Shown here: in pieces, positions 1-64,000 of the stretch
How the letters are laid out: each line of letters begins with the position of its first letter
Position numbering within the stretch: the first letter of the stretch is position 1
Assembly (NCBI RefSeq): GCF_010093345.1
Contig: NZ_PDWT01000005.1
Span: forward strand, 124,001-188,000
DNA length: 64,000 nt
DNA from: Pseudoxanthomonas yeongjuensis
Lineage (GTDB): Bacteria; Pseudomonadota; Gammaproteobacteria; Xanthomonadales; Xanthomonadaceae
Direction of reading: 5' to 3'
Translations under genes and position numbers: made by a program
The notes under the pieces: generated by a model
Database searches by the model: none
What the model was told of the DNA's origin: nothing
The model's input: the letters and a program-made list of their open reading frames with translations, nothing else

Positions 1-141
1 GCGGTGAGCCTGGCTGCGATGCAGGTACAGGGTCACCGAGAAGATGGTCAGCTGGGTGAAGACCAGCAGCACCACGAGCATGCCCAGCCAACCAAGCCCG
101 AGCAGGCCTCCGGAAAGGAAGTCGAACAGGAAATCGGGCAT
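1..141 (-). CDS. Acyl-CoA (delta-9) fatty acid desaturase, 5' end only
   Basis: This is the first 47 codons of a gene that runs off the left edge of the window. The peptide begins MPDFLFDFLSGG, has a strongly hydrophobic stretch (about residues 12-35), and ends in HRSQAHR. HRSQAHR matches the first histidine box (HRxxAHR) of membrane-bound acyl-CoA/acyl-lipid desaturases, which bind a di-iron centre and introduce a double bond into acyl chains. The other two histidine boxes would lie outside the window. The start is the ATG at 139-141. It is divergent from the ABC ATPase gene that starts at 290. The identification rests on one motif plus hydrophobicity. Confidence 0.75.
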   Translation of the reverse strand, partial: MPDFLFDFLSGGLLGLGWLGMLVVLLVFTQLTIFSVTLYLHRSQAHR

Positions 142-289
142 TGCAGGGCTCCAGCAGCAGACGGAAGCATCGGTGGATCCGATGCCGATCCAGTGATGAT
201 GGAGTCTGGCCAGGCAAATTTCACCCGTCGCCGGGGTATGGTATTCATCCGCCGCTGTCCCGTCCGCGCCTCCAGAATTCGCCCCTTCC

Positions 290-1123
290 ATGTCCCTGTC
301 CCCCACCGGGATCGCCCCGGATCCCGTTGTTCACCAGCCCCTGATCGAGCTCGACCGCGCCACCGTGGTCCGTGGCGACGCCGCGGTGCTGCACGCGCTG
401 TCGCTGCGCATCGTCGCCGGCCAGCACACCGCGATCCTCGGAGCCAATGGCAGCGGCAAGTCCAGCTTCATCAAGCTGATCAACCGCGAGCTGTATCCGC
501 TGGCGCGCGAGGGCGAATCGCCGGTCAGGGTCATGGGTCTAGATCGCTGGAACGTGAACGAACTGCGCACGCACCTGGGCGTGGTCACCGGCGACCTCGG
601 CCGCGATCTGCTGGAGATGCCGGGACAGGGCGTGGAGGACGCGGTGCTTACCGGCTTCTTCGCCACGCTGATGCTGCACCCGGACGTGGAAATCGACGCC
701 GGGCAGCGCCAGCGCGCGCGCGAAGCACTGGCCCGCGTGGGCGCGACCGCGCTGGCGCCGCGGCGATACGCCGAACTGTCCACCGGCGAAATGCGCCGCG
801 TGCTGATCGCCCGCGCGCTGGTCAACCGCCCGCAGGCGCTGTTGCTGGACGAGCCCACCGCGGGGCTGGATCTGGTGGCGCAGCGCGATTTCCTGGATTT
901 GTTGCGTGGACTGGCACGGCAGGGCATCACCCTGGTGCTGGTGACGCACCACCTGGAGGAAATCATCGCCGAGATCGATCGGGTGATCCTGTTGCGCGCC
1001 GGCAGCGTGCTGGCCGACGGCGCACGCGCGGACGTGCTGACGTCGGAATTGCTTTCGCAGGCCTACGGCGGGCCATTGAGGGTTCGCCGGGAAGGCGACG
1101 CGTATTCGGCCAGTGGCGGATGA
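290..1123 (+). CDS. Stand-alone ABC transporter ATP-binding protein
   Basis: A 277-residue nucleotide-binding domain with all the canonical elements: Walker A GANGSGKS (51-58), signature LSTGE (163-167), Walker B LLLDEP (184-189), D-loop AGLD, and the switch histidine in LVTHH (220). The family couples ATP hydrolysis to transport or, in some stand-alone members, to other roles. No permease or binding protein lies next to it, so the substrate cannot be inferred. It resembles YlmA/ModF-like solitary ATPases, but this is only a family impression. It reads away from the desaturase. Downstream come an inverted-repeat pair and the mutM heptad array. Confidence 0.85.
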   Translation: MSLSPTGIAPDPVVHQPLIELDRATVVRGDAAVLHALSLRIVAGQHTAILGANGSGKSSFIKLINRELYPLAREGESPVRVMGLDRWNVNELRTHLGVVTGDLGRDLLEMPGQGVEDAVLTGFFATLMLHPDVEIDAGQRQRAREALARVGATALAPRRYAELSTGEMRRVLIARALVNRPQALLLDEPTAGLDLVAQRDFLDLLRGLARQGITLVLVTHHLEEIIAEIDRVILLRAGSVLADGARADVLTSELLSQAYGGPLRVRREGDAYSASGG

Positions 1124-1152
1124 TCGTTTTTATTGCCCGTCATTACTTTATT

Positions 1153-1270
1153 GCCCGTCATTCCCGCGCAGGCGGGAATCGCTCATGCTTTGTAAAGTCG
1201 AACAACTCCGGCCCTACAAAGCAAAGGCAGTGAAGCAAGAGCGATTCCCGCCTGCGCGGGAATGACGGGC
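1153..1270. repeat. Inverted pair of dRS3-like 20-mers
   Basis: A 31-nt arm at 1153-1183 returns as its reverse complement at 1240-1270. Each arm contains ATTCCC, eight bases, then GGGAAT (attcccgcgcaggcgggaat), the same layout as the dRS3 repeats of Neisseria. A partial extra copy of the flank (attgcccgtcatt) lies at about 1135-1150. The 56-nt middle has no gene. It may end ABC-ATPase transcription as a large hairpin. Confidence 0.8.
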
Positions 1271-1291
1271 AAAAGCGATTACGCTTCCTCC

Positions 1292-1354
1292 TCACTCCTC
1301 ACTCCTCACTCCTCACTCCTCACTCCTCACTCCTCACTTCTCGTTCCTCACCCC
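1292..1354 (+). repeat. Heptanucleotide tandem array abutting mutM
   Basis: Nine contiguous 7-bp units: TCACTCC six times, then TCACTTC, TCGTTCC and TCACCCC. The last unit ends at the base before the mutM ATG. The array therefore fills the place where a ribosome-binding site would be, and no Shine-Dalgarno sequence is present. A related but more diverged array lies upstream of rdgC (20634-20675). Confidence 0.9.
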
Positions 1355-2167
1355 ATGCCCGAACTGCCCGAAGTCGAAACCACGCGCCGTGGCCTTGACC
1401 CGCACCTCGTGGGCAAGCGCATCCGCCACGTCGTGCTGCGCCGCCCGGACCTGCGCTGGCCGATTCCCTACGACGTGGTCGAGACGCTGCCCGGGCAGCG
1501 CATCGACGCGGTGCGCCGCCGCGCCAAGTACCTGCTGATCGACACGAAGGCCGGCAGCGCACTGCTGCACCTGGGCATGAGCGGCAGCCTGCGTGTGCTG
1601 CCGGAGAAGACCCCGGTCACAACGCACGACCATGTCGACATCGCCATCGCCGGCGGCCGCGTGCTGCGCTTCAACGATCCGCGCCGTTTCGGCTGCCTGC
1701 TGTGGCAGCCCTCCGGCCAGGTTCATGAACTGCTGCAAGCGCTGGGACCTGAACCGCTGTCGGAGGAGTTCGACGGCGAGCACCTGTTCGAACGCAGCCG
1801 CGGGCGCACCGCGCCGGTCAAGACCTTCCTGATGGACCAGCGCGTGGTCGTCGGCGTAGGCAACATCTACGCCGCCGAAAGCCTGTTCCGCGCCGGCATC
1901 TCGCCGCTGCGCGAGGCGGGCAGGGTTTCGCGCGAACGCTACGTGCTGCTGGCGCAGGCGGTGAAGGAAATCCTCGCGTCCGCCATCGCCCGCGGCGGCA
2001 CCACCTTGCGCGACTTCATCAGCCCCGATGGCGCGCCCGGCTACTTCGAACAGGAGCTCTCGGCCTATGGCCGTGGCGGGCAACCCTGCCCCAACTGCGG
2101 CCGCGCGCTCAAATCCGCCGAGATCGGCCAGCGCGCCAGCGTCTGGTGCGGCCACTGCCAGCGCTGA
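1355..2167 (+). CDS. mutM: Formamidopyrimidine-DNA glycosylase (MutM/Fpg)
   Basis: A 270-residue bifunctional glycosylase/AP lyase that removes 8-oxoguanine and formamidopyrimidines from DNA. The N-terminus [14 protein letters not shown] carries the catalytic Pro2 and Glu3, which fixes the start at 1355 because Pro2 must become the free N-terminus. The C-terminal zinc finger is visible as CPNC...CGHC. Length matches the family. The frame is open back to an ATG at 1262 through the heptad array, but such an extension would bury the catalytic proline. Translation appears to lack a Shine-Dalgarno sequence. Confidence 0.97.
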
Positions 2168-2234
2168 AGGCGGCGGTCGGCGCCCGATCGGGCGGATGGG
2201 CTATATTCCCTCCCTGCATTTTCGGGGAAGGGCG

Positions 2235-2801
2235 ATGGCGGACTCGGCGGACATCACCGTATGGCTGGACTCGGCGCGCAAGGGCGACCGCGCCGCGCTG
2301 GATCATGTGCTGTCCACGCTCTACCAGGAGCTGCACACCATGGCCCGCCGCCAGTTGTCCGGCCAGCATGGCTACACCCTGGACGCGACCGCGCTGGTCC
2401 ACGAGTCCTACCTGAAGCTGATCGGCAGCAGCGGCAACGCCAAGTTCGACGACCGCGCGCATTTCTTCGCCTACGCCGCTTCGTCGATGCGCAGCGTGGT
2501 CGTGGACTACGCGCGCAACCGCCTGGCGCGCAAGCGCGGCGGCGACCTCAAGCGCGTGGCCGAGATCCCCGAGGACGTGGAAGGCCCATTGCGCATCGAC
2601 GAGGACACCCTGGCCCTGAACGATGCGCTGGACAAGCTCGCCGCCGCCGATGAACGCCTGGCCCAGGTGGTCGAGATGCGTTACTTCGCCGGCCTCTCGG
2701 AACTGGAAATCGCCGAACTCCTGCAACGCTCCGAGCGCAGCATCCGCCGCGACTGGCAGAAGGCGCGGCTGTTCCTGTTGTCGGCGATGCAGGAAGACTG
2801 A
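2235..2801 (+). CDS. ECF sigma factor linked to a Ser/Thr kinase
   Basis: A 188-residue extracytoplasmic-function sigma factor. Region 2 spans about residues 20-95 and a region-4 helix-turn-helix about 130-185 (LSELEIAELLQRSERSIRRDWQKARLFL). In region 2.2 the usual acidic DAED motif reads DATA (residues 50-53), with Thr52 at the position of the usual Glu. This is the condition described for kinase-controlled ECF factors such as EcfP of Vibrio parahaemolyticus. The start at 2235 follows a gggaag ribosome-binding site. The gene ends 24 bp before the kinase gene, so they are probably co-transcribed. No anti-sigma factor is present. Confidence 0.93.
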   Translation: MADSADITVWLDSARKGDRAALDHVLSTLYQELHTMARRQLSGQHGYTLDATALVHESYLKLIGSSGNAKFDDRAHFFAYAASSMRSVVVDYARNRLARKRGGDLKRVAEIPEDVEGPLRIDEDTLALNDALDKLAAADERLAQVVEMRYFAGLSELEIAELLQRSERSIRRDWQKARLFLLSAMQED

Positions 2802-2825
2802 CCCGGCGCCGGCGAATACCGCCCG

Positions 2826-5630
2826 ATGGACGCCGAACGCTGGAAACGACTGTCGCCTCTGCTCGACGTCCTGCTCGAGCTGGAACCGCAGGCGCGCCTG
2901 GCGCAACTGCAACTCCTGCGCGAACAGGACCCCGGCATCGCCGACGAGCTGGAGAAATTGCTGGCCCTGGAGGACGGCAACGGCGACTTCATGGACAAGC
3001 CGCTGCTGGACAAGCCGGGGCAACCGCAGGTCGACACCCTGGTCGGGCCTTACCGCATGGAAGTGCTGCTGGGCGAAGGCGGCATGGGCATGGTCTGGCT
3101 GGCCGCGCGCGCCGACGGCCTGTACCAGCGCAAGGTCGCACTGAAGCTGCTGCGCCCCGGCCTGGCCGATCCCAACCTGCGCCTGCGCTTCAGCCGTGAG
3201 CGCGAGATCCTGGCGCGCCTGGCCCACCCCAACATCGCGCGCCTGCTGGATGCGGGCATCGGCAGCGAAGGCCAGCCGTACCTGGCCCTGGAGTACGTGG
3301 AAGGCATCCCCATCACCGACTATTGCCTGGTCCACGGCCTGTCGGTGGACACGCGACTGAAGCTGTTCCTGCAGGTCTGCGAAGCGGTCAGCCACGCCCA
3401 CGCCAACCTGATCGTGCACCGCGACCTCAAGCCTTCCAACATCTTGGTCACGCCCACCGGCGAAGTGCGCCTGCTCGATTTCGGCATCGCCAAACTGCTC
3501 GACGATCCCGAGCCGGCGCCGGTGCACCCGCGCACCGAAGTGCGCGCCTTCACCCTGCACTACGCCGCCCCGGAGCAGGTGCGCGGCGAGCTGGTCACGA
3601 CCATGACCGATGTGTATTCGCTGGGCGTGGTGCTGTACGAACTGCTGGCCGGGACCAAGCCGTACCGGCTGCGCCGGCAGACCGACGCCGAATGGGAGCA
3701 GGCGATCCTCGCGGTCGAGCCGCTCAAGCCTTCCATCGCCTCGCAACGCGCCACCGACGGCAGCCGCGACAACAGCCCGGAAGCGCGGCGCCAGGCGCGC
3801 CGGCTCGGCGGCGATCTGGACAACATCGTTCTCAAGGCCCTGGCCAAGCAGCCCGAGCAACGCTATGCCTCGGTCGAGGCATTCTCCCAGGATCTGCAGC
3901 GGCACCTGCAAGGCCGTCCGGTGCAGGCGCGGCCGCAAAGCTGGGGCTACCGCTTGCGCAAATACGCTTCGCGCCATCGTTGGGCGCTGGCCTTCGGCGG
4001 CATGGCCGGCTGCGTATTGCTGGCCGCGCTGGCCGCCAGCGTCTGGCAGGGCCGCCAGGCGATGCGCGAAACCGCGCGCGCCCAGGCCATGCAGGACTTC
4101 GTGATCGGCCTGTTCGACAACGCCGGCGTGGCCCAGCAGGGCAACATCTTCGACGCGCGCAAGCTGCTGGTCGCCGGCGAGCGCCGCGGCGAACGCGAAC
4201 TGGCCGGGCAGCCGCTGGCCCATGCCGAACTGCTCGGCGTGATCGCGCGCCTGCGCATCGGCCTGGGCGATTACCAGGAGGCGCTGCAGTTGCTCGAACG
4301 GCAGGACACGCTGCTGGCGCAACTCGCCTCCGCACCGCCGGCACTGAAACTGGAAGCGGTGACCGAGCGCGGCCGTGCCCTGTATCTACTGGACCGCGCG
4401 CGCGACTGCCTGGCCACGATGACCCCTGCCGAAGCCGACCTTTCCCGCATCGCCTCGCAGATGCCGCAGCAGGAAGCCGACTTCCTGTCCCAGTACGGAC
4501 GCTGCCGGCGCGTGATCGGCGAACGCCAGGCCGCGCAGCAGCTGTTCGAGCGTTCGCTGGCATTGCGCCGCACGGTGAAGGACCAGAGCGGCATCGCCGA
4601 GAACCTGTACGACCTGGCCCTGGTCGACAACGACCTGGGGCGCAACGACCATGCCCTGGCCGGTTACGACCGGGCGCTGGCCCACCTGCACAAATATGTC
4701 GGCACCCGCAACGCGCTGGCCGCGACCATCCAGGACAGCAGGGGACGCCTGCTGCGGGCCCGCGGCGACACTGCCGCCGCGCAAGCCACGTTCCAGGAGG
4801 CCTTGACCATCGCCGAGGAGATCCACGGCGAACAGCATCCGGTCACCCTGGGCATACGCAGGCAGCTGGTCGCGCTGCAGGTCGACCAGGAGAACTACGC
4901 CAGGGCGGAACGGCAGATCATCCCCTTGCTGGAACTGACCGAGAAGGCCCTGGGCCCGGCTCATCGCGAAACCGGACTGGCGTGGAATACCCGCGGCGTG
5001 ATCGCCTGGCAACGCGGGCGCCTTGGCGAAGCGGTCGCCGATGTCGGCCGGGCCGTGCGTATCTGGCGCGGCCCGAACGGATCGCAGAACCTGCATGGCG
5101 GCCTGTTCGTCTACGGCATGGTCCTGCACGCGGCCGGGCGCGAGGAAGAGGCGCTCAAGGCCCTGCGCGAATCGCGGGCGATACGCGCCGCGCAATACGG
5201 CGCCAGCCATGCGTTGATCGGCGACACCGACCGCATGATCGGGGAAGTGCTGGCCAGCCAGGGCAGGTCCGCCGAAGCCACCGCCTATTTCGACCGTGCG
5301 GTGAAGCTGACAAGGGTGGGTTACGGACCGGAAAACCCCAACACCCTGGTCGCGGAACTTTCCATGGCGCGCCAGCTCGCGCGCAACGGCCAGGCCGCCA
5401 TCGCGCTCAAGCAACTGGACGCCTTGGCGCTCCACCCTGGAACCGGCAGCGAGATTCCCAAGCTGCACTGGCGGGCGCGGGCCTATGCCGGCGAAGTACG
5501 CTGCCGCAGCGGCCAGCGCGAGCGCGCGAGGCGCGAACTGGATGCGCTTATCGAGGAACTGCGCGCTGCCCGGCCCGATGGCGGCGTGATCACCCGCGAA
5601 GCGCTGGCGATCCGCGCGGCCTGCGGCTGA
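2826..5630 (+). CDS. Membrane Ser/Thr protein kinase with C-terminal TPR repeats
   Basis: A 934-residue Hanks-type kinase. A helical N-terminal segment (1-70) is followed by the kinase domain with glycine loop GEGGMG (83-88), Lys107 in VALK, catalytic HRDLKPSN (198-205), DFG (218-220) and APE (248-250). One transmembrane helix (about 387-407) comes next, then some 500 residues of tetratricopeptide repeats, probably extracytoplasmic. All catalytic residues are present. By position it should act on the ECF sigma factor encoded just upstream, with the TPR region as candidate sensor. The signal sensed is unknown. Confidence 0.95.
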   Translation: MDAERWKRLSPLLDVLLELEPQARLAQLQLLREQDPGIADELEKLLALEDGNGDFMDKPLLDKPGQPQVDTLVGPYRMEVLLGEGGMGMVWLAARADGLYQRKVALKLLRPGLADPNLRLRFSREREILARLAHPNIARLLDAGIGSEGQPYLALEYVEGIPITDYCLVHGLSVDTRLKLFLQVCEAVSHAHANLIVHRDLKPSNILVTPTGEVRLLDFGIAKLLDDPEPAPVHPRTEVRAFTLHYAAPEQVRGELVTTMTDVYSLGVVLYELLAGTKPYRLRRQTDAEWEQAILAVEPLKPSIASQRATDGSRDNSPEARRQARRLGGDLDNIVLKALAKQPEQRYASVEAFSQDLQRHLQGRPVQARPQSWGYRLRKYASRHRWALAFGGMAGCVLLAALAASVWQGRQAMRETARAQAMQDFVIGLFDNAGVAQQGNIFDARKLLVAGERRGERELAGQPLAHAELLGVIARLRIGLGDYQEALQLLERQDTLLAQLASAPPALKLEAVTERGRALYLLDRARDCLATMTPAEADLSRIASQMPQQEADFLSQYGRCRRVIGERQAAQQLFERSLALRRTVKDQSGIAENLYDLALVDNDLGRNDHALAGYDRALAHLHKYVGTRNALAATIQDSRGRLLRARGDTAAAQATFQEALTIAEEIHGEQHPVTLGIRRQLVALQVDQENYARAERQIIPLLELTEKALGPAHRETGLAWNTRGVIAWQRGRLGEAVADVGRAVRIWRGPNGSQNLHGGLFVYGMVLHAAGREEEALKALRESRAIRAAQYGASHALIGDTDRMIGEVLASQGRSAEATAYFDRAVKLTRVGYGPENPNTLVAELSMARQLARNGQAAIALKQLDALALHPGTGSEIPKLHWRARAYAGEVRCRSGQRERARRELDALIEELRAARPDGGVITREALAIRAACG

Positions 5631-5682
5631 GCGGCCCCGCCAGACCACGACCCTGTCCCCCCAAGGAGACTTCCTTCGGGGC

Positions 5683-5759
5683 GTAGGAGCGCCCATGGGC
5701 GCGAGCTTCTCGTTCCGATCGCAAGAAGATCAAGAGCTCGCGCCCATGGGCGCTCCTAC
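5683..5759. repeat. GTAG inverted repeat (REPIN-like), stem variant GCGCCCATGGGCGC
   Basis: GTAGGAGCGCCCATGGGCGCGAG on the left returns as its reverse complement on the right, with about 30 nt between. Each arm contains its own smaller palindrome. It lies between the convergent ends of the kinase and tdk genes. Read on the minus strand, its terminal GTAG supplies the TAG stop codon of tdk. Confidence 0.9.
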
Positions 5760-6382
5760 AAAGAGAACGACAGCGAAGTCTGCAGCGGATCGATGCTGCC
5801 CTCGCCGCGCGCGATCTTCTTGTATTCGGCCCGGCTGACCGACACGTAACGTTCGTTGCCGCCTATTTCCACCTGCGGCCCGTCCTGCACCGCACGGCCC
5901 TGCGCATCCACGCGCACGGTCATGATCGCCTTCTTGCCGGTGTGGCAGATGGTCTTGATCTCGGTCAGTTCGTCGGCCCAGGCCAGCAGGTATTGGCTGC
6001 CCTCGAAAAGTTCGCCGCGGAAGTCGGTGCGCAGGCCGTAACAGAGCACTGGGATGCGCAACCGGTCGACCACTTCGCTCAATTGCCAGACCTGGGCGCG
6101 CGACAGGAACTGGGCTTCGTCCACCAGCACGCAATCGAGCTTGCCGTGCGCGGCGATGTCATCGCCGACCAGTCGCTCCAGGTCCGCGTCGCGATCGAAC
6201 GCGATCCCCTCCGCGCTCAAGCCGATCCGCGAGGCGACCACGCCGCTGCCGGCGCGATGGTCCAGGCGCGGGGTCAGGATCATCACCCGCATGCCGCGCT
6301 CGCGATAATTGTGCGCCGACTGCAGCAGCGTGGTGGTCTTGCCGGCGTTCATCGCCGAATAATAGAAATAGAGCTTGGCCAT
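5756..6382 (-). CDS. tdk: Thymidine kinase
   Basis: A 208-residue type II thymidine kinase, which phosphorylates thymidine to dTMP in pyrimidine salvage. Visible motifs are the P-loop SAMNAGKT (9-16), the VDEAQF segment with the catalytic Glu, CYGLRTDF, and the substrate-binding region [12 protein letters not shown]. Compared with the E. coli enzyme, two zinc-binding cysteines appear replaced (ICHTG instead of ICFCG; YVSVSR instead of YVSVCR), so the structural zinc site is probably lost. The stop codon TAG is part of the GTAG end of a repeat. Confidence 0.96.
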
Positions 6383-6414
6383 GCGCCAATTCTATCGCCG
6401 CGCCAGCGGCACGG

Positions 6415-7149
6415 TCATTCCTTTGCCGGCGCGACCTGCTCGACATCGCCCACGTCGACCTCGCCCCTGGGCGGAGCGCTCCAGATCTGGTCCTGCCAGA
6501 CCTGATACTGCACCGGATCCCAGAACTTCGGCGCCAGGAATCGATGGACCGGGATGCTCGCCATTCCACCCCCGGGTGCTGGAAACCTGATCTCCCTGGG
6601 CCTGCCAATGCTCATGCTCGAGCGCTTGCGGCTCTGCTCCGCCTTGACCAGGAACCTGGCCATGCGCGGCCGTGCTACCGCATCGGCGTATTCCGACAGC
6701 AAGGACTGGCCATCATGCAGCGCACGTGCACGATCAACCTCCGACAACTGTCGCCAGTATTGTTCGCGCAGTCGCAGGAACGACGGGTATCCGCGTTCCG
6801 CCGCCAGATCGGCCCAGGCATAGGCCAAGGCCCGGTCGACCGGTACGCCGCGGCCCTGCCACAGCATTTCGGCGACCATCGCTTGCGAAGCCTTGTCCGC
6901 ATAGCGGGAGGCCGTCCTGAAATGCTCCATCGCCCGGCCATAATCGCCAGCCTCGTAGGCAACCCAACCTTCGTACCTGTATTTGAGATCGGGGTGGGCA
7001 TTGAGGAAAGTGCGCGTGCTCATCACGCTCTGATCTTTGCGGTCGATGTCGCCGCCTGTCTTGCCCGATCCCACGGCAGGCGGCGCAATCGCCGCGATCA
7101 GCAGCCCGGCCAGTACGAATCTGCTGCGCAACCGACGCTTCGCATGCAT
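6415..7149 (-). CDS. Secreted Sel1-like repeat protein, copy A
   Basis: A 244-residue protein with a cleavable signal peptide (MHAKRRLRSRFVLAGLLIAA, then Ala/Pro). The middle carries Sel1/TPR-type helical repeats (YGRAMEHFRTASRYADKASQ, and GRGVPVDRALAYAWADLAAERG). The tail contains the motif WQDQIWSAP...EVDVGDVEQ. The start at 7149 follows a gaggag ribosome-binding site. It is a tandem paralog of the next gene upstream (7259-8065), sharing both the repeat region and the tail. Sel1 repeats usually mediate protein-protein contacts. The partner and role are unknown. Confidence 0.8.
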   Translation of the reverse strand: MHAKRRLRSRFVLAGLLIAAIAPPAVGSGKTGGDIDRKDQSVMSTRTFLNAHPDLKYRYEGWVAYEAGDYGRAMEHFRTASRYADKASQAMVAEMLWQGRGVPVDRALAYAWADLAAERGYPSFLRLREQYWRQLSEVDRARALHDGQSLLSEYADAVARPRMARFLVKAEQSRKRSSMSIGRPREIRFPAPGGGMASIPVHRFLAPKFWDPVQYQVWQDQIWSAPPRGEVDVGDVEQVAPAKE

Positions 7150-7258
7150 GCTCGCCAACTCCTCTTCGGTGCTTCCTGCGGCCAGTTGGACATGCAATCG
7201 CCGCTTCGTCAATCGCCGTGATCGCCCGGCTTGCGCATGGGTTTGCCGCGCAGATGCA

Positions 7259-8065
7259 TTACCGCGGCGGCTCGTTCCCCGAATCGGGCGGCGACGTCTT
7301 GCCCGCCTGCTGTACGTCGCCCACTTCCACCCGGCCCTTGCGCGCATCGGGTGCATCCCAGATCTGGTCCTGCCATTCGAAATACTTGTCCGCCTGCCAG
7401 TACTTGGGCGCGTAGTACTCGTCGGCGCGGATGCTCATGCCGCTGCCGGCATTGGGACCGGTGAAGGGAATGATCTCGAGGTTGCCGACGAATCCCACGC
7501 GGCTGCCGGTGACGCTGCGCTCCTTGCGCAGGACCTTGGCCATGCGCACCTTGGCCACGTCGTCGCCATATTCCGCCAGCAGCGCCTGGCCACGCTCGAT
7601 CGCCTTGCGTTGTCCCTCGGCATCGAGCTTTTCCCAATACTGTTCGCGCAGGATCACGAAGTTGGAATAGAAGCGCTCGGCGGCCAGATCCATCCACGCG
7701 TAACCCAGTTCACGATCCTGGGGAACGCCGATGCCCTTCCAGTACATTTCCGCGATCATCGCCTGCGCCGGCTTATCGGCGTAGCGCGCGGCGCGTTGGA
7801 AATGCTGCATGGCCTCGCCGTAGTTCTTGTTGGCGTAGGCATGCAGGCCTTCGCGGCGCCAGCGCAGGTCGGGGTGCGCCGACAGGAAGCCCTCGGTCAT
7901 CAGTTCGGGGGAAATCCCGGGCTCGCCCACGAAATTCCCCTGCTTCGGCCGCTCGACCGGGCCCTGCCATTCGGCCCTGGAGGGCTGGGCGCTCTCCTGC
8001 TGCTGCGCGGCGAGCACGTGTGCGCATGTCAATACGAGCATCGTGGCGACCATGTATTTCTTCAT
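7259..8065 (-). CDS. Secreted Sel1-like repeat protein, copy B
   Basis: A 268-residue paralog of the downstream gene. The signal peptide MKKYMVATMLVLTCAHVLA is followed by a linker, the conserved LSAHPDLRWRREG segment, Sel1/TPR repeats (GEAMQHFQRAARYADKPAQ; GIGVPQDRELGYAWMDLAAER) and the tail motif WQDQIWDAP...VEVGDVQQ. The two copies lie 109 bp apart on the same strand, which suggests tandem duplication followed by divergence. The start at 8065 follows a ggaaggga ribosome-binding site. Probably periplasmic. Function unknown. Confidence 0.82.
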   Translation of the reverse strand: MKKYMVATMLVLTCAHVLAAQQQESAQPSRAEWQGPVERPKQGNFVGEPGISPELMTEGFLSAHPDLRWRREGLHAYANKNYGEAMQHFQRAARYADKPAQAMIAEMYWKGIGVPQDRELGYAWMDLAAERFYSNFVILREQYWEKLDAEGQRKAIERGQALLAEYGDDVAKVRMAKVLRKERSVTGSRVGFVGNLEIIPFTGPNAGSGMSIRADEYYAPKYWQADKYFEWQDQIWDAPDARKGRVEVGDVQQAGKTSPPDSGNEPPR

Positions 8066-8383
8066 GCTGATTCCCTTCCTGGCGGGCTTGCGTAATGTCG
8101 ATGCGCCGATCCACGGTGCGCGCGCCTTGCGTACGCACGCATTCCACCCGATACGGCGCAAGAGGAGGCTTCGTCGCAAGCCCTGTCCCCTACTGGACGC
8201 GCTGGCGCAACGATTCCAATGCCATGGGCTATTGCAGGGTGGCCCCGGAAGCCGGGTCCGGCCAGTGAAGCAAGTAATAGTGCTGTTCGGGCACGATCGG
8301 GTTCCCATCCGGGACCGCGCATCCCTTGTCGTGCGGCTGGGGCCGTGGCTTCAGTACAATGCGCGACCCCGCAGGCGGTTTCC
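8066..8383. other. Divergent promoter region between the Sel1 gene and rep
   Basis: About 320 bp without a convincing gene. The overlapping reading frames here have the Arg/Pro-rich composition of non-coding frames in GC-rich DNA. A TACAAT hexamer at 8355-8360, about 24 bp before the rep start, could be a -10 box, but I see no good -35 partner. No RNA gene or repeat is recognisable. Confidence 0.5.
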
Positions 8384-10360
8384 ATGCAAGGTCTCAACCC
8401 TCCACAACGCGACGCGGTCAGGCACTGCGACGGCCCCCTGCTGGTCCTGGCCGGCGCCGGCAGCGGCAAGACCCGGGTCATCATCGAGAAGATCGCGCAT
8501 CTGGTGACTTCCGGGCGGATGCCGGCCAAGCGCATCGCCGCCATCACCTTCACCAACAAGGCGGCGAAGGAAATGCGCGAGCGCCTGGGCAAGCGTTTGA
8601 AGGGCGATGCGGCCGAGGGCCTGACCCTGTGCACCTTCCACGCGCTGGGCTTGAAGTTCCTGCAGATCGAGCATGCGTCGGTCGGCTTGAAGCGCGGCTT
8701 CTCGATCTTCGACGCCGACGACAGCAACGCGCAGATCAAGGACCTGATGCCGGGCGCGAAGAACGACGCGGTGGAAGCGGCGAAGAACCTGATCTCCCGC
8801 GCAAAGAACGCGGGGCTATCGCCGGAGGAAGCGCTGGCGGCTTCGAAGACAACGCGCGAACAGGAAGCAGCTAAGTTGTACGCGCGCTACCAGGCGCGGC
8901 TGTCCACGTTCAACGCGGTGGATTTCGACGACCTGATCCGCCTGCCGGTGCAGGTATTGGAGAACGACACCGAAATCGCCGCTGCCTGGCGCGAGCGCAT
9001 CGGCTACCTGCTGGTGGACGAGTGCCAGGACACCAACGACGCGCAATACCGCTTGTTGAAAGTGCTGGCCGGCCCGCGCGGCGATTTCACCTGCGTGGGC
9101 GACGACGACCAGAGCATCTATGCCTGGCGCGGCGCCAATCCCGACAATCTCCTGCAGATGGCCGCCGACTATCCGGCGTTGCAGGTGATCAAGCTGGAGC
9201 AGAACTACCGTTGCAGCAACCGCGTGCTGCGCGCGGCCAACACGCTGATCGCCAACAATCCGCACGAGCATCCGAAGAAGCTGTGGAGCGACCAGCCCGA
9301 CGGCGAACGCATCCGCGTGTGGGAATGCCGCGACAACGAGCACGAAGCGGAGAAGGTCGCCGCCGAAATATCGTTCCTGCACACCGCGCGCGATGCGCCG
9401 TGGAGCGATTTCTGCATCCTGTTCCGCGGCAACCACCAGTCGCGGCCGCTGGAGAAGGCGATGCAGCTGTTGCGCATCCCCTACCACCTGACCGGCGGCA
9501 CCGCGTTCCTGGAACGCCAGGAAGTCAAAGACGCGCTGTCGTGGCTGCGGCTGGTGGTCAATCCCGACGACGACGCGGCGTTCCTGCGCGCGGTGCAGTC
9601 GCCCAAGCGCGAGGTCGGCGCGACTTCGCTGGCCAAACTCGCCGAGATGGCCCAGCACGCGCACCTGCCGATGTCGCGTGCGGCCGAATCGATGGGCGCG
9701 TTGAAGGCGTTGACGCCGCGTGCGGCCAATGGCCTGAACGCCTTCGTCGACATCCTCCGCGACTTGCGCAACCATTCCAAGCAACTCTCGGCGGCCGACC
9801 TGGTGCGGCGCCTGAGCGAACGTTCGGGATTGCTCGCCGAACTGCGCGCGCAGTGCAAGGACGATGCTTCGTTCGCGCGCCGACGCGGCAATCTGGACGA
9901 ACTGGCCGACTGGTTCGAGGGCGCGCGCGGCGGCGGCAACGCCGGCGACCTGGCCGCGCAACTGGCGTTGCTGTCGCGCAACGACAAGGACGATGGCGGC
10001 AACCAGGTGCGGCTGATGAGCCTGCACGCGGCCAAGGGCCTGGAGTTCCGTTACGTCTTCATCGTCGGTTGCGAGGACGGCACCCTGCCGCACGAGATGA
10101 GCATCGATGAAGGCAACCTGGCCGAGGAACGCCGCCTGATGTACGTCGGCATCACCCGCGCCAAGCAGGCCCTGTACCTCAGCCACAACCGCGAGACGCG
10201 CCGCTTCGGCGACCGCATCCGCCTGAAGCCCAGCCGCTTCCTCGACGAACTGCCGCAATCGGAACTGCAGCGCGACGGCGCCGATCCGGAAGCCGATGCG
10301 GCCAACAAGAAGGAAAGGGCGAGTGCCGGACTGGCGGCGATCCAGGCGTTGTTCGATTGA
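8384..10360 (+). CDS. rep: ATP-dependent DNA helicase Rep
   Basis: A 658-residue superfamily 1A 3'-5' helicase that tracks along single-stranded DNA and helps replication forks pass protein roadblocks. Motif I is AGAGSGKT (23-30). The IAAITFTNKAAKEM segment, motif II LLVDECQDTN, motif III GDDDQSIYAWRGA, motif IV KLEQNYR, motif V LMSLHAAKGLEF and motif VI GITRAKQ are all in order. Length and sequence fit Rep (673 residues in E. coli) better than UvrD or PcrA. The start at 8384 gives MQGLNPPQRDAV, aligning with the known Rep N-terminus. A GTAG repeat follows the stop. Confidence 0.96.
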   Translation: MQGLNPPQRDAVRHCDGPLLVLAGAGSGKTRVIIEKIAHLVTSGRMPAKRIAAITFTNKAAKEMRERLGKRLKGDAAEGLTLCTFHALGLKFLQIEHASVGLKRGFSIFDADDSNAQIKDLMPGAKNDAVEAAKNLISRAKNAGLSPEEALAASKTTREQEAAKLYARYQARLSTFNAVDFDDLIRLPVQVLENDTEIAAAWRERIGYLLVDECQDTNDAQYRLLKVLAGPRGDFTCVGDDDQSIYAWRGANPDNLLQMAADYPALQVIKLEQNYRCSNRVLRAANTLIANNPHEHPKKLWSDQPDGERIRVWECRDNEHEAEKVAAEISFLHTARDAPWSDFCILFRGNHQSRPLEKAMQLLRIPYHLTGGTAFLERQEVKDALSWLRLVVNPDDDAAFLRAVQSPKREVGATSLAKLAEMAQHAHLPMSRAAESMGALKALTPRAANGLNAFVDILRDLRNHSKQLSAADLVRRLSERSGLLAELRAQCKDDASFARRRGNLDELADWFEGARGGGNAGDLAAQLALLSRNDKDDGGNQVRLMSLHAAKGLEFRYVFIVGCEDGTLPHEMSIDEGNLAEERRLMYVGITRAKQALYLSHNRETRRFGDRIRLKPSRFLDELPQSELQRDGADPEADAANKKERASAGLAAIQALFD

Positions 10361-10372
10361 ACCAACACCTCT

Positions 10373-10440
10373 GTAGAGCCGAGCTTGCTCGGCTGCTTTT
10401 TGATTGAGCACCAAGAGCAGCCGAGCAAGCTCGGCTCTAC
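10373..10440. repeat. GTAG inverted repeat, stem variant CCGAGCTTGCTCGG
   Basis: A 25-nt arm at 10373-10397 (GTAGAGCCGAGCTTGCTCGG...) is matched perfectly in reverse at 10416-10440, with an 18-nt spacer. It lies 12 bp after the rep stop codon and could act as a transcription end or RNA-stabilising hairpin. Confidence 0.9.
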
Positions 10441-10533
10441 GCCTCGAAGGAAGTCCCCTGGGGGTAAAGCCATGAGCATCCGGTCGTCGCTGCGGTACGC
10501 TGGGCACCCTCGTTGACCGATCGCGCGAATGCC

Positions 10534-10920
10534 ATGACCCGATCCAGTCCCGCCTGGTTGCTGATCGCCTTCCTCATCGCCTTCATCGGCGTGGGTTTCC
10601 GCTATTGGCAGATTCCCTACTCCGAGGTGTCGTTGCCCGGCTCGTTGTACGGCCCGGGACTGGTGGCCGTCGGCGTGGTCGCGCTGATGGCGCGCGCGTT
10701 CGGCCTGGCGCGCTTCTGGAAGGTGTGGCTGTCGATCGCCGCTTCCGTGCCGCTCGCGGTATTGGTGCGGGTTGTCGTGGAAACCAGCCGCGATCCGGCT
10801 TCGCACAACCTGTGGCCACTGGAACTCGGCATCGCCGCGGCGCTCGGGCTGGGTTGCGCGCTGGTCGGCACGCTGCTGGGCAGCCTGTTCCTGCTCCGCA
10901 GCAGCAAGCGGCCGGCCTGA
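10534..10920 (+). CDS. Small membrane protein of unknown function
   Basis: A 128-residue protein with four predicted transmembrane helices (about 8-26, 39-60, 66-87 and 98-121) and short loops, ending in LRSSKRPA. I do not recognise the family. The ATG at 10534 is chosen; an in-frame TTG seven codons earlier is possible. It stands alone between rep and a DinB-like gene. Its regular hydrophobic pattern supports a real coding frame. Confidence 0.7.
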   Translation: MTRSSPAWLLIAFLIAFIGVGFRYWQIPYSEVSLPGSLYGPGLVAVGVVALMARAFGLARFWKVWLSIAASVPLAVLVRVVVETSRDPASHNLWPLELGIAAALGLGCALVGTLLGSLFLLRSSKRPA

Positions 10921-11128
10921 GGTGTTCAAGCTCCCCCGGTGCGCGGGTGGCGCTGTACAGGATCTACGCCATGGCCAAGGGCGAAGTGGTGTCCGGGCGG
11001 GACCCGGCGCACGCACGGTGCTGCATAGCGAATCGCCACGCTGTTTCTGGTGCGTCATCATCTATGCCGGGCTGACGCCTGCCCTGGCTTTTCTTTCCTG
11101 AGCCCTCCCGCGTCCGCTACCTGCAATC

Positions 11129-11671
11129 ATGACCGAGCAATCCCACTTCGCCCTGCTGGCCGATTACAACCGGTGGATGAACCGGAAACTTTACGCCGCG
11201 GCCGCGACCCTGGACGCGGATGCGCTGGCGCAGGATCGTGGCGCATTCTTCGGCTCGATCCTGGGTACGCTCAACCACCTGGTCGTCGCCGACACGATCT
11301 GGCTCAAGCGCTTCGCCTCGCACCCGGCGCATGTGCGGACGCTTCGTGCCTTGGCGGAAGTGCCTTTACCCAACGCACTGGATGCTGTTCCGTTCCCCGA
11401 TTTCGCCGCGTTGCGGACGCACCGCGAATGGCTTGACGCACTGATCGTCGATTGGACGCGGACGGCGCCCGAAGGCGGCTGGAACCAGGTGTTGTCCTAC
11501 GGCAACACGCGCGGAGTGCCATTTCGCAAGCGCATGGATCTGCTGATGCTGCATTTCTTCAACCACCAGACCCACCACCGCGGTCAGGCGACCACCTTGC
11601 TCAGCCAGGCCGACGTGGACGTGGGCGAAACCGATTTGCGGGCGCTGCTTCCGGACGAAGCCGAGGACTGA
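11129..11671 (+). CDS. DinB family protein (four-helix metal-binding fold)
   Basis: A 180-residue protein starting MTEQSHFALLADYNRWMN, typical of DinB/DfrB-like proteins. These fold into four-helix bundles with a metal held by three histidines. Candidate ligands are the His in LGTLNHLVVAD (about residue 49) and two in FFNHQTHHRGQ (about 143-147). Members include thiol-dependent enzymes, but many are uncharacterised and no specific reaction can be assigned. It converges with yceH, 7 bp apart. Confidence 0.88.
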   Translation: MTEQSHFALLADYNRWMNRKLYAAAATLDADALAQDRGAFFGSILGTLNHLVVADTIWLKRFASHPAHVRTLRALAEVPLPNALDAVPFPDFAALRTHREWLDALIVDWTRTAPEGGWNQVLSYGNTRGVPFRKRMDLLMLHFFNHQTHHRGQATTLLSQADVDVGETDLRALLPDEAED

Positions 11672-11678
11672 ACGCGCT

Positions 11679-12356
11679 TCAGGTGTCGCGATCCGCACTC
11701 AATGCGGCAATCGCCGCGCGCAATTCCGCCACTTCGTTTTCCAGCGCCTGCACCCGCGCCTCCAAGGCGGGCGACACGGCTTCACCCGAGGACGAAGATG
11801 AGGATGCGGACGAGGCGATCCGCGCCGTGACCGCCGCCACGTCCACCGCACCGCTGAGCAGGTGCACGTAGCGGTCTTCGCGCTGGCCGGGGCCGCGCGG
11901 GATCTGCTGCACCAGCGCCGGCTGGCGCTGGATCAGGCGATCGAGATGATGGCGCACGTCCTCGGCATCGTTGAACGTGGCCAGGCGCTCGCTGCGCGCC
12001 AGCAGTTCGTGCACGGTCTGCGGGCCGCGCAGCAACAGCAGGCCGACCAGGGTGAGTTGCTGCTTCGACAGGTCCAGGGTCTTGTCGGCGCGATGCTCGT
12101 AGCGTTCGGCGCGCGAGGAGAACACCTGCCTGGCCAGGCCCTTGGCTTCCAGTTGGCGCAGCGCGTGGTTCACATCGCCCGTGTTCAGGGCCATGATCGG
12201 ATCGCGAGCGGTCTTCTGGTTGGCCGCGACCTGGGCGGCGTTGACGGTCAGCGGATAGGCGTCGGGCGTGGTCGCTTCCTTCTCGATCAGGCAACCCAGC
12301 ACGCGCGCTTCGGCGATCGTCAGCACCAGGCTCGCGGTTTCGTCGGTGTTATCCAT
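11679..12356 (-). CDS. yceH: YceH family protein (DUF480)
   Basis: A 225-residue protein matching the YceH family: two winged-helix-like domains, with [25 protein letters not shown] near the N-terminus and [26 protein letters not shown] in the second domain. The C-terminus adds a serine-rich linker ([10 protein letters not shown]) and a short coiled coil ([20 protein letters not shown]). The start is the ATG at 12354-12356. Function is not established. E. coli YceH is of similar length (about 215 residues). Confidence 0.88.
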
Positions 12357-12412
12357 GTGCAGGCATCCCTTGAACAGCGCGCAAGGATAGCGGAGTGCGC
12401 ACGGAAGCGGCC

Positions 12413-12542
12413 GTGGGAGCGGCGTCCCGCCGCGAGCTCCTGATCCTGTCCTTGTGGCCCGGCTTCTCGATTCAGAACAGAAACGAAAACAGGAGCAAGA
12501 ACAAAGCGAAAGCAAAGGCTCGCGGCGGGACGCCGCTCCCAC
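12413..12542. repeat. GTGG-headed inverted repeat, stem variant GGCGTCCCGCC
   Basis: The left arm starts GTGGGAGCGGCGTCCCGCCG and the right arm (12518-12542) is its reverse complement. Two further degenerate right-arm ends (GCCGCTCCCAC) follow at about 12546-12571. It fills most of the 270-bp gap between yceH and the acid phosphatase gene. Confidence 0.8.
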
Positions 12543-12629
12543 GACGCCGCTCCCACAAAAGCCGCTCCCACGTTCGGCCGTCATCCGCAGCCGGTAAACT
12601 GCGCAGGTTCCCCAGCCGAAGCCGAATCC

Positions 12630-13541
12630 ATGCGCCTGCTCGTCCTTGCCGCCTGCACCGCCCTCGCCCTGTCCGCCTGCAAGCGCACCGAAGCACCCGC
12701 GAATGCGGCGATGCCCGTCGCTGCGACGCCGTCGCAAACTCCAGCCCCGGCGGCCGCAACTTCCGCCAATCCACCCCATGACAACCTCAACGCCGTGGCC
12801 TGGGTGCAGACCTCGGTGGAATACAAGGCGCTCAGCGAGCAGACCTACCGCGCCGCCGCCGACCACCTGGACCAGGCGCTGAAGGAAAAGAACTGGGATG
12901 CGCTGGTGCCGGAGGAGCGCGGCAACGCCGCCACCGGACTGAAACCGGCAGTGGTGATGGACGTGGACGAGACCGTGCTGGACAACTCGCCTTACCAGGC
13001 GCGCCTGGTCCGCGACGGCACCGATTACGACGAGGTCAGCTGGGACCAGTGGGTGGCGGAGAAGAAAGCCAAGCCCCTGCCCGGCGTGGTCGACTTCGCC
13101 AGGGCCGCCACCGCCAAGGGCGTGACCGTGCTCTATATCTCCAATCGCGCGGTGCACCTGGAGCAAGCCACCCTGGCCAACCTCAAGGCGGTGGGCCTGC
13201 CGGTGGCCAAGGACGTATTCCTTGGCCTGGGCACGGTGGTCGAGGGCTGCGAACAGAATGGCAGCGAAAAGAATTGCCGGCGCAGGCTGGCCGGACAGAA
13301 ATACCGGGTGCTGATGCAGTTCGGCGACCAGATCGGCGATTTCGTCCAGGTCGTGGCCAATACCCGCGAGGGTCGCGACCAGTTGTATGGCGAATACCAC
13401 GACTGGTTCGGCGAGCGCTGGTGGATGCTGCCCAACCCGACCTACGGTTCGTGGGAACCGGCGTTGTTCAACAACGACTGGGCCCAGCCCAGGGAAGCTC
13501 GGCGCCAGGCCAAGCGCGAGGCGCTGGACTACGCGCCATGA
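12630..13541 (+). CDS. HAD-superfamily acid phosphatase lipoprotein, e(P4)-like
   Basis: A 303-residue lipoprotein: signal [17 protein letters not shown] with the lipobox cysteine at 17, then an Ala/Pro-rich linker. HAD motif I is [11 protein letters not shown] (about 110-120), typical of subfamily IIIB acid phosphatases such as Haemophilus P4, which dephosphorylate 5'-nucleotides and NMN at the cell envelope. Further HAD signs are YISNR (motif II) and the acidic FGDQIGDF (motif III/IV). The stop overlaps the pyrF start by 4 bp (ATGA), so the two are translationally coupled, linking nucleotide salvage with pyrimidine synthesis. Confidence 0.9.
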
Positions 13542-14284
13542 GCGGGCGCGCCGCCTTGCAGTTGGGCGAACGCGAACGCCTGATCTTCGCCCTGGACGCT
13601 CCCGGCCGCGAGCAGGCGCTGGCCTGGGTGGACCGGCTGGGCGACGCGGTCGGGTTCTACAAGATCGGCATGGAGCTGCTGGCCTCGGGCGACTACTTCA
13701 CCGTGCTGGACGAACTGGCGCGCCGCGACAAGCGGATCTTCGTCGACCTGAAGTTCTTCGATATCCCGGCTACGGTGGCCGGGGTAATCCGCGGGCTGGC
13801 GCGCTGGCCGGTCAGCTTCTGCACGATCCACGGCTGGCATGCCGGGATGATGCAGGCCGCCGCCGAAGCCCGTGACGGCGCCCCCGGATCAAGTCCGGGG
13901 CAGGCTCTGCGCCTGCTGGCGGTCACCGTGCTGACTTCAATGGATGGGAACGACCTTAAACAATTAGGGATTTCCGGCGAAACGGCAGACATCGTCGTCG
14001 AAAGAGCCTGGGCCGCCAAGACGTCGGGAATCGATGGCGTGATCGCCTCGGGTCAGGAAGCCGGACTGATCCGGGCCGCCTGCGGCCCGGATTTCTCGAT
14101 CGTCTGCCCCGGCATCCGCCCCGGCGGCCCGGTCGGCGACGACCAGAAACGCACGGTGGGCGTGGCCGAGGCCTTCGCCCGTGGCGCCGATGCCATTGTG
14201 GTCGGGCGCCCGATCAGCCAGGCCGCCGATCCGCGCGCGGCCGCTGAAGCGATTCAGGTTGAAATTTCCTCTTCATTCAAATAA
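13538..14284 (+). CDS. pyrF: Orotidine 5'-phosphate decarboxylase
   Basis: A 248-residue enzyme that decarboxylates OMP to UMP, the last step of de novo pyrimidine synthesis. Catalytic residues appear in DLKFFDIP (Asp70, Lys72, Asp75). The phosphate-binding end shows CPGIRPGG and VVGRPISQA. Residues 113-125 ([13 protein letters not shown]), in the loop before strand [11 protein letters not shown], are encoded by a palindromic repeat also translated in the gene at 18287-19024. The start overlaps the phosphatase stop. The last 20 or so codons and the following DNA are unusually AT-rich. Confidence 0.96.
13882..13900. repeat. Palindromic repeat translated inside pyrF
   Basis: CCCCGGA, five bases, then TCCGGGG, embedded in frame in pyrF. 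The wider block of about 33 nt (13879-13911) matches the minus strand at 18901-18933 with about four differences. The shared reading frame gives [11 protein letters not shown]. Confidence 0.8.
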
Positions 14285-14433
14285 ATCAATAGCTTGAATC
14301 AATTTACTTGAGGTGTTGCATTAGGTTTACGTGAAGGTTAGGATGGCTGCATCCGGTTTCGGCCGGAGCTGTGCCACAACAATGTCTTCCGGCTTCGGCC
14401 GGCTTCGGGAGGCCCCAACAGGCCTCCCTTTTT
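14285..14433 (+). other. Gap with possible small structured RNA, 3' of pyrF
   Basis: After an AT-rich stretch (14285-14340) come three hairpins. The first is TCCGG/CCGGA with loop TTTCGG (14352-14367), the second is CCGG/CCGG with loop CTTCGG (14389-14402), and the third is the terminator at 14407-14433. This may simply be the 3' untranslated region of pyrF. A TTGAAT hexamer at 14295-14300 could instead start a separate RNA. There is no open frame of interest. Confidence 0.4.
14407..14433 (+). terminator. Rho-independent terminator after pyrF
   Basis: A perfect 8-bp stem GGGAGGCC/GGCCTCCC with loop CCAACA, followed immediately by TTTTT. It is well placed to end the phosphatase-pyrF transcript or the possible small RNA before it. 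Confidence 0.88.
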
Positions 14434-14445
14434 GTTGGCCCGTTT

Positions 14446-14519
14446 GTAGGAGCGGGCCTTGCCCGCGATGCTTTTCGGCCGGCTCGCAAAAACGCATCGC
14501 GGGCAAGGCCCGCTCCTAC
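14446..14519. repeat. GTAG inverted repeat, stem variant GCGGGCCTTGCCCGC
   Basis: The left arm starts GTAGGAGCGGGCCTTGCCCG and continues CGATGC; the right arm is its reverse complement, ending CTCCTAC at 14519. It sits between the pyrF terminator and the next lipoprotein gene. Confidence 0.9.
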
Positions 14520-14624
14520 ACGAGCACATTGACGCTGATCGTCCTTGCCAAGCCGTGCGCCACTTCCTTGCCCCTGCCCGGCCCATGCCGCCAAGATGCC
14601 CGGGCATCAAGGGGAATCGCCACC

Positions 14625-15521
14625 ATGCCGTTGCGGGGAATCACGACGCTGTTGTTGTGCGGATTGCTGGTCGCAGCCGGCTGCCAGCGCACGCCTGCGC
14701 CTGCAGCCGTGGCCGAAACAACCGCCAGCGAACCGGCGGCCGCGGTCCAGCGCCTGGCCCGGCACCTGCATGACAACGACCTGGTCGGTTTCGCCCGCGA
14801 CGCCATCCCGCCGGCCGAATACGCCGGCCTGGAAACCGCCTGGCGCGAAGGCCGCAGCCGCTGGCCGCTGACCGAGCTGCCGCTGGACGAGCAACTGGAG
14901 CCCCTCCTGGCCGCGCTGGCCGCGCCGGGTTCGGAGCGCAGCCTGCAGCAGGGCTTCAAGCGCAATTTCGCCAACCAGGACAAGGATCTGCGCGACGCCG
15001 CGCGCTCGCTGGGCTCGTTCGGGGTGCAATACGTGAAGCGCGAGGGCGTCTATACCGCCGAGGAGCGCGCGCACTACGCCCAGGTGATCACCGCACTCAG
15101 CGAATGGGGCGCGCAGGCGCCGCTGGGCGATCCGAAGCGCATGGCGGCGGCCATTTCGAAACTGGCGGCAGCGGCGCGCAGGACCGGGCTGACCAGCGAG
15201 CAGGTGCTGCGCGAGGCCGGCATGAGCGAAAGCCTGCGCCGGTTGGGGCCGTTCTTCGCCCAGGCCAAGGCCAGCCTGGCCAGCTACGGCCTGTCGCTGG
15301 ACCGCAGCCTCTCCGGATTGCGCACCGAATTGATCGAACAAAAGGGCGACCTGGCCCGGGTCCGCATCCACTACCCGCTGGACAAGCGCGAGATCGACAC
15401 CGTGGTCAGCTTGCGGCGCCGTGACGGGCACTGGTATCTGGTCGATCACCTGCGCCACGCCGAGCAGGCGCTGGCGATGCCGGCCGGGGAAACCCCCGAG
15501 ACGCCAGCAAAGCCCGACTGA
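14625..15521 (+). CDS. Uncharacterised lipoprotein
   Basis: A 298-residue protein with a lipoprotein signal (MPLRGITTLLLCGLLVAAGC, lipidation at Cys20) and a mostly alpha-helical body. The C-terminal segment VRIHYPLDKREIDTVVSLRRRDGHWYLVDH looks like a small beta sheet. The start at 14625 follows aaggggaatc. I do not recognise a named family. It lies just before plsB on the same strand but is separated from it by a repeat, so an operon is uncertain. Probably anchored in the outer or inner membrane, facing the periplasm. Confidence 0.75.
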   Translation: MPLRGITTLLLCGLLVAAGCQRTPAPAAVAETTASEPAAAVQRLARHLHDNDLVGFARDAIPPAEYAGLETAWREGRSRWPLTELPLDEQLEPLLAALAAPGSERSLQQGFKRNFANQDKDLRDAARSLGSFGVQYVKREGVYTAEERAHYAQVITALSEWGAQAPLGDPKRMAAAISKLAAAARRTGLTSEQVLREAGMSESLRRLGPFFAQAKASLASYGLSLDRSLSGLRTELIEQKGDLARVRIHYPLDKREIDTVVSLRRRDGHWYLVDHLRHAEQALAMPAGETPETPAKPD

Positions 15522-15528
15522 GCGGCGC

Positions 15529-15602
15529 GTAGGGGCGCCCCTTGGGCGCGATGCCCTTCGACCAGCTCGTTCAAGGGCATCGCGGGCAAGGCCCGCTCCT
15601 AC
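15529..15602. repeat. Chimeric GTAG inverted repeat
   Basis: The outer ends match the GTAG family (GTAGGGGCG... and ...CGCTCCTAC), but the two arms carry different stems. The left arm has GGGCGCCCCTTGGGCGCG, and the right arm has GCGGGCAAGGCCCGC. Each arm can fold alone, but the two are only partly complementary. Confidence 0.8.
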
Positions 15603-15658
15603 GCCGCTCCACGATGCCGCGGGTCGCGTTCGCAAGCCGCTGGGCCATAATGTCGCCG

Positions 15659-18283
15659 ATGCCTGAACAGAATCCGCTGCCCTTTCCGGACGAGCCGTCC
15701 TCGCCGCCGCCCGCGCCGTCGCCGGAGCCTTCCGCACCAGAACCCAAGACGGCGCTGGCTGTGTCGCCTGCACCCGCCCGCACGACCAAGCGCCCCCTGT
15801 GGGCCAGGCTGATGAGCAAGCTGGCCGACCCGTGGCTGACCCTGAACATCGAACCGGAAGACCCGCGCCAGCAGATCGACGCGCGCCCGGTCTGCTACGT
15901 GCTGGAAGACTACGGGCTATCCAATGCGCTGATCCTGGACCGCGCCTGCCGCGATGCCGGCCTGCCTTCGCCGCTGGTGCCGCTGCCCGGCGATCCGCTG
16001 GGGCGCAAACGCGCGTACGTGGCCCTGTCGCGGCGCAACGCCAGCGCGCTGATTCCGGAACCGGGCAGCCACAAGACCCATTCCGGCTCGCTGGCCCGGC
16101 TGCTGCAGGCGCATCGCGCCCAGCCCGAGCTGGACGTGCAACTGGTCCCGGTGTCGATCTTCGTCGGCCGCGCCCCGGACAAGGCCAGCGGCTGGTTCTC
16201 GGTGCTGTTCTCGGAAAACTGGACCATCGTCGGCCGCTTCCGCCGCCTGCTGGCGATCCTGCTGAACGGCCGCGACACCATCGTGCGTTTCGCCGCGCCG
16301 GTGTCGATCCGCGACAGCCTCGCCGAGGACCTGCCGCCGGAACGCACCGTGCGCAAACTCTCGCGCGTACTGCGCGCCCACTTCCACCGGATCCGCGAAG
16401 CGGTGATCGGCCCCGACCTCTCCACCCGCCGCCTGCTGGTGGACAAGGTGCTGGCCGCCGATCCGGTGCGCGAAGCCATCGCCAGCCAGTCCCGGCGCGA
16501 CAACACCAAGCCCGAGGACGCGTGGAAGAAGGCCCATGCCTACGCCTGGGAAATCGCCGCGGACTATTCCAACCCGGTGGTGCGCTCGGCCAGTTTCCTG
16601 CTGTCGCACGTCTGGAACCGCATCTACGACGGCATGCTGGTCCACCACCTGGACAAGTTCAAGGAAGCCGCGCCCGGGCATGAAGTGGTGTACGTGCCCT
16701 GCCACCGCAGCCACATGGATTACCTGGTGCTGTCGTACCTGCTGTACGAACGCGGCATCGTGCCGCCGCACATCTTCGCCGGGATCAACCTCAACCTGCC
16801 GGTGATCGGCGGCATCCTGCGCAAGGGCGGCGCGTTCTTCGCCCGCCGCAGCTTCCGCGGCAATGCGCTGTACTCGGCGGTGTTCCGCGAATACATGGCG
16901 CAACTGGTCTCCGGCGGCTATTCGATCGAGTACTTCATCGAAGGCGGGCGCTCGCGCACCGGGCGCCTGCTGCCGCCGAAAGCCGGCACCCTGGCGATGA
17001 CCGTGCGCGCCTACCTGCGCCAGCCGACCCGGCCGGTGCTGTTCCAGCCGGTGTACATCGGCTACGAGAAGCTGATGGAGGGCAACAGCTACCTCGACGA
17101 ACTCACCGGCAAGCCCAAGGAAAAGGAATCGATCTGGGCGCTGCTGTGGAGCATCCCCAGGATCCTGCGGCAGAACTACGGCCAGGTGGTGGTCAACTTC
17201 GGCGAGCCGATCCTGCTCAACGACGTGCTGGCCGAACATGGGCCGGAGTGGCAGGGCGAAGCGGTGGCCGAGGAAGAGAAGCCGGCGTGGCTGTCGACCG
17301 CCATCGATGCCCTGGCCCAGCGGATCCAGGTCAACATCAACCGCGCCGCCGACGTGAACCCGATCAACCTGCTGGCGCTGGCGCTGCTGTCCACGCCCAA
17401 GCATGCGATGGGCGAAGCCGACCTGGTCGCGCAGATCGAACTGTGCAAGACCCTGCTGTCGGACATGCCCTATTCGGACCGGGTCACCGTGACCCCGCAC
17501 TCGCCCGAACGGATCATCGCCCATGGCGTGGAGATCAACGTCCTGCAACGCATCCAGCATCCGCTGGGCGACGTGCTGGACGTGGTCAGCGAAGACACCG
17601 CGGTGCTGATGAGCTACTACCGCAACAATGTGCTGCATCTGTTCACCGCGGCGGCGTGGATCGCCTGCTGCTTCCAGAACAACCGGCGCATGGTCCGGCA
17701 GCGGGTGATCAAGCTGGGCCGCACGCTGTACCCGTTCCTGCAGCAGGAGCTGTTCCTGCCGTGGAACGAGGACGAGTTCGCCGAGCGCATCGACCGCACC
17801 ATCGACGTGTTCGTGCGCGAAGGCCTGCTGGAGCAGGTCAACGAGGACGATGGCGGCATCCTGCAGCGCAACGCCGGCCAGACCGACGAAGTGTTCCGCC
17901 TGCGCGCGATCGGCCATTCGTTGCAGCAGGCCTTCGAGCGTTATTACATCGCGATCTCGGTACTGGTGAAGAACGGCCCCGGCGTGCTCGGCGCGGCCGA
18001 GCTGGAAAGCCTGTGCCAGCAGGCCGCGCAGCGCCTGAGCCTGCTGTACGCGCCGGCCGCGCCCGAGTTCTTCGACAAGACCCTGTTCCGCAGCTTCATC
18101 CAGAAACTGCGCGAGCTGAAACTGGTGTGGCCGGACGAAAACAGCAAGCTGGTGTTCGACGAGCACCTGGATGCCTGGGCCAAGGACGCCAAGGTCATCC
18201 TCGGCCGCGAACTTCGCCACACCATCGAGCGGGTCAGCCCGGAAGCGGCGAAGCCGGAAGCGGAGACGACCAGCCCCGACTGA
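15659..18283 (+). CDS. plsB: Glycerol-3-phosphate O-acyltransferase
   Basis: An 874-residue membrane-associated acyltransferase that adds the first acyl chain to glycerol-3-phosphate in phospholipid synthesis. The acyltransferase motif HRSHMD is at residues 349-354 and the substrate-binding EGGRSRTGR at about 428-436, both as in E. coli PlsB. The protein has a proline-rich N-terminal extension (about residues 8-45) before the conserved domain. An in-frame ATG three codons upstream (15650) is also possible. It converges with the acyltransferase gene on the other strand, leaving only 3 bp. Confidence 0.95.
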   Translation: MPEQNPLPFPDEPSSPPPAPSPEPSAPEPKTALAVSPAPARTTKRPLWARLMSKLADPWLTLNIEPEDPRQQIDARPVCYVLEDYGLSNALILDRACRDAGLPSPLVPLPGDPLGRKRAYVALSRRNASALIPEPGSHKTHSGSLARLLQAHRAQPELDVQLVPVSIFVGRAPDKASGWFSVLFSENWTIVGRFRRLLAILLNGRDTIVRFAAPVSIRDSLAEDLPPERTVRKLSRVLRAHFHRIREAVIGPDLSTRRLLVDKVLAADPVREAIASQSRRDNTKPEDAWKKAHAYAWEIAADYSNPVVRSASFLLSHVWNRIYDGMLVHHLDKFKEAAPGHEVVYVPCHRSHMDYLVLSYLLYERGIVPPHIFAGINLNLPVIGGILRKGGAFFARRSFRGNALYSAVFREYMAQLVSGGYSIEYFIEGGRSRTGRLLPPKAGTLAMTVRAYLRQPTRPVLFQPVYIGYEKLMEGNSYLDELTGKPKEKESIWALLWSIPRILRQNYGQVVVNFGEPILLNDVLAEHGPEWQGEAVAEEEKPAWLSTAIDALAQRIQVNINRAADVNPINLLALALLSTPKHAMGEADLVAQIELCKTLLSDMPYSDRVTVTPHSPERIIAHGVEINVLQRIQHPLGDVLDVVSEDTAVLMSYYRNNVLHLFTAAAWIACCFQNNRRMVRQRVIKLGRTLYPFLQQELFLPWNEDEFAERIDRTIDVFVREGLLEQVNEDDGGILQRNAGQTDEVFRLRAIGHSLQQAFERYYIAISVLVKNGPGVLGAAELESLCQQAAQRLSLLYAPAAPEFFDKTLFRSFIQKLRELKLVWPDENSKLVFDEHLDAWAKDAKVILGRELRHTIERVSPEAAKPEAETTSPD

Positions 18284-18286
18284 GTT

Positions 18287-19024
18287 TCAGTCGGCCAGCC
18301 TGAAGGTCCGCCGCATCCACGCCAGCGGAGCCGCCGCCGCGGCGGGATCGCGGACCAGGTGTTGCAGCGGCGAATCGCATTCGCGCAGGTGCGCCGCATC
18401 TTCCAGCACCAGCAGCATGCGCAGCACCGCGTCGCCGTTGGGCAGGATCGCCGGCGGCAGGTATTCGCGGAAACCGTAGTATTCGAACAACCCATGCAGC
18501 GAGGGCGCGCAGGCGGCCAGGCCGAAACGGATTCCGCGCTCGAGCGCGTAGCGGTAGGTTTCTTCGATCAGCGCGTCGCTCATGCCCTTGACCCGCTGCT
18601 CGGACTGCACCGCCAATTGCGTGCCGACCGCGACCTGCGACAGCGGCCAGGCGCGGGCGAAATCGTCGATCTGGAACAGGCGGCCGTATTCCACCTGCAC
18701 CGTCAGCGCGTCGAAATCGTGGATCCGCAAGGTGCCCACGGCCCGCGCGCCGCTTTCGACCACGATGACCGTGCCGCTGCCATCCAGGCCGTCGACGATG
18801 CGCCGGCTGTCTTCGCGCTGCTGGCCCTGTTCGTGGAAATAGACCTCGCGGCGCAGGCGCTGCACGTCGCCCAGCGGTTGGCCGGGCAGGATCCGCCGGA
18901 CCCGCAAAGCCTGCCCCGGACTCGATCCGGGAGCCTGGTCCTGCGGCTTCATCGCGTGCGACAGCCCGCGATGTCCGGGATCGGACACGGCCAGCCTCGG
19001 CGCGGATGCAGCGTTGTCATTCAC
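18287..19024 (-). CDS. FeeM-like N-acyltransferase (GNAT/autoinducer-synthase fold)
   Basis: A 245-residue protein. From VRRILPGQPLGDVQRLRREVYFHEQG onward it resembles the N-acyl amino acid synthase FeeM and related acyl-ACP-using GNAT enzymes. EYGRLFQI and VGTLRIH fit the core sheet, and LAACAPSLHGLFEYYGFREY the C-terminal part. The frame opens with GTG at 19024, and an ATG at 18952 gives a shorter protein starting MKPQDQ. Residues 31-41, [11 protein letters not shown], are encoded by the same palindromic repeat found in pyrF, so the N-terminus may be repeat-derived. No acyl carrier protein or regulator lies nearby. Product unknown. Confidence 0.7.
   Translation of the reverse strand: MNDNAASAPRLAVSDPGHRGLSHAMKPQDQAPGSSPGQALRVRRILPGQPLGDVQRLRREVYFHEQGQQREDSRRIVDGLDGSGTVIVVESGARAVGTLRIHDFDALTVQVEYGRLFQIDDFARAWPLSQVAVGTQLAVQSEQRVKGMSDALIEETYRYALERGIRFGLAACAPSLHGLFEYYGFREYLPPAILPNGDAVLRMLLVLEDAAHLRECDSPLQHLVRDPAAAAAPLAWMRRTFRLAD
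18914..18932. repeat. Palindromic repeat translated inside the acyltransferase gene
   Basis: CCCCGGA, five bases, then TCCGGGA. On the minus strand it is read in the same frame as the pyrF copy (13882-13900), giving [11 protein letters not shown] near the N-terminus of an unrelated protein. Confidence 0.8.
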
Positions 19025-19421
19025 CTGTTTTCCCCTGTGCCGGAGCCTGGCCGGCGGACTGTCGTCCGCGGGGGTCAGGTTCCCTCGCCAGGATTACGCA
19101 AGCATCGGGCCAACTTCAGGGGTGCCCGGTGGACCGTATATCTTCCGACAGAGGCCGGATATCGGGCGTCGGCAGCGGCTACGGAAACGAGGAGTGACGC
19201 GCTACGTCAGTAAGCAACTGCGATTGGGATTTGAAAAAGCCACGCTCTGCCTCTCCCATGCGCAGCAGAGCCCGCCCTCGCGAAGGCGGGGGGAGGATCG
19301 AGGAGGGGTGCTTTTGATGTTGCTTGCTTTTCATCAACTGCATAGATACCCGAGCAAGCCTTCCCTCTCAGCCATCCGAAGGCGGTTTCGAGCTCCCTTG
19401 CTACGCAAGGGAGGGACTCGT
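19025..19421. other. Gene-free gap with two small palindromes
   Basis: About 400 bp between the acyltransferase gene and the ydcH-like gene. I find no plausible coding frame or RNA gene. It holds a G/C-rich imperfect palindrome near 19270-19300 (cccgccctcgcgaaggcggg) and a 9-bp stem, CTCCCTTGC/GCAAGGGAG with loop TAC, at 19393-19413, which may help end the ydcH-like transcript read from the right. Confidence 0.55.
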
Positions 19422-19664
19422 TCAAGCGGGTTCGTCGGGAATCAGCGCGCTTTCCAGCCGCGAGATGCAGTCCTTCAGCCACAGCTTGCGCTTCTTCAGG
19501 CGCTTGATCGACAGCTCGTCGGCCTGGATATCGGCGATCAGGCGGTCGATCTCGGCGTCGAGATTGCGGTGCTCGAGCTTGAGCTCGGACACCCGCTGGT
19601 TGATCTCGGAAAAGCTCAAGGATTCCACGTCGCCAGCGTACACCGCAGCGGGCGCAGCCGTCAT
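19422..19664 (-). CDS. YdcH-like small coiled-coil protein (DUF465)
   Basis: An 80-residue, highly charged helical protein. Its C-terminal half, [20 protein letters not shown], matches the DUF465/YdcH pattern (RLKKxKLxLKDEI). The start is placed at the ATG at 19662-19664. The frame is open further upstream, but that part would overlap the ttcA start and has non-coding composition. It is divergent from ttcA, with 31 bp between the start codons. Function unknown. Confidence 0.8.
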
Positions 19665-19695
19665 CGCGGGCGCGGCCGCTACAATGGAGCGCTCG

Positions 19696-20577
19696 ATGAA
19701 TGCCGTCCCGTCCCCGCCCGCCGCCCTGCGCGATCCCGTTTCCCGCCCCGCCCCCGGCGTGGATGCGAAGCGTGGCTTGCGCCTGCGCCACCAGGTCGGC
19801 CAGGCCATAGCCGACTACGGCATGATCGGCGCCGGCGACAAGGTCATGGTCTGCCTGTCCGGCGGCAAGGACAGCTACACCCTGCTGGACATGCTGTTGC
19901 AGTTGCAGAAGAAGGCGCCGGTGGATTTCGAACTGGTCGCCGTGCACCTGGACCAGAAACAGCCCGGCTACGACGCCCGGGTCCTGCCAGACTACCTGCG
20001 CCGGCTCGGCGTGCCGTTCCAGATCATCGAACAGGACACCTATTCGGTGGTCAGCCGGGTGATCCCGGAAGGCCGCACGATGTGCTCGCTGTGTTCGCGC
20101 CTGCGGCGCGGCGCCCTGTATGCGCATGCCGAGGCCAATGGCTTCACCAAAATCGCCCTGGGCCACCACCGCGACGACATCGTGGCGACGTTCTTCCTCA
20201 ATCTGTTCTTCCACGCCAAGCTCAGCGGCATGCCGCCCAAGCTGCTCAGCGACGACGGCGAACACGTGGTGATACGTCCGCTCGCTTACGTCAGCGAAAC
20301 CGAGATCGCCGAACACGCGCAGGCCATGGCCTTTCCGATCATCCCTTGCGACCTGTGCGGCTCGCAGGACAACCTGCAGCGCAAGCAGGTGCAGAAGATG
20401 ATGGCCGCGTGGGAAGCCGAAACCCCCGGCCGCATCGACCAGATCGCACGCGCGCTGGCACGGGTGGAGCCGTCGCAGCTGGCGGATCCCAAGCTGTTCG
20501 ATTTCCTCGGTCTGGGCCCGAGGAATGAAGCCGTCGCCTTGTCGCAAGCCGGAGCCCGGATTCCAGACAACGGCTAG
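19696..20577 (+). CDS. ttcA: tRNA 2-thiocytidine(32) synthetase TtcA
   Basis: A 293-residue ATP-dependent PP-loop enzyme carrying an iron-sulfur cluster that makes 2-thiocytidine at position 32 of tRNAs. The PP-loop SGGKDS is at 55-60. Two CxxC pairs, CSLC (130-133) and CDLC (218-221), contribute cluster ligands, and [14 protein letters not shown] is typical of the family. The ATG at 19696 is preceded by ggagcg. An in-frame ATG at 19684 is also possible. TACAAT at 19680-19685 could be a -10 box, which would make the leader very short. Confidence 0.95.
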
Positions 20578-20633
20578 CGGGATCCCGGCATACGCCGGAA
20601 CGACGTCCCGAAGGTTCATTTCCCCGCTTCCCC

Positions 20634-20675
20634 TCACTCCTCGTTCCTCGTTACTCGTTACTCGCCCCTCACCCA
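20634..20675 (+). repeat. Diverged heptanucleotide array upstream of rdgC
   Basis: Six 7-bp units: TCACTCC, TCGTTCC, TCGTTAC, TCGTTAC, TCGCCCC, TCACCCA. It ends 17 bp before the rdgC ATG. Several units are identical or close to those in front of mutM, but this array is more degenerate. Confidence 0.8.
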
Positions 20676-20692
20676 CTCCTCCCGGATCCTAG

Positions 20693-21598
20693 ATGTTCTT
20701 TCGCAACCTGACCCTGTTCCGCTTCCCCACCACCCTCGATTTCTCCCAGCTCGACACCCTGCTCCCCGAAATGATCCTCAAACCCGTCGGCGCGCTGGAC
20801 ATGTCCTCGCGCGGCTTCGTGCCGCCGTTCGGGCGCGGCGACGACGTGCTGGCGCATCGCAGCGGCAATTCGCTGTGGCTGACCGTGGGCGGCGAGGACA
20901 AGATCCTGCCCGGCTCGGTGGTCAACGACCTGCTGGCCAAGAAACTGGCCGAGATCGAAGAGAAGGAAGGCCGCAAGCCCGGCGGCCGCACCCGCAAGCG
21001 CCTGAAGGAAGACCTGCTGCACGAACTGCTGCCGCGCGCGTTCGTGAAGCCGTCGCGCACCGACGCCCTGCTCGATCTGGAGCATGGTTTCGTCGCCGTC
21101 GATACTTCGTCGCGCAAGAACGCCGAGACCGTGGTCTCGGAGATCCGCCATGCGATGGGCAGCTTCCCGGCCCTGCCGCTGAATGCGGAAGTCGCGCCGC
21201 GCTCGATCCTGACCGGCTGGATCGCCGGCGAACCGATGCCCGAGGGCCTGGCCCTGGGCGAGGAATGCGAACTGAAGGATGCGATGGACGGCGGCGCGGT
21301 GGTCAAGTGCCAGAACCAGGACCTGCAGGGCGACGAGATCGCCAAGCACCTGGAAGCCGGCAAGCAGGTCACCCGCCTGGCCCTGACCCTGGACGACCAC
21401 CTGTCCTTCGTCCTCGGCGAGGACCTGGTGATCCGCAAGCTGAAGTTCCTCGACGGCGCCGTCGACCAGCTGGAAAACAGCGAGCAGGAAGACCTGCGCG
21501 CCGAACTCGCCGCGCGTTTCGCGTTGATGAGCGGCGAGGTGAAGCGGCTGTTCGTGGTGCTGGAGGCGGCGCTGAAGCTGAGCAAGGCCGAGGCTTGA
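20693..21598 (+). CDS. rdgC: Recombination-associated protein RdgC
   Basis: A 301-residue, ring-forming, non-specific DNA-binding protein of the nucleoid that can limit RecA function. The N-terminus MFFRNLTLFRF and the central SRTDALLDLEHGFVAVDTSSRKNAE are typical, and the length matches E. coli RdgC (303). It ends KRLFVVLEAALKLSKAEA. A degenerate copy of this last stretch lies about 1 kb downstream (22553-22607). The region just before the ATG holds a heptad array and no obvious Shine-Dalgarno sequence. Confidence 0.95.
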   Translation: MFFRNLTLFRFPTTLDFSQLDTLLPEMILKPVGALDMSSRGFVPPFGRGDDVLAHRSGNSLWLTVGGEDKILPGSVVNDLLAKKLAEIEEKEGRKPGGRTRKRLKEDLLHELLPRAFVKPSRTDALLDLEHGFVAVDTSSRKNAETVVSEIRHAMGSFPALPLNAEVAPRSILTGWIAGEPMPEGLALGEECELKDAMDGGAVVKCQNQDLQGDEIAKHLEAGKQVTRLALTLDDHLSFVLGEDLVIRKLKFLDGAVDQLENSEQEDLRAELAARFALMSGEVKRLFVVLEAALKLSKAEA

Positions 21599-21678
21599 CG
21601 GGAATCCGCCCGCCGCGACGCTTCCGTCCCCGGCTGCGTACTATCTGGGATTCCGACCCCCGTTAAGGAGATAGGCAG

Positions 21679-22047
21679 ATGAAGACCACGCTGAAGTCCG
21701 CAATCCTGTTGTCCCTGCTGGTTCCCTCCCTCGCCATGGCGGGGGAAGCCAAGACTGACGCACCGGTGGTACCCGGCGTGATGACCGCCGTCGGCTACAA
21801 GTTCGCCAACCAATGCAGCGACGAGGCATTTGCCAGGGCCGACGACCATGATCGGCTGGCGAGGAAATGCGTCCGCCTGTTGGCGTGGTGGCGCGAACAA
21901 GCCGAGCTGCGTGTCCGGCAGCATGCGAATCCACGCCTCGTGGCGGTTGAGGTCGCTTCCGCCGACCGCGGCGCCGACCTTGCATTCGACACCGTCGCCG
22001 CATTCCGCAACGCCCCTTTGCTGTTCAGCGTCGGCGCCAGCCGCTGA
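21679..22047 (+). CDS. Small secreted protein, copy A
   Basis: A 122-residue protein with a clear signal peptide (MKTTLKSAILLSLLVPSLAMA, cleavage before GEAK) and a mature part containing CSDEAFARADDHDRLARKCVRLLAWWRE. The two cysteines may form a disulfide in the periplasm. The start follows aaggag. The gene at 22159 is a paralog with the pattern CSDExFAxA...LAxxCxxLLAxWxE. TACTAT at about 21638-21643 may be a -10 box. The family is not recognised. Confidence 0.75.
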   Translation: MKTTLKSAILLSLLVPSLAMAGEAKTDAPVVPGVMTAVGYKFANQCSDEAFARADDHDRLARKCVRLLAWWREQAELRVRQHANPRLVAVEVASADRGADLAFDTVAAFRNAPLLFSVGASR

Positions 22048-22068
22048 GCCCGCACGTTAATTTGCTTG

Positions 22069-22110
22069 CCTGTGCCGTGGTTTGACTGGACCCCGGCACA
22101 GGTGTAGGTT
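22069..22110 (+). promoter_or_regulatory. Hairpin with overlapping candidate promoter
   Basis: A 9-bp stem CCTGTGCCG/CGGCACAGG (22069-22077 and 22094-22102) lies between the two secreted paralogs. Within it, TTGACT (22082-22087) is 17 bp from TAGGTT (22105-22110), a weak sigma-70-like promoter for the second gene. The stem could also attenuate read-through from the first. Confidence 0.35.
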
Positions 22111-22158
22111 CGATTACAGGGTCGCTGGATAACTGGAATAACTGGATAAGGAGTTCAC

Positions 22159-22533
22159 ATGAAGCTGCTCACCTGCACTGCCCTGGTCACGATCCTGCTC
22201 CCCGCAATAGCCATGGCGACCGAGTCCAACGCACCGCAAACGCAAGCGCTGGCGCTACCCGACACGATGACGATTTCCGGCCAGCAATTCGCCAGCCGAT
22301 GCTCGGACGAATCCTTCGCCAAGGCGACTTCGCGCAAATGGCTCGCCGACCAGTGCGAAGCCTTGCTGGCGAGGTGGCAAGAGGAGTCCAGGTGCCAGGA
22401 TCCGGCCAATTCGCGGCAGGACTGCGTGGTGATCGACAACAGCAAGCCCAGTGCGCTGGCGCTACGCGGTATTCCGAAGTATCCACCGAGCGCTCCAGCG
22501 AGCCGTCCAGCGAGCCGTCCCGCCTCGCGGTAG
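22159..22533 (+). CDS. Small secreted protein, copy B
   Basis: A 124-residue paralog of the preceding gene. The signal peptide is MKLLTCTALVTILLPAIAMA, and CSDESFAKATSRKWLADQCEALLARWQEES aligns with copy A. It has two extra cysteines (SRCQDP, DCVV). The C-terminus ends in a short direct repeat, PASRPASRPASR, whose last codons and TAG stop run into a degenerate fragment of the rdgC 3' end, so the original C-terminus may have been replaced. A gaggag-like site precedes the ATG. Function unknown, probably periplasmic. Confidence 0.7.
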   Translation: MKLLTCTALVTILLPAIAMATESNAPQTQALALPDTMTISGQQFASRCSDESFAKATSRKWLADQCEALLARWQEESRCQDPANSRQDCVVIDNSKPSALALRGIPKYPPSAPASRPASRPASR

Positions 22534-22552
22534 AGGCCAGGCCGGAAGGCAG

Positions 22553-22607
22553 AGCGCCTGTTTGTGGTGCTCGAAACCGCATTGAAGTTGGCAAGGCGAA
22601 AGCCTGA
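22553..22607 (+). pseudogene. Decayed 3' fragment of rdgC
   Basis: Conceptual translation gives RLFVVLETALKL followed, after a 1-nt deletion, by KAKA and a stop. The intact rdgC ends RLFVVLEAALKLSKAEA and a stop. Weaker similarity extends upstream to about 22519, inside the end of the secreted-protein gene. It is too short to function and looks like a leftover of duplication or recombination. Confidence 0.65.
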
Positions 22608-22639
22608 AGTTCTGTCCCAAAAAGGACTTCCATCGGTGC

Positions 22640-22703
22640 ATAGGTCCGGGCTTGCCCGGATGCTTTTCGCGAAGATCAGGAGCGTCCGGGCAGGCTCGGA
22701 TCC
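22640..22703. repeat. Degenerate GTAG-type inverted repeat, TCCGGGC variant
   Basis: ATAGGTCCGGGCTTGCCCGG is followed by ATGC and then an imperfect reverse copy (GCGTCCGGGCAGGCTCGGAT). The terminal GTAG is eroded to ATAG and the right end is lost. It is related to the element at 50711-50776. Confidence 0.65.
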
Positions 22704-22747
22704 ACAAGGAATGCGGATCGTGGCTTGACTGGCGCGGGAATTCGCAC

Positions 22748-23551
22748 ATGCTTCATGCCATGCCCGGCCTGTTCCAACGCCTGATCGCGCCAAAGCCCCG
22801 AGCGGTCGAGCGCGATTCGATTCCCCTTGCCCTCCACGACGGACGCAGCGTCGACATCCAGCGTGTGCGCGACCCGCGCGCCAAGCGCATCAAGCTGAGC
22901 GTGGACGAACGCGGCGCGCGACTGACTTTGCCGATGCGCGCCAGCCTGGTGTCCGGCGATCGCTTCCTGCACGAGCATCGGCAGTGGCTGTCGATGCAGC
23001 TGGAGAAATACTCGAGCGACGACGATCTGCCGGGGCTGGTCCGCGATCGGACGGCCAGCCTGCCCTTGCGGGGCGAAGCAGTGGCACTGCATTGGCACGA
23101 AGGCCGCTATGCCCGGCTCAGCCACGATGCCGGCACCGGCCTGCTGCATTTCCACGCTCCCCTGCGCGCCAGCGAGGCGACCCTGCGCCGTGCCCTGCGC
23201 GAGTTCTACGAAGCCGAAGCGCGCGCCGACATCGGCCGCTGGCTGCCGAAGTACCTGCCCTCGCTGCCGCGGGCGCCGGCCCGGATCCGGCTCAAGGTGA
23301 TGTCTTCGCAATGGGGCTCATTGAGCCCGGATGGTTCGCTGGCCCTGGACCTGGCCCTGGTGCTGGGCTCGGCGTCCGCGTTCGAATACGTGCTGGTGCA
23401 CGAGCTCTGCCACCTGCTCCATGCCAACCACGGCGCCGCCTTCTGGCGGGAGGTCGAGGCGCGATCCCCCGCCTGGCGGGCCGAACGCGACTATTTCCAT
23501 GCCGAAGGCCGCCGACTGAAGGCGACCCTGCGTCGCCTGCTGGGGTCGTAA
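22748..23551 (+). CDS. YgjP-type zinc metallopeptidase-like protein (DUF45)
   Basis: A 267-residue protein of the YgjP/WLM family. The zinc motif VHELCHLLHANHGAAFW gives His218, Glu219, His222 and His228. The N-terminal half is beta-rich (RIKLSVDERGARLTLP), as in relatives. E. coli YgjP has been reported as a UTP pyrophosphatase, while other members are assigned to peptidases, so the substrate is uncertain. Two close starts exist (ATG at 22748 and 22760); the first has a gggaa element at suitable distance. Confidence 0.85.
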   Translation: MLHAMPGLFQRLIAPKPRAVERDSIPLALHDGRSVDIQRVRDPRAKRIKLSVDERGARLTLPMRASLVSGDRFLHEHRQWLSMQLEKYSSDDDLPGLVRDRTASLPLRGEAVALHWHEGRYARLSHDAGTGLLHFHAPLRASEATLRRALREFYEAEARADIGRWLPKYLPSLPRAPARIRLKVMSSQWGSLSPDGSLALDLALVLGSASAFEYVLVHELCHLLHANHGAAFWREVEARSPAWRAERDYFHAEGRRLKATLRRLLGS

Positions 23552-23663
23552 TCCCTATTCAGCGGGATCGGGCACCCAGAGAGCCGATTCCGGGGTACTA
23601 TTTTTGTGCAGGGGATCACACTTTACGTTCGGGCCGGATCGGGCGCGGACCAGGAGCATCGGC

Positions 23664-24272
23664 ATGGCCGTGGGATCCAGCCACTGGATGGACCGGTTGC
23701 GCAGCGTGGAATCAGGCGACCCTTCCTGGCATGCAACGTTCGCGCCCGACACCGGGCCGGAATCTATCGATGTCGTCAACGCGCGCAATGCGCTGCGCTA
23801 CCGACGCAGCTTGATGCAGGACGCATCGCTGCCCTTGCTCAAGCCGCCGCGCAGGAATGTGTCCTTCAGCACGCGCGTCCCCAGACGGGTCGCGTTGGCG
23901 GTGATCATGGTCAGCCTCGGTGCGATCCTGAGTTATGGCGGCAGTGTCTACACCAGCCAGCCTTTGCTGTTGGCCGGATTCGCCTGCGCGCTGGTTGGCG
24001 TGCTGGCCGGTTGCATCGCTCTGGCGACCCTGCTCGATTTCGGCATGGCCAACCGCGCCGGTACGCTGGACACCCCGGCACAATGGCAGCGCGCCAGCAC
24101 CGAGCAGATCGCGGCGATGAAGCGTGCGGCCCGTGCCGACCCCGAGCTGGGCAACCTGATCGACGACTGGTGGAAGGATCCCGCGCCAATCAGCCGGCAT
24201 GACGTTGCCCTGGTGCTTGCCTTCCAGAAAGCCAGGGCGATCGCCGCGCGAACGGAGTCCACCTTGCACTGA
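23664..24272 (+). CDS. Hypothetical protein with two transmembrane helices
   Basis: A 202-residue protein. The N-terminal 70 residues are soluble. They are followed by two transmembrane helices (about 74-94 and 100-122, VALAVIMVSLGAILSYGG and LLLAGFACALVGVLAGCIAL). A soluble C-terminal part follows, containing DPELGNLIDDWWKDPAPISRHD. The start at 23664 follows aggagcatc. I do not recognise the family. It stands alone between the YgjP-like gene and a GTAG repeat. Confidence 0.65.
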   Translation: MAVGSSHWMDRLRSVESGDPSWHATFAPDTGPESIDVVNARNALRYRRSLMQDASLPLLKPPRRNVSFSTRVPRRVALAVIMVSLGAILSYGGSVYTSQPLLLAGFACALVGVLAGCIALATLLDFGMANRAGTLDTPAQWQRASTEQIAAMKRAARADPELGNLIDDWWKDPAPISRHDVALVLAFQKARAIAARTESTLH

Positions 24273-24304
24273 GTGGGACACGCATCCAACGACATGGGGC
24301 GGGC

Positions 24305-24457
24305 GTAGGAGCGACGTAAGTCGCGACCGGATCCAGCCCGTGGTCCCGGGAGCACCGCGGGAAGGACCGGGAACCTATCCGCGATGCGAAGCAGCGGCGG
24401 ATCCGCGGATGTCTGATCAAGAGAGCGGCTTACAGTCGCGACTTACGTCGCTCCTAC
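24305..24457. repeat. Long GTAG inverted repeat, stem variant GCGACGTAAGTCGC
   Basis: The left arm is GTAGGAGCGACGTAAGTCGC. The right arm (24434-24457) is its reverse complement. The 105-nt middle is unusually long for this family and contains no open frame. It lies between the two-helix membrane protein and the convergent hydrolase gene. Confidence 0.88.
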
Positions 24458-24521
24458 GCTGGCACGGTCACCCTCTCTATTCCCTGAGCGCTCCTGCTTC
24501 AGGAAATCACCCGGAGCTGCG

Positions 24522-25370
24522 CTAAGCGAGGAAGAACCCGCCAATGGCCGCGGCCACCGCCGCTGGCGCTTCCATGTGCAGGTGATGGCTGCCGGGCAGC
24601 ACGGTCAATTCGCCACGGGGCAGTAGCGCGGCCCGCTCGCTGCGCAATGGTTCCGGCAGGTAGGTCTGCGGCGGATCGGCGAAGACCACCCGCGTCGGGC
24701 ATTCGATCCCGGCGATCAGTTGCCGCACCTGCGCCTCGGTCATGCGTTGCATCGCCGGCAGGGTCAGGCGCGGATCGCTGCTCCAGGTGAAGCCTCCGTC
24801 CACGGCGACCACGCCCCGTTCCACCAGCAAACGCGCACTGGGCTCGCTGAGCTGGTTGGCCTGCATGCGCGCGCGGATCGGCGCGGCCAGGTCGGGGAAC
24901 ACGCGCAGCTTCTTGGAAGCGAGCGCGCGGGCGGCGGCGACCGCCTCGCGCAGCCGCGTGGTGGTGCGTTCGGGCTCCTCGGCCAGCGCGCCCAGGGCCT
25001 CGATCGCGACCAGCCGCGCGACCCGCTGCGGCAATGATGCGGCGAGGATGCTGCCGATGCCTGCGCCCATCGAATGCCCAAGCACCGCGAAGCGTTCCCA
25101 GCCCAGCGCATCGGCGACATCGAGCACCGCATTCACCGTCACCAGCAGGTTGTAGTCGGCGCCCGCGCCGAGATGCGCGCTGTGGCCATGGCCAGGCAGG
25201 TCCAGCATCACCAGGTCCAGCTCCGGAAAGTGCGCGGACAGCGGCAGGAAGCTGGCCGCATTGTCCAGCCAGCCATGCAAGGCCAATACCTTCGGACCGT
25301 CCGCCGTGCCGCCGCGCAGGCCGGCGATGCGGCCGAACGGGATATCGAAGCCGACTTCGCGCACGCTCAT
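24522..25370 (-). CDS. Alpha/beta hydrolase
   Basis: A 282-residue alpha/beta-hydrolase-fold protein. The oxyanion segment is [13 protein letters not shown], the nucleophile elbow GHSMG, and the C-terminal catalytic His sits in [10 protein letters not shown]. It resembles MEST/serine hydrolase-type esterases, but substrate cannot be assigned. Its start overlaps the hemH stop (ATGA), so it is translated from the hemH transcript. The open frame extends far upstream through hemH in another phase, which is an antisense-composition artefact. Confidence 0.9.
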
Positions 25371-26365
25371 GCGCCGGTTTCCAGCGCCCGCCGCGCCAGC
25401 GCCGCCAGCGCGTCGGCGTGGGCGGCGGAGTCGTTGAGGCAGGGGATGTAGCGCAGCTCGCCGCCTTGTGCCGCGAATCCTTCGGCGAACAGGATCGCCA
25501 CTTCCTCCAGCGTCTCCAGGCAATCCACGGCGAAACCCGGGCAGACCACATCCACCCGGCGCAGGCCGCGCGCGGCCAATGCGGCCAGGGTCTTGTCGGT
25601 GGACGGTTCCAGCCAGCGTTCCTTGCCGAAACGCGACTGGAAGGTCAGCGTCCAGTCGGCGGGCGCCAGACCGAGCGCGGCGGCGATCGCCTGCACGCTG
25701 GCCTGGCAGCGCTGCGGATACGGATCGCCGCCATCGGCGATGCGTTGCGGCAGACCGTGGAAGGAAAACAGCAGGTGTTCGCCGGTTCCGTGCTGCTCGC
25801 GCCAGGCACGGATGGAAGCGGCCACCGCCGCGACCCATTGCGGATCGGTCGAATAATCGTCGACCAGGTTCACCGCCAGGCCCTTGCCCTCGGCCGCGAC
25901 CACGTCCTCGACCGAGGCGGTGGTGGTGGTCGAATACTGCGGATACAGCGGCAGCACGACCACGCGCCCGGAACCTTGCCGGTCGAGTGCGGCCAGCGCC
26001 TTCTTCAACGACGGTTCGCCGTAGCGCATGGCCGCGACCACGCGCCAGCCGGGAAGCCGCGACCGCATCGTCTCGGCCAGGCGTTGCGTATGCACGGCCA
26101 GCGGCGAGCCTTGCGGCAACCAGACCTTGGCGTATTTGGCCGCGGCTTTCGGCCCGCGCAGCGGCAGGATCAGGAAATGCAGCAGCGGGCACCAGATCCA
26201 GCGGCTCAGCTGGACCACGCGGCGGTCGTGGAGGAATTCGGCCAGGTAACGGCGCACCGCCGGGGCGGTCGGTGCCTCGGGCGTGCCCAGGTTGACCACC
26301 AGCAGCGTCGTCGCCGGAGGTCCGGCAGACAGGGGCATGGCGGCGTGGTCATCGGTTGCGGACAT
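25367..26365 (-). CDS. hemH: Ferrochelatase
   Basis: A 332-residue enzyme that inserts Fe(II) into protoporphyrin IX, the last step of protoheme synthesis. Typical elements are [10 protein letters not shown] near the N-terminus, [12 protein letters not shown], the metal/porphyrin-site FSFHGLPQR and [17 protein letters not shown]. The start ATG at 26363-26365 gives [10 protein letters not shown]; a second in-frame ATG nine codons later is possible. It is upstream of and overlaps an alpha/beta hydrolase gene. Confidence 0.95.
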
Positions 26366-26413
26366 CGCAATATGATGACAGAAGGCCGATTTTGGGCCGG
26401 TGGGGAGAATCCT

Positions 26414-26518
26414 GTGGGAGCGGCGTAAGCCGCGAGCTCTTGGCTCGATCCATTGCTGTCCTGCTCTGGCCTCGAAGTCTTTCTGCAATCAAGAGCTCGC
26501 GGCTTACGCCACCCCCAC
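26414..26518. repeat. GTGG-headed inverted repeat, stem variant GCGGCGTAAGCCGC
   Basis: The left arm GTGGGAGCGGCGTAAGCCGC continues GAGCTCTT. The right arm is the near-perfect reverse complement (AAGAGCTCGCGGCTTACGCC). It lies between the divergent starts of hemH and the SYLF-domain gene, so it sits in a promoter region rather than at a gene end. Confidence 0.85.
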
Positions 26519-26657
26519 AGAAGCCGCTCCATGGAAGGCTTCCACGCAGGCCGCCGGACTCATCGCCGATTCACGCGGGCGCGCCTAGTCTCATCTTTCA
26601 ATGCCTTGGCGCATGTTCCTGTTCCATTACCTTGCCAACTGACTGCGGAGCCTCCCC

Positions 26658-27557
26658 ATGTCTTTCCCGAATTTCCCGCGAGAATCGCGCCTGCCGCGTC
26701 TTGCCCTGTTCCTCTGCGCCGCGCTGTTCGCCGGCCACGCATTCGCGGGCGAGGAAGAAGACCAGCGCGCGCGCAATGCGGTGCGTGTACTGAGCGAGAT
26801 CCAGAAGATCCCCGAACAGGGCATTCCCGACAAGCTGCTGGATGAAGGCCGCGCGGTGGTGGTGATTCCCGACACGCTGAAGGTCGGTCTGGTGGTGGGT
26901 GGGCGCCGCGGCCATGGATTGATGTCGGTGAAGAGCCCCGACGGCAGCTGGTCGCAACCGGTATTCGTCAAGCTCACCGGCGGCAGCATCGGCTTCCAGG
27001 CCGGGGTGCAGTCGTCCGATGTGGTGATGGTGTTCCGCAACGACCGCAACCTGGAAAACATCGTCAACGGCAAGATCACCCTCGGCGCCGATGCCGGCGT
27101 CGCCGCCGGCCCGGTCGGCCGCAACGCCTCGGCCTCCACCGACGGCCAGCTGAAGGCCGAGATCTGGTCGTGGTCGCGCGCCCGCGGACTGTTCGCCGGC
27201 GTGGCCCTGGACGGCGCGGTGCTGCAGATCGACGACGACGCCAACGTGGCCGTGTACGGCAGCGCCGCGACCCCGCGCGCGATCTTCGAGAGCCGTGCCG
27301 GTGCGCCTTCCGATGCCGTGGTCGGCTTCCGCGACCAGCTGGAGGAAGCCACCGCCATCGCCCGCGCCGCCCGTGGCGACAAGCCGGTATCGGCGCCGAT
27401 CGCGCCCGCTTCCGATGCGCCCATGGCCGCACCGGTCACGGTGAGCGGATCCGAGGCTGCCCCGGCCCAGTCGCAAGCGGCGGAAACCCAGACCCAGGGC
27501 TTCCAGCCGGTGGCCGAAGGCGAAATCCGCAGCGAACCGCTGCAGACCACGCCGTGA
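26658..27557 (+). CDS. SYLF-domain (YSC84-like) lipid-binding protein
   Basis: A 299-residue exported protein. The signal peptide (about 1-30) ends HAFA. The SYLF domain (about 35-225) includes LLDEGRAVVVIPDTLKVGLVVGGRRG and VVMVFRNDRNLENIVNGKITLGADAGVAAGP. A Pro/Ala/Thr-rich tail follows. In eukaryotes and some bacteria this domain binds phosphoinositides or other lipids. In bacteria the role is mostly unknown. A cggag element precedes the ATG. It is followed by tatABC on the same strand, but 93 bp separate them. Confidence 0.88.
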   Translation: MSFPNFPRESRLPRLALFLCAALFAGHAFAGEEEDQRARNAVRVLSEIQKIPEQGIPDKLLDEGRAVVVIPDTLKVGLVVGGRRGHGLMSVKSPDGSWSQPVFVKLTGGSIGFQAGVQSSDVVMVFRNDRNLENIVNGKITLGADAGVAAGPVGRNASASTDGQLKAEIWSWSRARGLFAGVALDGAVLQIDDDANVAVYGSAATPRAIFESRAGAPSDAVVGFRDQLEEATAIARAARGDKPVSAPIAPASDAPMAAPVTVSGSEAAPAQSQAAETQTQGFQPVAEGEIRSEPLQTTP

Positions 27558-27650
27558 ACCCCGCGCCGTGAGCCGGATTGCGGGCCGACTTCGCAATCGT
27601 CGGCCCGCGGCTGCGTTATCCTGACACCCCTACTTTCTTGCGAGTACACC

Positions 27651-27875
27651 ATGGGCGGTTTGAGCATCTGGCATTGGATCATCGTGCTGGTCGTGGTGTT
27701 GCTGGTGTTCGGCACCAAGCGCCTGCGCAATGCCGGCCAGGACCTGGGCGAAGCGGTCAAGGGTTTCAAGAAGGGCATGAAGGACGACGACAAGCCCACC
27801 GGCCAGATCGGCGACCAGTCGCGGAGCGACGAAACCAGCAGCGAGTCGAAGGAACGCGACCGCGACGCGCATTGA
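27651..27875 (+). CDS. tatA: Sec-independent protein translocase subunit TatA
   Basis: A 74-residue protein: one N-terminal transmembrane helix ([15 protein letters not shown]), the [14 protein letters not shown] hinge, an amphipathic helix with [10 protein letters not shown], and a charged tail. TatA polymerises to form the translocation path for folded proteins carrying twin-arginine signals. It is first in a tatABC operon, with tatB starting 21 bp later. Confidence 0.96.
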
Positions 27876-27896
27876 TCTCCCGGGACTAACCCGGCC

Positions 27897-28283
27897 ATGT
27901 TCGGCATCAGCAGCGGCGAACTTTTCTTCATCGCCATCATCGCCTTGATCGTGCTCGGCCCCGAGCGCCTGCCCAAGGTCGCGCGCCTGGCCGGGATGTG
28001 GGTGCGGCGCGCGCGCAACCAATGGCATTCGGTGAAGGACGAACTGGAGCGCGAGCTGGCCGCCGAGGAGCTCAAGCGCAGCCTGCATGACGCGCAGTCG
28101 GCCCTGCACGACACCGAGCAGAAGATCCGCGACAGCGGCAGCGAAGTGCAGCGCGAGTTCGAACAGATGCGCGCCTCGGTCGCATCGAAACCCGATGCCG
28201 AAACGCCGGTCGTCGATGACGACGCCCCCTCCACGAGCACGACCCCAGCCGAAGGCGAGAGCGATGAACCGCGCAACGCCTGA
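27897..28283 (+). CDS. tatB: Sec-independent protein translocase subunit TatB
   Basis: A 128-residue protein: helix GELFFIAIIALIVLGPERLP, then a long amphipathic region (VARLAGMWVRRARNQWHSVKDELERELAAEE) and an acidic, Pro-rich tail. GPERLP after the membrane helix separates TatB from TatA. With TatC it forms the receptor for twin-arginine signal peptides. Its end overlaps the start of tatC by 20 bp, indicating coupled translation. Confidence 0.96.
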   Translation: MFGISSGELFFIAIIALIVLGPERLPKVARLAGMWVRRARNQWHSVKDELERELAAEELKRSLHDAQSALHDTEQKIRDSGSEVQREFEQMRASVASKPDAETPVVDDDAPSTSTTPAEGESDEPRNA

Positions 28284-29016
28284 GCCCGAAGCCGAGTCGA
28301 GCCTGCTCGGTCATCTCATCGAGCTGCGTTCGCGGCTGATGCGCGGGCTGGCCGGGGTATTCGTGGTCCTGTTGGGACTGCTGCCATTCACCAGCAAGCT
28401 CTATACGTGGATCGCCGAACCGCTGATCGCGCGCCTGCCCGCGGGCCAGACCATGATCGCGATGGACCCGGCCGGCGGCTTCATCGCCCCGGTCAAGCTG
28501 GCGTTCTTCGTGGCGCTTTTCGTCGCCGCGCCGTGGCTGCTCTACCAGACCTGGGCCTTCGTCGCGCCAGGGTTGTACCAGCGCGAGAAACGCCTGGCCC
28601 TGCCGTTGCTCGCTTCGGCGGTGGCCCTGTTCTACGCGGGCTGCGCCTTCGCCTATTTCCTGGTGTTGCCGGCGCTGTTCAAGTTCGTCATCAGCTTCAC
28701 CCCGGCAGTGATCGCGGTCACCCCGGACGCCAGCGCCTACCTGGATTTCGTGCTGGTGATCTTCATCGCCTTCGGCGCGAGCTTCGAGCTGCCGGTGGCG
28801 CTGGTGATCCTGGTCCTGCTGGGCTGGGTCACCCCACAGCAGTTGAAGGATTCGCGTGGCTACGCATTGGTCGGGATCTTCGTGCTGGCCGCGATCATCA
28901 CTCCACCCGATGTGGTCTCGCAGCTGTTGCTGGCCATTCCCATGTATCTGCTGTACGAAGCCGGGATCGTGGCATCGAAGTGGGTCACCCCACGCGAAGC
29001 GAAAGAATCCACGTAG
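28264..29016 (+). CDS. tatC: Sec-independent protein translocase subunit TatC
   Basis: A 250-residue polytopic protein with six transmembrane helices. The N-terminal LLGHLIELRSRL is the conserved cytoplasmic segment that contacts the twin-arginine motif, and ASFELPVALVIL is also typical. The stop codon TAG (29014-29016) is contributed by the GTAG end of an adjoining repeat, so the natural 3' end may have been changed by its insertion. The last residues are KEST. Confidence 0.96.
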   Translation: MNRATPEPEAESSLLGHLIELRSRLMRGLAGVFVVLLGLLPFTSKLYTWIAEPLIARLPAGQTMIAMDPAGGFIAPVKLAFFVALFVAAPWLLYQTWAFVAPGLYQREKRLALPLLASAVALFYAGCAFAYFLVLPALFKFVISFTPAVIAVTPDASAYLDFVLVIFIAFGASFELPVALVILVLLGWVTPQQLKDSRGYALVGIFVLAAIITPPDVVSQLLLAIPMYLLYEAGIVASKWVTPREAKEST

Positions 29017-29086
29017 GAGCGGGCCTTGCCCGCGATGCTCTTGCGCGACCGGGCCGAAAGGCATCGCGCCCAAGGGGCGCTCCTGC
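29013..29086. repeat. Chimeric GTAG inverted repeat, copy 1 (supplies tatC stop)
   Basis: The left arm is GTAGGAGCGGGCCTTGCCCG. The right arm has GCGCCCAAGGGGCGCTCCTGC, a different stem type. The final CTAC is mutated to CTGC. It forms a close tandem pair with 29121-29194. Confidence 0.85.
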
Positions 29087-29120
29087 GATATCCCCCACCA
29101 CGATGTTTCGTGCAAACCCC

Positions 29121-29194
29121 GTAGGAGCGGGCCTTGCCCGCGATGCTCTTCCGCAACCTGGCCGAAAGGCATCGCGCCCAAGGGGCGCTCCTAC
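29121..29194. repeat. Chimeric GTAG inverted repeat, copy 2
   Basis: A 74-nt element differing from copy 1 (29013-29086) at about five positions, with the same mismatched arm types and an intact terminal CTAC. It ends 8 bp from the stop of the convergent membrane-protein gene. Confidence 0.88.
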
Positions 29195-29201
29195 AACGAC
29201 A

Positions 29202-30077
29202 TCAAGCTTCGAAGTGGGTCTGCGCGGCCGGAGCCGCCGCCGCGTCGCCACCCAGCATCTGCCGCCAGGCATGGAACACAGCGCCTGCCATCACCGGCAT
29301 CAGCACCGCCATCAGCAGCAGGTTCGATACCCACAAGGCGGCGGTCGGCCCCGCCACCAGTTGCACGACCATCGACAGCAGCTGGATGCCGAAACTCATC
29401 ATGAAGAAGGCGATGAACAGCAGGACGTAGAACACCAGCATCGCCAGCAGGTTGTGCAGGCAGGCATGGAAGCTGTTGCGCATGGCGACGAAACCGCGAC
29501 TGCCGCCGAAAACGATGTCGGGCACGGCCACGAACGTCACCAGGCTGACCACGATCACCGCGGCGAACAGCAGCAGCATCCACAGGAACAGGCGGCCTAC
29601 CGGCAGGCTGCGCATCAGCTCCGGATCCGGTTGCCCGCCGGCCTGGGCGGTTTCCTGCAACTTGCCCATCACTTCGCGCAGTTGCTGGAATCCGTCCGCG
29701 CCGATCATCGCGAACAACAGGAAACCCAGCACGGCGGCGGCGGCGAGCTGCGGCAACAGGGTCGCGAGCAGGCTGCCGGAGTGTTCGCTGCGCAGCGCAT
29801 GGAACAGGTGCGCCGGCTGCGCCGGCCGGCCCTGGTCCACTTCGCGGACCGCCCAGAGCATGCCCGCGAACAGCAGCGGCGCCAGGAGCGCCAACGCCAG
29901 TTGCAGGAACATGCCCACGCTGGCGTTCAGTGCCATCGCCTGTACCGCCAGCATCGACAGCAGGCCCCAGATCAGTCCCAGCGACCCCAGCGCCAATGGC
30001 GCCTTGCGAAGCAGGGAGAACGCGCCCAATAGCCATTCCGCGCCGGCACCGGCCGGCACTTTTTTGATCGTAGACAT
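29202..30077 (-). CDS. BPSS1780-family membrane protein
   Basis: A 291-residue integral membrane protein with about six hydrophobic segments. The start MSTIKKVPAGAGAEWLLGAFSLLRKAP is characteristic of the BPSS1780 family, whose function is unknown. A soluble loop with GGQPDPELMRSLP lies in the middle, and an Ala-rich tail follows the last helix. It is downstream of and on the same strand as the amidotransferase gene, 54 bp away, so they may be co-transcribed. Confidence 0.82.
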   Translation of the reverse strand: MSTIKKVPAGAGAEWLLGAFSLLRKAPLALGSLGLIWGLLSMLAVQAMALNASVGMFLQLALALLAPLLFAGMLWAVREVDQGRPAQPAHLFHALRSEHSGSLLATLLPQLAAAAVLGFLLFAMIGADGFQQLREVMGKLQETAQAGGQPDPELMRSLPVGRLFLWMLLLFAAVIVVSLVTFVAVPDIVFGGSRGFVAMRNSFHACLHNLLAMLVFYVLLFIAFFMMSFGIQLLSMVVQLVAGPTAALWVSNLLLMAVLMPVMAGAVFHAWRQMLGGDAAAAPAAQTHFEA

Positions 30078-30131
30078 CCAGGGGATTCCGATGGGTCTTG
30101 TGGGGGAAACGTGGGGGAAATCGTTGTGGAG

Positions 30132-30869
30132 TCAGCCGAGGTGCAAACCACGGGCGTGCTTGACGAAACGCCGCAACAGTTTGCGCGACTGCGGCGCCGC
30201 CGTCACCTCGCGGGCGATCGCGTTCGGGCAACGGCCGGCCTTGCGCAGCTCTTCGCCGCGGAAAGCGACGTAGCCGCGCATGTGATGGGTGGCGAATTCG
30301 GGATGGAACTGCATGCCCCAGGCACGATCGCCCCAGCGGAAAGCGTGGCATTCGTCCTGCTCGGACCTGGCCAGCACGGTGGCGCCTTCGGGCGGGCGCA
30401 GCACCGTCTGCACGTGGGTCGAATGCGCCGGAAAGGTCAGCGGCATGTTGGAAAACAGCGGATCGTCCTGGGCCGGCGGATGCAGATCGATGCGCACCGT
30501 GCCCGATTCGCGTCCGGCCGGGTTGTAGGCGACTTCGCCGCCCAGCGCATGGGCCAGCAGCTGGTGGCCGTAGCAGATGCCGAGCAGCGACATGCCTTCG
30601 TGCGCGGCGTCGCGCAACCAGTCGGCGCTGCGTTCGCTCCACTCGGCCTTGTCGGTGACCATCGCCGCCGAGCCGGTGACGATGACCCCGGCGAAACCCT
30701 CGCGTCGCGGCAGCACATCGCCTTGTTCGACGTTCACCACTACCGCTTCGCTGGCTTCCAGCCCGGCGGCCACGCGGATCCAGTGCGGAAAGCGGCCGTA
30801 GCGGCGCAGCCGGGTGGCGGGCTGTCCGGTTTCGACGATCAGGAAAGGGGCTTGGTGGGGGGTGTTCAC
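30132..30869 (-). CDS. Class I glutamine amidotransferase-like protein
   Basis: A 245-residue stand-alone GATase1 domain. The nucleophile Cys99 lies in LGICYGHQLL and the catalytic His-x-Glu in MQFHPEF. The central part, VIVTGSAAMVTDKAEWSERSADWL, fits the GMP-synthase-like amidotransferase group often annotated GuaA-like. With no synthetase domain attached, it may be a gamma-glutamyl hydrolase or a partner of another enzyme. It is divergent from glyQ, with 66 bp between starts. Confidence 0.88.
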   Translation of the reverse strand: MNTPHQAPFLIVETGQPATRLRRYGRFPHWIRVAAGLEASEAVVVNVEQGDVLPRREGFAGVIVTGSAAMVTDKAEWSERSADWLRDAAHEGMSLLGICYGHQLLAHALGGEVAYNPAGRESGTVRIDLHPPAQDDPLFSNMPLTFPAHSTHVQTVLRPPEGATVLARSEQDECHAFRWGDRAWGMQFHPEFATHHMRGYVAFRGEELRKAGRCPNAIAREVTAAPQSRKLLRRFVKHARGLHLG

Positions 30870-30935
30870 AGCGCTAATCGGAGGCCGGTCAGTGGCTTGC
30901 GCCTTATACTAGCCCGCTTTTCCGCAGTGCAATAA

Positions 30936-31841
30936 ATGCCGATGACAGGACCCACCTTCCAGGGCTTGATCCAGACCCTCAACGCCTATTGGGCGGCCCA
31001 GGGCTGCGTGCTGATCCAGCCGCTCGACATCGAAGTCGGTGCCGGCACCTTCCACCCGGCCACCTTCCTGCGCTCGCTGGGCCCGGAGCCGTGGAGCGCC
31101 GCCTACGTGCAGCCCTGCCGCCGCCCCACCGACGGCCGCTATGGCGAAAACCCCAACCGCCTGCAGCATTACTACCAGTACCAGGTGGTGATGAAGCCCA
31201 ACCCCGACAACATCCAGGAGCTGTACCTGGAATCGCTGAAGGCGCTGGGCATCGACCCGCGCGTGCACGACCTGCGCTTCGTCGAGGACAACTGGGAATC
31301 GCCGACGCTGGGCGCCTGGGGCCTGGGCTGGGAAGTCTGGTTGAACGGCATGGAAGTCACCCAGTTCACCTATTTCCAGCAGGCCGGCGGCCTGGAATGC
31401 CGTCCGGTGCTCGGCGAGATCACTTACGGCCTCGAGCGCCTGTGCATGTACCTGCAGAACGTGGACAACGTCTACGACCTGGTCTGGACCGAAGGCCCGC
31501 AAGGGGTCGTCACCTACGGCGATGTGTACCACCAGAACGAAGTCGAGCAGAGCACCTACAACTTCGAAATCGCCGACGTCGCCGAGCTGTTCCATCGCTT
31601 CGATGCCTGCGAGGCCGAGTCGGTGAAGCTGGTCGAAGCCGGCCTGCCGCTGCCCGCCTACGAACAGGTGTGCAAGGCCAGTCACTGCTTCAACCTGCTC
31701 GACGCGCGCCGCGCGATTTCGGTCACCGAACGCCAGCGCTACATCCTGCGCGTGCGCAGGCTGGCGCAGGCGGTGGCCGAGGCCTACCTCGCCCAGCGCG
31801 AGAAGCTCGGCTTCCCTGGCGTGCGCAAGGCCGGTGCGTGA
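30936..31841 (+). CDS. glyQ: Glycine--tRNA ligase alpha subunit
   Basis: A 301-residue catalytic subunit of the heterotetrameric bacterial glycyl-tRNA synthetase. It begins [25 protein letters not shown] and contains [15 protein letters not shown] and [10 protein letters not shown], all hallmark segments. A TATACT hexamer at 30905-30910 is a good -10 box about 26 bp upstream. The stop overlaps the next start (GTGA). It is part of a glyQ-cupin-glyS cluster. Confidence 0.97.
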
Positions 31842-32170
31842 ACGAGCGCCTGACCCCGCAAGCCGCGCTGGCCGCATTGGCGCGCAGCGAGGACAAGCTG
31901 CCCTTCGTGGAGTTGTTCGCCCGTGGATCGCTATCGGTGGAGATCTACAAGCCGCTCGGCCGCGACGAGCAGACGCCGCATGCGCGCGATGAGGTCTACG
32001 TGGTGGTGTCGGGCAACGGCGAGTTCGTCAACGGTGGCGTGCGCAGGCCTTTCGGGGCGGGCGAGCTGCTGTTCGTTCCCGCCGGAATCGAGCACCGTTT
32101 CGAGAATTTCAGCGACGACTTCGCCACCTGGGTGATTTTTTATGGTCCCAAGGGTGGGGAAGCGGCGTAA
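31838..32170 (+). CDS. Small cupin-domain protein
   Basis: A 110-residue single-domain cupin: [29 protein letters not shown] is cupin motif 1 (with His and Glu ligands), and [19 protein letters not shown] is motif 2. The fold usually binds a metal and serves as enzyme or sensor; substrate unknown. The start is GTG at 31838, overlapping the glyQ stop. It lies between glyQ and glyS, so it is expressed with the synthetase. Confidence 0.85.
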
Positions 32171-32177
32171 CGCTTTC

Positions 32178-32311
32178 CCCTCTCCCCTTGTGGGAGAGGG
32201 TGCCCGAAGGACGGGAGAGGGGAAGCTTTTGACTTTGCACTGCAATCAAGCCGGCAAGGCCGCCCCTCTCCCTGGCCCTGCGGGCCGTCCCTCTCCCACA
32301 AGGGGAGAGGG
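32178..32311. repeat. CCCTCTCCC inverted repeat between the cupin gene and glyS
   Basis: A 23-nt arm (CCCTCTCCCCTTGTGGGAGA plus GGG) at 32178-32200 returns exactly inverted at 32289-32311. Two degenerate internal copies (ACGGGAGAGGGG and CCCCTCTCCCTGG) lie between. It is a repeat family distinct from the GTAG elements. Being inside an operon, it may modulate glyS expression. Confidence 0.85.
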
Positions 32312-32329
32312 AAAAACACAGGAACCAGA

Positions 32330-34435
32330 ATGGACAACATGAAACCCCTGCTGATCGAACTAGGCACCGAAGAACTCCCGGTCAAGGCGCTGCCCGGCCT
32401 GGCCCAGGCGTTTTTCGACGGCGTGATCGACGCGCTGCAGAAGCGCGGCATCGACTTCGACCACACCGGCGCCAAGGCGCTGTACACGCCGCGCCGGCTG
32501 GCGGTGTTGCTGCCGGGTGTTTCGACGGAGCAGCCCGAACAGAGTTCGGAAGTGCTGGGCCCGTATCTCAACATCGCACTGGATGCGGAAGGCCAGCCGA
32601 CCCGGGCGTTGCAGGGTTTCGCCGCCAAGGCCGGCATCGACTGGTCGCAGCTGGAACGCACCAGCGACGCCAAGGGCGAGCGCTTCGTGCATCGCTCCAA
32701 CAAGCCGGGCGCGAAGACCGTCGACCTGCTGGCGGAAATCGTGAGCGAGTCGATTGCCTCCATGCCGATCCCCAAGCCGATGCGCTGGGGCGGCCACGAC
32801 TATGCGTTCGCGCGGCCGGTCCATTGGCTGGTCGTGCTGCTGGGCAAGGACGTGGTCGATGTCGAGCTGATGGGCGTGCGCAGCGACCGTATGAGCCGCG
32901 GCCATCGTTTCGAGCACGACAAGCCGGTCTGGATCGGCAATCCCGGCGAATACATCGACGCGCTGCGCGGCGCGCATGTGCTGGTCGACGCCGACGAGCG
33001 CCGCGCGCGCATCGGGCAGCAGGTTGAGGAAGCCGCAGCGAAAGCCGGTGGCGTGGCCCGCATCACGGAAGACAACCTGGAACAGGTGAACTGCCTGGTG
33101 GAATGGCCGTCGGCGGTGCTGTGCAGCTTCGAGCCGGAATTCCTGGCGGTACCGCAGGAAGCGCTGATCGCGACGATGGAAGCCAACCAGAAGTTCTTCC
33201 CGGTGCTGGACCACGGCGGCAAGCTGACCGAGCATTTCATCGGGATCGCGAATATCGAATCGCAGGACGTGGGCGAAGTCAGCAAGGGCTACGAACGCGT
33301 GATCCGCCCGCGCTTCTCGGATGCGAAGTTCTTCTTCGACGAGGATCTGAAGCAGGGGCTGGTATCCATGGGCGATGGTTTGAAGACCGTCACCTATCAG
33401 GCCAAGCTCGGCTCGGTCGCCGACAAGGTCGCGCGCGTTGCCGCGTTGGCGGAAACGATTGCCAATGAGATCGGTGCCAACCCCGCCTTGGCGCGCCGTG
33501 CGGCAGAACTTTCGAAGAATGATCTGCAATCACGCATGGTCAACGAGTTTCCGGAGCTGCAGGGCATCACCGGCCGGCACTATGCGGACGCTGCCGGTGA
33601 GCCGAGCGAGATCGCGCTGGCGATTGACGAGTCGTATCAGCCACGGTTTGCAGGTGATGACATTGCGTTGTCGCCAGTCGGCAAAGTGCTGGCGATCGCG
33701 GAACGTCTCGACACGTTGGTGGGTGGCTTCGCTGCAGGCTTGAAGCCGACCGGTAACAAGGATCCGTTCGCATTACGTCGCAATGCGCTGGGTTTGGCGC
33801 GCACGGCGATCGAGAGCGGATTGAATCTCGATCTGCGGTCGCTTCTGGATAAGGCGGTCGCCTTGCTTCCAGAAGCCGTGGCGCCGCATCCGGACCGCAA
33901 TACCGAGACAATTCGCGTCGACGTTTTCGATTTCATCATCGACCGCCTCCGTGGGTATTACGCCGACAAAGGCATCCAGGCAACTCATTTCAATGCTGTT
34001 GCCGAACTCGCTTACAGCAGAGTTGTTTCCCTCTACGACTTCGACACCCGCCTCGACGCCATCGGCCAGTTCGCCGCGCTGCCGGAGGCCGAAGCGTTGG
34101 CCGCCGCCAACAAGCGCATCAACAACATCCTGAAGAAGGCCGATGTCGAGATCCCGCATTCCATCGACCGCAGCCTGCTCAACGACCCGGCCGAGAGCGC
34201 ACTGGCCGAAGCCGTGGAAGCGGCCATCGGCGACACCGACGAAGCCCTGCACCACCACGACTACATCAGCGTGCTCAGCCGCCTGGCCCTGCTGCGGCCG
34301 CAGGTGGACGCGTTCTTCGACAGCGTGATGGTCAACGTCGACGATGCCGCGATCCGCGCCAACCGCCTGGCTTTGCTCAAGCGCCTAGCCGACCGTTTCC
34401 GCGCCGTGGCGGCGATCGAGCATTTGTCGTCCTGA
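32330..34435 (+). CDS. glyS: Glycine--tRNA ligase beta subunit
   Basis: A 701-residue subunit that recognises tRNA-Gly in the alpha2beta2 synthetase. It begins [24 protein letters not shown], and contains [15 protein letters not shown] and [11 protein letters not shown], all typical. The ATG at 32330 follows aggaacc. The segment at about 33432-34030 uses codons unlike the rest (TTA, AGA, many ATT, GTT, GCA and TTG), though the protein sequence stays family-like. This suggests a recombined allele segment. Confidence 0.96.
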
Positions 34436-34444
34436 CTTTCTGCT

Positions 34445-34548
34445 CGTCATCCCAGCGAAAGCTGGGATCCATTTGGCTCTTGCTTTTGCATGCCCAATAA
34501 TCAGCCGGAGCAAAATCAAAGTGGTTCCCAGCTTTCGCTGGGATGACG
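34445..34548. repeat. Inverted repeat pair, CGTCATCCCAGCGAAAGCTG family
   Basis: The left arm at 34445-34470 (CGTCATCCCAGCGAAAGCTG then GGATCC) and its reverse complement at 34523-34548 flank a 52-nt AT-richer spacer. Each arm has an inner palindrome CCCAGC...GCTGGG. It fills the glyS-tamA gap and is a third repeat family in the window. Confidence 0.85.
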
Positions 34549-34662
34549 GCAAGAGTGATTCCACTGAATGACCCGCCGGCTTGCAGTTGGGGCTCGCCGG
34601 AAATGGCAAACATTCTCACCCCGCATTAACCAGATTCATCGCCTGCCCGGTATCCTTCCCGC

Positions 34663-36471
34663 ATGCGACCACTCCCCCACCTCGCCGCCGCTGCCGTCCT
34701 GTTGTCCGTTTCCGGCCAGGCCCATGCAGCGGCCACGATCGAGAAGGTGGAGGTCCGCGGCTTCGACCTGGACAACGAAACCGAGGCGTTGATGGTCGAG
34801 AACATCAACGTGGCCCTGTCGCTGAACGACGTGATCGGCCGCCGCCAGGGCGAATCGCGGCTCGAATACCTGATGACCGAGGCCCAGACCGAGGCCCGCG
34901 AGGCGCTGGAACCCTTCGGCTACTACTCGCCGCAGATCAAGGTCGATGCCGCACGCCCAGGCGGCGAGAACGAGCGCATTACCGTGGTCATCGACATCGA
35001 CAAGGGCGAGCCGGTGCGGGTGCGGCATTCGGACCTGAGCATCGAAGGCGCCGGCGGCAACGACCGCTACCTGAAGGAAGACCTGGCCGCGTTCCATCCG
35101 CAGGTCGGCGACATTTTCGACCACACCACCTACGAGACCAGCAAGACCCAGATCGTGCGCCGGCTCGCCGATCGCGGTTATTTCGATGCCGACTTCATCC
35201 ATCGCCGGGTCGAAGTCACGCGTGCCGAGCGCGCCGCCGACATCGACCTGACCTGGGCCAGCGGCATCCGCTACGACATGGGGCCGACCACCTTCCACCA
35301 GACCAAGTTCAGGCCCGGCCTGCTGGACAAGCTGGTGTACTGGGAAGAAGGCAGCTATTTCCACCAGGGCAAGCTCGACCGCCTGCGCGAATCCCTGGTC
35401 GGACTGGACTACTTCAACAACGTCGACATCCAGGCCAAGCCGGAGGACGCGGTCGATGGACGCGTACCGATCGACGTCAACCTGACCCTGGCCAAACGCG
35501 ACATCTACACCACCGGCGTCAGCTACGGCACCGAGAGCGGCGCCGGCGTGCGCTTCGGCCTGGAACGGCGCTACGTGAATTCGCGCGGGCATAAATTGTC
35601 CACACAGCTGGACTACGCGCAGAAGCGCAAGAACTTCATCACCCAGTACCGCATCCCCGCGTTCAAGTGGCTGGATGGCTGGTACACGATCGCGGCCCAG
35701 GTCTACGACGAGCAGACCGACTACATCGACACCCGCCTGATCAAGTTCAGCGCCGCCCGCAGCGGGCAGATCAACGACCATCTGCGGGCCATCGCTTCGC
35801 TCAACACCGTGCGCGAGCGCTGGGCCTATACCGTCGCCGACGATGGCGGCGGCGCGCTGGCGCCGCTCGTCTACCGCTATGCGACCTTCACCTATCCGGA
35901 ATTGAGCGCCGACTACGTGGACGTCGACCAGCGCAGTTTCCCGCGTCGCGGCATCGCCGGTTCCGCGTCCCTGCGCGGTGGCGTCGAAGGCGCGGGTTCG
36001 GACGCCAACTTCGCCCAACTGCATGCGCAGGCGCGCTGGTTCAAGGGCATCGGCAGCAGCGACCGCCTGATCCTGCGCGGCGAACTGGGCCACACCTTCA
36101 CCGACGGGCTCAGCGACATGCCGCCGAGCCTGCGCTACTACGCCGGCGGCGACAACAGCATCCGCGGCTACCAGTACCGCGAAGTCGGCCCGCAGGTGGA
36201 GACCGACAAGGGCAAGTTCTCGGTAGGCGCCAAGAACGTGGTCACCGCCAGCGCCGAGTACGAACATTATTTCAACGCCAGCTGGGGTGCCGCCGCATTC
36301 GTCGACAGCGGCAGCGCGTTCGACGGCACGGCCGCGGACTGGCGTACCGGCGTGGGCGTGGGCGTCCGCTGGAAATCGCCGGTCGGCGCGGTGCGCATCG
36401 ACATCGCGCGGGGACTCGATGATCCCGACTCGTCGTTCACCATCGGCCTGGGCATCGGGGCGGAATTCTGA
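34663..36471 (+). CDS. tamA: Translocation and assembly module outer-membrane protein TamA
   Basis: A 602-residue Omp85-family protein. The signal peptide ends about residue 22 (GQAHA). Three POTRA domains occupy about 23-260, and a C-terminal 16-strand barrel follows. The conserved lid-loop motif appears as SIRGYQYREVGP. It ends in a C-terminal Phe (GIGAEF), normal for barrel insertion. With TamB it forms a periplasm-spanning complex implicated in outer-membrane protein insertion and lipid transport. The tamB start overlaps its stop (TGATG). Confidence 0.95.
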   Translation: MRPLPHLAAAAVLLSVSGQAHAAATIEKVEVRGFDLDNETEALMVENINVALSLNDVIGRRQGESRLEYLMTEAQTEAREALEPFGYYSPQIKVDAARPGGENERITVVIDIDKGEPVRVRHSDLSIEGAGGNDRYLKEDLAAFHPQVGDIFDHTTYETSKTQIVRRLADRGYFDADFIHRRVEVTRAERAADIDLTWASGIRYDMGPTTFHQTKFRPGLLDKLVYWEEGSYFHQGKLDRLRESLVGLDYFNNVDIQAKPEDAVDGRVPIDVNLTLAKRDIYTTGVSYGTESGAGVRFGLERRYVNSRGHKLSTQLDYAQKRKNFITQYRIPAFKWLDGWYTIAAQVYDEQTDYIDTRLIKFSAARSGQINDHLRAIASLNTVRERWAYTVADDGGGALAPLVYRYATFTYPELSADYVDVDQRSFPRRGIAGSASLRGGVEGAGSDANFAQLHAQARWFKGIGSSDRLILRGELGHTFTDGLSDMPPSLRYYAGGDNSIRGYQYREVGPQVETDKGKFSVGAKNVVTASAEYEHYFNASWGAAAFVDSGSAFDGTAADWRTGVGVGVRWKSPVGAVRIDIARGLDDPDSSFTIGLGIGAEF

Positions 36472-39400
36472 TGGCTCCCTGGCGCAAGCGGATCGCGGAC
36501 GATATCCCCCCGGAAGAACGCGAGGCGCGCATCGCCGAATTGCGTGCGCGGCGGCGCGCGCGCATGCGCGTGCTGGCGATCCGCAGCGCGATCGGTTCGA
36601 CCGCGTTGCTGGTGGTGCTGGCCATCGCGCTTTACTGGCTATTGCAGACGGTGGCCGGACGCGACGTCCTGCTCAACCAGATCATCGCGCGCCTGCCGGC
36701 GGGCTCTTCCTTCACCTGGAAGAAAGTGGAAGGCCCGCTGGCCGGACCGCTGACCCTGCATGGCGTGGACTTCCGTTACGAAAAAATCCATTTCACCGCC
36801 GAACGCATCTACCTGGATCCGGACCTGCGGCCGCTGCTCGGTAAGCGCCTGCGCCTGGATGCGCTGCAGCTCACCCATGCCACTCTGGACATTCCGAAGA
36901 GCGACGAACCGTTCAAGCTGCCGACCTGGCCCGAACTCCTGCCGCAGATCGAGATGCCGATCGCGATCCAGGCCGACACACTGGCCATCGACGGGCTGCG
37001 CATCACCCAGAGCACCCAGCCGCTGATCGACATCCGTCGCGCCAAGGGCGGCATCGATATCGGCGATGGGTACTTCAAGGCGACCGGGCTGGCGATCGAC
37101 AGCGATCGCGGGCGCATCGATCTGCACGGCGGCTATGAACCGCGCAGCCGCTATCGCACCGACGTGGTGGCCACGGCGGTGTTCCCCGCGACACTGGGCC
37201 GCTCCCCGGCGCGACTGGGCCTGGTCGCGCGCGGCGACCGCATGAAGATGGACATCGGCCTGGCCGGCAACGCGCCGGCGCCGGTGCGGGCACTGCTGGG
37301 CGTGCGTGGCGAGGAGAATCCGACCTGGGTATTCAGCGGCAAGACCGAGGCGCTGGACCTGGCGCTGCTGGGACTTTCCGACACCAGCATGCCGTTGGCG
37401 TTCGATCTGAAGGCGAACGGCGCCGGTGGCGCGGCGGACCTGCAGGGACGCGTCGTCCAGGGCGATTTCGTGGCCGTGATCGAGCCATCGAAAATACGTA
37501 TTGCCGATGAAGTGCTGACCGTCGAACCGCTGGCGGTGCGCGCATTCGACGGACTGACCACCTTGCGCGGGCGTGCCGATTTCAAGGATCCGGAAAACCC
37601 GCAGTTCAAGTTCTCGATCAACGCGCGCGGATTGCGCTGGGGCGAAGACGCGGCGACGCGGATCGCCGCCGATGCGGACCTGGGTTTCGCCGGACAGGTG
37701 AAAGCCTGGGCAGCGATCGGCAAGGCCACGCTGGTGCGCGAGAAGCAGACTGCGACGGTCGATTTCGATGGCGCCGGCAACGGCGAGCAACTGGTGTTGA
37801 ACAGGCTGCAGGCGAAGATGCCGACGGGCACCCTGGACGCGACCGGTATCGTCGGCTGGGAACCGGGGTTGCGCTGGGACCTGGGCGCGAAGCTGGCCGG
37901 TTTCGATCCCGGTTATTTCCTGGCCGACTGGAAGGGCAATATCTCCGGCGATCTCGCCAGCAAGGGCCAGGCACGCGAGATCGGCGGCTTCGACGCCACG
38001 CTCGATGTTCCCAAGCTCGGCGGCAGCCTGCGCGGACGCAAGCTGGACGGACGCGGCAAGTTCGCCCTGCATGGCGATGAAGGCGAAGGCGAGCTCGCGC
38101 TGGCGCTGGGCAACAGCCGGGTGAACGCCAAGGGCGAGGTCGGCGCCAGGCTCGACATCGACGCCACGCTGCAACCGCTGCATCTGGACGACCTGCTGCC
38201 GGACGCCAGCGGCAGCATCGCCGGCACCCTGAAACTCACCGGCACCCGCAACGCGCCCAATGTGGACGCCGATCTTTCCGGCAGCGGGTTGAAATGGAGC
38301 GGCTACAGCGCCGATGCGCTCAGCGTGCGCGGACGCCTGCCGTGGCAAGGCGGCAATGGCGAACTGGCGATCCGCGGTTCCGCGGTCGACGTGGGCATGG
38401 TCCTGGACAACCTGCGCGTGGACGCGCGCGGCGCGGTCGAGGACCTGCAGTTCGACGGCGACGCCAGCAATGCGATGGGCTCGGTTTCGCTGGCGGGCAC
38501 CGCGCTCAAGCGTGGCGCCAACTGGCAGGGCAGCCTGGACACGCTGCAACTGACCCCATCGAAGGGCAGCGACTGGCGCCTGCAGCAGCCCGCGCGCTAT
38601 GCGCAGAACGGTTCCGCCTTCACCCTGTCGCCGGCCTGCCTCGCGGCCAGCGGCGGCGGCGCGCTGTGCGCCGAGGCCGACTGGCCGAAACAAGGCTTGC
38701 AACTGCACGCCGATGCGTTGCCGCTGACCCTGGTGCAACCCTGGTTGCCGCCTAGCAACGGCCGCCCGCTCACGCTGCGTGGCGAAATCAAACTGGATGC
38801 GTCGGTCAAGCCGGCCGGCAATGCCTGGGTCGGCGAAGTGCACCTGGCTTCGCTCGATGGCGGCCTCAAGCTGGGCAACAACGCGCGCGGCGAGATCGTG
38901 CGTTACGACAACTTCACCCTCGATGCCGATTTCAATCCGCAAACGATCAAGGGCCGCCTCGGCACCGGCTTCAAGGGCGACGGTTATGTCGATGCCACCA
39001 TCGCCACCGGCTGGGACGATTTCTCACCGCTGAAGGGCGACATCTACTTCAACAATTCGCGCCTGTTCTGGCTGGAACTGTTCTCGCCCGACCTGGTGCG
39101 CCCGACCGGCGACCTGCACGGCCATGTCGGCCTGGCCGGCACCCGCGGTACGCCCGCGCTGAGCGGTGAAGCGCAACTGACCCAGTTCAAGGGCGAACTG
39201 CCTTCGCTGGGCATCACCCTGACCGAGGGCGTCGCCAACCTGGTCGCGCAGGCCGACGGCAGCGCGCGCATCGACGGCACGCTCAAGTCGGTGTCGTCCA
39301 CTGGCGGCACCGCCAACGGCGGCACGCTCAGCGTCGATGGCGCGCTGGACTGGAAGGTGGAAGGCTCGCCGCTGCAGTTCAACATCCGCGGCAAGGATTT

Positions 39401-40310
39401 CCTGGTCGCCGACACCGTCGACCTGCAGGCGGTCGCTTCGCCGGACCTGAGGGTGCAGTTCGCCGACAACACCCTCCAGGTGCGCGGCCAGGTGGTGGTG
39501 CCTTCGGCCAGCATCGACGTGGAGAAGCTCGACGACGGCGTGTCGGTTTCCGAGGACGTGGTGGTGCTGGACCCGGTGGATCCGGAGCGCACGCCGAGCT
39601 CGCGCCTGGACCTGGACATGGCCATCACCCTGGGCGATGCGGTGAAGTTGAAGGGCTATGGCCTGGATGGTTCGCTGGCCGGGACCATGAACGTGCGCTC
39701 GCGCGTCGGCCGCGAGATGGTCGCCACCGGCCGCCTCGACGTCGACGGCCGCTACACCGCCTACGGGCAGAAACTGCTGATCACCCGCGGCGAGCTGGTG
39801 TGGAGCAACAACGCCGTTTCCGATCCGCGCATCAACATCCGCGCCGAACGCGAGGTGGTGAGTTCCAGCGTCACCGCCGGCATCGACGTGACCGGGCGCG
39901 CTGGCAGCCCCAAGGCCACGGTCTGGTCCAACCCGGCGATGGGCGAATCCGAGGCGCTGGCCTACCTGGTGCTGGGGCGTTCGCTCAATACCGCCAGCAC
40001 CGACGAAAGCCAGAAGATCAACGCCGCTTCCACCGCCTTGACCGCCGGTGCCGGCCTGCTGGCTTCGCAGCTCGGGGCGAAGATCGGCCTGGACGACGCC
40101 GGCGTGCTGGAATCGCGCACTTTGGGCGGCTCGGTATTCGGCGTGGGCAAGTACCTGTCGCCCAAGCTCTACGTCAGCTACGGCGTGTCCATGGTCGGCA
40201 GCGGTTCGGCGATCACCCTGAAATACCTGCTGCGCAAGGGCTTCGACGCGGAGATCGAGTCGAGCACGGTGGAAACCCGCGGCTCGATCAACTGGCGCAA
40301 GGAAAAGTAG
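36471..40310 (+). CDS. tamB: Translocation and assembly module inner-membrane protein TamB
   Basis: A 1279-residue AsmA/DUF490-type protein. A single N-terminal transmembrane helix (about 32-58, AIRSAIGSTALLVVLAIALYW) is followed by a long beta-helical periplasmic region. The C-terminal DUF490 domain includes RSRVGREMVATGRLDVDGRY and GRSLNTAS. It bridges the envelope to TamA and, as a bridge-like lipid-transfer protein, may move phospholipids to the outer membrane. It is translationally coupled to tamA. Confidence 0.95.
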   Translation: MAPWRKRIADDIPPEEREARIAELRARRRARMRVLAIRSAIGSTALLVVLAIALYWLLQTVAGRDVLLNQIIARLPAGSSFTWKKVEGPLAGPLTLHGVDFRYEKIHFTAERIYLDPDLRPLLGKRLRLDALQLTHATLDIPKSDEPFKLPTWPELLPQIEMPIAIQADTLAIDGLRITQSTQPLIDIRRAKGGIDIGDGYFKATGLAIDSDRGRIDLHGGYEPRSRYRTDVVATAVFPATLGRSPARLGLVARGDRMKMDIGLAGNAPAPVRALLGVRGEENPTWVFSGKTEALDLALLGLSDTSMPLAFDLKANGAGGAADLQGRVVQGDFVAVIEPSKIRIADEVLTVEPLAVRAFDGLTTLRGRADFKDPENPQFKFSINARGLRWGEDAATRIAADADLGFAGQVKAWAAIGKATLVREKQTATVDFDGAGNGEQLVLNRLQAKMPTGTLDATGIVGWEPGLRWDLGAKLAGFDPGYFLADWKGNISGDLASKGQAREIGGFDATLDVPKLGGSLRGRKLDGRGKFALHGDEGEGELALALGNSRVNAKGEVGARLDIDATLQPLHLDDLLPDASGSIAGTLKLTGTRNAPNVDADLSGSGLKWSGYSADALSVRGRLPWQGGNGELAIRGSAVDVGMVLDNLRVDARGAVEDLQFDGDASNAMGSVSLAGTALKRGANWQGSLDTLQLTPSKGSDWRLQQPARYAQNGSAFTLSPACLAASGGGALCAEADWPKQGLQLHADALPLTLVQPWLPPSNGRPLTLRGEIKLDASVKPAGNAWVGEVHLASLDGGLKLGNNARGEIVRYDNFTLDADFNPQTIKGRLGTGFKGDGYVDATIATGWDDFSPLKGDIYFNNSRLFWLELFSPDLVRPTGDLHGHVGLAGTRGTPALSGEAQLTQFKGELPSLGITLTEGVANLVAQADGSARIDGTLKSVSSTGGTANGGTLSVDGALDWKVEGSPLQFNIRGKDFLVADTVDLQAVASPDLRVQFADNTLQVRGQVVVPSASIDVEKLDDGVSVSEDVVVLDPVDPERTPSSRLDLDMAITLGDAVKLKGYGLDGSLAGTMNVRSRVGREMVATGRLDVDGRYTAYGQKLLITRGELVWSNNAVSDPRINIRAEREVVSSSVTAGIDVTGRAGSPKATVWSNPAMGESEALAYLVLGRSLNTASTDESQKINAASTALTAGAGLLASQLGAKIGLDDAGVLESRTLGGSVFGVGKYLSPKLYVSYGVSMVGSGSAITLKYLLRKGFDAEIESSTVETRGSINWRKEK

Positions 40311-40319
40311 GGCGTCTTG

Positions 40320-41414
40320 GTGAAGACGCGCGGGATTTCCCGGATCGCGCAACTGCGCCTGCAACGGCAGCGCATCGTCGGCGCGGGATTCGATTCGCCC
40401 GGGCAGGTCGTCTCCTGGCTCGGCGCGATCCAGGCGCAGGACTACGCGGCCTCGCTCTGGGCCATCGGCCTGCGCATGCGCGAGGCGACCCGGGCGAAGG
40501 TGGAGCAGGCTATCGCCGAACGCCGCATCGTGCGCACCTGGCCGATGCGCGGCACCTTGCACTTCGTCGCCGCCGAGGACGCGCGCTGGATGTCGGCCTT
40601 GATGACGCCGCGCGTGATCGCCGCCAGCAAGGCGCGATTGCTGCGCGAGTTCGGACTGGACGACGCCGTGCTTGCGCGTTGCCGCAAGGTGCTGGTGAAG
40701 GCGCTGCGCGACGGGCAGTCGCTCACCCGCAGCGACCTGTATGCGACGCTGGAAAAAGCCGGCATCACCACCGGGAAACAACGCGGCATCCACATCACCG
40801 GCCGCCTCGCCCAGGAAGGCCTGCTCTGCCTGGGACCGCGCGCGGACAAGCAACCGACCTTCGTGCTGCTGGAAGAGTGGGTCGCTGCCCACCGCGACAT
40901 GGAGCGCGATCAGGCGCTGGCGGAGCTGGCGCGTCGCTATTTCTTCAGTCATGGCCCGGCCACGACACAGGATTTCGCATGGTGGTCCGGACTCACGCTC
41001 AAGGACGTGCGGTTGGCGATACAACTCGTCGGCACCGATCTTGAGCAGGAAACCATCGGCGATCGGGTTTACCTGCACGCGGGTGACGCAATCGCCACGA
41101 ACGAAGGACTGCGCGCACCGCAACTGCTGCCCGCCTTCGACGAATACCTGGTCGCCTACAAGGACCGCAGCGACGCGCTGGAAGCGCGTTTCAGCCGGCA
41201 GGTCATCGGCGTCAACGGACTGTTCAACGCCGGTCTGGTGATCGACGGGCGGATCGTGGGCACCTGGAAGCGTAGCCTGGGCCCGACAGGAATCGTGATC
41301 GAGCTCAGTCCGTTCCGTGCATTGCTCAAGAAAGAGCTGAAGGCGCTGGACAGCGTTGCGCGTCGTCACGGCGATTTCATGGGCATGCCGGTGCGATTGC
41401 GACGGGCGGAATAA
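40320..41414 (+). CDS. Winged-helix AlkZ-like protein (HTH_42)
   Basis: A 364-residue protein of the HTH_42 family, to which the DNA glycosylases AlkZ (Streptomyces) and AlkX/YcaQ (E. coli) belong. Three tandem winged-helix units are expected. The segment SWLGAIQAQDYAASLWAIGLR contains a QxQ (Gln-Ala-Gln) like the AlkZ catalytic motif, and RTWPMRGTLHFV is also family-typical. A role in excising alkylated or crosslinked bases is inferred. The start is GTG at 40320 (a TTG lies one codon earlier), just 9 bp after tamB. Confidence 0.85.
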   Translation: MKTRGISRIAQLRLQRQRIVGAGFDSPGQVVSWLGAIQAQDYAASLWAIGLRMREATRAKVEQAIAERRIVRTWPMRGTLHFVAAEDARWMSALMTPRVIAASKARLLREFGLDDAVLARCRKVLVKALRDGQSLTRSDLYATLEKAGITTGKQRGIHITGRLAQEGLLCLGPRADKQPTFVLLEEWVAAHRDMERDQALAELARRYFFSHGPATTQDFAWWSGLTLKDVRLAIQLVGTDLEQETIGDRVYLHAGDAIATNEGLRAPQLLPAFDEYLVAYKDRSDALEARFSRQVIGVNGLFNAGLVIDGRIVGTWKRSLGPTGIVIELSPFRALLKKELKALDSVARRHGDFMGMPVRLRRAE

Positions 41415-41476
41415 CTTGCGTCCTCTCTCCTACCCTGCATTAAGCGTCGGGCGAGCCTTGGAGGAAGGTTTTCCCC

Positions 41477-41577
41477 GTAGGAGCGCCCATGGGCGCGAGC
41501 TCTTGGCAACATGTTCCAGCCGCGAGCTTTTGCTTGCTGCTCTAAAGGCAGGAGCTCGCGCCCATGGACGCTCCTAC
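41477..41577. repeat. GTAG inverted repeat, stem variant GCGCCCATGGGCGC
   Basis: The left arm is GTAGGAGCGCCCATGGGCGC, followed by GAGCTCTT. The right arm is the reverse complement with one change (CATGGACG). It is the same variant as 5683-5759 but has a longer middle. It separates two convergent genes. Confidence 0.88.
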
Positions 41578-41614
41578 AAATCGACGAGCTTGACCGGTAG
41601 TGGCTGAAGAATCT

Positions 41615-42910
41615 TCATTGCACCGCTGGCGAAGGGATATCCGGATCTTCTTTCGCAGCCAGTCGCGCACCCCGCAATACCGGCTTGCCGTCGATCACGT
41701 CGGTCCACACCAGATAGACGATGCCTCCGCGCGCGACCATTTGCGGAAATCCGGTCGCACGGCCCCTGCCCTGCAGTTTCGCTACTTCGATGCGCTCTAC
41801 TTCCTTCGACGGGTCGGCGGCGTCGTAACGCGCCAGCCACAGCGACTGTCCATCGGCCTGCTCGCGTGTCCAGTTCACCCACGCGCTGGCGCCATCGACG
41901 GCCACGCCGACACGCCCCTGCACCTGCAGGCCGCTGTCCAGATCGACCGGCGCGGAAAAACTGTCGCCGCCATCCTGCGAGCGGGCCACGCGCACCTTCG
42001 GCATGTCGCCGGCCGCCGTGTACCACGCCACCCATGCCTGCCTGCCGCTGGCGGCGACGGCCGGGCCATTCACCGGGCAGGCCGGCATCATCCAGCGGTC
42101 GTCGTGGACCTTGCGCGGCAAGGTCCACGCGCCGCGGTCGAAGCGAGTGGCGACGATGTCGCGGATCTCGTCGCCGTCGCGATCGCGGTAAACCAGCAGC
42201 GGACCGCCTGCAGTCATCGCGGCACTGGTCTGGCAACAATCGCAGGTGCGCGGATCGAGTTCGCTTTCCGCGGATTTGCGCAGCGCCGCATCGAAGTTCG
42301 CCACCCGCAATGTCATCGCTCCACCACCATGTTCTTCATGGCCGCCATGTCCTTCGCCGGCCGTGTTGCGGCCGTCCAGCCAGGCGATGCCAAGGGAGTC
42401 CCGTGATTGCGGCCACAGGGAGACGAAGCCATGCTCGGTCGGCGTGCCGTCCTCGTTGACCGCCAGTGGCGGCGACCAGGTTTTCCCGCCGTCGCCCGAT
42501 CGCGACAACACCACGTCATAGGCATAGGCCGCCTTGGCCGACTGGCGCAGCCAGTGCGCCCACAACGCACCATCTTCGGTGGCCGCGATATGCGGGGTGT
42601 CGGCCCAGTTGACGAACCAGTCGTCGCCACGGGCGATTTCCTGCGGTGAGCTCCATGCGCTGCCATCGAACGAGGCGAACACCAGCGCATGCCTGCTGCC
42701 GGATCCGGCCTCGACCCAGGACAGCAGCAATCGTCCATCGGGAGCGATGACCAGATCGGATTGCGCCGCCGTGCCAGGCACGGGCAACGGCCAGTCCGAC
42801 AGTTCATGCGCGGCGCGCGTCTCCGCGGCCGGCACCATCGATGCCGGTGCAGCAGGATCGCCGCCACAGGCGGTCAGCAGGAAAAGCAGGAGTACGAGGT
42901 AATGGCGCAT
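41615..42910 (-). CDS. BNR/sialidase-fold lipoprotein
   Basis: A 431-residue lipoprotein ([17 protein letters not shown], lipidation at Cys15). It is predicted to be a beta-propeller with Asp-box repeats ([10 protein letters not shown] and [10 protein letters not shown]), as in exo-sialidase-like proteins. Unusual inserts are a His-rich loop ([13 protein letters not shown]) and a cysteine cluster, [13 protein letters not shown], both possible metal sites. No catalytic Arg triad of true sialidases is obvious, so I would not call it a sialidase. Its start is the ATG at 42908-42910. Confidence 0.78.
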
Positions 42911-43098
42911 GGCGAAAGCATAACGCTTGGCGTCAATTCCTTCCGGTGACCAGGAACCGTGGGAGCAGCGGGACGCCGCTTCCACGCCATGCCACACGCG
43001 TTTGCGAAACCTGCAATTCACAGTCCTGTCAACGGGTTTCCCGTACGCGTCGCGACCGCCACAATTGGGCTCCCGCTACATGGTTTCGAACGGACACA

Positions 43099-45453
43099 AT
43101 GCAGGACATCCCCAAGCAACTCGCCCAGCAGATCGCCCGCACCATCGCCGAAGAGATCGGCGCGCAGACCGCGCAGGCGCTCGCGGCGATCGCATTGCTG
43201 GACGAAGGCGCCAGCGTTCCGTTCATCGCGCGCTATCGCAAGGAAGTCACCGGCGGCCTGGACGATACCCAGCTGCGCAATCTGGAAACCCGGCTGTCCT
43301 ATCTGCGCGAACTGGAAGAGCGCCGCGCCACGGTGCTGGCCAGCATCGAGGAACAGGGCAAACTGACCACCGAATTGCGTGCCGATATCGAAGCGGCCGA
43401 CAGCAAGGCGCGGCTGGAGGATCTCTATCTTCCGTACAAACCCAAGCGCCGCACGCGCGCGCAGATAGCGCGCGAAGCCGGATTGGAGCCGCTGGCCGAC
43501 GGCCTGCTGGCCGATCCCTCGCAGTCGCCAGAAAACTTCGCGGCAAGCTTCGTCGACGCCGGAAAAGGCGTCGCCGATACCAAGGCCGCGCTCGACGGCG
43601 CGCGCGCCATCCTCATGGAACGCTGGGGCGAGGATCCGGCGCTGGTCGGCGAGCTGCGCCACTGGCTGGGCGAAGTCGGCATGATCCGCGCCCGCGTCGC
43701 CGAAGGAAAAGAAGAAGCCGGCGCCAAGTACCGCGACTATTTCGAACACAGCGAAGCGCTGTCCCGGATTCCTTCGCACCGGTTGCTGGCGCTGTTCCGC
43801 GCGCGCAAGGAAGAGATCCTCTACCTCGACCTGGATCCGGGCAAGGATGCCGAGGCCGGGCATCTGTACGGCGACGGCCGCGTCGCCCTGCATGCCGGCA
43901 TCAGCGACCAGGGCCGCGCCGCCGACCGCTGGCTGCTGGACAGCGCGCGCATGACCTGGCGTGCCAAGCTGCATTTGCACCTGCTGCTGGATCTCTTCAG
44001 CCAGGCGCGGGAAAAAGCCGAGGCCGAAGCCATCGCGATCTTCGGCGACAACCTGAAGGATCTTCTGTTGGCCGCGCCGGCCGGCGCACGCACGGTGATG
44101 GGCCTGGATCCGGGCATCCGCACCGGAGTGAAGGTCGCCGTGGTCGACCGCACCGGCAAGCTGGTGGCGACCGACACGATCTATCCGCACGAACCGCGCA
44201 AGCAATGGGACCAGTCGCTGCACGCGCTCGGGAAATTGTGCACGCAGCACGGCGTGGAGCTGATCGCCATCGGCAACGGCACCGCTTCGCGCGAAACCGA
44301 CAAGCTGGCGGGCGAAGTGATCGGCCAGCACCCACGACTGAAACTGCAGAAGATCGTGGTCAGCGAAGCCGGTGCGTCGGTGTATTCGGCATCGGAACTG
44401 GCGGCGAAGGAATTCCCGGAGCTGGACGTGAGCCTGCGCGGCGCGGTGTCGATCGCACGCCGGCTGCAGGATCCGCTGGCGGAACTGGTGAAGATCGAGC
44501 CCAAGGCGATCGGTGTCGGCCAGTACCAGCACGACGTGGATCCGTACCGCATGGCGCGTGCACTGGATGCGCGGGTTGAGGACTGCGTGAACGCGGTCGG
44601 CGTGCATGTCAACACCGCCTCGGCCGCCCTGCTCTCGCGGGTTTCCGGATTGTCCGCCTCGGTGGCGGAGAACATCGTCCTGCATCGCGACCAGAACGGC
44701 CCGTTCAAGCGCAGGAAGGAGCTGTTGAAGGTCCCGCGCCTGGGCGAGAAGACCTTCGAGCAGTGCGCCGGCTTCCTGCGCATCGCCGATGGTGACGAAC
44801 CGCTGGATGGCTCCTCGGTCCATCCCGAAGCCTATCCGGTAGTGGAGCGGATCGTGAAGGACAGCGGCAAGGCCGTGCGCCAGCTGATCGGCGACACGGG
44901 TTACCTGCGCGGGCTGAAAGCGGAATCGTTCACCGACGAAAAGTTCGGCGTGCCCACGGTGCGCGACATCCTCAAGGAACTGGAGAAACCCGGCCGCGAT
45001 CCACGCCCCGAGTTCAAGGCCGCGCGCTTCGCCGAAGGCATCGAGGACATCAAGCACCTCAAGGTCGGCATGATCCTGGAAGGCGTGGTCAGCAACGTCG
45101 CCGCGTTCGGCGCCTTCGTCGATATCGGCGTGCACCAGGACGGCCTGGTCCACATCTCCGCGTTGTCCGATACCTACGTGAAAGACCCGCGCGACGTGGT
45201 CAAGGCCGGCGATATCGTCAAGGTGCGGGTACTGGAAGTGGATATCCCGCGCAAGCGGATCGCGTTGACGCGGCGGCTGGACGATGCGCCGGTGGCGAGA
45301 TCGCCGCAGGAAAACATACGACGCGATGCGCGGCCAGCACCTGAAAGGAAACCGGAACAGCGCCATGGAAAAGCGGCTGCAACCAGCCGGCCACAACAAC
45401 CGCCCGCCGACAATGCATTGGCCGCGGCCTTCGCACGGGCCAAACAAAGCTGA
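43099..45453 (+). CDS. tex: Tex family RNA-binding transcription accessory protein
   Basis: A 784-residue Tex protein. The helical N-terminal half has [18 protein letters not shown]. The YqgF-like domain follows, with [17 protein letters not shown]. Next come the helix-hairpin-helix region ([16 protein letters not shown]) and a C-terminal S1 RNA-binding domain ([29 protein letters not shown]). A basic, Gln-rich tail ends the protein. Tex resembles eukaryotic Spt6 and affects transcription of some toxin genes. The ATG at 43099 gives [10 protein letters not shown]; the open frame further upstream is not conserved-looking. Confidence 0.96.
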
Positions 45454-45460
45454 CAACCCT

Positions 45461-45534
45461 GTAGGAGCGGGCCTTGCCCGCGATGCTCTTCGTGACGCCT
45501 CGCCAAAAGCATCGCGGGCAAGGCCCGCTGCTAC
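45461..45534. repeat. GTAG inverted repeat, stem variant GCGGGCCTTGCCCGC
   Basis: The left arm is GTAGGAGCGGGCCTTGCCCG and the right arm its reverse complement, with one change near the end (GCTGCTAC). It lies in the 90-bp gap between the convergent tex and mnmG genes. Confidence 0.9.
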
Positions 45535-45543
45535 GGGCTTCGT

Positions 45544-47433
45544 TTACGCCACGCGGCTGCGGCGCGCGCGCGTCAGGTGCACCAGCAGCAGCGAAATCGC
45601 GGCCGGCGTCATGCCGGGGATGCGCTGGGCCTGGCCAATGGTCTGCGGGCGCACCCGTTCGAGCTTCTGCATGACCTCGAAGGACAGGCCGCGTACGACC
45701 GCATAGTCGAAGTCGACGGCGATCTGCGTGCCTTCGTTGCGCTGCTGGCGATCGATCTCTTCGCGCTGGCGATCGAGGTAGCCGGAATATTTCACGCTGA
45801 TCTCGACCTGTTCGGCGACCTTGGGATCGGCCACGCCCGGGCCCAGCGACGGCACCCGCATCAGTTGCGCGTAATCCAGTTCCGGGCGCTTGATCAGGTC
45901 CAGCACGTTGGTCTCGCGGCTGACCGCTACGCCCAACGCGGCTTCCACTTCGCGACCCAACGCATTGCCGGGCGTGGCCCACAACCCACGCAGGCGCTCG
46001 GTTTCCGTCGCCACCGCATCGCGCTTGGCCTGGAATTTCCGCCAGCGCGCGTCATCGACCAGGCCGAGGCCGCGACCGGTTTCGGTCAGGCGCGCATCGG
46101 CATTGTCCTCGCGCAGCTGCAGCCGGTATTCGGCGCGTGAGGTGAACATGCGGTACGGCTCGTTGGTGCCGTGGGTGATCAAATCGTCGATGAGTACGCC
46201 GATATAGGCTTCGTCGCGGCGCGGGCACCAGGCTTCTTTATCCTGCACCTTGCGCGCGGCGTTGAGGCCAGCGACCAAACCCTGCGCGGCGGCTTCCTCG
46301 TAACCGGTGGTGCCGTTGATCTGGCCAGCGAAGAACAGCCCGGCCACGGCCTTGGTTTCCAGCGAGGACTTCAATCCCCGCGGATCGAAGAAGTCGTATT
46401 CGATCGCATAGCCGGGGCGGGTGATGTGCGCGTTCTCCATGCCGCGGATGCTGCGCACCAGTTCCAGCTGCACGTCGAACGGCAGCGAGGTGGAGATGCC
46501 GTTGGGATAGATCTCGGCGACGTCGAGGCCTTCGGGTTCGACGAAGATCTGGTGACTGGCCTTCTCGGCGAAGCGCACCACCTTGTCCTCTATCGACGGG
46601 CAGTAGCGCGGACCGATGCCCTCGATCTGGCCGCTGTACAGCGGCGAACGATGCAGCGCGCCACGGATGATTTCGTGGGTGCGCTCGCTGGTGTGGGTGA
46701 TCCAGCACGACACCTGGCACGGATGCTCGGCGACATCGCCGATATACGACATCACCGGCAGCGGATCGTCGCCGGGCTGTTCCACCATCGCCGAGTAATC
46801 CAGCGAACGGCCGTCGATACGCGGCGGCGTGCCGGTCTTCAGCCGGTCGACCACGAACAGGCCTTCGCGCAGTTTGTGCGCCAGTGCGGTCGCTGGTGGA
46901 TCGCCGGCGCGGCCGGCGGCGTACTGGGTTTCGCCGACATGGATCTTGCCGGCGAGGAAGGTGCCGGCGGTCAGCACCACCGACGGCGCATCGAAACGCA
47001 GGCCGGTCTGGGTGATGGCGCCGCGCACGGTGTTGTTCTCGATCACCAGGTCGTCGACCGCGGCCTGGAAGATCGTCAGGTCGGGTTGCGCCTCGACGAG
47101 GCGGCGGATCGCGCTGCGGTACAGCGAGCGATCGGCCTGGCAACGCGTCGCACGCACCGCCGGACCCTTCGAGGCATTGAGCGTGCGCCACTGGATGCCG
47201 GCCAGGTCGGCGGCGCGGGCCATGGCCCCGCCCAGCGCGTCGATTTCCTTGACCAGGTGGCCCTTGCCGATGCCGCCGATGGCCGGGTTGCAGCTCATCG
47301 CCCCCACCGTTTCCACGTTGTGGGTCAACAGCAAGGTGCGGGCTCCGGCGCGCGCGGACGCCAGCGCGGCCTCGGTGCCGGCATGGCCGCCGCCGATGAC
47401 GATGACATCGTAGTGGTGGAAGGAAGCGTTCAT
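45544..47433 (-). CDS. mnmG: tRNA uridine 5-carboxymethylaminomethyl modification enzyme MnmG (GidA)
   Basis: A 629-residue FAD protein that, with MnmE, modifies wobble uridine-34 of several tRNAs. The dinucleotide-binding motif [16 protein letters not shown] is at 10-25. [26 protein letters not shown] and [12 protein letters not shown], with the conserved Cys residues of the family, are present. Length is normal. Its start faces a 412-bp gap that contains a sigma-54 promoter pointing the other way. Confidence 0.97.
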
Positions 47434-47493
47434 GGGGCCATTTTGACACCGCCATGCCCGACGGCCTAATCGAAAGGCGTGGGGCGGAAAGAT

Positions 47494-47510
47494 TTGGCAC
47501 GGTTTCTGCG
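47494..47510 (+). promoter_or_regulatory. Sigma-54 (RpoN) promoter
   Basis: TTGGCACGGTTTCTGC matches the RpoN consensus (TGGCAC, N5, TTGC) closely. The invariant GG (47496-47497) and GC (47508-47509) are exactly 10 bp apart. Transcription would start near 47521, in the plus direction, away from mnmG. The enhancer-binding activator site is not identifiable by eye. Confidence 0.75.
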
Positions 47511-47520
47511 TTATCCCTCC

Positions 47521-47640
47521 TGCACCCGTCGTGGCAAGCGACCAGGGGCGCAGGCTGGTAATTGGAACAGGGGCCAGCCGTGTGCACTGCGGGGGAGCGC
47601 CGGGGCCGGTAGTCGGGGGACTGCCGGCCCCATTTTATTT
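47521..47640 (+). ncRNA. Candidate sigma-54-dependent small RNA
   Basis: About 120 nt between the predicted RpoN start and a strong terminator. It can form three hairpins: GTCG/CGAC (47528-47542), GGCTGG/CCAGCC with a 15-nt loop containing TTGGAACAGGGG (47553-47579), and the terminator stem. No credible small protein is encoded. The GGA in the loop is compatible with CsrA/RsmA binding, but that is speculation. I do not recognise a known RNA family. Confidence 0.45.
47602..47640 (+). terminator. Rho-independent terminator of the candidate small RNA
   Basis: A 13-bp stem (GGGGCCGGTAGTC/GACTGCCGGCCCC, one G-T wobble) with a GGGG loop, followed by ATTTTATTT. Confidence 0.75.
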
Positions 47641-47667
47641 GCGCTGGACGCCCCTGCAACAGAAAAA

Positions 47668-47690
47668 GCCCGGCATTGCCGGGCTTTTTT
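47668..47690. terminator. Bidirectional terminator
   Basis: The stem GCCCGGC/GCCGGGC with loop ATT is preceded by AAAAA and followed by TTTTTT, so it can stop transcription on both strands: from the sigma-54 unit on the plus strand and from the lipoprotein gene on the minus strand. Confidence 0.85.
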
Positions 47691-47845
47691 GTTGAGTGCC
47701 GACGCCCGGCAGGGCCGGAACAGGGGGGATCCAGATTTCCCCACCGGACGTCGACATAGAGGCGTGTCATTCCAATCACGTCAGTAAGCGACGTAACCGG
47801 TCAACTCGCGCTCAGCCTGTGACGTCCTCGCGGGCAATGCAATGA

Positions 47846-48412
47846 TCAAGGCTCCTGGCTGCGTACCCGGCTGCGGTTTTCCGAACGCGGCGGGGGTGCC
47901 GAACGCTCCGGCGGCCGCGACCTTTCCACCGGACGGGGCCGCGAGGGTTCCGCCATCCGCTGCGGTGGTTCGCTGGCCGGGCGCTGGCGGATCCCGTTGT
48001 TGCCGCTGGGCTCGCGCCCGTCACCCACGACCCGGGGCAGGCCGGGAGACTGGGGAACGCGGTTCTGCGGCGGGATCTTCACCCGGCCCGATTCCCGGTA
48101 GCGCCCGTCCTCGGGGTTGCGCCACGGTGGCGCGCGATCATTGTCGGGATCCGGCTTGTCATTGTGGCCGGGGCGGTGCGGACGATGCGGGCGGTAGAGA
48201 TAGTACGGGTAGTAACCGCCGTAGCCGTAATAGGGCGAGTAACCGTAATAGCCATAGCCGCCATAGCCATAACCGTCGTCGTAGGGGCCATAGCTCGGCG
48301 CGGAACGTCCGTAGTAGTAACCGCCCGGGGCGCTACCGCCAGCGTAGTCGTAGGTGGCGCAACCGCTGAGCGCGGCGGCGGCGATGAGTGTGGTGATCAG
48401 ACGTAGTTTCAT
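47846..48412 (-). CDS. Gly/Tyr-rich and Pro/Arg-rich lipoprotein
   Basis: A 188-residue lipoprotein (MKLRLITTLIAAAALSGC, lipidation at Cys18). Residues 20-85 are dominated by Gly and Tyr (GYGYGGYGYYGYSPYYGYGG), followed by RPHRPHRPGHND and a long Pro/Arg/Ser-rich tail ending RSQEP. Such low-complexity segments are often surface-exposed or bind ligands such as metals or cell-wall polymers, but no function can be named. The start at 48412 follows ggggggcgtc. A bidirectional terminator lies 155 bp downstream. Confidence 0.75.
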   Translation of the reverse strand: MKLRLITTLIAAAALSGCATYDYAGGSAPGGYYYGRSAPSYGPYDDGYGYGGYGYYGYSPYYGYGGYYPYYLYRPHRPHRPGHNDKPDPDNDRAPPWRNPEDGRYRESGRVKIPPQNRVPQSPGLPRVVGDGREPSGNNGIRQRPASEPPQRMAEPSRPRPVERSRPPERSAPPPRSENRSRVRSQEP

Positions 48413-48598
48413 GACGCCCCCCGGCGTTGCTTGCAGTGAGCATCGGCCCGCGGCATTGAATCCGTGCTTAACCCTTCCGGCGGCACGCGGAACAACGGGT
48501 TCCATTCACATGTCGGTGGCGACAGTCGACGATGCTGGAATCCGTACTCGCTTCGATCGCTTCCGGGAAGCCGGGCCCGATACGTTAATCTTTCGGGC

Positions 48599-49558
48599 AT
48601 GCCTGCCCCACTCCCCGTTTTCGAAGACCTCCTGGCCGCCGCCGCGCGGATCGCACCGCATGCGCTGGTCACCCCGGTGCTGCGTTCGCGCGCGCTGGAT
48701 GCGCTGGCCGGCGCGCAACTGCATTTCAAGGCCGAGCACCTGCAGCGCGTCGGCGCGTTCAAGTTCCGCGGCGCCTGCAACGCGGTCTGGTCGCTGACCG
48801 AAGCGGAAGCGCGCGCCGGGGTGGTCACCCACTCTTCGGGCAACCATGGCGCCGCGCTGGCGCTGGCGGCGCGGACCCGCGGCATCGCCTGCCACGTGGT
48901 GGTGCCGGAAGGCGCGGTCGCGGCCAAGGTCGCTTCCATCCAGCGCTACGGCGCCACCGTGCATGCCTGCGCCGCAAGCATCGTCGCGCGCGAGGAAATG
49001 TGCGCGCAGGTGCAAGAAGCCACCGCCGCTGTGCTGGTCCATCCCTACACCGACCCGCGGGTGATCGCTGGCCAGGGCACCGCCGCGCTGGAACTGCTCA
49101 ATGCCACCGACGCACTCGATGTCCTGGTGGTGCCGGTGGGCGGTGGCGGTCTGGCCGCGGGCACCGCTATCGCGGCCGCCACGCTGGCGCCAGGTTGCAA
49201 GGTGCTGCTGGCCGAGCCCGAGGGCGCCGCCGACACCTTCCGTTCGCTGGCGGCGGGCCAGCGACGCGTCGATTTCACTCCCGATACGATCTGCGATGGC
49301 CTGCGCGGCAGCCTGGGGCAACCCAACTTCGAATTGCTGCGCCAGTACGCGGCGGAGGTCGTCACCGTCAGCGACGTGCGGACCGTTGCTGCGATGCGCC
49401 TGTTCTGGCAGATCGCCAAGCAATTGGTCGAGCCGTCTTCGGCCATCGCCCTGGCCGCGGTGCTGCAGGATCCGTCGCGATTCGCCGGGCAGCGCATCGG
49501 CGTGCTCCTGTCGGGGGGCAACGTCGACCTGGACGCGCTACCGTGGGGGCGGGCGTGA
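48599..49558 (+). CDS. PLP-dependent threonine/serine dehydratase-like enzyme
   Basis: A 319-residue fold-type II PLP enzyme. The cofactor lysine is Lys55 in FKFRGA. SSGNHGAALALAARTRGI is the substrate loop, GGGGLAAG binds the PLP phosphate, and the C-terminal LLSGGNVD fits the family. It is shorter than biosynthetic IlvA and lacks a regulatory ACT domain, so it resembles catabolic threonine ammonia-lyase or serine racemase. The stop overlaps the start of the YdcF-like gene (GTGA). Confidence 0.9.
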   Translation: MPAPLPVFEDLLAAAARIAPHALVTPVLRSRALDALAGAQLHFKAEHLQRVGAFKFRGACNAVWSLTEAEARAGVVTHSSGNHGAALALAARTRGIACHVVVPEGAVAAKVASIQRYGATVHACAASIVAREEMCAQVQEATAAVLVHPYTDPRVIAGQGTAALELLNATDALDVLVVPVGGGGLAAGTAIAAATLAPGCKVLLAEPEGAADTFRSLAAGQRRVDFTPDTICDGLRGSLGQPNFELLRQYAAEVVTVSDVRTVAAMRLFWQIAKQLVEPSSAIALAAVLQDPSRFAGQRIGVLLSGGNVDLDALPWGRA

Positions 49559-50166
49559 ACGCGCGGGCCAAGAGGAAGCGGAAGGGATTCCTCGGCTGGG
49601 CCTGGCGCCTGTTGCTGCTGTTGCTGCTGTGGCTGACCGGCGTGGCCGCCTACATCGTATGGGTCGGCGAACGCGACCAGGCCGCGCCTTCCGACGCGAT
49701 CATCGTGCTCGGCGCCGCCGCCTACGACCGGAATCCCTCACCGGTGTTCAAGGAACGCATCCGTCACGGCATTGATCTGTACAAACGCGGCTTGGCCCCA
49801 CGCCTGATCTTCACCGGCGGCTTCGGCAACGGCGCGCCGTATTCCGAGTCGCAGGTCGCCCGGCGCTTTGCGCTGAAACAAGGCGTGCCGGCGCAGGCTA
49901 TCCTGATCGAATCCCGCTCACGGACCACGCGCCAGAACCTGCAGGAAGCGCGGGCCTTGATGGAAGCCAACCACCTGCGCCGCGCGATCATCGTCAGCGA
50001 TCCGCTGCACATGGCGCGCGCGCTGCGCCTGGCGCGCGAACTCGGAATCGACGCCCTGGGTTCCTCCACCCCTACCAGCCGTTTCCGCAGCTTCGCCACC
50101 CGCAAGCGCTTCCTGCTGCAAGAGGTGTATTTCTTCCATCGCGACCTGCTGCTGGAATCGAGGTAA
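49555..50166 (+). CDS. YdcF/SanA-like membrane protein (DUF218)
   Basis: A 203-residue protein with a basic N-terminus (NARAKRKRKG), one transmembrane helix (about 14-36) and a DUF218 domain: SDAIIVLGAAAYD, RLIFTGGFGNG, ESRSRTTRQNLQEA and IIVSDPLHMARAL. Such proteins (YdcF, SanA, ElyC) act near the membrane, some in envelope polysaccharide or barrier functions. The start is GTG, overlapping the dehydratase stop. Confidence 0.88.
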   Translation: MNARAKRKRKGFLGWAWRLLLLLLLWLTGVAAYIVWVGERDQAAPSDAIIVLGAAAYDRNPSPVFKERIRHGIDLYKRGLAPRLIFTGGFGNGAPYSESQVARRFALKQGVPAQAILIESRSRTTRQNLQEARALMEANHLRRAIIVSDPLHMARALRLARELGIDALGSSTPTSRFRSFATRKRFLLQEVYFFHRDLLLESR

Positions 50167-50238
50167 TCCCCGGCGACGCCATTGGCGGCATGCGGCGCTA
50201 TGATGCGGCGCTGCTACTTCACAGGGGACCCCCGGCCC

Positions 50239-50667
50239 ATGAAAATCGATGGCAACCGCAAGCAGGACCGCGCCACCGAACTGGTCCTGACCTATTACTC
50301 CGCCTTCAATCGCGGCGACTGGGACGGCCTGCTGGCACTGCTGGCCGATGACGTGGCGCACGATCCGAACCAGGGCGCGCGCGAGAACGGGCGCGAAGCG
50401 TTCGCCGCGCACCTGGCGCGGATGCGTGCCAGCTGCCACGAACAGTTGCGCGATATCGTGGTGCTGGTGGCGCCGGATGGCGACCGTGCGGCCGCCGAAT
50501 ACGTGGTGCATGGCGAATACCTGGAGACCGAAGAAGACCAGCCCGCCGCGCATGGGCAGAAGTACCGGCTCCAGGGCGGCGCGTTCTTCGAAATCCGCGA
50601 GGATCGCATTGCGCGGGTATCGCATTACTACAACGAGCAGGCGTGGCTGGCGCAGGTTTCGGCCTGA
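50239..50667 (+). CDS. SnoaL/NTF2-fold protein
   Basis: A 142-residue single-domain protein of the SnoaL-like/ketosteroid-isomerase superfamily: helix RATELVLTYYSAFNRGDWDGLLALLADDVAHD, then sheet segments with AAEYVVHGEY and KYRLQGGAFFEIREDRIARVSHYYN. These small cone-shaped proteins can be enzymes or binding proteins; no substrate is evident. The ATG at 50239 is used. A repeat follows, and the convergent bioC ends about 130 bp away. Confidence 0.85.
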   Translation: MKIDGNRKQDRATELVLTYYSAFNRGDWDGLLALLADDVAHDPNQGARENGREAFAAHLARMRASCHEQLRDIVVLVAPDGDRAAAEYVVHGEYLETEEDQPAAHGQKYRLQGGAFFEIREDRIARVSHYYNEQAWLAQVSA

Positions 50668-50710
50668 ACTGCGCGGGCCGAGCTTGCCCGGATGCCGTTG
50701 CCCCTGCTTC

Positions 50711-50776
50711 GTAGATCCGAGCTTGCTCGGATGCTCTCGCGGAAGATCAAAAGCATCCGAGCAAGCTCGGATCTAC
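50711..50776. repeat. GTAG inverted repeat, stem variant TCCGAGCTTGCTCGGA
   Basis: The left arm is GTAGATCCGAGCTTGCTCGG, followed by ATGCT, and the right arm is its reverse complement ending ATCTAC. A degenerate half copy (CCGAGCTTGCCCGGATGCC) precedes it at about 50680-50698. It sits between the convergent NTF2-fold and bioC genes. Confidence 0.9.
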
Positions 50777-50795
50777 ATGTCTTCGCGGCGCTCGG

Positions 50796-51677
50796 TCACT
50801 CGCGGCGCCGGATCGGGATCGCCGACACCGGCACCGTCGCGATTTCCTCGCCCTGGCCGCGGATCGGCGCGCCCGGCGGCGGCGCCCAGGCATGGGCATA
50901 GATCACTTCCCAGGTGCTGGGCAGCTTGCCATCGTCGCGACGGAAAGTGTCGTAGGCCATGCTGGCCGCGGCGAAGCGCGAACGTCCTGTCAGTGTGTGC
51001 CTGCGTGATCGCAGGGCATTGGTCGCGCCCATCGCGCGCAGTTCGCGCATCAGCGCCGGCAGGTCGTCGTAGGTCAGGGTGAAGCGGTCGCGGTCCAGCA
51101 CCGGATCGCGGAAGCCGGCGATCAGCAACGCATCGCCGAACTGGGCGATCGGCGGGAAGCGGCTGACATGCGGCACGGCGTCGGCCTGGGCGAAGGCATC
51201 GCGCAGTTCGATCAAGGTCTCGGGGCCGAAGGTCGAGCACAGTAGCAGCCCGCCCGGCTTGAGCACGCGGCGGAACCCGGCGAACACCGCCGGCAGGTCT
51301 TCGACCCATTGCAGGCACAGATTGCTGAACAACACGTCGACGCTGTTGTCGGCGACCGGCAACGCGCGCGCGTCGGCGCAGACGCGGGCGAAGGGCTTCC
51401 ACCAGCCGGCATGCTTCTTCGCTTCGCGCAGCATCGGCATGGCCAGGTCCAGCGCGACCACCTGGGCGCGCGGCCAGCGCTTGCGCATCTCCGCGGCCGC
51501 GTGCGCGGGGCCGCTGCCGACGTCGAGCACTACCGATGGGGTCCGCTCGCCCAGGTAGTCGAGCGATTCCAGCAGGCGCGCTTCGACCTCGTGCTGCAAC
51601 GCCGCCGCTGCGTCGTAGCTGGAGGCGGAACGCGAAAATGCGCGGCGGATCTGGCGGTGGTCGAAGGGGGTGTTCAT
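50796..51677 (-). CDS. bioC: Malonyl-ACP O-methyltransferase BioC
   Basis: A 293-residue SAM-dependent methyltransferase that methylates the free carboxyl of malonyl-ACP, starting pimeloyl synthesis for biotin. Motif I is VLDVGSGPA (about 50-58). The N-terminus DHRQIRRAFSRSASSYDAAAALQHEV is the typical BioC substrate-entry region, and DVLFSNLCLQWVEDLP is also characteristic. It is the last gene of bioB-bioF-bioH-bioC on the minus strand; a GTAG repeat lies between it and bioH. Confidence 0.94.
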   Translation of the reverse strand: MNTPFDHRQIRRAFSRSASSYDAAAALQHEVEARLLESLDYLGERTPSVVLDVGSGPAHAAAEMRKRWPRAQVVALDLAMPMLREAKKHAGWWKPFARVCADARALPVADNSVDVLFSNLCLQWVEDLPAVFAGFRRVLKPGGLLLCSTFGPETLIELRDAFAQADAVPHVSRFPPIAQFGDALLIAGFRDPVLDRDRFTLTYDDLPALMRELRAMGATNALRSRRHTLTGRSRFAAASMAYDTFRRDDGKLPSTWEVIYAHAWAPPPGAPIRGQGEEIATVPVSAIPIRRRE

Positions 51678-51703
51678 GGGCGACGGTGATTCTGAGCCGG
51701 GTC

Positions 51704-51772
51704 GTAGGAGCGACGTGAGTCGCGAAGAGGTTTTATCGATTGCACTTCATTCGCGACTCACGTCGCTCCTAC
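51704..51772. repeat. GTAG inverted repeat overlapping the 3' end of bioH
   Basis: The left arm GTAGGAGCGACGTGAGTCGC and its reverse complement flank a 25-nt spacer. The right arm on the minus strand encodes the last residues of BioH (VGAT) and its TGA stop. It is the GCGAC-type stem, related to 24305-24457. Confidence 0.9.
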
Positions 51773-52540
51773 GCGCCCGGTCTTGTCCATGAAACGGCGG
51801 ATTTCATCGGCGACCTGGTCGGCGTGGCCCAGGAAAGGCGCGTGTCCGCCGCCACTGATGTCGAGGTAATGGCTGCCGGGCGCCATCGCCGCGGCCTCGC
51901 GCATCGCCGTCGGCGATACCAGGCGATCGCGATGCCCGGAGATCCACAGGCTGGGTATCGGCAACTCCGGAAGCACTGTCCGCAAATCGCTTTGCTCCAG
52001 CAGCGCAAGGCCTTGCTGCAGCGCCTGCGGCGCGGGTTCGCCGCGTGCATACAGATTTTCTTTCAAGGTACGCAACTCGGCCCGCGCATGTTCCGAGCCG
52101 ATCGTGTCCAGGGCCAGGAACCGTTCCAGCGTGCCGCGATAATCCTGCTCCAGGTCCCTGCCGAACTGCTCGAACACGGAAGGCTCCACCGCGTGCGGCC
52201 AGTCCTGCCCGCGCACGAAACGCGGGGTGGCCGCGACCAGGGCAAGGGCACGAACCTGCGATGACACCGAAGCGGCATGCAGGGCGAACAGGCCGCCCAG
52301 CGACCAGCCCAGCCATGCTGCCGGCGGCGTGCGCGCGAGGATTTCGGCGGCGCAGGCTTGCAGCGTCAACGATGTAGCGTCATCGCGGCTGTAGCCATGG
52401 CCCGGCAGGTCGGGCAGGTGCAATTGGTAACGGCCGGACAAACGATCCACCAGCGGCGCGAACACCCCGCCATGCAATCCCCAGCCATGGACCAGCACCA
52501 GCGGTGGGCCCTCGCCCACTACCTCGATATGCAACGCCAT
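51758..52540 (-). CDS. bioH: Pimeloyl-ACP methyl ester carboxylesterase BioH
   Basis: A 260-residue alpha/beta hydrolase that removes the methyl group from pimeloyl-ACP methyl ester, ending the BioC-BioH route. The nucleophile is Ser80 in GWSLGG, the acid in SGHRDRLV, and the His in GGGHAPF. The N-terminus starts MALHIEVVGEGPPLVLVHGWG. Its last four residues and stop codon lie in a GTAG repeat, so the C-terminus has been rewritten by that element. The bioF stop is 4 bp before its start. Confidence 0.94.
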   Translation of the reverse strand: MALHIEVVGEGPPLVLVHGWGLHGGVFAPLVDRLSGRYQLHLPDLPGHGYSRDDATSLTLQACAAEILARTPPAAWLGWSLGGLFALHAASVSSQVRALALVAATPRFVRGQDWPHAVEPSVFEQFGRDLEQDYRGTLERFLALDTIGSEHARAELRTLKENLYARGEPAPQALQQGLALLEQSDLRTVLPELPIPSLWISGHRDRLVSPTAMREAAAMAPGSHYLDISGGGHAPFLGHADQVADEIRRFMDKTGRVGAT

Positions 52541-52544
52541 CGGC

Positions 52545-53744
52545 TCAGGCCGCGCCGCGAACGCGCTGGACGGCGTCGCGCGAACGCGCCAGCGCCTCGA
52601 CCAGCGCATCCACTTCGGCAGCCATGTGCAAGGCCGACAAGGTCACCCGCAAACGCGCCTTGCCTTCAGGCACGGTCGGCGGACGGATCGCGGTGACCAG
52701 GTAGCCGGCGCTTTGCAGCGCCGAGGACATGGCCATGGCGCTGGCGTCGTCGCCGCACAGGATCGGCTGGATCGGCGAATCGGAAACGATCGTTTCCAGC
52801 CCGTGCCGCTGTGCGCCGCCGCGGAAACGCGCGATCAGGCCGGTGAGTTTCTCGCGCCGCCATTCGTCGCGACGCGCGTGCTTGACCGCGACCAGGGTCG
52901 CCGCGGCCTGTGCCGGCGGCAGTGCGGTCGTGTAGATGTAAGGGCGCGCGGTTTCGGACAGGTGCTGGATCAGCGCATCGTCGCCGACCACGACCGCGCC
53001 GTAGCCACCCAGGGCCTTGCCCAGGGTGACCAATTGCAAGGGGATTTCAACCGGGCCCAGGTTGGCCTCGGCGACGCTGCCGCGTCCTTCCGGTCCACGC
53101 ACGCCCACGCCGTGCGCATCGTCGACGTAGAGCAAGGCCTTCTGCATGCGTGCGACCAGGGTCAAGGCGCGCAGCGGAGCGACATCGCCATCCATGCTGA
53201 AGACACCGTCGGTGGCCAGCATCGCCGCGCCCTCGGGGGCGTGCTTGAGCTGGCGCAAGGCGCCTTCGGCATCGGCATGCGGATAGCGCCGCAGCTTGCA
53301 GCCGGCGAGCAGCGAAGCATCCAGCAGGCTGGCATGGTTGAGCCGGTCCTGCACGCAGACATCGCCATCTTCCAGCAGTAAAGCCTGTTGCACGGCCAGG
53401 TTGGCCAGGTAGCCGCTGCCGAACAGCAATCCACGCGGATATCCCAGCCATTGCGCGATCTCGCGCTCCACCGCCTCATGCGCGGCGTGGTGGCCGCTGA
53501 CCAGATGCGAGGCTCCGGCACCGGCGCCATCGCGCCCAGCGCCTTCCTGCAGCGCGCTGACCACCTGGAATTGTTGCGACAGGCCCAGGTAATCGTTGCC
53601 GCAGAACTCGGTCAGCCAGCGCCCGTCCATTTCCACGCGTACGCCATCGCGGCGGGTGATGGTGCGACGCACGCGCACGCGTCCCTGGGCGATGCGCAGT
53701 TTGCGCAGGGCTTGGATGCGTTCGTGGAGGTCGGGTCGGGACAT
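52545..53744 (-). CDS. bioF: 8-amino-7-oxononanoate synthase BioF
   Basis: A 399-residue PLP enzyme joining pimeloyl-ACP and L-alanine to form KAPA in biotin synthesis. The PLP lysine is Lys243 in [38 protein letters not shown] and [11 protein letters not shown] are all standard. The start ATG at 53742-53744 gives [10 protein letters not shown]. It follows bioB by 81 bp and precedes bioH by 4 bp. Confidence 0.95.
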
Positions 53745-53825
53745 TTGCTGGTTATCTCTTCGGTCAATGGGCGATAAGGACTTCGGCAAAGGGGCAAAGC
53801 ACAAAAGTCTGTTGTTCCACTGCTT

Positions 53826-54863
53826 TCAGGCGACCTGTTCGCAGACTGCCGTCTCGACGATGTCCGCATGCACGGTGCCGCTCCGCACTTCCACCGCCAT
53901 GGGGCGCAGGCCAAGGCGTGCGAACAGCGCCAGGTCGCGCTCCGTGTCCGGATTGCCGGTGGTCAACAGTTTTTCCCCGTAGAAGATCGAATTGGCGCCG
54001 GCGGCGAAACAGAGCGCCTGCAGCTCGTCGCTCATGGATTCGCGGCCGGCCGACAACCTGACCATAGAGTGCGGCATGGTGATGCGCGCGATTGCGATGG
54101 TGCGCACGAATTCGAACGGATCCAGCTCGGCGGTACCGTGCAGCGGGGTGCCTTCGACCTGGACCAGGCGGTTGATCGGCACAGAATCCGGGTGCGCCGG
54201 CAGGTTGGCCAGCGCCAGCAGCAGGCCGGCGCGCTGGGCCCGCGACTCGCCCATGCCGACGATGCCGCCGCAGCAGGTCTTCATGCCGGCGTCGCGCACG
54301 TGTTCCAGCGTGTCCATGCGATCCTGGTACTCGCGGGTGTGGATGATCTCGCCGTAGAAGTCCGGCGCGGTGTCCAGGTTGTGGTTGTAATAGTCCAGAC
54401 CCGCCGCCTTCAAGGCATCGGCCTGGCCACCGCTGAGCATGCCCAGGGTGGCGCAGGTTTCCAGGCCCAGCGCCTTCACTTCGCGGATCATCGCCGCGAC
54501 CTTGGGGATGTCGCGATCCTTGGGCGAACGCCAGGCCGCGCCCATGCAGAAGCGCGAGGCGCCGGCGGCCTTGGCCTGTTTCGCCTTTTCCAGCACCGCT
54601 TCGGTACTCATCAGCTTCTGCGCGTCCACGCCGGTGTGGTAACGCTGGGCCTGCGGGCAATAGGCGCAGTCCTCGGGGCAACCGCCGGTCTTGACCGAGA
54701 GCAGGGTGGAGACCTGGACCTCGGCCGGATCGAAATGCTGGCGATGCACGCTGGCGGCGCGGTGCAGCAGCTCCGGAAACGGCAGCTCGAACAGGGCCAG
54801 CAACTCGGCCTGCTGCCAGTCGTGGCGGAGCGGGGGGGCGGCGGAAATGACGGAAGCGGACAT
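53826..54863 (-). CDS. bioB: Biotin synthase BioB
   Basis: A 345-residue radical-SAM enzyme that inserts sulfur into dethiobiotin. The [4Fe-4S] motif is CPEDCAYC (Cys62, Cys66, Cys69), preceded by [20 protein letters not shown] and GGIVGMGES are family hallmarks. It is first in the bio cluster and divergent from comF, with 61 bp between starts. bioA and bioD are not in the window. Confidence 0.97.
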
Positions 54864-54891
54864 CGGGGCCTCGCGGCGTTAAAGTCCGGCC

Positions 54892-54920
54892 AGTCTGGAA
54901 ACCGCAAGCAAGGCTGTCAA
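54892..54920 (-). promoter_or_regulatory. Candidate bioB promoter
   Basis: On the minus strand a perfect TTGACA (-35) lies at 54920-54915, 17 bp from CAGACT, a weak -10. It is in the short divergent region between bioB and comF. I see no clear BirA/BioR-type operator. Confidence 0.3.
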
Positions 54921-54924
54921 CCGC

Positions 54925-55629
54925 ATGGATGCTTTGAAAGTTGACGGATGGCTGCGCAAGGCCGTCCGTACGGTGTTCCCGCCGCGCTGCCTGCTATGCG
55001 GCGAAAGCGGCGCGAATAACCGCGACCTGTGCCCGGCCTGCGCCGAGGCCCTGCCCTGGAATGCGAGCGCCTGCCTGCGTTGCGCCTTGCCGTTGCCGGT
55101 CCCCGCCACTTGCGGCGCCTGCCTGCAAAAGCCGCCGTCGATGGACGAAACCCATGCGGTGTTCGTCTACGGGTTCCCGCTGGACCGGCTGGTGCCGCGA
55201 CTCAAATTCCACAACGATCTGGCCGCCGGACGCTTGTTGTCGGGGTTGATGGCCGAAGCCCTGGGCGCCTTGCCCAGGCCCGCGGCGCTGGTGCCGGTGC
55301 CGCTGCACGGCACCCGCCTGGGTCGGCGCGGCTACGACCAGGCGCTGGAACTGGCCGCACCGCTGGCTCGCAGCTTGCGGATTCCCCTGCTTGCCGACGT
55401 GTTGCTGCGGACCCGGGCCACTGCGCCGCAATCCGAGCTCGATGCCGGTGCCCGCCAGCGCAACCTGCGGCGCGCATTCGCGGTCCGCGCCGATGCGCCA
55501 TTGCCCGGCCATGTGGCGCTGGTCGACGACGTCATGACCACGGGGGCCACGCTGGAAGCGGCGGCCCGGGCCTTGCGGCGCGCCGGCGTGTCGCGGGTGG
55601 ACGCATGGGTCTGCGCGCGGGTGCCGTGA
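54925..55629 (+). CDS. comF: ComF family phosphoribosyltransferase-like protein
   Basis: A 234-residue ComF protein with an N-terminal zinc-ribbon-like set of cysteines (CLLCGES, CPACAEA, CLRC, CGAC) and a C-terminal phosphoribosyltransferase domain with VALVDDVMTTGATLEAAARAL. ComF is required for DNA uptake in natural transformation in several bacteria. No other competence gene lies nearby. It is divergent from bioB, a common arrangement in this group. Confidence 0.92.
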   Translation: MDALKVDGWLRKAVRTVFPPRCLLCGESGANNRDLCPACAEALPWNASACLRCALPLPVPATCGACLQKPPSMDETHAVFVYGFPLDRLVPRLKFHNDLAAGRLLSGLMAEALGALPRPAALVPVPLHGTRLGRRGYDQALELAAPLARSLRIPLLADVLLRTRATAPQSELDAGARQRNLRRAFAVRADAPLPGHVALVDDVMTTGATLEAAARALRRAGVSRVDAWVCARVP

Positions 55630-55719
55630 CCACCGGTGATGCCTGCCGAACGGGCAAATCCTGCCGCCACTCAGGCATGCCGCCGGCCAGGGATTCCCGG
55701 CGCCGGTCTGCGTACCGGA

Positions 55720-56172
55720 TCAGCGGTCCGGGGGCCCGTACTGGGTGTCGTGGCCGTAATAAGGATACGGATAACGTCCTCCGAAAGCCGGCCCGTCGCC
55801 CTGTTCGACATTGATCTGCAGGTTGACGCTGTTCTTGCGTTCGCCCTCGCCGAAGGACTTGCTGACATTGATCTCGGCGGCGTTGAAGTGCGAAGTGCCG
55901 TAGCCCTTGCTGTGGCCGATGCCGGTAGTGAAGCTGCCCCAGACCTTGGCCTTGCCATCATCGGCCTCGGCTTCTTCGGCAAATCCGGACGAGGCGGGCT
56001 TGCCGCTGGTGTCGCCGTAGTAAGTGCCGGGCGGATCGCGTTGCGGACTGGGCTCTGCCGCATACGGATTGGGCTGTTCGGGCAGGCGAAGGTCGAGCGA
56101 CTCGGCGGTGGCCTGGGCCCAGGCATGGCTGGCAGCGAACAGGCCGAGGCACAACAAGACCAATCGTTTCAT
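55720..56172 (-). CDS. Small secreted protein of unknown function
   Basis: A 150-residue protein with a signal peptide (MKRLVLLCLGLFAASHAWA, cleavage before QATAE). A linker rich in Pro is followed by a segment that looks beta-rich: KVWGSFTTGIGHSKGYGTSHFNAAEINVSKSF and SVNLQINVEQG. The tail is Pro/Tyr/Gly-rich (GGRYPYPYYGHDTQYGPPDR). Probably periplasmic or surface-exposed. The start is the ATG at 56170-56172. Family not recognised. Confidence 0.72.
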   Translation of the reverse strand: MKRLVLLCLGLFAASHAWAQATAESLDLRLPEQPNPYAAEPSPQRDPPGTYYGDTSGKPASSGFAEEAEADDGKAKVWGSFTTGIGHSKGYGTSHFNAAEINVSKSFGEGERKNSVNLQINVEQGDGPAFGGRYPYPYYGHDTQYGPPDR

Positions 56173-56299
56173 ATGGCGCCTGCGAATGGGGAAGGTTGCC
56201 TGGAGCCTTAGATTCGGACCAAGCCTTCGGACAACAGGACGATAGCCCGGCCAGCTTGAATGCAGGCTGCACTCTTCAGTGCGCCGGCTGCGACTTCCA

Positions 56300-56815
56300 T
56301 CATTCGCTTGTCGTGGAGGGAGGCGCGGGCGGCGAAATATCCGCCCTGGGCGCGCGACCGGAGCCGATGACCGCCTCCGCGCGCAGTTCCATCGGCGCAT
56401 CGGCCGAGTACAGCGCGCTGGTGCCTACCGCGGTCCATGCCGGGTAATGATCCTTGAAGAATTCACGATGCACGCGCAATACCGGCTCCAGGCGGGCGCG
56501 GAACTCCGCATGGTCCGTGGCCACGTGGAAGCTGGTCAGCTCGACCACGTCCTCCATGGTCGCCCCGGCTTTTTCCAGATGCAGGCGCAGTTGCTCGAAT
56601 GCCCAGCGGATCCTGGCTTCTTCGCTGTCGCCCTCGATCGCCGGAATCCCGGAAACGATGACCCGGTCGCCGATCTTCACCACCGGCGAGTAATGCAGTT
56701 CGTTGTAGGAGCCCTCCCAGCCGGAGGGCGCAAGATGTTCGCGCGATGGCGATGCCTCGGCGGCGCAGGCGCAGTGGGCGACGAGCAGGAGCAGGCAAGC
56801 GAACGGGATTCTCAT
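56300..56815 (-). CDS. Exported RidA-like protein
   Basis: A 171-residue protein: signal peptide MRIPFACLLLLVAHCACA, then a RidA/YjgF-like domain with SPVVKIGDRVIVSGIPAIEGD, ARIRWAFEQLRLHLEKAGATMEDVVELTSF and VGTSALYSADAPMELRAEAV. The last element corresponds to the usual RidA C-terminal strand, in which a conserved Arg and Glu bind imine substrates; here RAEAV is present. Most RidA proteins are cytoplasmic imine deaminases, so an exported copy is unusual. The frame continues upstream through ubiA, but this is antisense noise. Confidence 0.82.
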   Translation of the reverse strand: MRIPFACLLLLVAHCACAAEASPSREHLAPSGWEGSYNELHYSPVVKIGDRVIVSGIPAIEGDSEEARIRWAFEQLRLHLEKAGATMEDVVELTSFHVATDHAEFRARLEPVLRVHREFFKDHYPAWTAVGTSALYSADAPMELRAEAVIGSGRAPRADISPPAPPSTTSE

Positions 56816-56880
56816 GGCGTCGACCTCTGGCGAGCGGAAGTCCTGGCGGACCATCGGCAGGGTAATGCGCTGGGCCGGCT

Positions 56881-57780
56881 TCAGCTTTGCACGGCGTGGT
56901 GGATCGCGATCCCCGCGAACAGCGCGGCCCCGACCCAGTTGTTGTGCAGGAACGCGCGGAAGCAGGCTTCGCGCTCGCGATGGCGGGCGATGACGAATTC
57001 GTAAATCACCAGCACGGCGGCGACGGCCATGGCCGTCCCGTAGTACATGCCGAGCTGCGCCTGCCGGCCGACCAGGTACAGCGCCAGGAACACCAGTGCG
57101 TACAGCACGCCCTGCGCGACCAGGTCCAGGTCGCCGAACAGGATCGCGGTGGACTTGGAACCGGCGCGGATGTCGTCGTCGCGGTCGACCATCGCATACC
57201 AGGTGTCGTAGGCGGTGGCCCAGAGGATGTTGGCGCAATACAGCACCCACGCCACCGGCGGCACCGTGCCCTGCACCGCGGCGAACGCCATCGGGATGCC
57301 CCAGCCGAAGGCCAGCCCCAGGTACACCTGCGGCAGGTAGGTATGGCGCTTGAGGTAGGGATAAGTGGCGGCCAGGAACAGCCCGACCACGCTCAGGACC
57401 ATGGTCAGCCGGTTCAACGTCAGCACCAGCGCGAAAGCCACCAGCATCAGCACCGCGAACACCGCCAGCGCCTCGCGCCCGGAGACCGCGCCGGTAGCCA
57501 GCGGTCGCCCCTTGGTGCGCTCCACCTGCGGATCCAGCCAGCGGTCGGCGTAGTCGTTGATCACGCAGCCGGCCGACCGGGTCAACCATACGCCTGCGGT
57601 GAACACGAACAGCGTCCACAGCGGCGGCACCCCCGCCGCCGCGATCCACAGTGCCCACCAGGTCGGCCACAGCAGCAACAGCACCCCGATCGGGCGGTCG
57701 CCGCGCACCAGTTTCCAGTATTGATCGAGGCGTTCGCGCCAGCGCGGCAGCGGCGGCGATTGATAGCGTTCGTAACCCAT
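56881..57780 (-). CDS. ubiA: 4-hydroxybenzoate polyprenyltransferase UbiA
   Basis: A 299-residue membrane prenyltransferase that attaches the polyprenyl chain to 4-hydroxybenzoate in ubiquinone synthesis. It has eight or nine transmembrane helices. The first Asp-rich motif is [24 protein letters not shown] and the second [16 protein letters not shown]. No ubiC is adjacent. It is divergent from the tRNA-Arg gene, 74 bp away. Confidence 0.95.
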
Positions 57781-57854
57781 GCCGCCAGACTATCAGGCCC
57801 GTCGCCGGCGGAAAAAGACGATTCGCCGGTTTGCCGTTAGAATGCACGCCCCGT

Positions 57855-57931
57855 GCGCCTGTAGCTCAGCCGGATAGAGTAGTGGCTTCCGAAGCCATTG
57901 GTCGGGGGTTCGAATCCCTCCAGGCGCACCA
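57855..57931 (+). tRNA. tRNA-Arg (anticodon CCG)
   Basis: A 77-nt cloverleaf: acceptor GCGCCTG/CAGGCGC, D-arm with GCTC...GAGT, anticodon stem GTGGC/GCCAT with loop TTCCGAA (anticodon CCG at 57889-57891, reading CGG), and T-arm with GGTTCGAATCC. The 3' CCA is encoded (57929-57931). Confidence 0.97.
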
Positions 57932-58225
57932 GCTTCTCTTTCCGCTACAACTGCCCCGGGTCGACCCTCGCGCGTCGACGATGGCGGCTGGCCGGCCACT
58001 GCAGGCGGGAATTTTTCTGAGTCGCGCCGCCGCCGGGCGGGTCCGGTCGCTCCGCGCCGCTGGCGTACGGCGATCCCTCCCTTCACGGTCCTGCATCGTC
58101 CGTGGGCGTCCAATAATCGCATCGGCCGGGTTTTGGCATGAAGCGTGCGTGCAATCGTAGGGAGGACTACCCTGCCAGGGAAGCCCGCCCGGCATCCGCC
58201 CCGTCCCAGAGCACAGGTATTGCAG

Positions 58226-60925
58226 GTGGAACCAGCAACCCCAGCGGCAGCATCCCCGCCTCGGCCGCCCGGTCGCGATGACGAGCGGCGGCTGCAGGGA
58301 ATGCCGCCACTGGCCTGGGCTGCCGCCCTGTTGATCATCGGCTTCCTGTTCACTGCCTGGGTCGCACGCAGGGAGTGGCGGGATGCCCGGCATCGGGCGG
58401 ATACCGCTTACCAGATAGCCGCCGACCATGGCGCGCAGCGCCTCGAAGCCCAGCTTGCCGCCACCGCCGCCCTGTTGCGCGCCATGCAGACGGTATTCCT
58501 GGCCGACGACCAGATGGACCAGGCGCAATTCTCCCAGTACAACGAGAACCTGCGGCTGCGGACCCGCCTGCCCGGCCATGTCGCCACCGCCTTCGCCCGC
58601 CGTCAGCTCGACCCGGCCGATCCGGGACGCATCGCCTATGTCTACCATCTGGCTGCGCCGGTGCGCGGCAACGAATCGCTGATCGGCTTCGACATGGCCC
58701 GGCAGAAGGAGAACCTGCTGGCCCTGCAGCGCGCCCGCGATGCGGATGCCGCCACCGTTTCGGAACCGTTTCCCTTGCGCCAGCTGTCGGCCGACGGCAA
58801 GCCGCTCATGGGCATCACCGTACGCCTGCCGGTGTACTCGCGTGGCCTCATTCCCGATTCGGTGGAGTCACGGCGCGCTCGCGAAATAGGCGCGCTGGCG
58901 GTCAGCCTGCGGCTGGATGCGCTGATCCGGGACGGCTTGCCCGCGCAGGCGCTGGAGCAATTCCGGGTACGGATCCGGGACATGGACGGGGCATCGTCCA
59001 TCGCCTTTTTCGACTCGGGTACGCCCATCGCAGCGAATGCGCGCCTCTATGTGCGGACACTGGAGTTCGGCGGCCGCCGCTGGCAACTCCAGTTGCAGCC
59101 GCGCCCGGCGCCGCTGGACACGGGGCGCCTGCGCACCGTGGTGGTCGCGGGCGTGGTCATCAGTTCGCTGCTGGCCTTGCTGCTGTGGTCGCTGGCGACC
59201 ACGCGGCGGCGCGCGCTGGTGCTGGGCAGCAGGATGAGCACGCGCTTCGGCGAAAGCGAAGCCCGTTTCCGTACCCTCAACGAATTGCTGCCCGCGCTGG
59301 TGCTGCTGGCCGATGGCGACGACGGACGCATCGTCTACGCCAACCAGGCCGCGCGCCTGCGCCTGGGCGATATCGGCGGCCGGGCCATGGCCTCGCTTTT
59401 CGAAGACCCGTTGCTGAGCCTTGGCGTCGCCGACCTGGAGGCCGTGGGTCGTGGCTGGAACAGTGTGGAAGCGGAGTTGGCAGGGTCGGAGAGCGGATCG
59501 TTCTGGGTGAACTCCTCCATCGCGCAGGTGGAGATGGAAGGCAAATCGCACTTGCTGATGGTGGCCACCGATATTTCCGAGCAGCGCGAACTGACCGAAC
59601 GCCTCAGCTACCAGGCCACCCATGACGCCCTGACCGAGCTGTGCAACCGGCGCGAATTCGAACGCCGGGTGGAGCAGGCCCTGGCCGAACGCAAGGTCCG
59701 GCCCGGGGCCTTGCCTTGCGCGCTGCTGTACATCGACCTCGACCAGTTCAAGCTGATCAACGACCTCTCCGGACACATGGCCGGCGACCAGCTGCTCGCG
59801 CAACTGGCGCTGACCATGCGCCAGCAGGGCCGTGCCGGCGACGTGCTGGCGCGGCTGGGCGGCGACGAGTTCGGCCTGCTCGCCTTCGAGGTCGATGCCG
59901 AGGCCGCGCTCGCGCTGGCCGACGACCTGCGCGAGCGGATCGAGGCGCAGATGTTCACCTGGCAGGAGCACACCTACACGATCAGCGCGAGCATCGGCGT
60001 GGTCATGGTCGACCACGGCGACCCGACCCTGAAGGACCTGCTGGCCTGGGCCGATACCGCCTGCTACCTGGCCAAGGAAAACGGCCGCAACCGCGTGCAT
60101 GTCTATCGCGAGGACGATGAAACCACGCGCCGGCTGGGCGAGATGGAATGGGCCAATCGCCTGCGCAGTGCGATGGAGCAGGACCGGTTGCTGCTGGACT
60201 ACCAGGAAATAGTCCCGCTGGGTTCCGTACCCACCCATGCCCCCAGCCTGGAGTTGCTGCTGCGCCTGCGCGACGAGGAAGGAGGCATCGTCTTGCCCGG
60301 TACTTTCCTGCCGGCCGCCGAACGCTACGGAATGATGCCGCTGATCGACCGCTGGGTGATCCGCACCGCCCTGGCCCACTTCCACGAACTCCATCCCGCC
60401 GGCGCGCGCCTGGGCGTCTGCGCGATCAACCTGTCCGGCGCCAGCATAGAGGATCCGGCGCTGGCCGACTTCATCCTCGCCTGCGCGGCCGAGTTCAAGG
60501 TGCCGGCGCAGAAGCTGTGCTTCGAGATCACCGAGACGGTCGCGGTGCGCAGCCTGCTCAAGGTGGTCCATGTCATCGAGCGCCTGCGCGAGGCCGGTTG
60601 CCTGATCGCGCTCGACGATTTCGGCGCGGGCATGTCCTCGTTCGGCTACCTCAAGAACCTGCCGGTGGACATCATCAAGATCGACGGCAGCTTCATCCGC
60701 GACCTGGGCGTCGACCCGATGAGCCGCACGATCGTCAGCGCGATCGCGCAGATCGGCCATCAGCGCGGATTGAAGGTGGTGGCCGAATGGGTCAACGGCA
60801 GCCATATATCCGCGGCGCTGTCCCTGCTCGGCGTCGATTACGGCCAGGGCTATGCGCTGCATCGGCCCGAGCGCGTGCTGTTCCAGCGTCCGGGACCGGA
60901 ATGGCGTCGCGCGATCGGACATTGA
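58226..60925 (+). CDS. CHASE-PAS-GGDEF-EAL cyclic-di-GMP turnover protein
   Basis: A large membrane protein. A transmembrane helix (about 26-46, LAWAAALLIIGFLFTAWVA) is followed by an external CHASE-like sensor (about 60-290) and a second helix (about 305-325). Next come a PAS domain (about 345-455), GGDEF (about 465-630, with intact LGGDEFG) and EAL (about 640-890, with ELLLRL, NLSG, EITETV, DDFGAG, IKIDGSFI and the Gln in DYGQGYALHRP). Both catalytic domains look intact, so it may synthesise and degrade c-di-GMP. The start is uncertain: GTG 58226 is used, and GTG 58145 or ATG 58301 are alternatives. Confidence 0.9.
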   Translation: MEPATPAAASPPRPPGRDDERRLQGMPPLAWAAALLIIGFLFTAWVARREWRDARHRADTAYQIAADHGAQRLEAQLAATAALLRAMQTVFLADDQMDQAQFSQYNENLRLRTRLPGHVATAFARRQLDPADPGRIAYVYHLAAPVRGNESLIGFDMARQKENLLALQRARDADAATVSEPFPLRQLSADGKPLMGITVRLPVYSRGLIPDSVESRRAREIGALAVSLRLDALIRDGLPAQALEQFRVRIRDMDGASSIAFFDSGTPIAANARLYVRTLEFGGRRWQLQLQPRPAPLDTGRLRTVVVAGVVISSLLALLLWSLATTRRRALVLGSRMSTRFGESEARFRTLNELLPALVLLADGDDGRIVYANQAARLRLGDIGGRAMASLFEDPLLSLGVADLEAVGRGWNSVEAELAGSESGSFWVNSSIAQVEMEGKSHLLMVATDISEQRELTERLSYQATHDALTELCNRREFERRVEQALAERKVRPGALPCALLYIDLDQFKLINDLSGHMAGDQLLAQLALTMRQQGRAGDVLARLGGDEFGLLAFEVDAEAALALADDLRERIEAQMFTWQEHTYTISASIGVVMVDHGDPTLKDLLAWADTACYLAKENGRNRVHVYREDDETTRRLGEMEWANRLRSAMEQDRLLLDYQEIVPLGSVPTHAPSLELLLRLRDEEGGIVLPGTFLPAAERYGMMPLIDRWVIRTALAHFHELHPAGARLGVCAINLSGASIEDPALADFILACAAEFKVPAQKLCFEITETVAVRSLLKVVHVIERLREAGCLIALDDFGAGMSSFGYLKNLPVDIIKIDGSFIRDLGVDPMSRTIVSAIAQIGHQRGLKVVAEWVNGSHISAALSLLGVDYGQGYALHRPERVLFQRPGPEWRRAIGH

Positions 60926-60965
60926 GGCGCGCGACCCATCGCGGCGACGCGTATCGGGGCGACGC

Positions 60966-61715
60966 TCAGTCGCTGTGCAGTTCCGCCACGAAATCGTAGG
61001 CGTCGCCGCGATAGAACGAACGCGTGGACTCGACCACGCGGCCGTCGGCGAGGAACGCGCGACGTTCGATCAGCAGGCCCGGGCTGCCCTCGGGCACGCG
61101 CAGCAGGCGCGAGGTTTCGGCATCCAGGGCGACCGCGCGCAGGTGCTGCAACGCGCGCACCGGCCGGTTGCCGTGCGGCTGCAACGCTTCATACAGCGAA
61201 TCGACCACGCTCAGCGGATCCGGCAGCAACGCATGCGGCACCAGGGTGCGTTCCACCGCCAACGGCGACTCGCCGCCGTAGCGCACGCGATGGAAGCGGA
61301 CCACACCGCTGCCCGGCGACAGGTTCAGGGCCATGGCTTCTTCCGGGGTCACCTCGCCAACGGCGCGCTCGAAGAACTCCGAACGCGGATCCAGTCCGCG
61401 TTCGCGCAGGTCGTCGGTGAAGCTGGTCAGGCGCGAGAACGAACGCTGGATGCGCTCGGCGACGAAACTGCCGGCGCCGTGGCGCTGGGTCAGCAGGCCG
61501 GCTTCGACCAGGCCGGCCAGGGCCCGGCGCACCGTGACCCGCGACAGCGACAGTTCCGCGCCCAGGTCGCGCTCGCTGGGCAGGGCCTGCCCCGGCTGCA
61601 GCACGCCGCTGTCGATCAGGTTGTGCACCGCCCGGCGCAGGCGCACATAGGCCAGGGCGCGGGTGGTTTCGGCGGCGCCGAGACGCTGGTATTCGAGGGA
61701 CAAGGGCGAGGACAT
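60966..61715 (-). CDS. GntR-family (HutC/UTRA) transcriptional regulator
   Basis: A 249-residue regulator: N-terminal winged helix (about 18-85; GQALPSERDLGAELSLSRVTVRRALAGLVEAG) and a UTRA ligand domain (about 100-245) with ERTLVPHALLP. UTRA domains usually sense small metabolites such as sugar phosphates. It is divergent from zwf, and the intergenic region holds two near-identical 16-bp motifs, likely its own operators. Control of zwf-pgl and autoregulation are inferred. Confidence 0.9.
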   Translation of the reverse strand: MSSPLSLEYQRLGAAETTRALAYVRLRRAVHNLIDSGVLQPGQALPSERDLGAELSLSRVTVRRALAGLVEAGLLTQRHGAGSFVAERIQRSFSRLTSFTDDLRERGLDPRSEFFERAVGEVTPEEAMALNLSPGSGVVRFHRVRYGGESPLAVERTLVPHALLPDPLSVVDSLYEALQPHGNRPVRALQHLRAVALDAETSRLLRVPEGSPGLLIERRAFLADGRVVESTRSFYRGDAYDFVAELHSD

Positions 61716-61725
61716 GCGCCGAAAG

Positions 61726-61741
61726 TACCAGTGAAATACCA
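61726..61741 (+). promoter_or_regulatory. Candidate GntR operator O1
   Basis: TACCAGTGAAATACCA, 11 bp upstream of the GntR start codon. It contains a direct TACCA repeat and matches O2 at 14 of 16 positions. Confidence 0.5.
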
Positions 61742-61795
61742 ATCATGCAACCACGAGGCTTATCGACCATCAAACAAGTACATGAATGGCGATCA

Positions 61796-61811
61796 TGGTA
61801 TTTCGGTGGTA
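61796..61811 (-). promoter_or_regulatory. Candidate GntR operator O2
   Basis: TGGTATTTCGGTGGTA on the plus strand, that is TACCACCGAAATACCA on the minus strand, 41 bp before the zwf start. Opposite orientation to O1. Confidence 0.5.
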
Positions 61812-61852
61812 TTTTCCTTACTCCCTCTCCGGCCCTACTTGCGAGAACTGAC

Positions 61853-63346
61853 GTGACCGCCAAGACCGTCCCCGTCGACACCTTCGACCTCGTCATTTTC
61901 GGTGGTACCGGCGATCTGGCGCTGCGCAAATTGTTGCCGGGCCTGTTCCGCCGCTATGCCGACGGCCAGATCCCCGAGGACAGCCGGATCATCGGCGTGG
62001 CCCGCGACAAGCTGGCCGATGCCGATTACCGCAGCAAGGTGGGCGAGGCGCTGGCGACGGTCGTGCGCGGCGAGGCCTCGCTGCAGTCCAAGCTGGAGCC
62101 GTTCCTGCAGAAGCTGGGTTATCACGCCCTGGATGCGACCCTGGACACCGGCTGGCAGGCCTTCGCCGAGGAACTGCTGACCCATGGCGAGCGCATCCGC
62201 GTGTTCTACCTGTCCACCAGCCCCGGCCTGTTCGTGGATATCTGTACCCGCCTGAAGGCGCACGGGCTCAACGGCGGCAAGTCGCGGGTGGTGATCGAGA
62301 AACCGATCGGCAAGGATTCGGCCAGCGCCGCGGTGATCAACGACGCGGTCGGCAGCGCGTTCCCGGAAAGCCGGATCTTCCGCATCGACCATTACCTGGG
62401 CAAGGAGACGGTGCAGAACCTGATGGCGCTGCGCTTCGCCAACATCCTGTTCGAACCGCTGTGGAACGCCAACTACATCGACCACGTGCAGATCACGGTG
62501 GCCGAGACCGTGGGCCTGGAGAAACGCGCCACCTATTACGACGGCTCCGGCGCGCTGCGCGACATGGTCCAGAACCACTTGCTGCAACTGCTGTGCATGG
62601 TCGCGATGGAACCGCCGGCGGCGATGGAGGCCGACGCGGTGCGCGACGAGAAATTGAAGGTGTTGCGCTCGCTGCGCCCGATAAGCAACGACGAGGCCGC
62701 GCAGGCGACCGTGCGTGGCCAGTACCGCGCCGGGGCCAGCAACGGTTGCGCGGTGCCGGGCTACGTGGAAGAACTCGCCGCGCTGCAGCCCGGGCGCACC
62801 GATTCGCGCACCGAGACCTTCGTCGCGCTGAAGGCCGAAGTGGACAACTGGCGCTGGGCCGGGGTGCCGTTCTACCTGCGCACCGGCAAGCGCCTGGCCG
62901 AGCGCGTGTCGGAAATCGTGGTCGCCTTCCGCCACGTGCCGCATTCGATCTTCGAACACGGCGCCGGCCCGGTGATGGCCAACAAGCTGGTCCTGCGCCT
63001 GCAGCCCGACGAAGGCGTGAAGCTGTGGCTGATGATCAAGGACCCCGGCCCCGGCGGCCTGCGCCTGCAGCACGTGCCGCTGGACATGAGCTTCGCCGAG
63101 GCCTTCGGCGTGCACCAGCCGGAAGCCTACGAGCGCCTGCTGATGGACGTGGTCCGCGGCAACCCGACCCTGTTCATGCGCCGCGACGAAGTGGAAGCGG
63201 CGTGGAAGTGGATCGACCCGATCCTGGCCGCATGGGAAACCCTGCGCGAGGCGCCGAAGCCTTACACGGCCGGTTCGTGGGGGCCGAGCGCGGCGGTCGC
63301 CTTGATCGAACGCGATGGGCGGACCTGGCATGAGGATGAGGCGTAG
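61853..63346 (+). CDS. zwf: Glucose-6-phosphate 1-dehydrogenase
   Basis: A 497-residue NADP-dependent enzyme opening the pentose-phosphate and Entner-Doudoroff pathways. The coenzyme-binding motif FGGTGDLALRKL is near residues 16-27, and the active-site RIDHYLGKE is at about 175-183. The start is GTG at 61853. The open frame extends upstream through the operator region, but that part is not family-like. pgl follows after 176 bp. A GntR regulator gene is divergent. Confidence 0.95.
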   Translation: MTAKTVPVDTFDLVIFGGTGDLALRKLLPGLFRRYADGQIPEDSRIIGVARDKLADADYRSKVGEALATVVRGEASLQSKLEPFLQKLGYHALDATLDTGWQAFAEELLTHGERIRVFYLSTSPGLFVDICTRLKAHGLNGGKSRVVIEKPIGKDSASAAVINDAVGSAFPESRIFRIDHYLGKETVQNLMALRFANILFEPLWNANYIDHVQITVAETVGLEKRATYYDGSGALRDMVQNHLLQLLCMVAMEPPAAMEADAVRDEKLKVLRSLRPISNDEAAQATVRGQYRAGASNGCAVPGYVEELAALQPGRTDSRTETFVALKAEVDNWRWAGVPFYLRTGKRLAERVSEIVVAFRHVPHSIFEHGAGPVMANKLVLRLQPDEGVKLWLMIKDPGPGGLRLQHVPLDMSFAEAFGVHQPEAYERLLMDVVRGNPTLFMRRDEVEAAWKWIDPILAAWETLREAPKPYTAGSWGPSAAVALIERDGRTWHEDEA

Positions 63347-63522
63347 CGCTGTTGCTCCCTTCTCCCGAACCTGCCCCCGCGAGGGCGGAGAGAGAAGGGG
63401 TATCAGTTCGTAGCGGAGCCCAAGTAGCAACTCGGTCTCCTTCCTCAGCCGCCTGACGGCGGCATCGATATCCGTCGCTGCGCGCCGCCTTCTCCCGATG
63501 GAGGAGGAAAACAGGAGCTCAC

Positions 63523-64000
63523 ATGACCACCGATCTCTCTTCGCAGATCCAGCTCCACACCTTCCCCGATCCCGCCGCCCTGGCCGAATCGCTGGCCGCA
63601 ACCATCGCCGACAACCTGCGTTCCGCACTCGCGGCACGCGACCACGCCAGCCTCGCCTTATCCGGCGGCAACACCCCGAAGCGCTTCCTGCAGGCGCTGT
63701 CGCGGCAAGCGCTGCCGTGGCGAAACGTCGGCGTGACCCTGGTCGACGAGCGCTGGGTACCGGAGTCGAACGAACGCTCCAATGCCCGCCTGTTGCGCGA
63801 GAACCTGCTACACGGCGCCGCCGCGGAAGCGCGCTTCCTGCCCTTGCATCGCGACACGCCCGAACCCGAGCAGGCGCTGGCTGGAATCGAACGCGACCTG
63901 GCAGCACTGCCCTCGCCTTTCGACGCGTTGGTGCTCGGCATGGGCAACGACGGCCACACCGCTTCGTTCTTCCCCGGCGGCGACCGCCTAGCCGATGCGG
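63523..64000 (+). CDS. pgl: 6-phosphogluconolactonase, 5' part
   Basis: The first 159 codons of a gene cut by the right edge. It hydrolyses 6-phosphogluconolactone, the step after Zwf. LALSGGNTPKRFLQAL and VTLVDERWVPESNERSNARLL are typical. The segment LVLGMGNDGHTASFFPGGD carries the catalytic His region. The start follows aggagctcac. The gap before it contains Xanthomonad-like GC-rich palindromic fragments but no gene. Confidence 0.93.
   Translation, partial: MTTDLSSQIQLHTFPDPAALAESLAATIADNLRSALAARDHASLALSGGNTPKRFLQALSRQALPWRNVGVTLVDERWVPESNERSNARLLRENLLHGAAAEARFLPLHRDTPEPEQALAGIERDLAALPSPFDALVLGMGNDGHTASFFPGGDRLADA

Follow-up and report, generated by a model that had tools for sequence, protein, structure and literature searches.

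The small RNA asX1 of Xanthomonadaceae is predicted to be under RpoN control, and its main job may be to sponge a separately transcribed hairpin RNA encoded beside it, a reading to which we assign a probability of about 0.55. The arrangement suggests a switchable pair made up of a small RNA, called the partner here, and its decoy. The promoter, both folds, the strand of the partner, the complementarity of the two loops and their joint conservation in several families can be read from the DNA itself. The window referred to throughout is the whole stretch of DNA that was analysed, 64,000 nucleotides from Pseudoxanthomonas yeongjuensis.

asX1 occupies positions 47521-47640 of the plus strand. Membership of the family was decided by the Rfam gathering score of 70 bits, and the window RNA matches RF02235 (asX1) at 47523-47637 with 88.9 bits over the full length of the model (1-115). 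The consensus fold is supported by compensatory changes in 17 of 28 predicted pairs (37 sequences), pairs of the terminator stem included. The terminator (47602-47640, plus strand) has a 13-bp stem with arms at 47602-47614 and 47619-47631, a GGGG loop and a T-rich tail, ATTTTATTT. Open reading frames of at least 30 aa overlap the interval, and none has both its start and its end inside the transcript. An earlier note on this DNA had claimed a terminated RNA with no protein gene and had proposed an Rfam search and covariation tests; the claim agrees with what these gave. Its remark that the RNA was not obviously known in the family was mistaken. The window RNA is the same gene as asX1, a small RNA with an existing catalogue entry from Xanthomonas relatives. 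Its expression is documented in Xanthomonas campestris pv. raphani (PMC4652430), and the cellular RNAs listed for Xylella fastidiosa include it (PMC12189769); PMC4652430 cites Schmidtke et al. (2012) for asX1 as a Xanthomonas sRNA. The RNA itself is therefore not new. It is found in 218 of 247 sampled Xanthomonadaceae genomes, and as one copy in the window's genome. What the present analysis adds to asX1 is predicted sigma-54 control and a complementary neighbour; neither Rfam nor the literature searched, which left the 2012 discovery paper outside, gives a promoter class, partner or target.

The sigma-54 promoter, TGGCACG-GTTTC-TGC, lies at 47495-47509 on the plus strand. The stretch 47494-47509 reads TTGGCACGGTTTCTGC, with GG at 47496-47497, GC at 47508-47509 and exactly 10 bp between them, just as the earlier note had described an RpoN-type promoter. 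The start of transcription predicted from it, at about 47520-47521, is within 2-3 nt of position 1 of the asX1 model. Conservation among relatives, which the note had made a test of its claim, is complete for the core of the element: TGG-N9-TGC is invariant in 70/70 non-redundant Xanthomonadaceae loci, a set that includes weak asX1 matches below the Rfam cut-off, and stands 27-31 nt before the model start. In these loci conservation is 83-97% at the bases next to TGG (C, A, C/T, G), and the flank, columns -100 to -10, is unconserved, with at most 0.3 bit per column. The string TGGCAYG-N5-TGC occurs twice in the 64-kb window against 0.78 expected, and 20 of 100 shuffles reach two. The string alone is thus not rare, and what exceeds chance is its position and conservation. 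The second perfect copy is at 58134-58148 (plus strand), about 200 bp past a tRNA-Arg gene at 57855. An imperfect palindrome, TCACA...TGTGA, is seen directly upstream of the sigma-54 promoter, about 30-60 nt before asX1, in one genus and some of its relatives (loci L002-L013); no palindrome of this type was seen in the window.

Of 247 family genomes, 244 carry rpoN, and the window genome has one copy. The three genomes in which it was undetected are one of 2.3 Mb (G034) that is 99% complete and in which asX1 was not found either, an incomplete one that keeps asX1, and another incomplete one with a sub-threshold match only. No report of a link between asX1 and RpoN was found in the literature searched; an earlier mention is possible in the 2012 discovery paper, which lay outside that search. 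A 2021 review on sigma-54 in plant pathogens names no sRNAs of Xanthomonas in the passages searched for them (PMC8657755). As far as could be checked, the family-wide sigma-54 promoter of asX1 is new.

Transcription from a sigma-54 promoter raises the matter of the activator, and three proteins of the window genome strongly match the domains of sigma-54 activators. One orthogroup alone, that of a PilR-like response regulator, is common to all six asX1-bearing genomes tested; in the window genome this protein is encoded next to a histidine kinase. A nitrogen or motility link of the RNA, suggested in the earlier note, is possible. An NtrC-like activator was not found in one genome (G182) that keeps the asX1 promoter. 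NCBIfam gives the PilR-like protein no name, its best match being AtoC, below the cut-off. TGTC, which we take to be the motif of PilR-type sites, is met upstream of asX1 less often than in shuffled sequences. Since no activator site was found upstream of asX1, the PilR-like protein is a lead only, the most likely activator on evidence that is weak. Type IV pili of X. oryzae are known to be controlled by RpoN2-PilRX (PMC8657755).

The partner, which the earlier note had overlooked, lies on the minus strand at 47695-47756, about 55 bp past the end of asX1. It is predicted to fold into a 17-bp stem, an AAAU bulge, 5 bp and the loop UCCCCCCUGU, and its apex, GGATCCCCCCTGTTCC (47717-47732, minus strand), is invariant across loci. 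Its covariance model scores 82.9 bits on the minus strand and 18.5 on the plus strand, which places the RNA on the former and rules out a hairpin on the latter. Compensatory double changes occur in 11 of 22 pairs, a count matched by 0 of 500 shuffles, in an alignment of 27 sequences selected for regular length. In the same alignment 97% of cells pair, and shifting the partner column by 1-3 lowers this to 30-50%; selecting sequences by pairing inflates the 97% figure, and the number of double changes less so. No Rfam family covers the hairpin above its cut-off. Identity with asX2 (RF02236) was rejected, as the match reaches 27.6 bits against a cut-off of 70 and is mostly terminator.

Behind the hairpin of the window is a terminator-like stem with a T run (47663-47690, minus strand). 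Roughly 40 of 69 loci have a terminator at this place, or 44 when the scan is loose, and none was seen in about 25. Upstream of the partner, a box TGAC-N6-CGTC-N6-GAC (47780-47803, minus strand) is present in 54 of 66 loci compared with 0.2% of shuffles. Its spacing is strict across loci, and it is probably a regulator site for a partner promoter. Further upstream is a lipoprotein-like gene (47846-48412, minus strand) with no NCBIfam match. On the other side of the locus, divergent from asX1, is mnmG (45544-47433, minus strand; TIGR00136, 888.5 bits). An MnmG match is found at 87 of 94 loci, and the window protein is 86.8% identical to a Stenotrophomonas MnmG, in keeping with a place of the window among the Xanthomonadaceae. 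The partner has the look of an RNA family not yet on record, with strong covariation and a distribution over an order to which Xanthomonas, Xylella, Stenotrophomonas and Lysobacter belong. The covarying hairpin with a loop complementary to asX1 is new as far as could be checked.

The two RNAs are complementary at their loops. The asX1 segment GGAACAGGGG (47564-47573, plus strand) sits in an open loop of about 14 nt in the covariation-supported fold and is complementary to GGAUCCCCCCUGUUCC of the partner apex. In nearly all loci the loop sequence is met again, as GGAACAGGGGGGATCC or a similar form, some 130-350 nt downstream from where asX1 starts; read on the minus strand, this second occurrence is the top of the partner hairpin. 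With asX1 taken without its terminator, 9 nt or more that are perfectly complementary to the partner apex were found in 67 of 69 loci, against 38 of 2070 shuffled asX1 sequences, the related sequences not being independent of one another; in almost all loci the complementary segment is GGAACAGGGG or a part of it. In other families the match is CAGGGG or longer, so that conserved complementarity to another sRNA, as expected of a sponge, is seen in both sets. The energy of the asX1-partner duplex (-23.9) is moderately lower than that of shuffles (-20.3, sd 4.7); the difference is no larger because all the sequences are G+C-rich. In one locus of the same genus as the window (L044, genome G158), the asX1 loop has become GAUACAGGGGGG, of which 9 nt, ACAGGGGGG, are still complementary to a partner loop that has not changed. 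The proposal that the asX1 loop could pair with target leaders thus stands in its first half, in that a complementary RNA exists; the best match is the neighbouring hairpin RNA, and no mRNA leader was identified.

Joint conservation extends beyond the family. A second model detected the partner in 115 of 250 genomes from the order, always as one copy; these genomes belong to five families. Outside the family, in a sample across Gammaproteobacteria, the apex is essentially absent (three genomes with scattered matches, control 2). A genome-wide pattern scan gave true loci together with chance hits in unrelated phyla; only loci that also bear the partner were used. Of 20 loci sampled in the four other families, 18 show a sigma-54-like promoter that is divergent from mnmG and lies between this gene and the partner; two outgroup loci (L431, L435) have the partner and no good sigma-54 site. 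The outgroup RNAs that would start from this promoter are unlike asX1 in sequence and keep CAGGGG, usually in a predicted loop; at L439 the motif comes later in the transcript. The RNA of family f11 is very short, at about 55 nt, and is little more than CAGGGGGAAUC(CG) followed by a terminator; it could pair over up to 13 nt with the C-rich apex of the partner. In families f12 and f3 the complement to the partner is just 6-7 nt. Preservation of the predicted pairing across families is new as far as could be checked.

A model can be proposed to explain how these features may work together. RpoN and an enhancer-binding protein would switch asX1 on. The partner would present its invariant C-rich apical loop; with loops of this kind, other sRNAs cover ribosome-binding sites that are rich in G. 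The G-rich asX1 loop GGAACAGGGG would imitate such a site and pair with the partner loop CCCCUGUUCC, and this pairing would free the mRNA targets of the partner. On our inference, the partner is transcribed and controls mRNAs, the two RNAs pair in cells, and asX1, not the partner, is the decoy. The assignment of roles follows a precedent: the partner is a stable stem with an apical C-rich loop, as in the type of sRNA represented by sX13 and HPnc5490, and the C-rich loops of Xanthomonas sX13 act on G-rich sites near start codons (PMC3771888), so that the partner is proposed as the C-rich-loop regulator and asX1 as the decoy. When ten genomes were searched for ACAGGGGG before ATG, sites were numerous, with no mRNA target recurring between genera; a single cluster of Ser/Thr-kinase-like proteins drew on four genomes and probably consists of paralogues. 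We see an even chance that the mnmG-side locus of at least five families encodes a C-rich-loop regulatory RNA, under the regulator of the TGAC-N6-CGTC-N6-GAC box, together with a sigma-54-switched anti-RNA whose body has been replaced while its pairing bases were kept. Such a two-input switch would link an RpoN activator, perhaps PilR, to post-transcriptional control.

Complementarity is symmetric, and the relation could be the reverse: asX1 would target mRNAs, and the C-rich hairpin would be an antagonist that silences it until sigma-54 raises the asX1 level. It is also asX1 for which evidence of expression exists (PMC4652430). The partner apex is, however, under much tighter constraint than the remainder of asX1, whose body has been replaced between families while CAGGGG stayed, as would be expected for the decoy of a constrained regulator. 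Together with the C-rich loops being a known targeting type in this family, this makes the reversed roles improbable. Alternatively, the two RNAs may be independent and act on different mRNAs, with ACAGGGG and CCCCUGU reflecting mimicry of the ribosome-binding site on one side and binding to it on the other. The shrinking of the match in f12 and f3 and the commonness of ACAGGGGG before ATG in these genomes fit such independence, which we nevertheless find doubtful, given the long matches within the family, those of 8-13 nt in several f11 loci and the adjacency of the two genes across five families.

The arrangement of the locus allows another explanation, by which the hairpin and its terminator are the 5' leader of mnmG, an attenuator, and asX1 is a cis-antisense RNA to that leader. 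asX1 was indeed named as an antisense RNA, and in most loci mnmG has the hairpin upstream of it on its own strand, with asX1, in antisense orientation, separating the two. One inverted locus (L442, positions 2203-2420, genome G002) speaks against this. Its order on a single strand is lipoprotein gene, partner, sigma-54 promoter, asX1 and mnmG. An mnmG leader with asX1 antisense to it is impossible in this order, and yet the inversion has left the promoter and loop of asX1 intact. Antisense action on the leader as the sole role of asX1 was rejected on this ground, and this single case speaks for action in trans. The terminator seen after the hairpin in many loci, and a TAGAAT-like sequence enriched between the asX1 promoter and mnmG that suggests a separate mnmG promoter, also make the leader explanation unlikely. 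The idea that asX1 binds a GGA-recognising protein (CsrA/RsmA), put forward in the earlier note, has in its favour that the Xanthomonadaceae RNAs carry GGA in their central loop and, in the loop of the terminator, a run of GGGGGA. By inspection there is a single GGA-bearing side loop, and several outgroup RNAs, such as that of L423 (GGGCAGACAGGGGCCC), have lost the loop GGA and kept CAGGGG, the core conserved across the order. CsrA decoys carry repeated ANGGA hairpins. A decoy of the CsrB/RsmZ type was accordingly rejected, the repeats being absent and the conserved core not being GGA, and binding of such a protein is very improbable. Both the antisense and the CsrA ideas are disfavoured.

With sponging of the partner as the preferred reading, asX1 gains a candidate partner, specific loop bases to mutate and a proposed input, namely RpoN with an enhancer-binding protein. 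Should the two RNAs indeed pair, the body of a decoy has been exchanged in evolution while its pairing bases were kept, which would make the evolution of a pair of sRNA and anti-sRNA testable. Among known decoys, enterobacterial GlmY is RpoN-controlled, and CrcZ and CrcX sequester Hfq/Crc. CrcZ and CrcX are RpoN-controlled as well (PMC8657755), and the GlmY decoy sequesters RapZ (PMC7073468). asX1 as proposed here would resemble them as a decoy small RNA; they sequester protein, whereas the expected contact of asX1 is direct pairing with RNA, and the sequences are unalike as far as inspected. The partner, for its part, resembles sX13 and Helicobacter HPnc5490 (PMC3771888) as a stable hairpin presenting a C-rich loop, and UCCCCCCUGU contains the UCCCCCU motif common to sX13 loop 3 and HPnc5490. 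It differs in having one long hairpin in place of three stems, in lying beside mnmG and not polA, and in being known from sequence alone. A parallel in organization is Campylobacter CJnc190, which is antagonised by the locally encoded CJnc180 (PMC8687705). Those two RNAs overlap, are encoded in cis as an antisense pair and undergo processing by RNase III, whereas asX1 and its partner do not overlap, are predicted to pair through their loops only, and involve a sigma-54 promoter.
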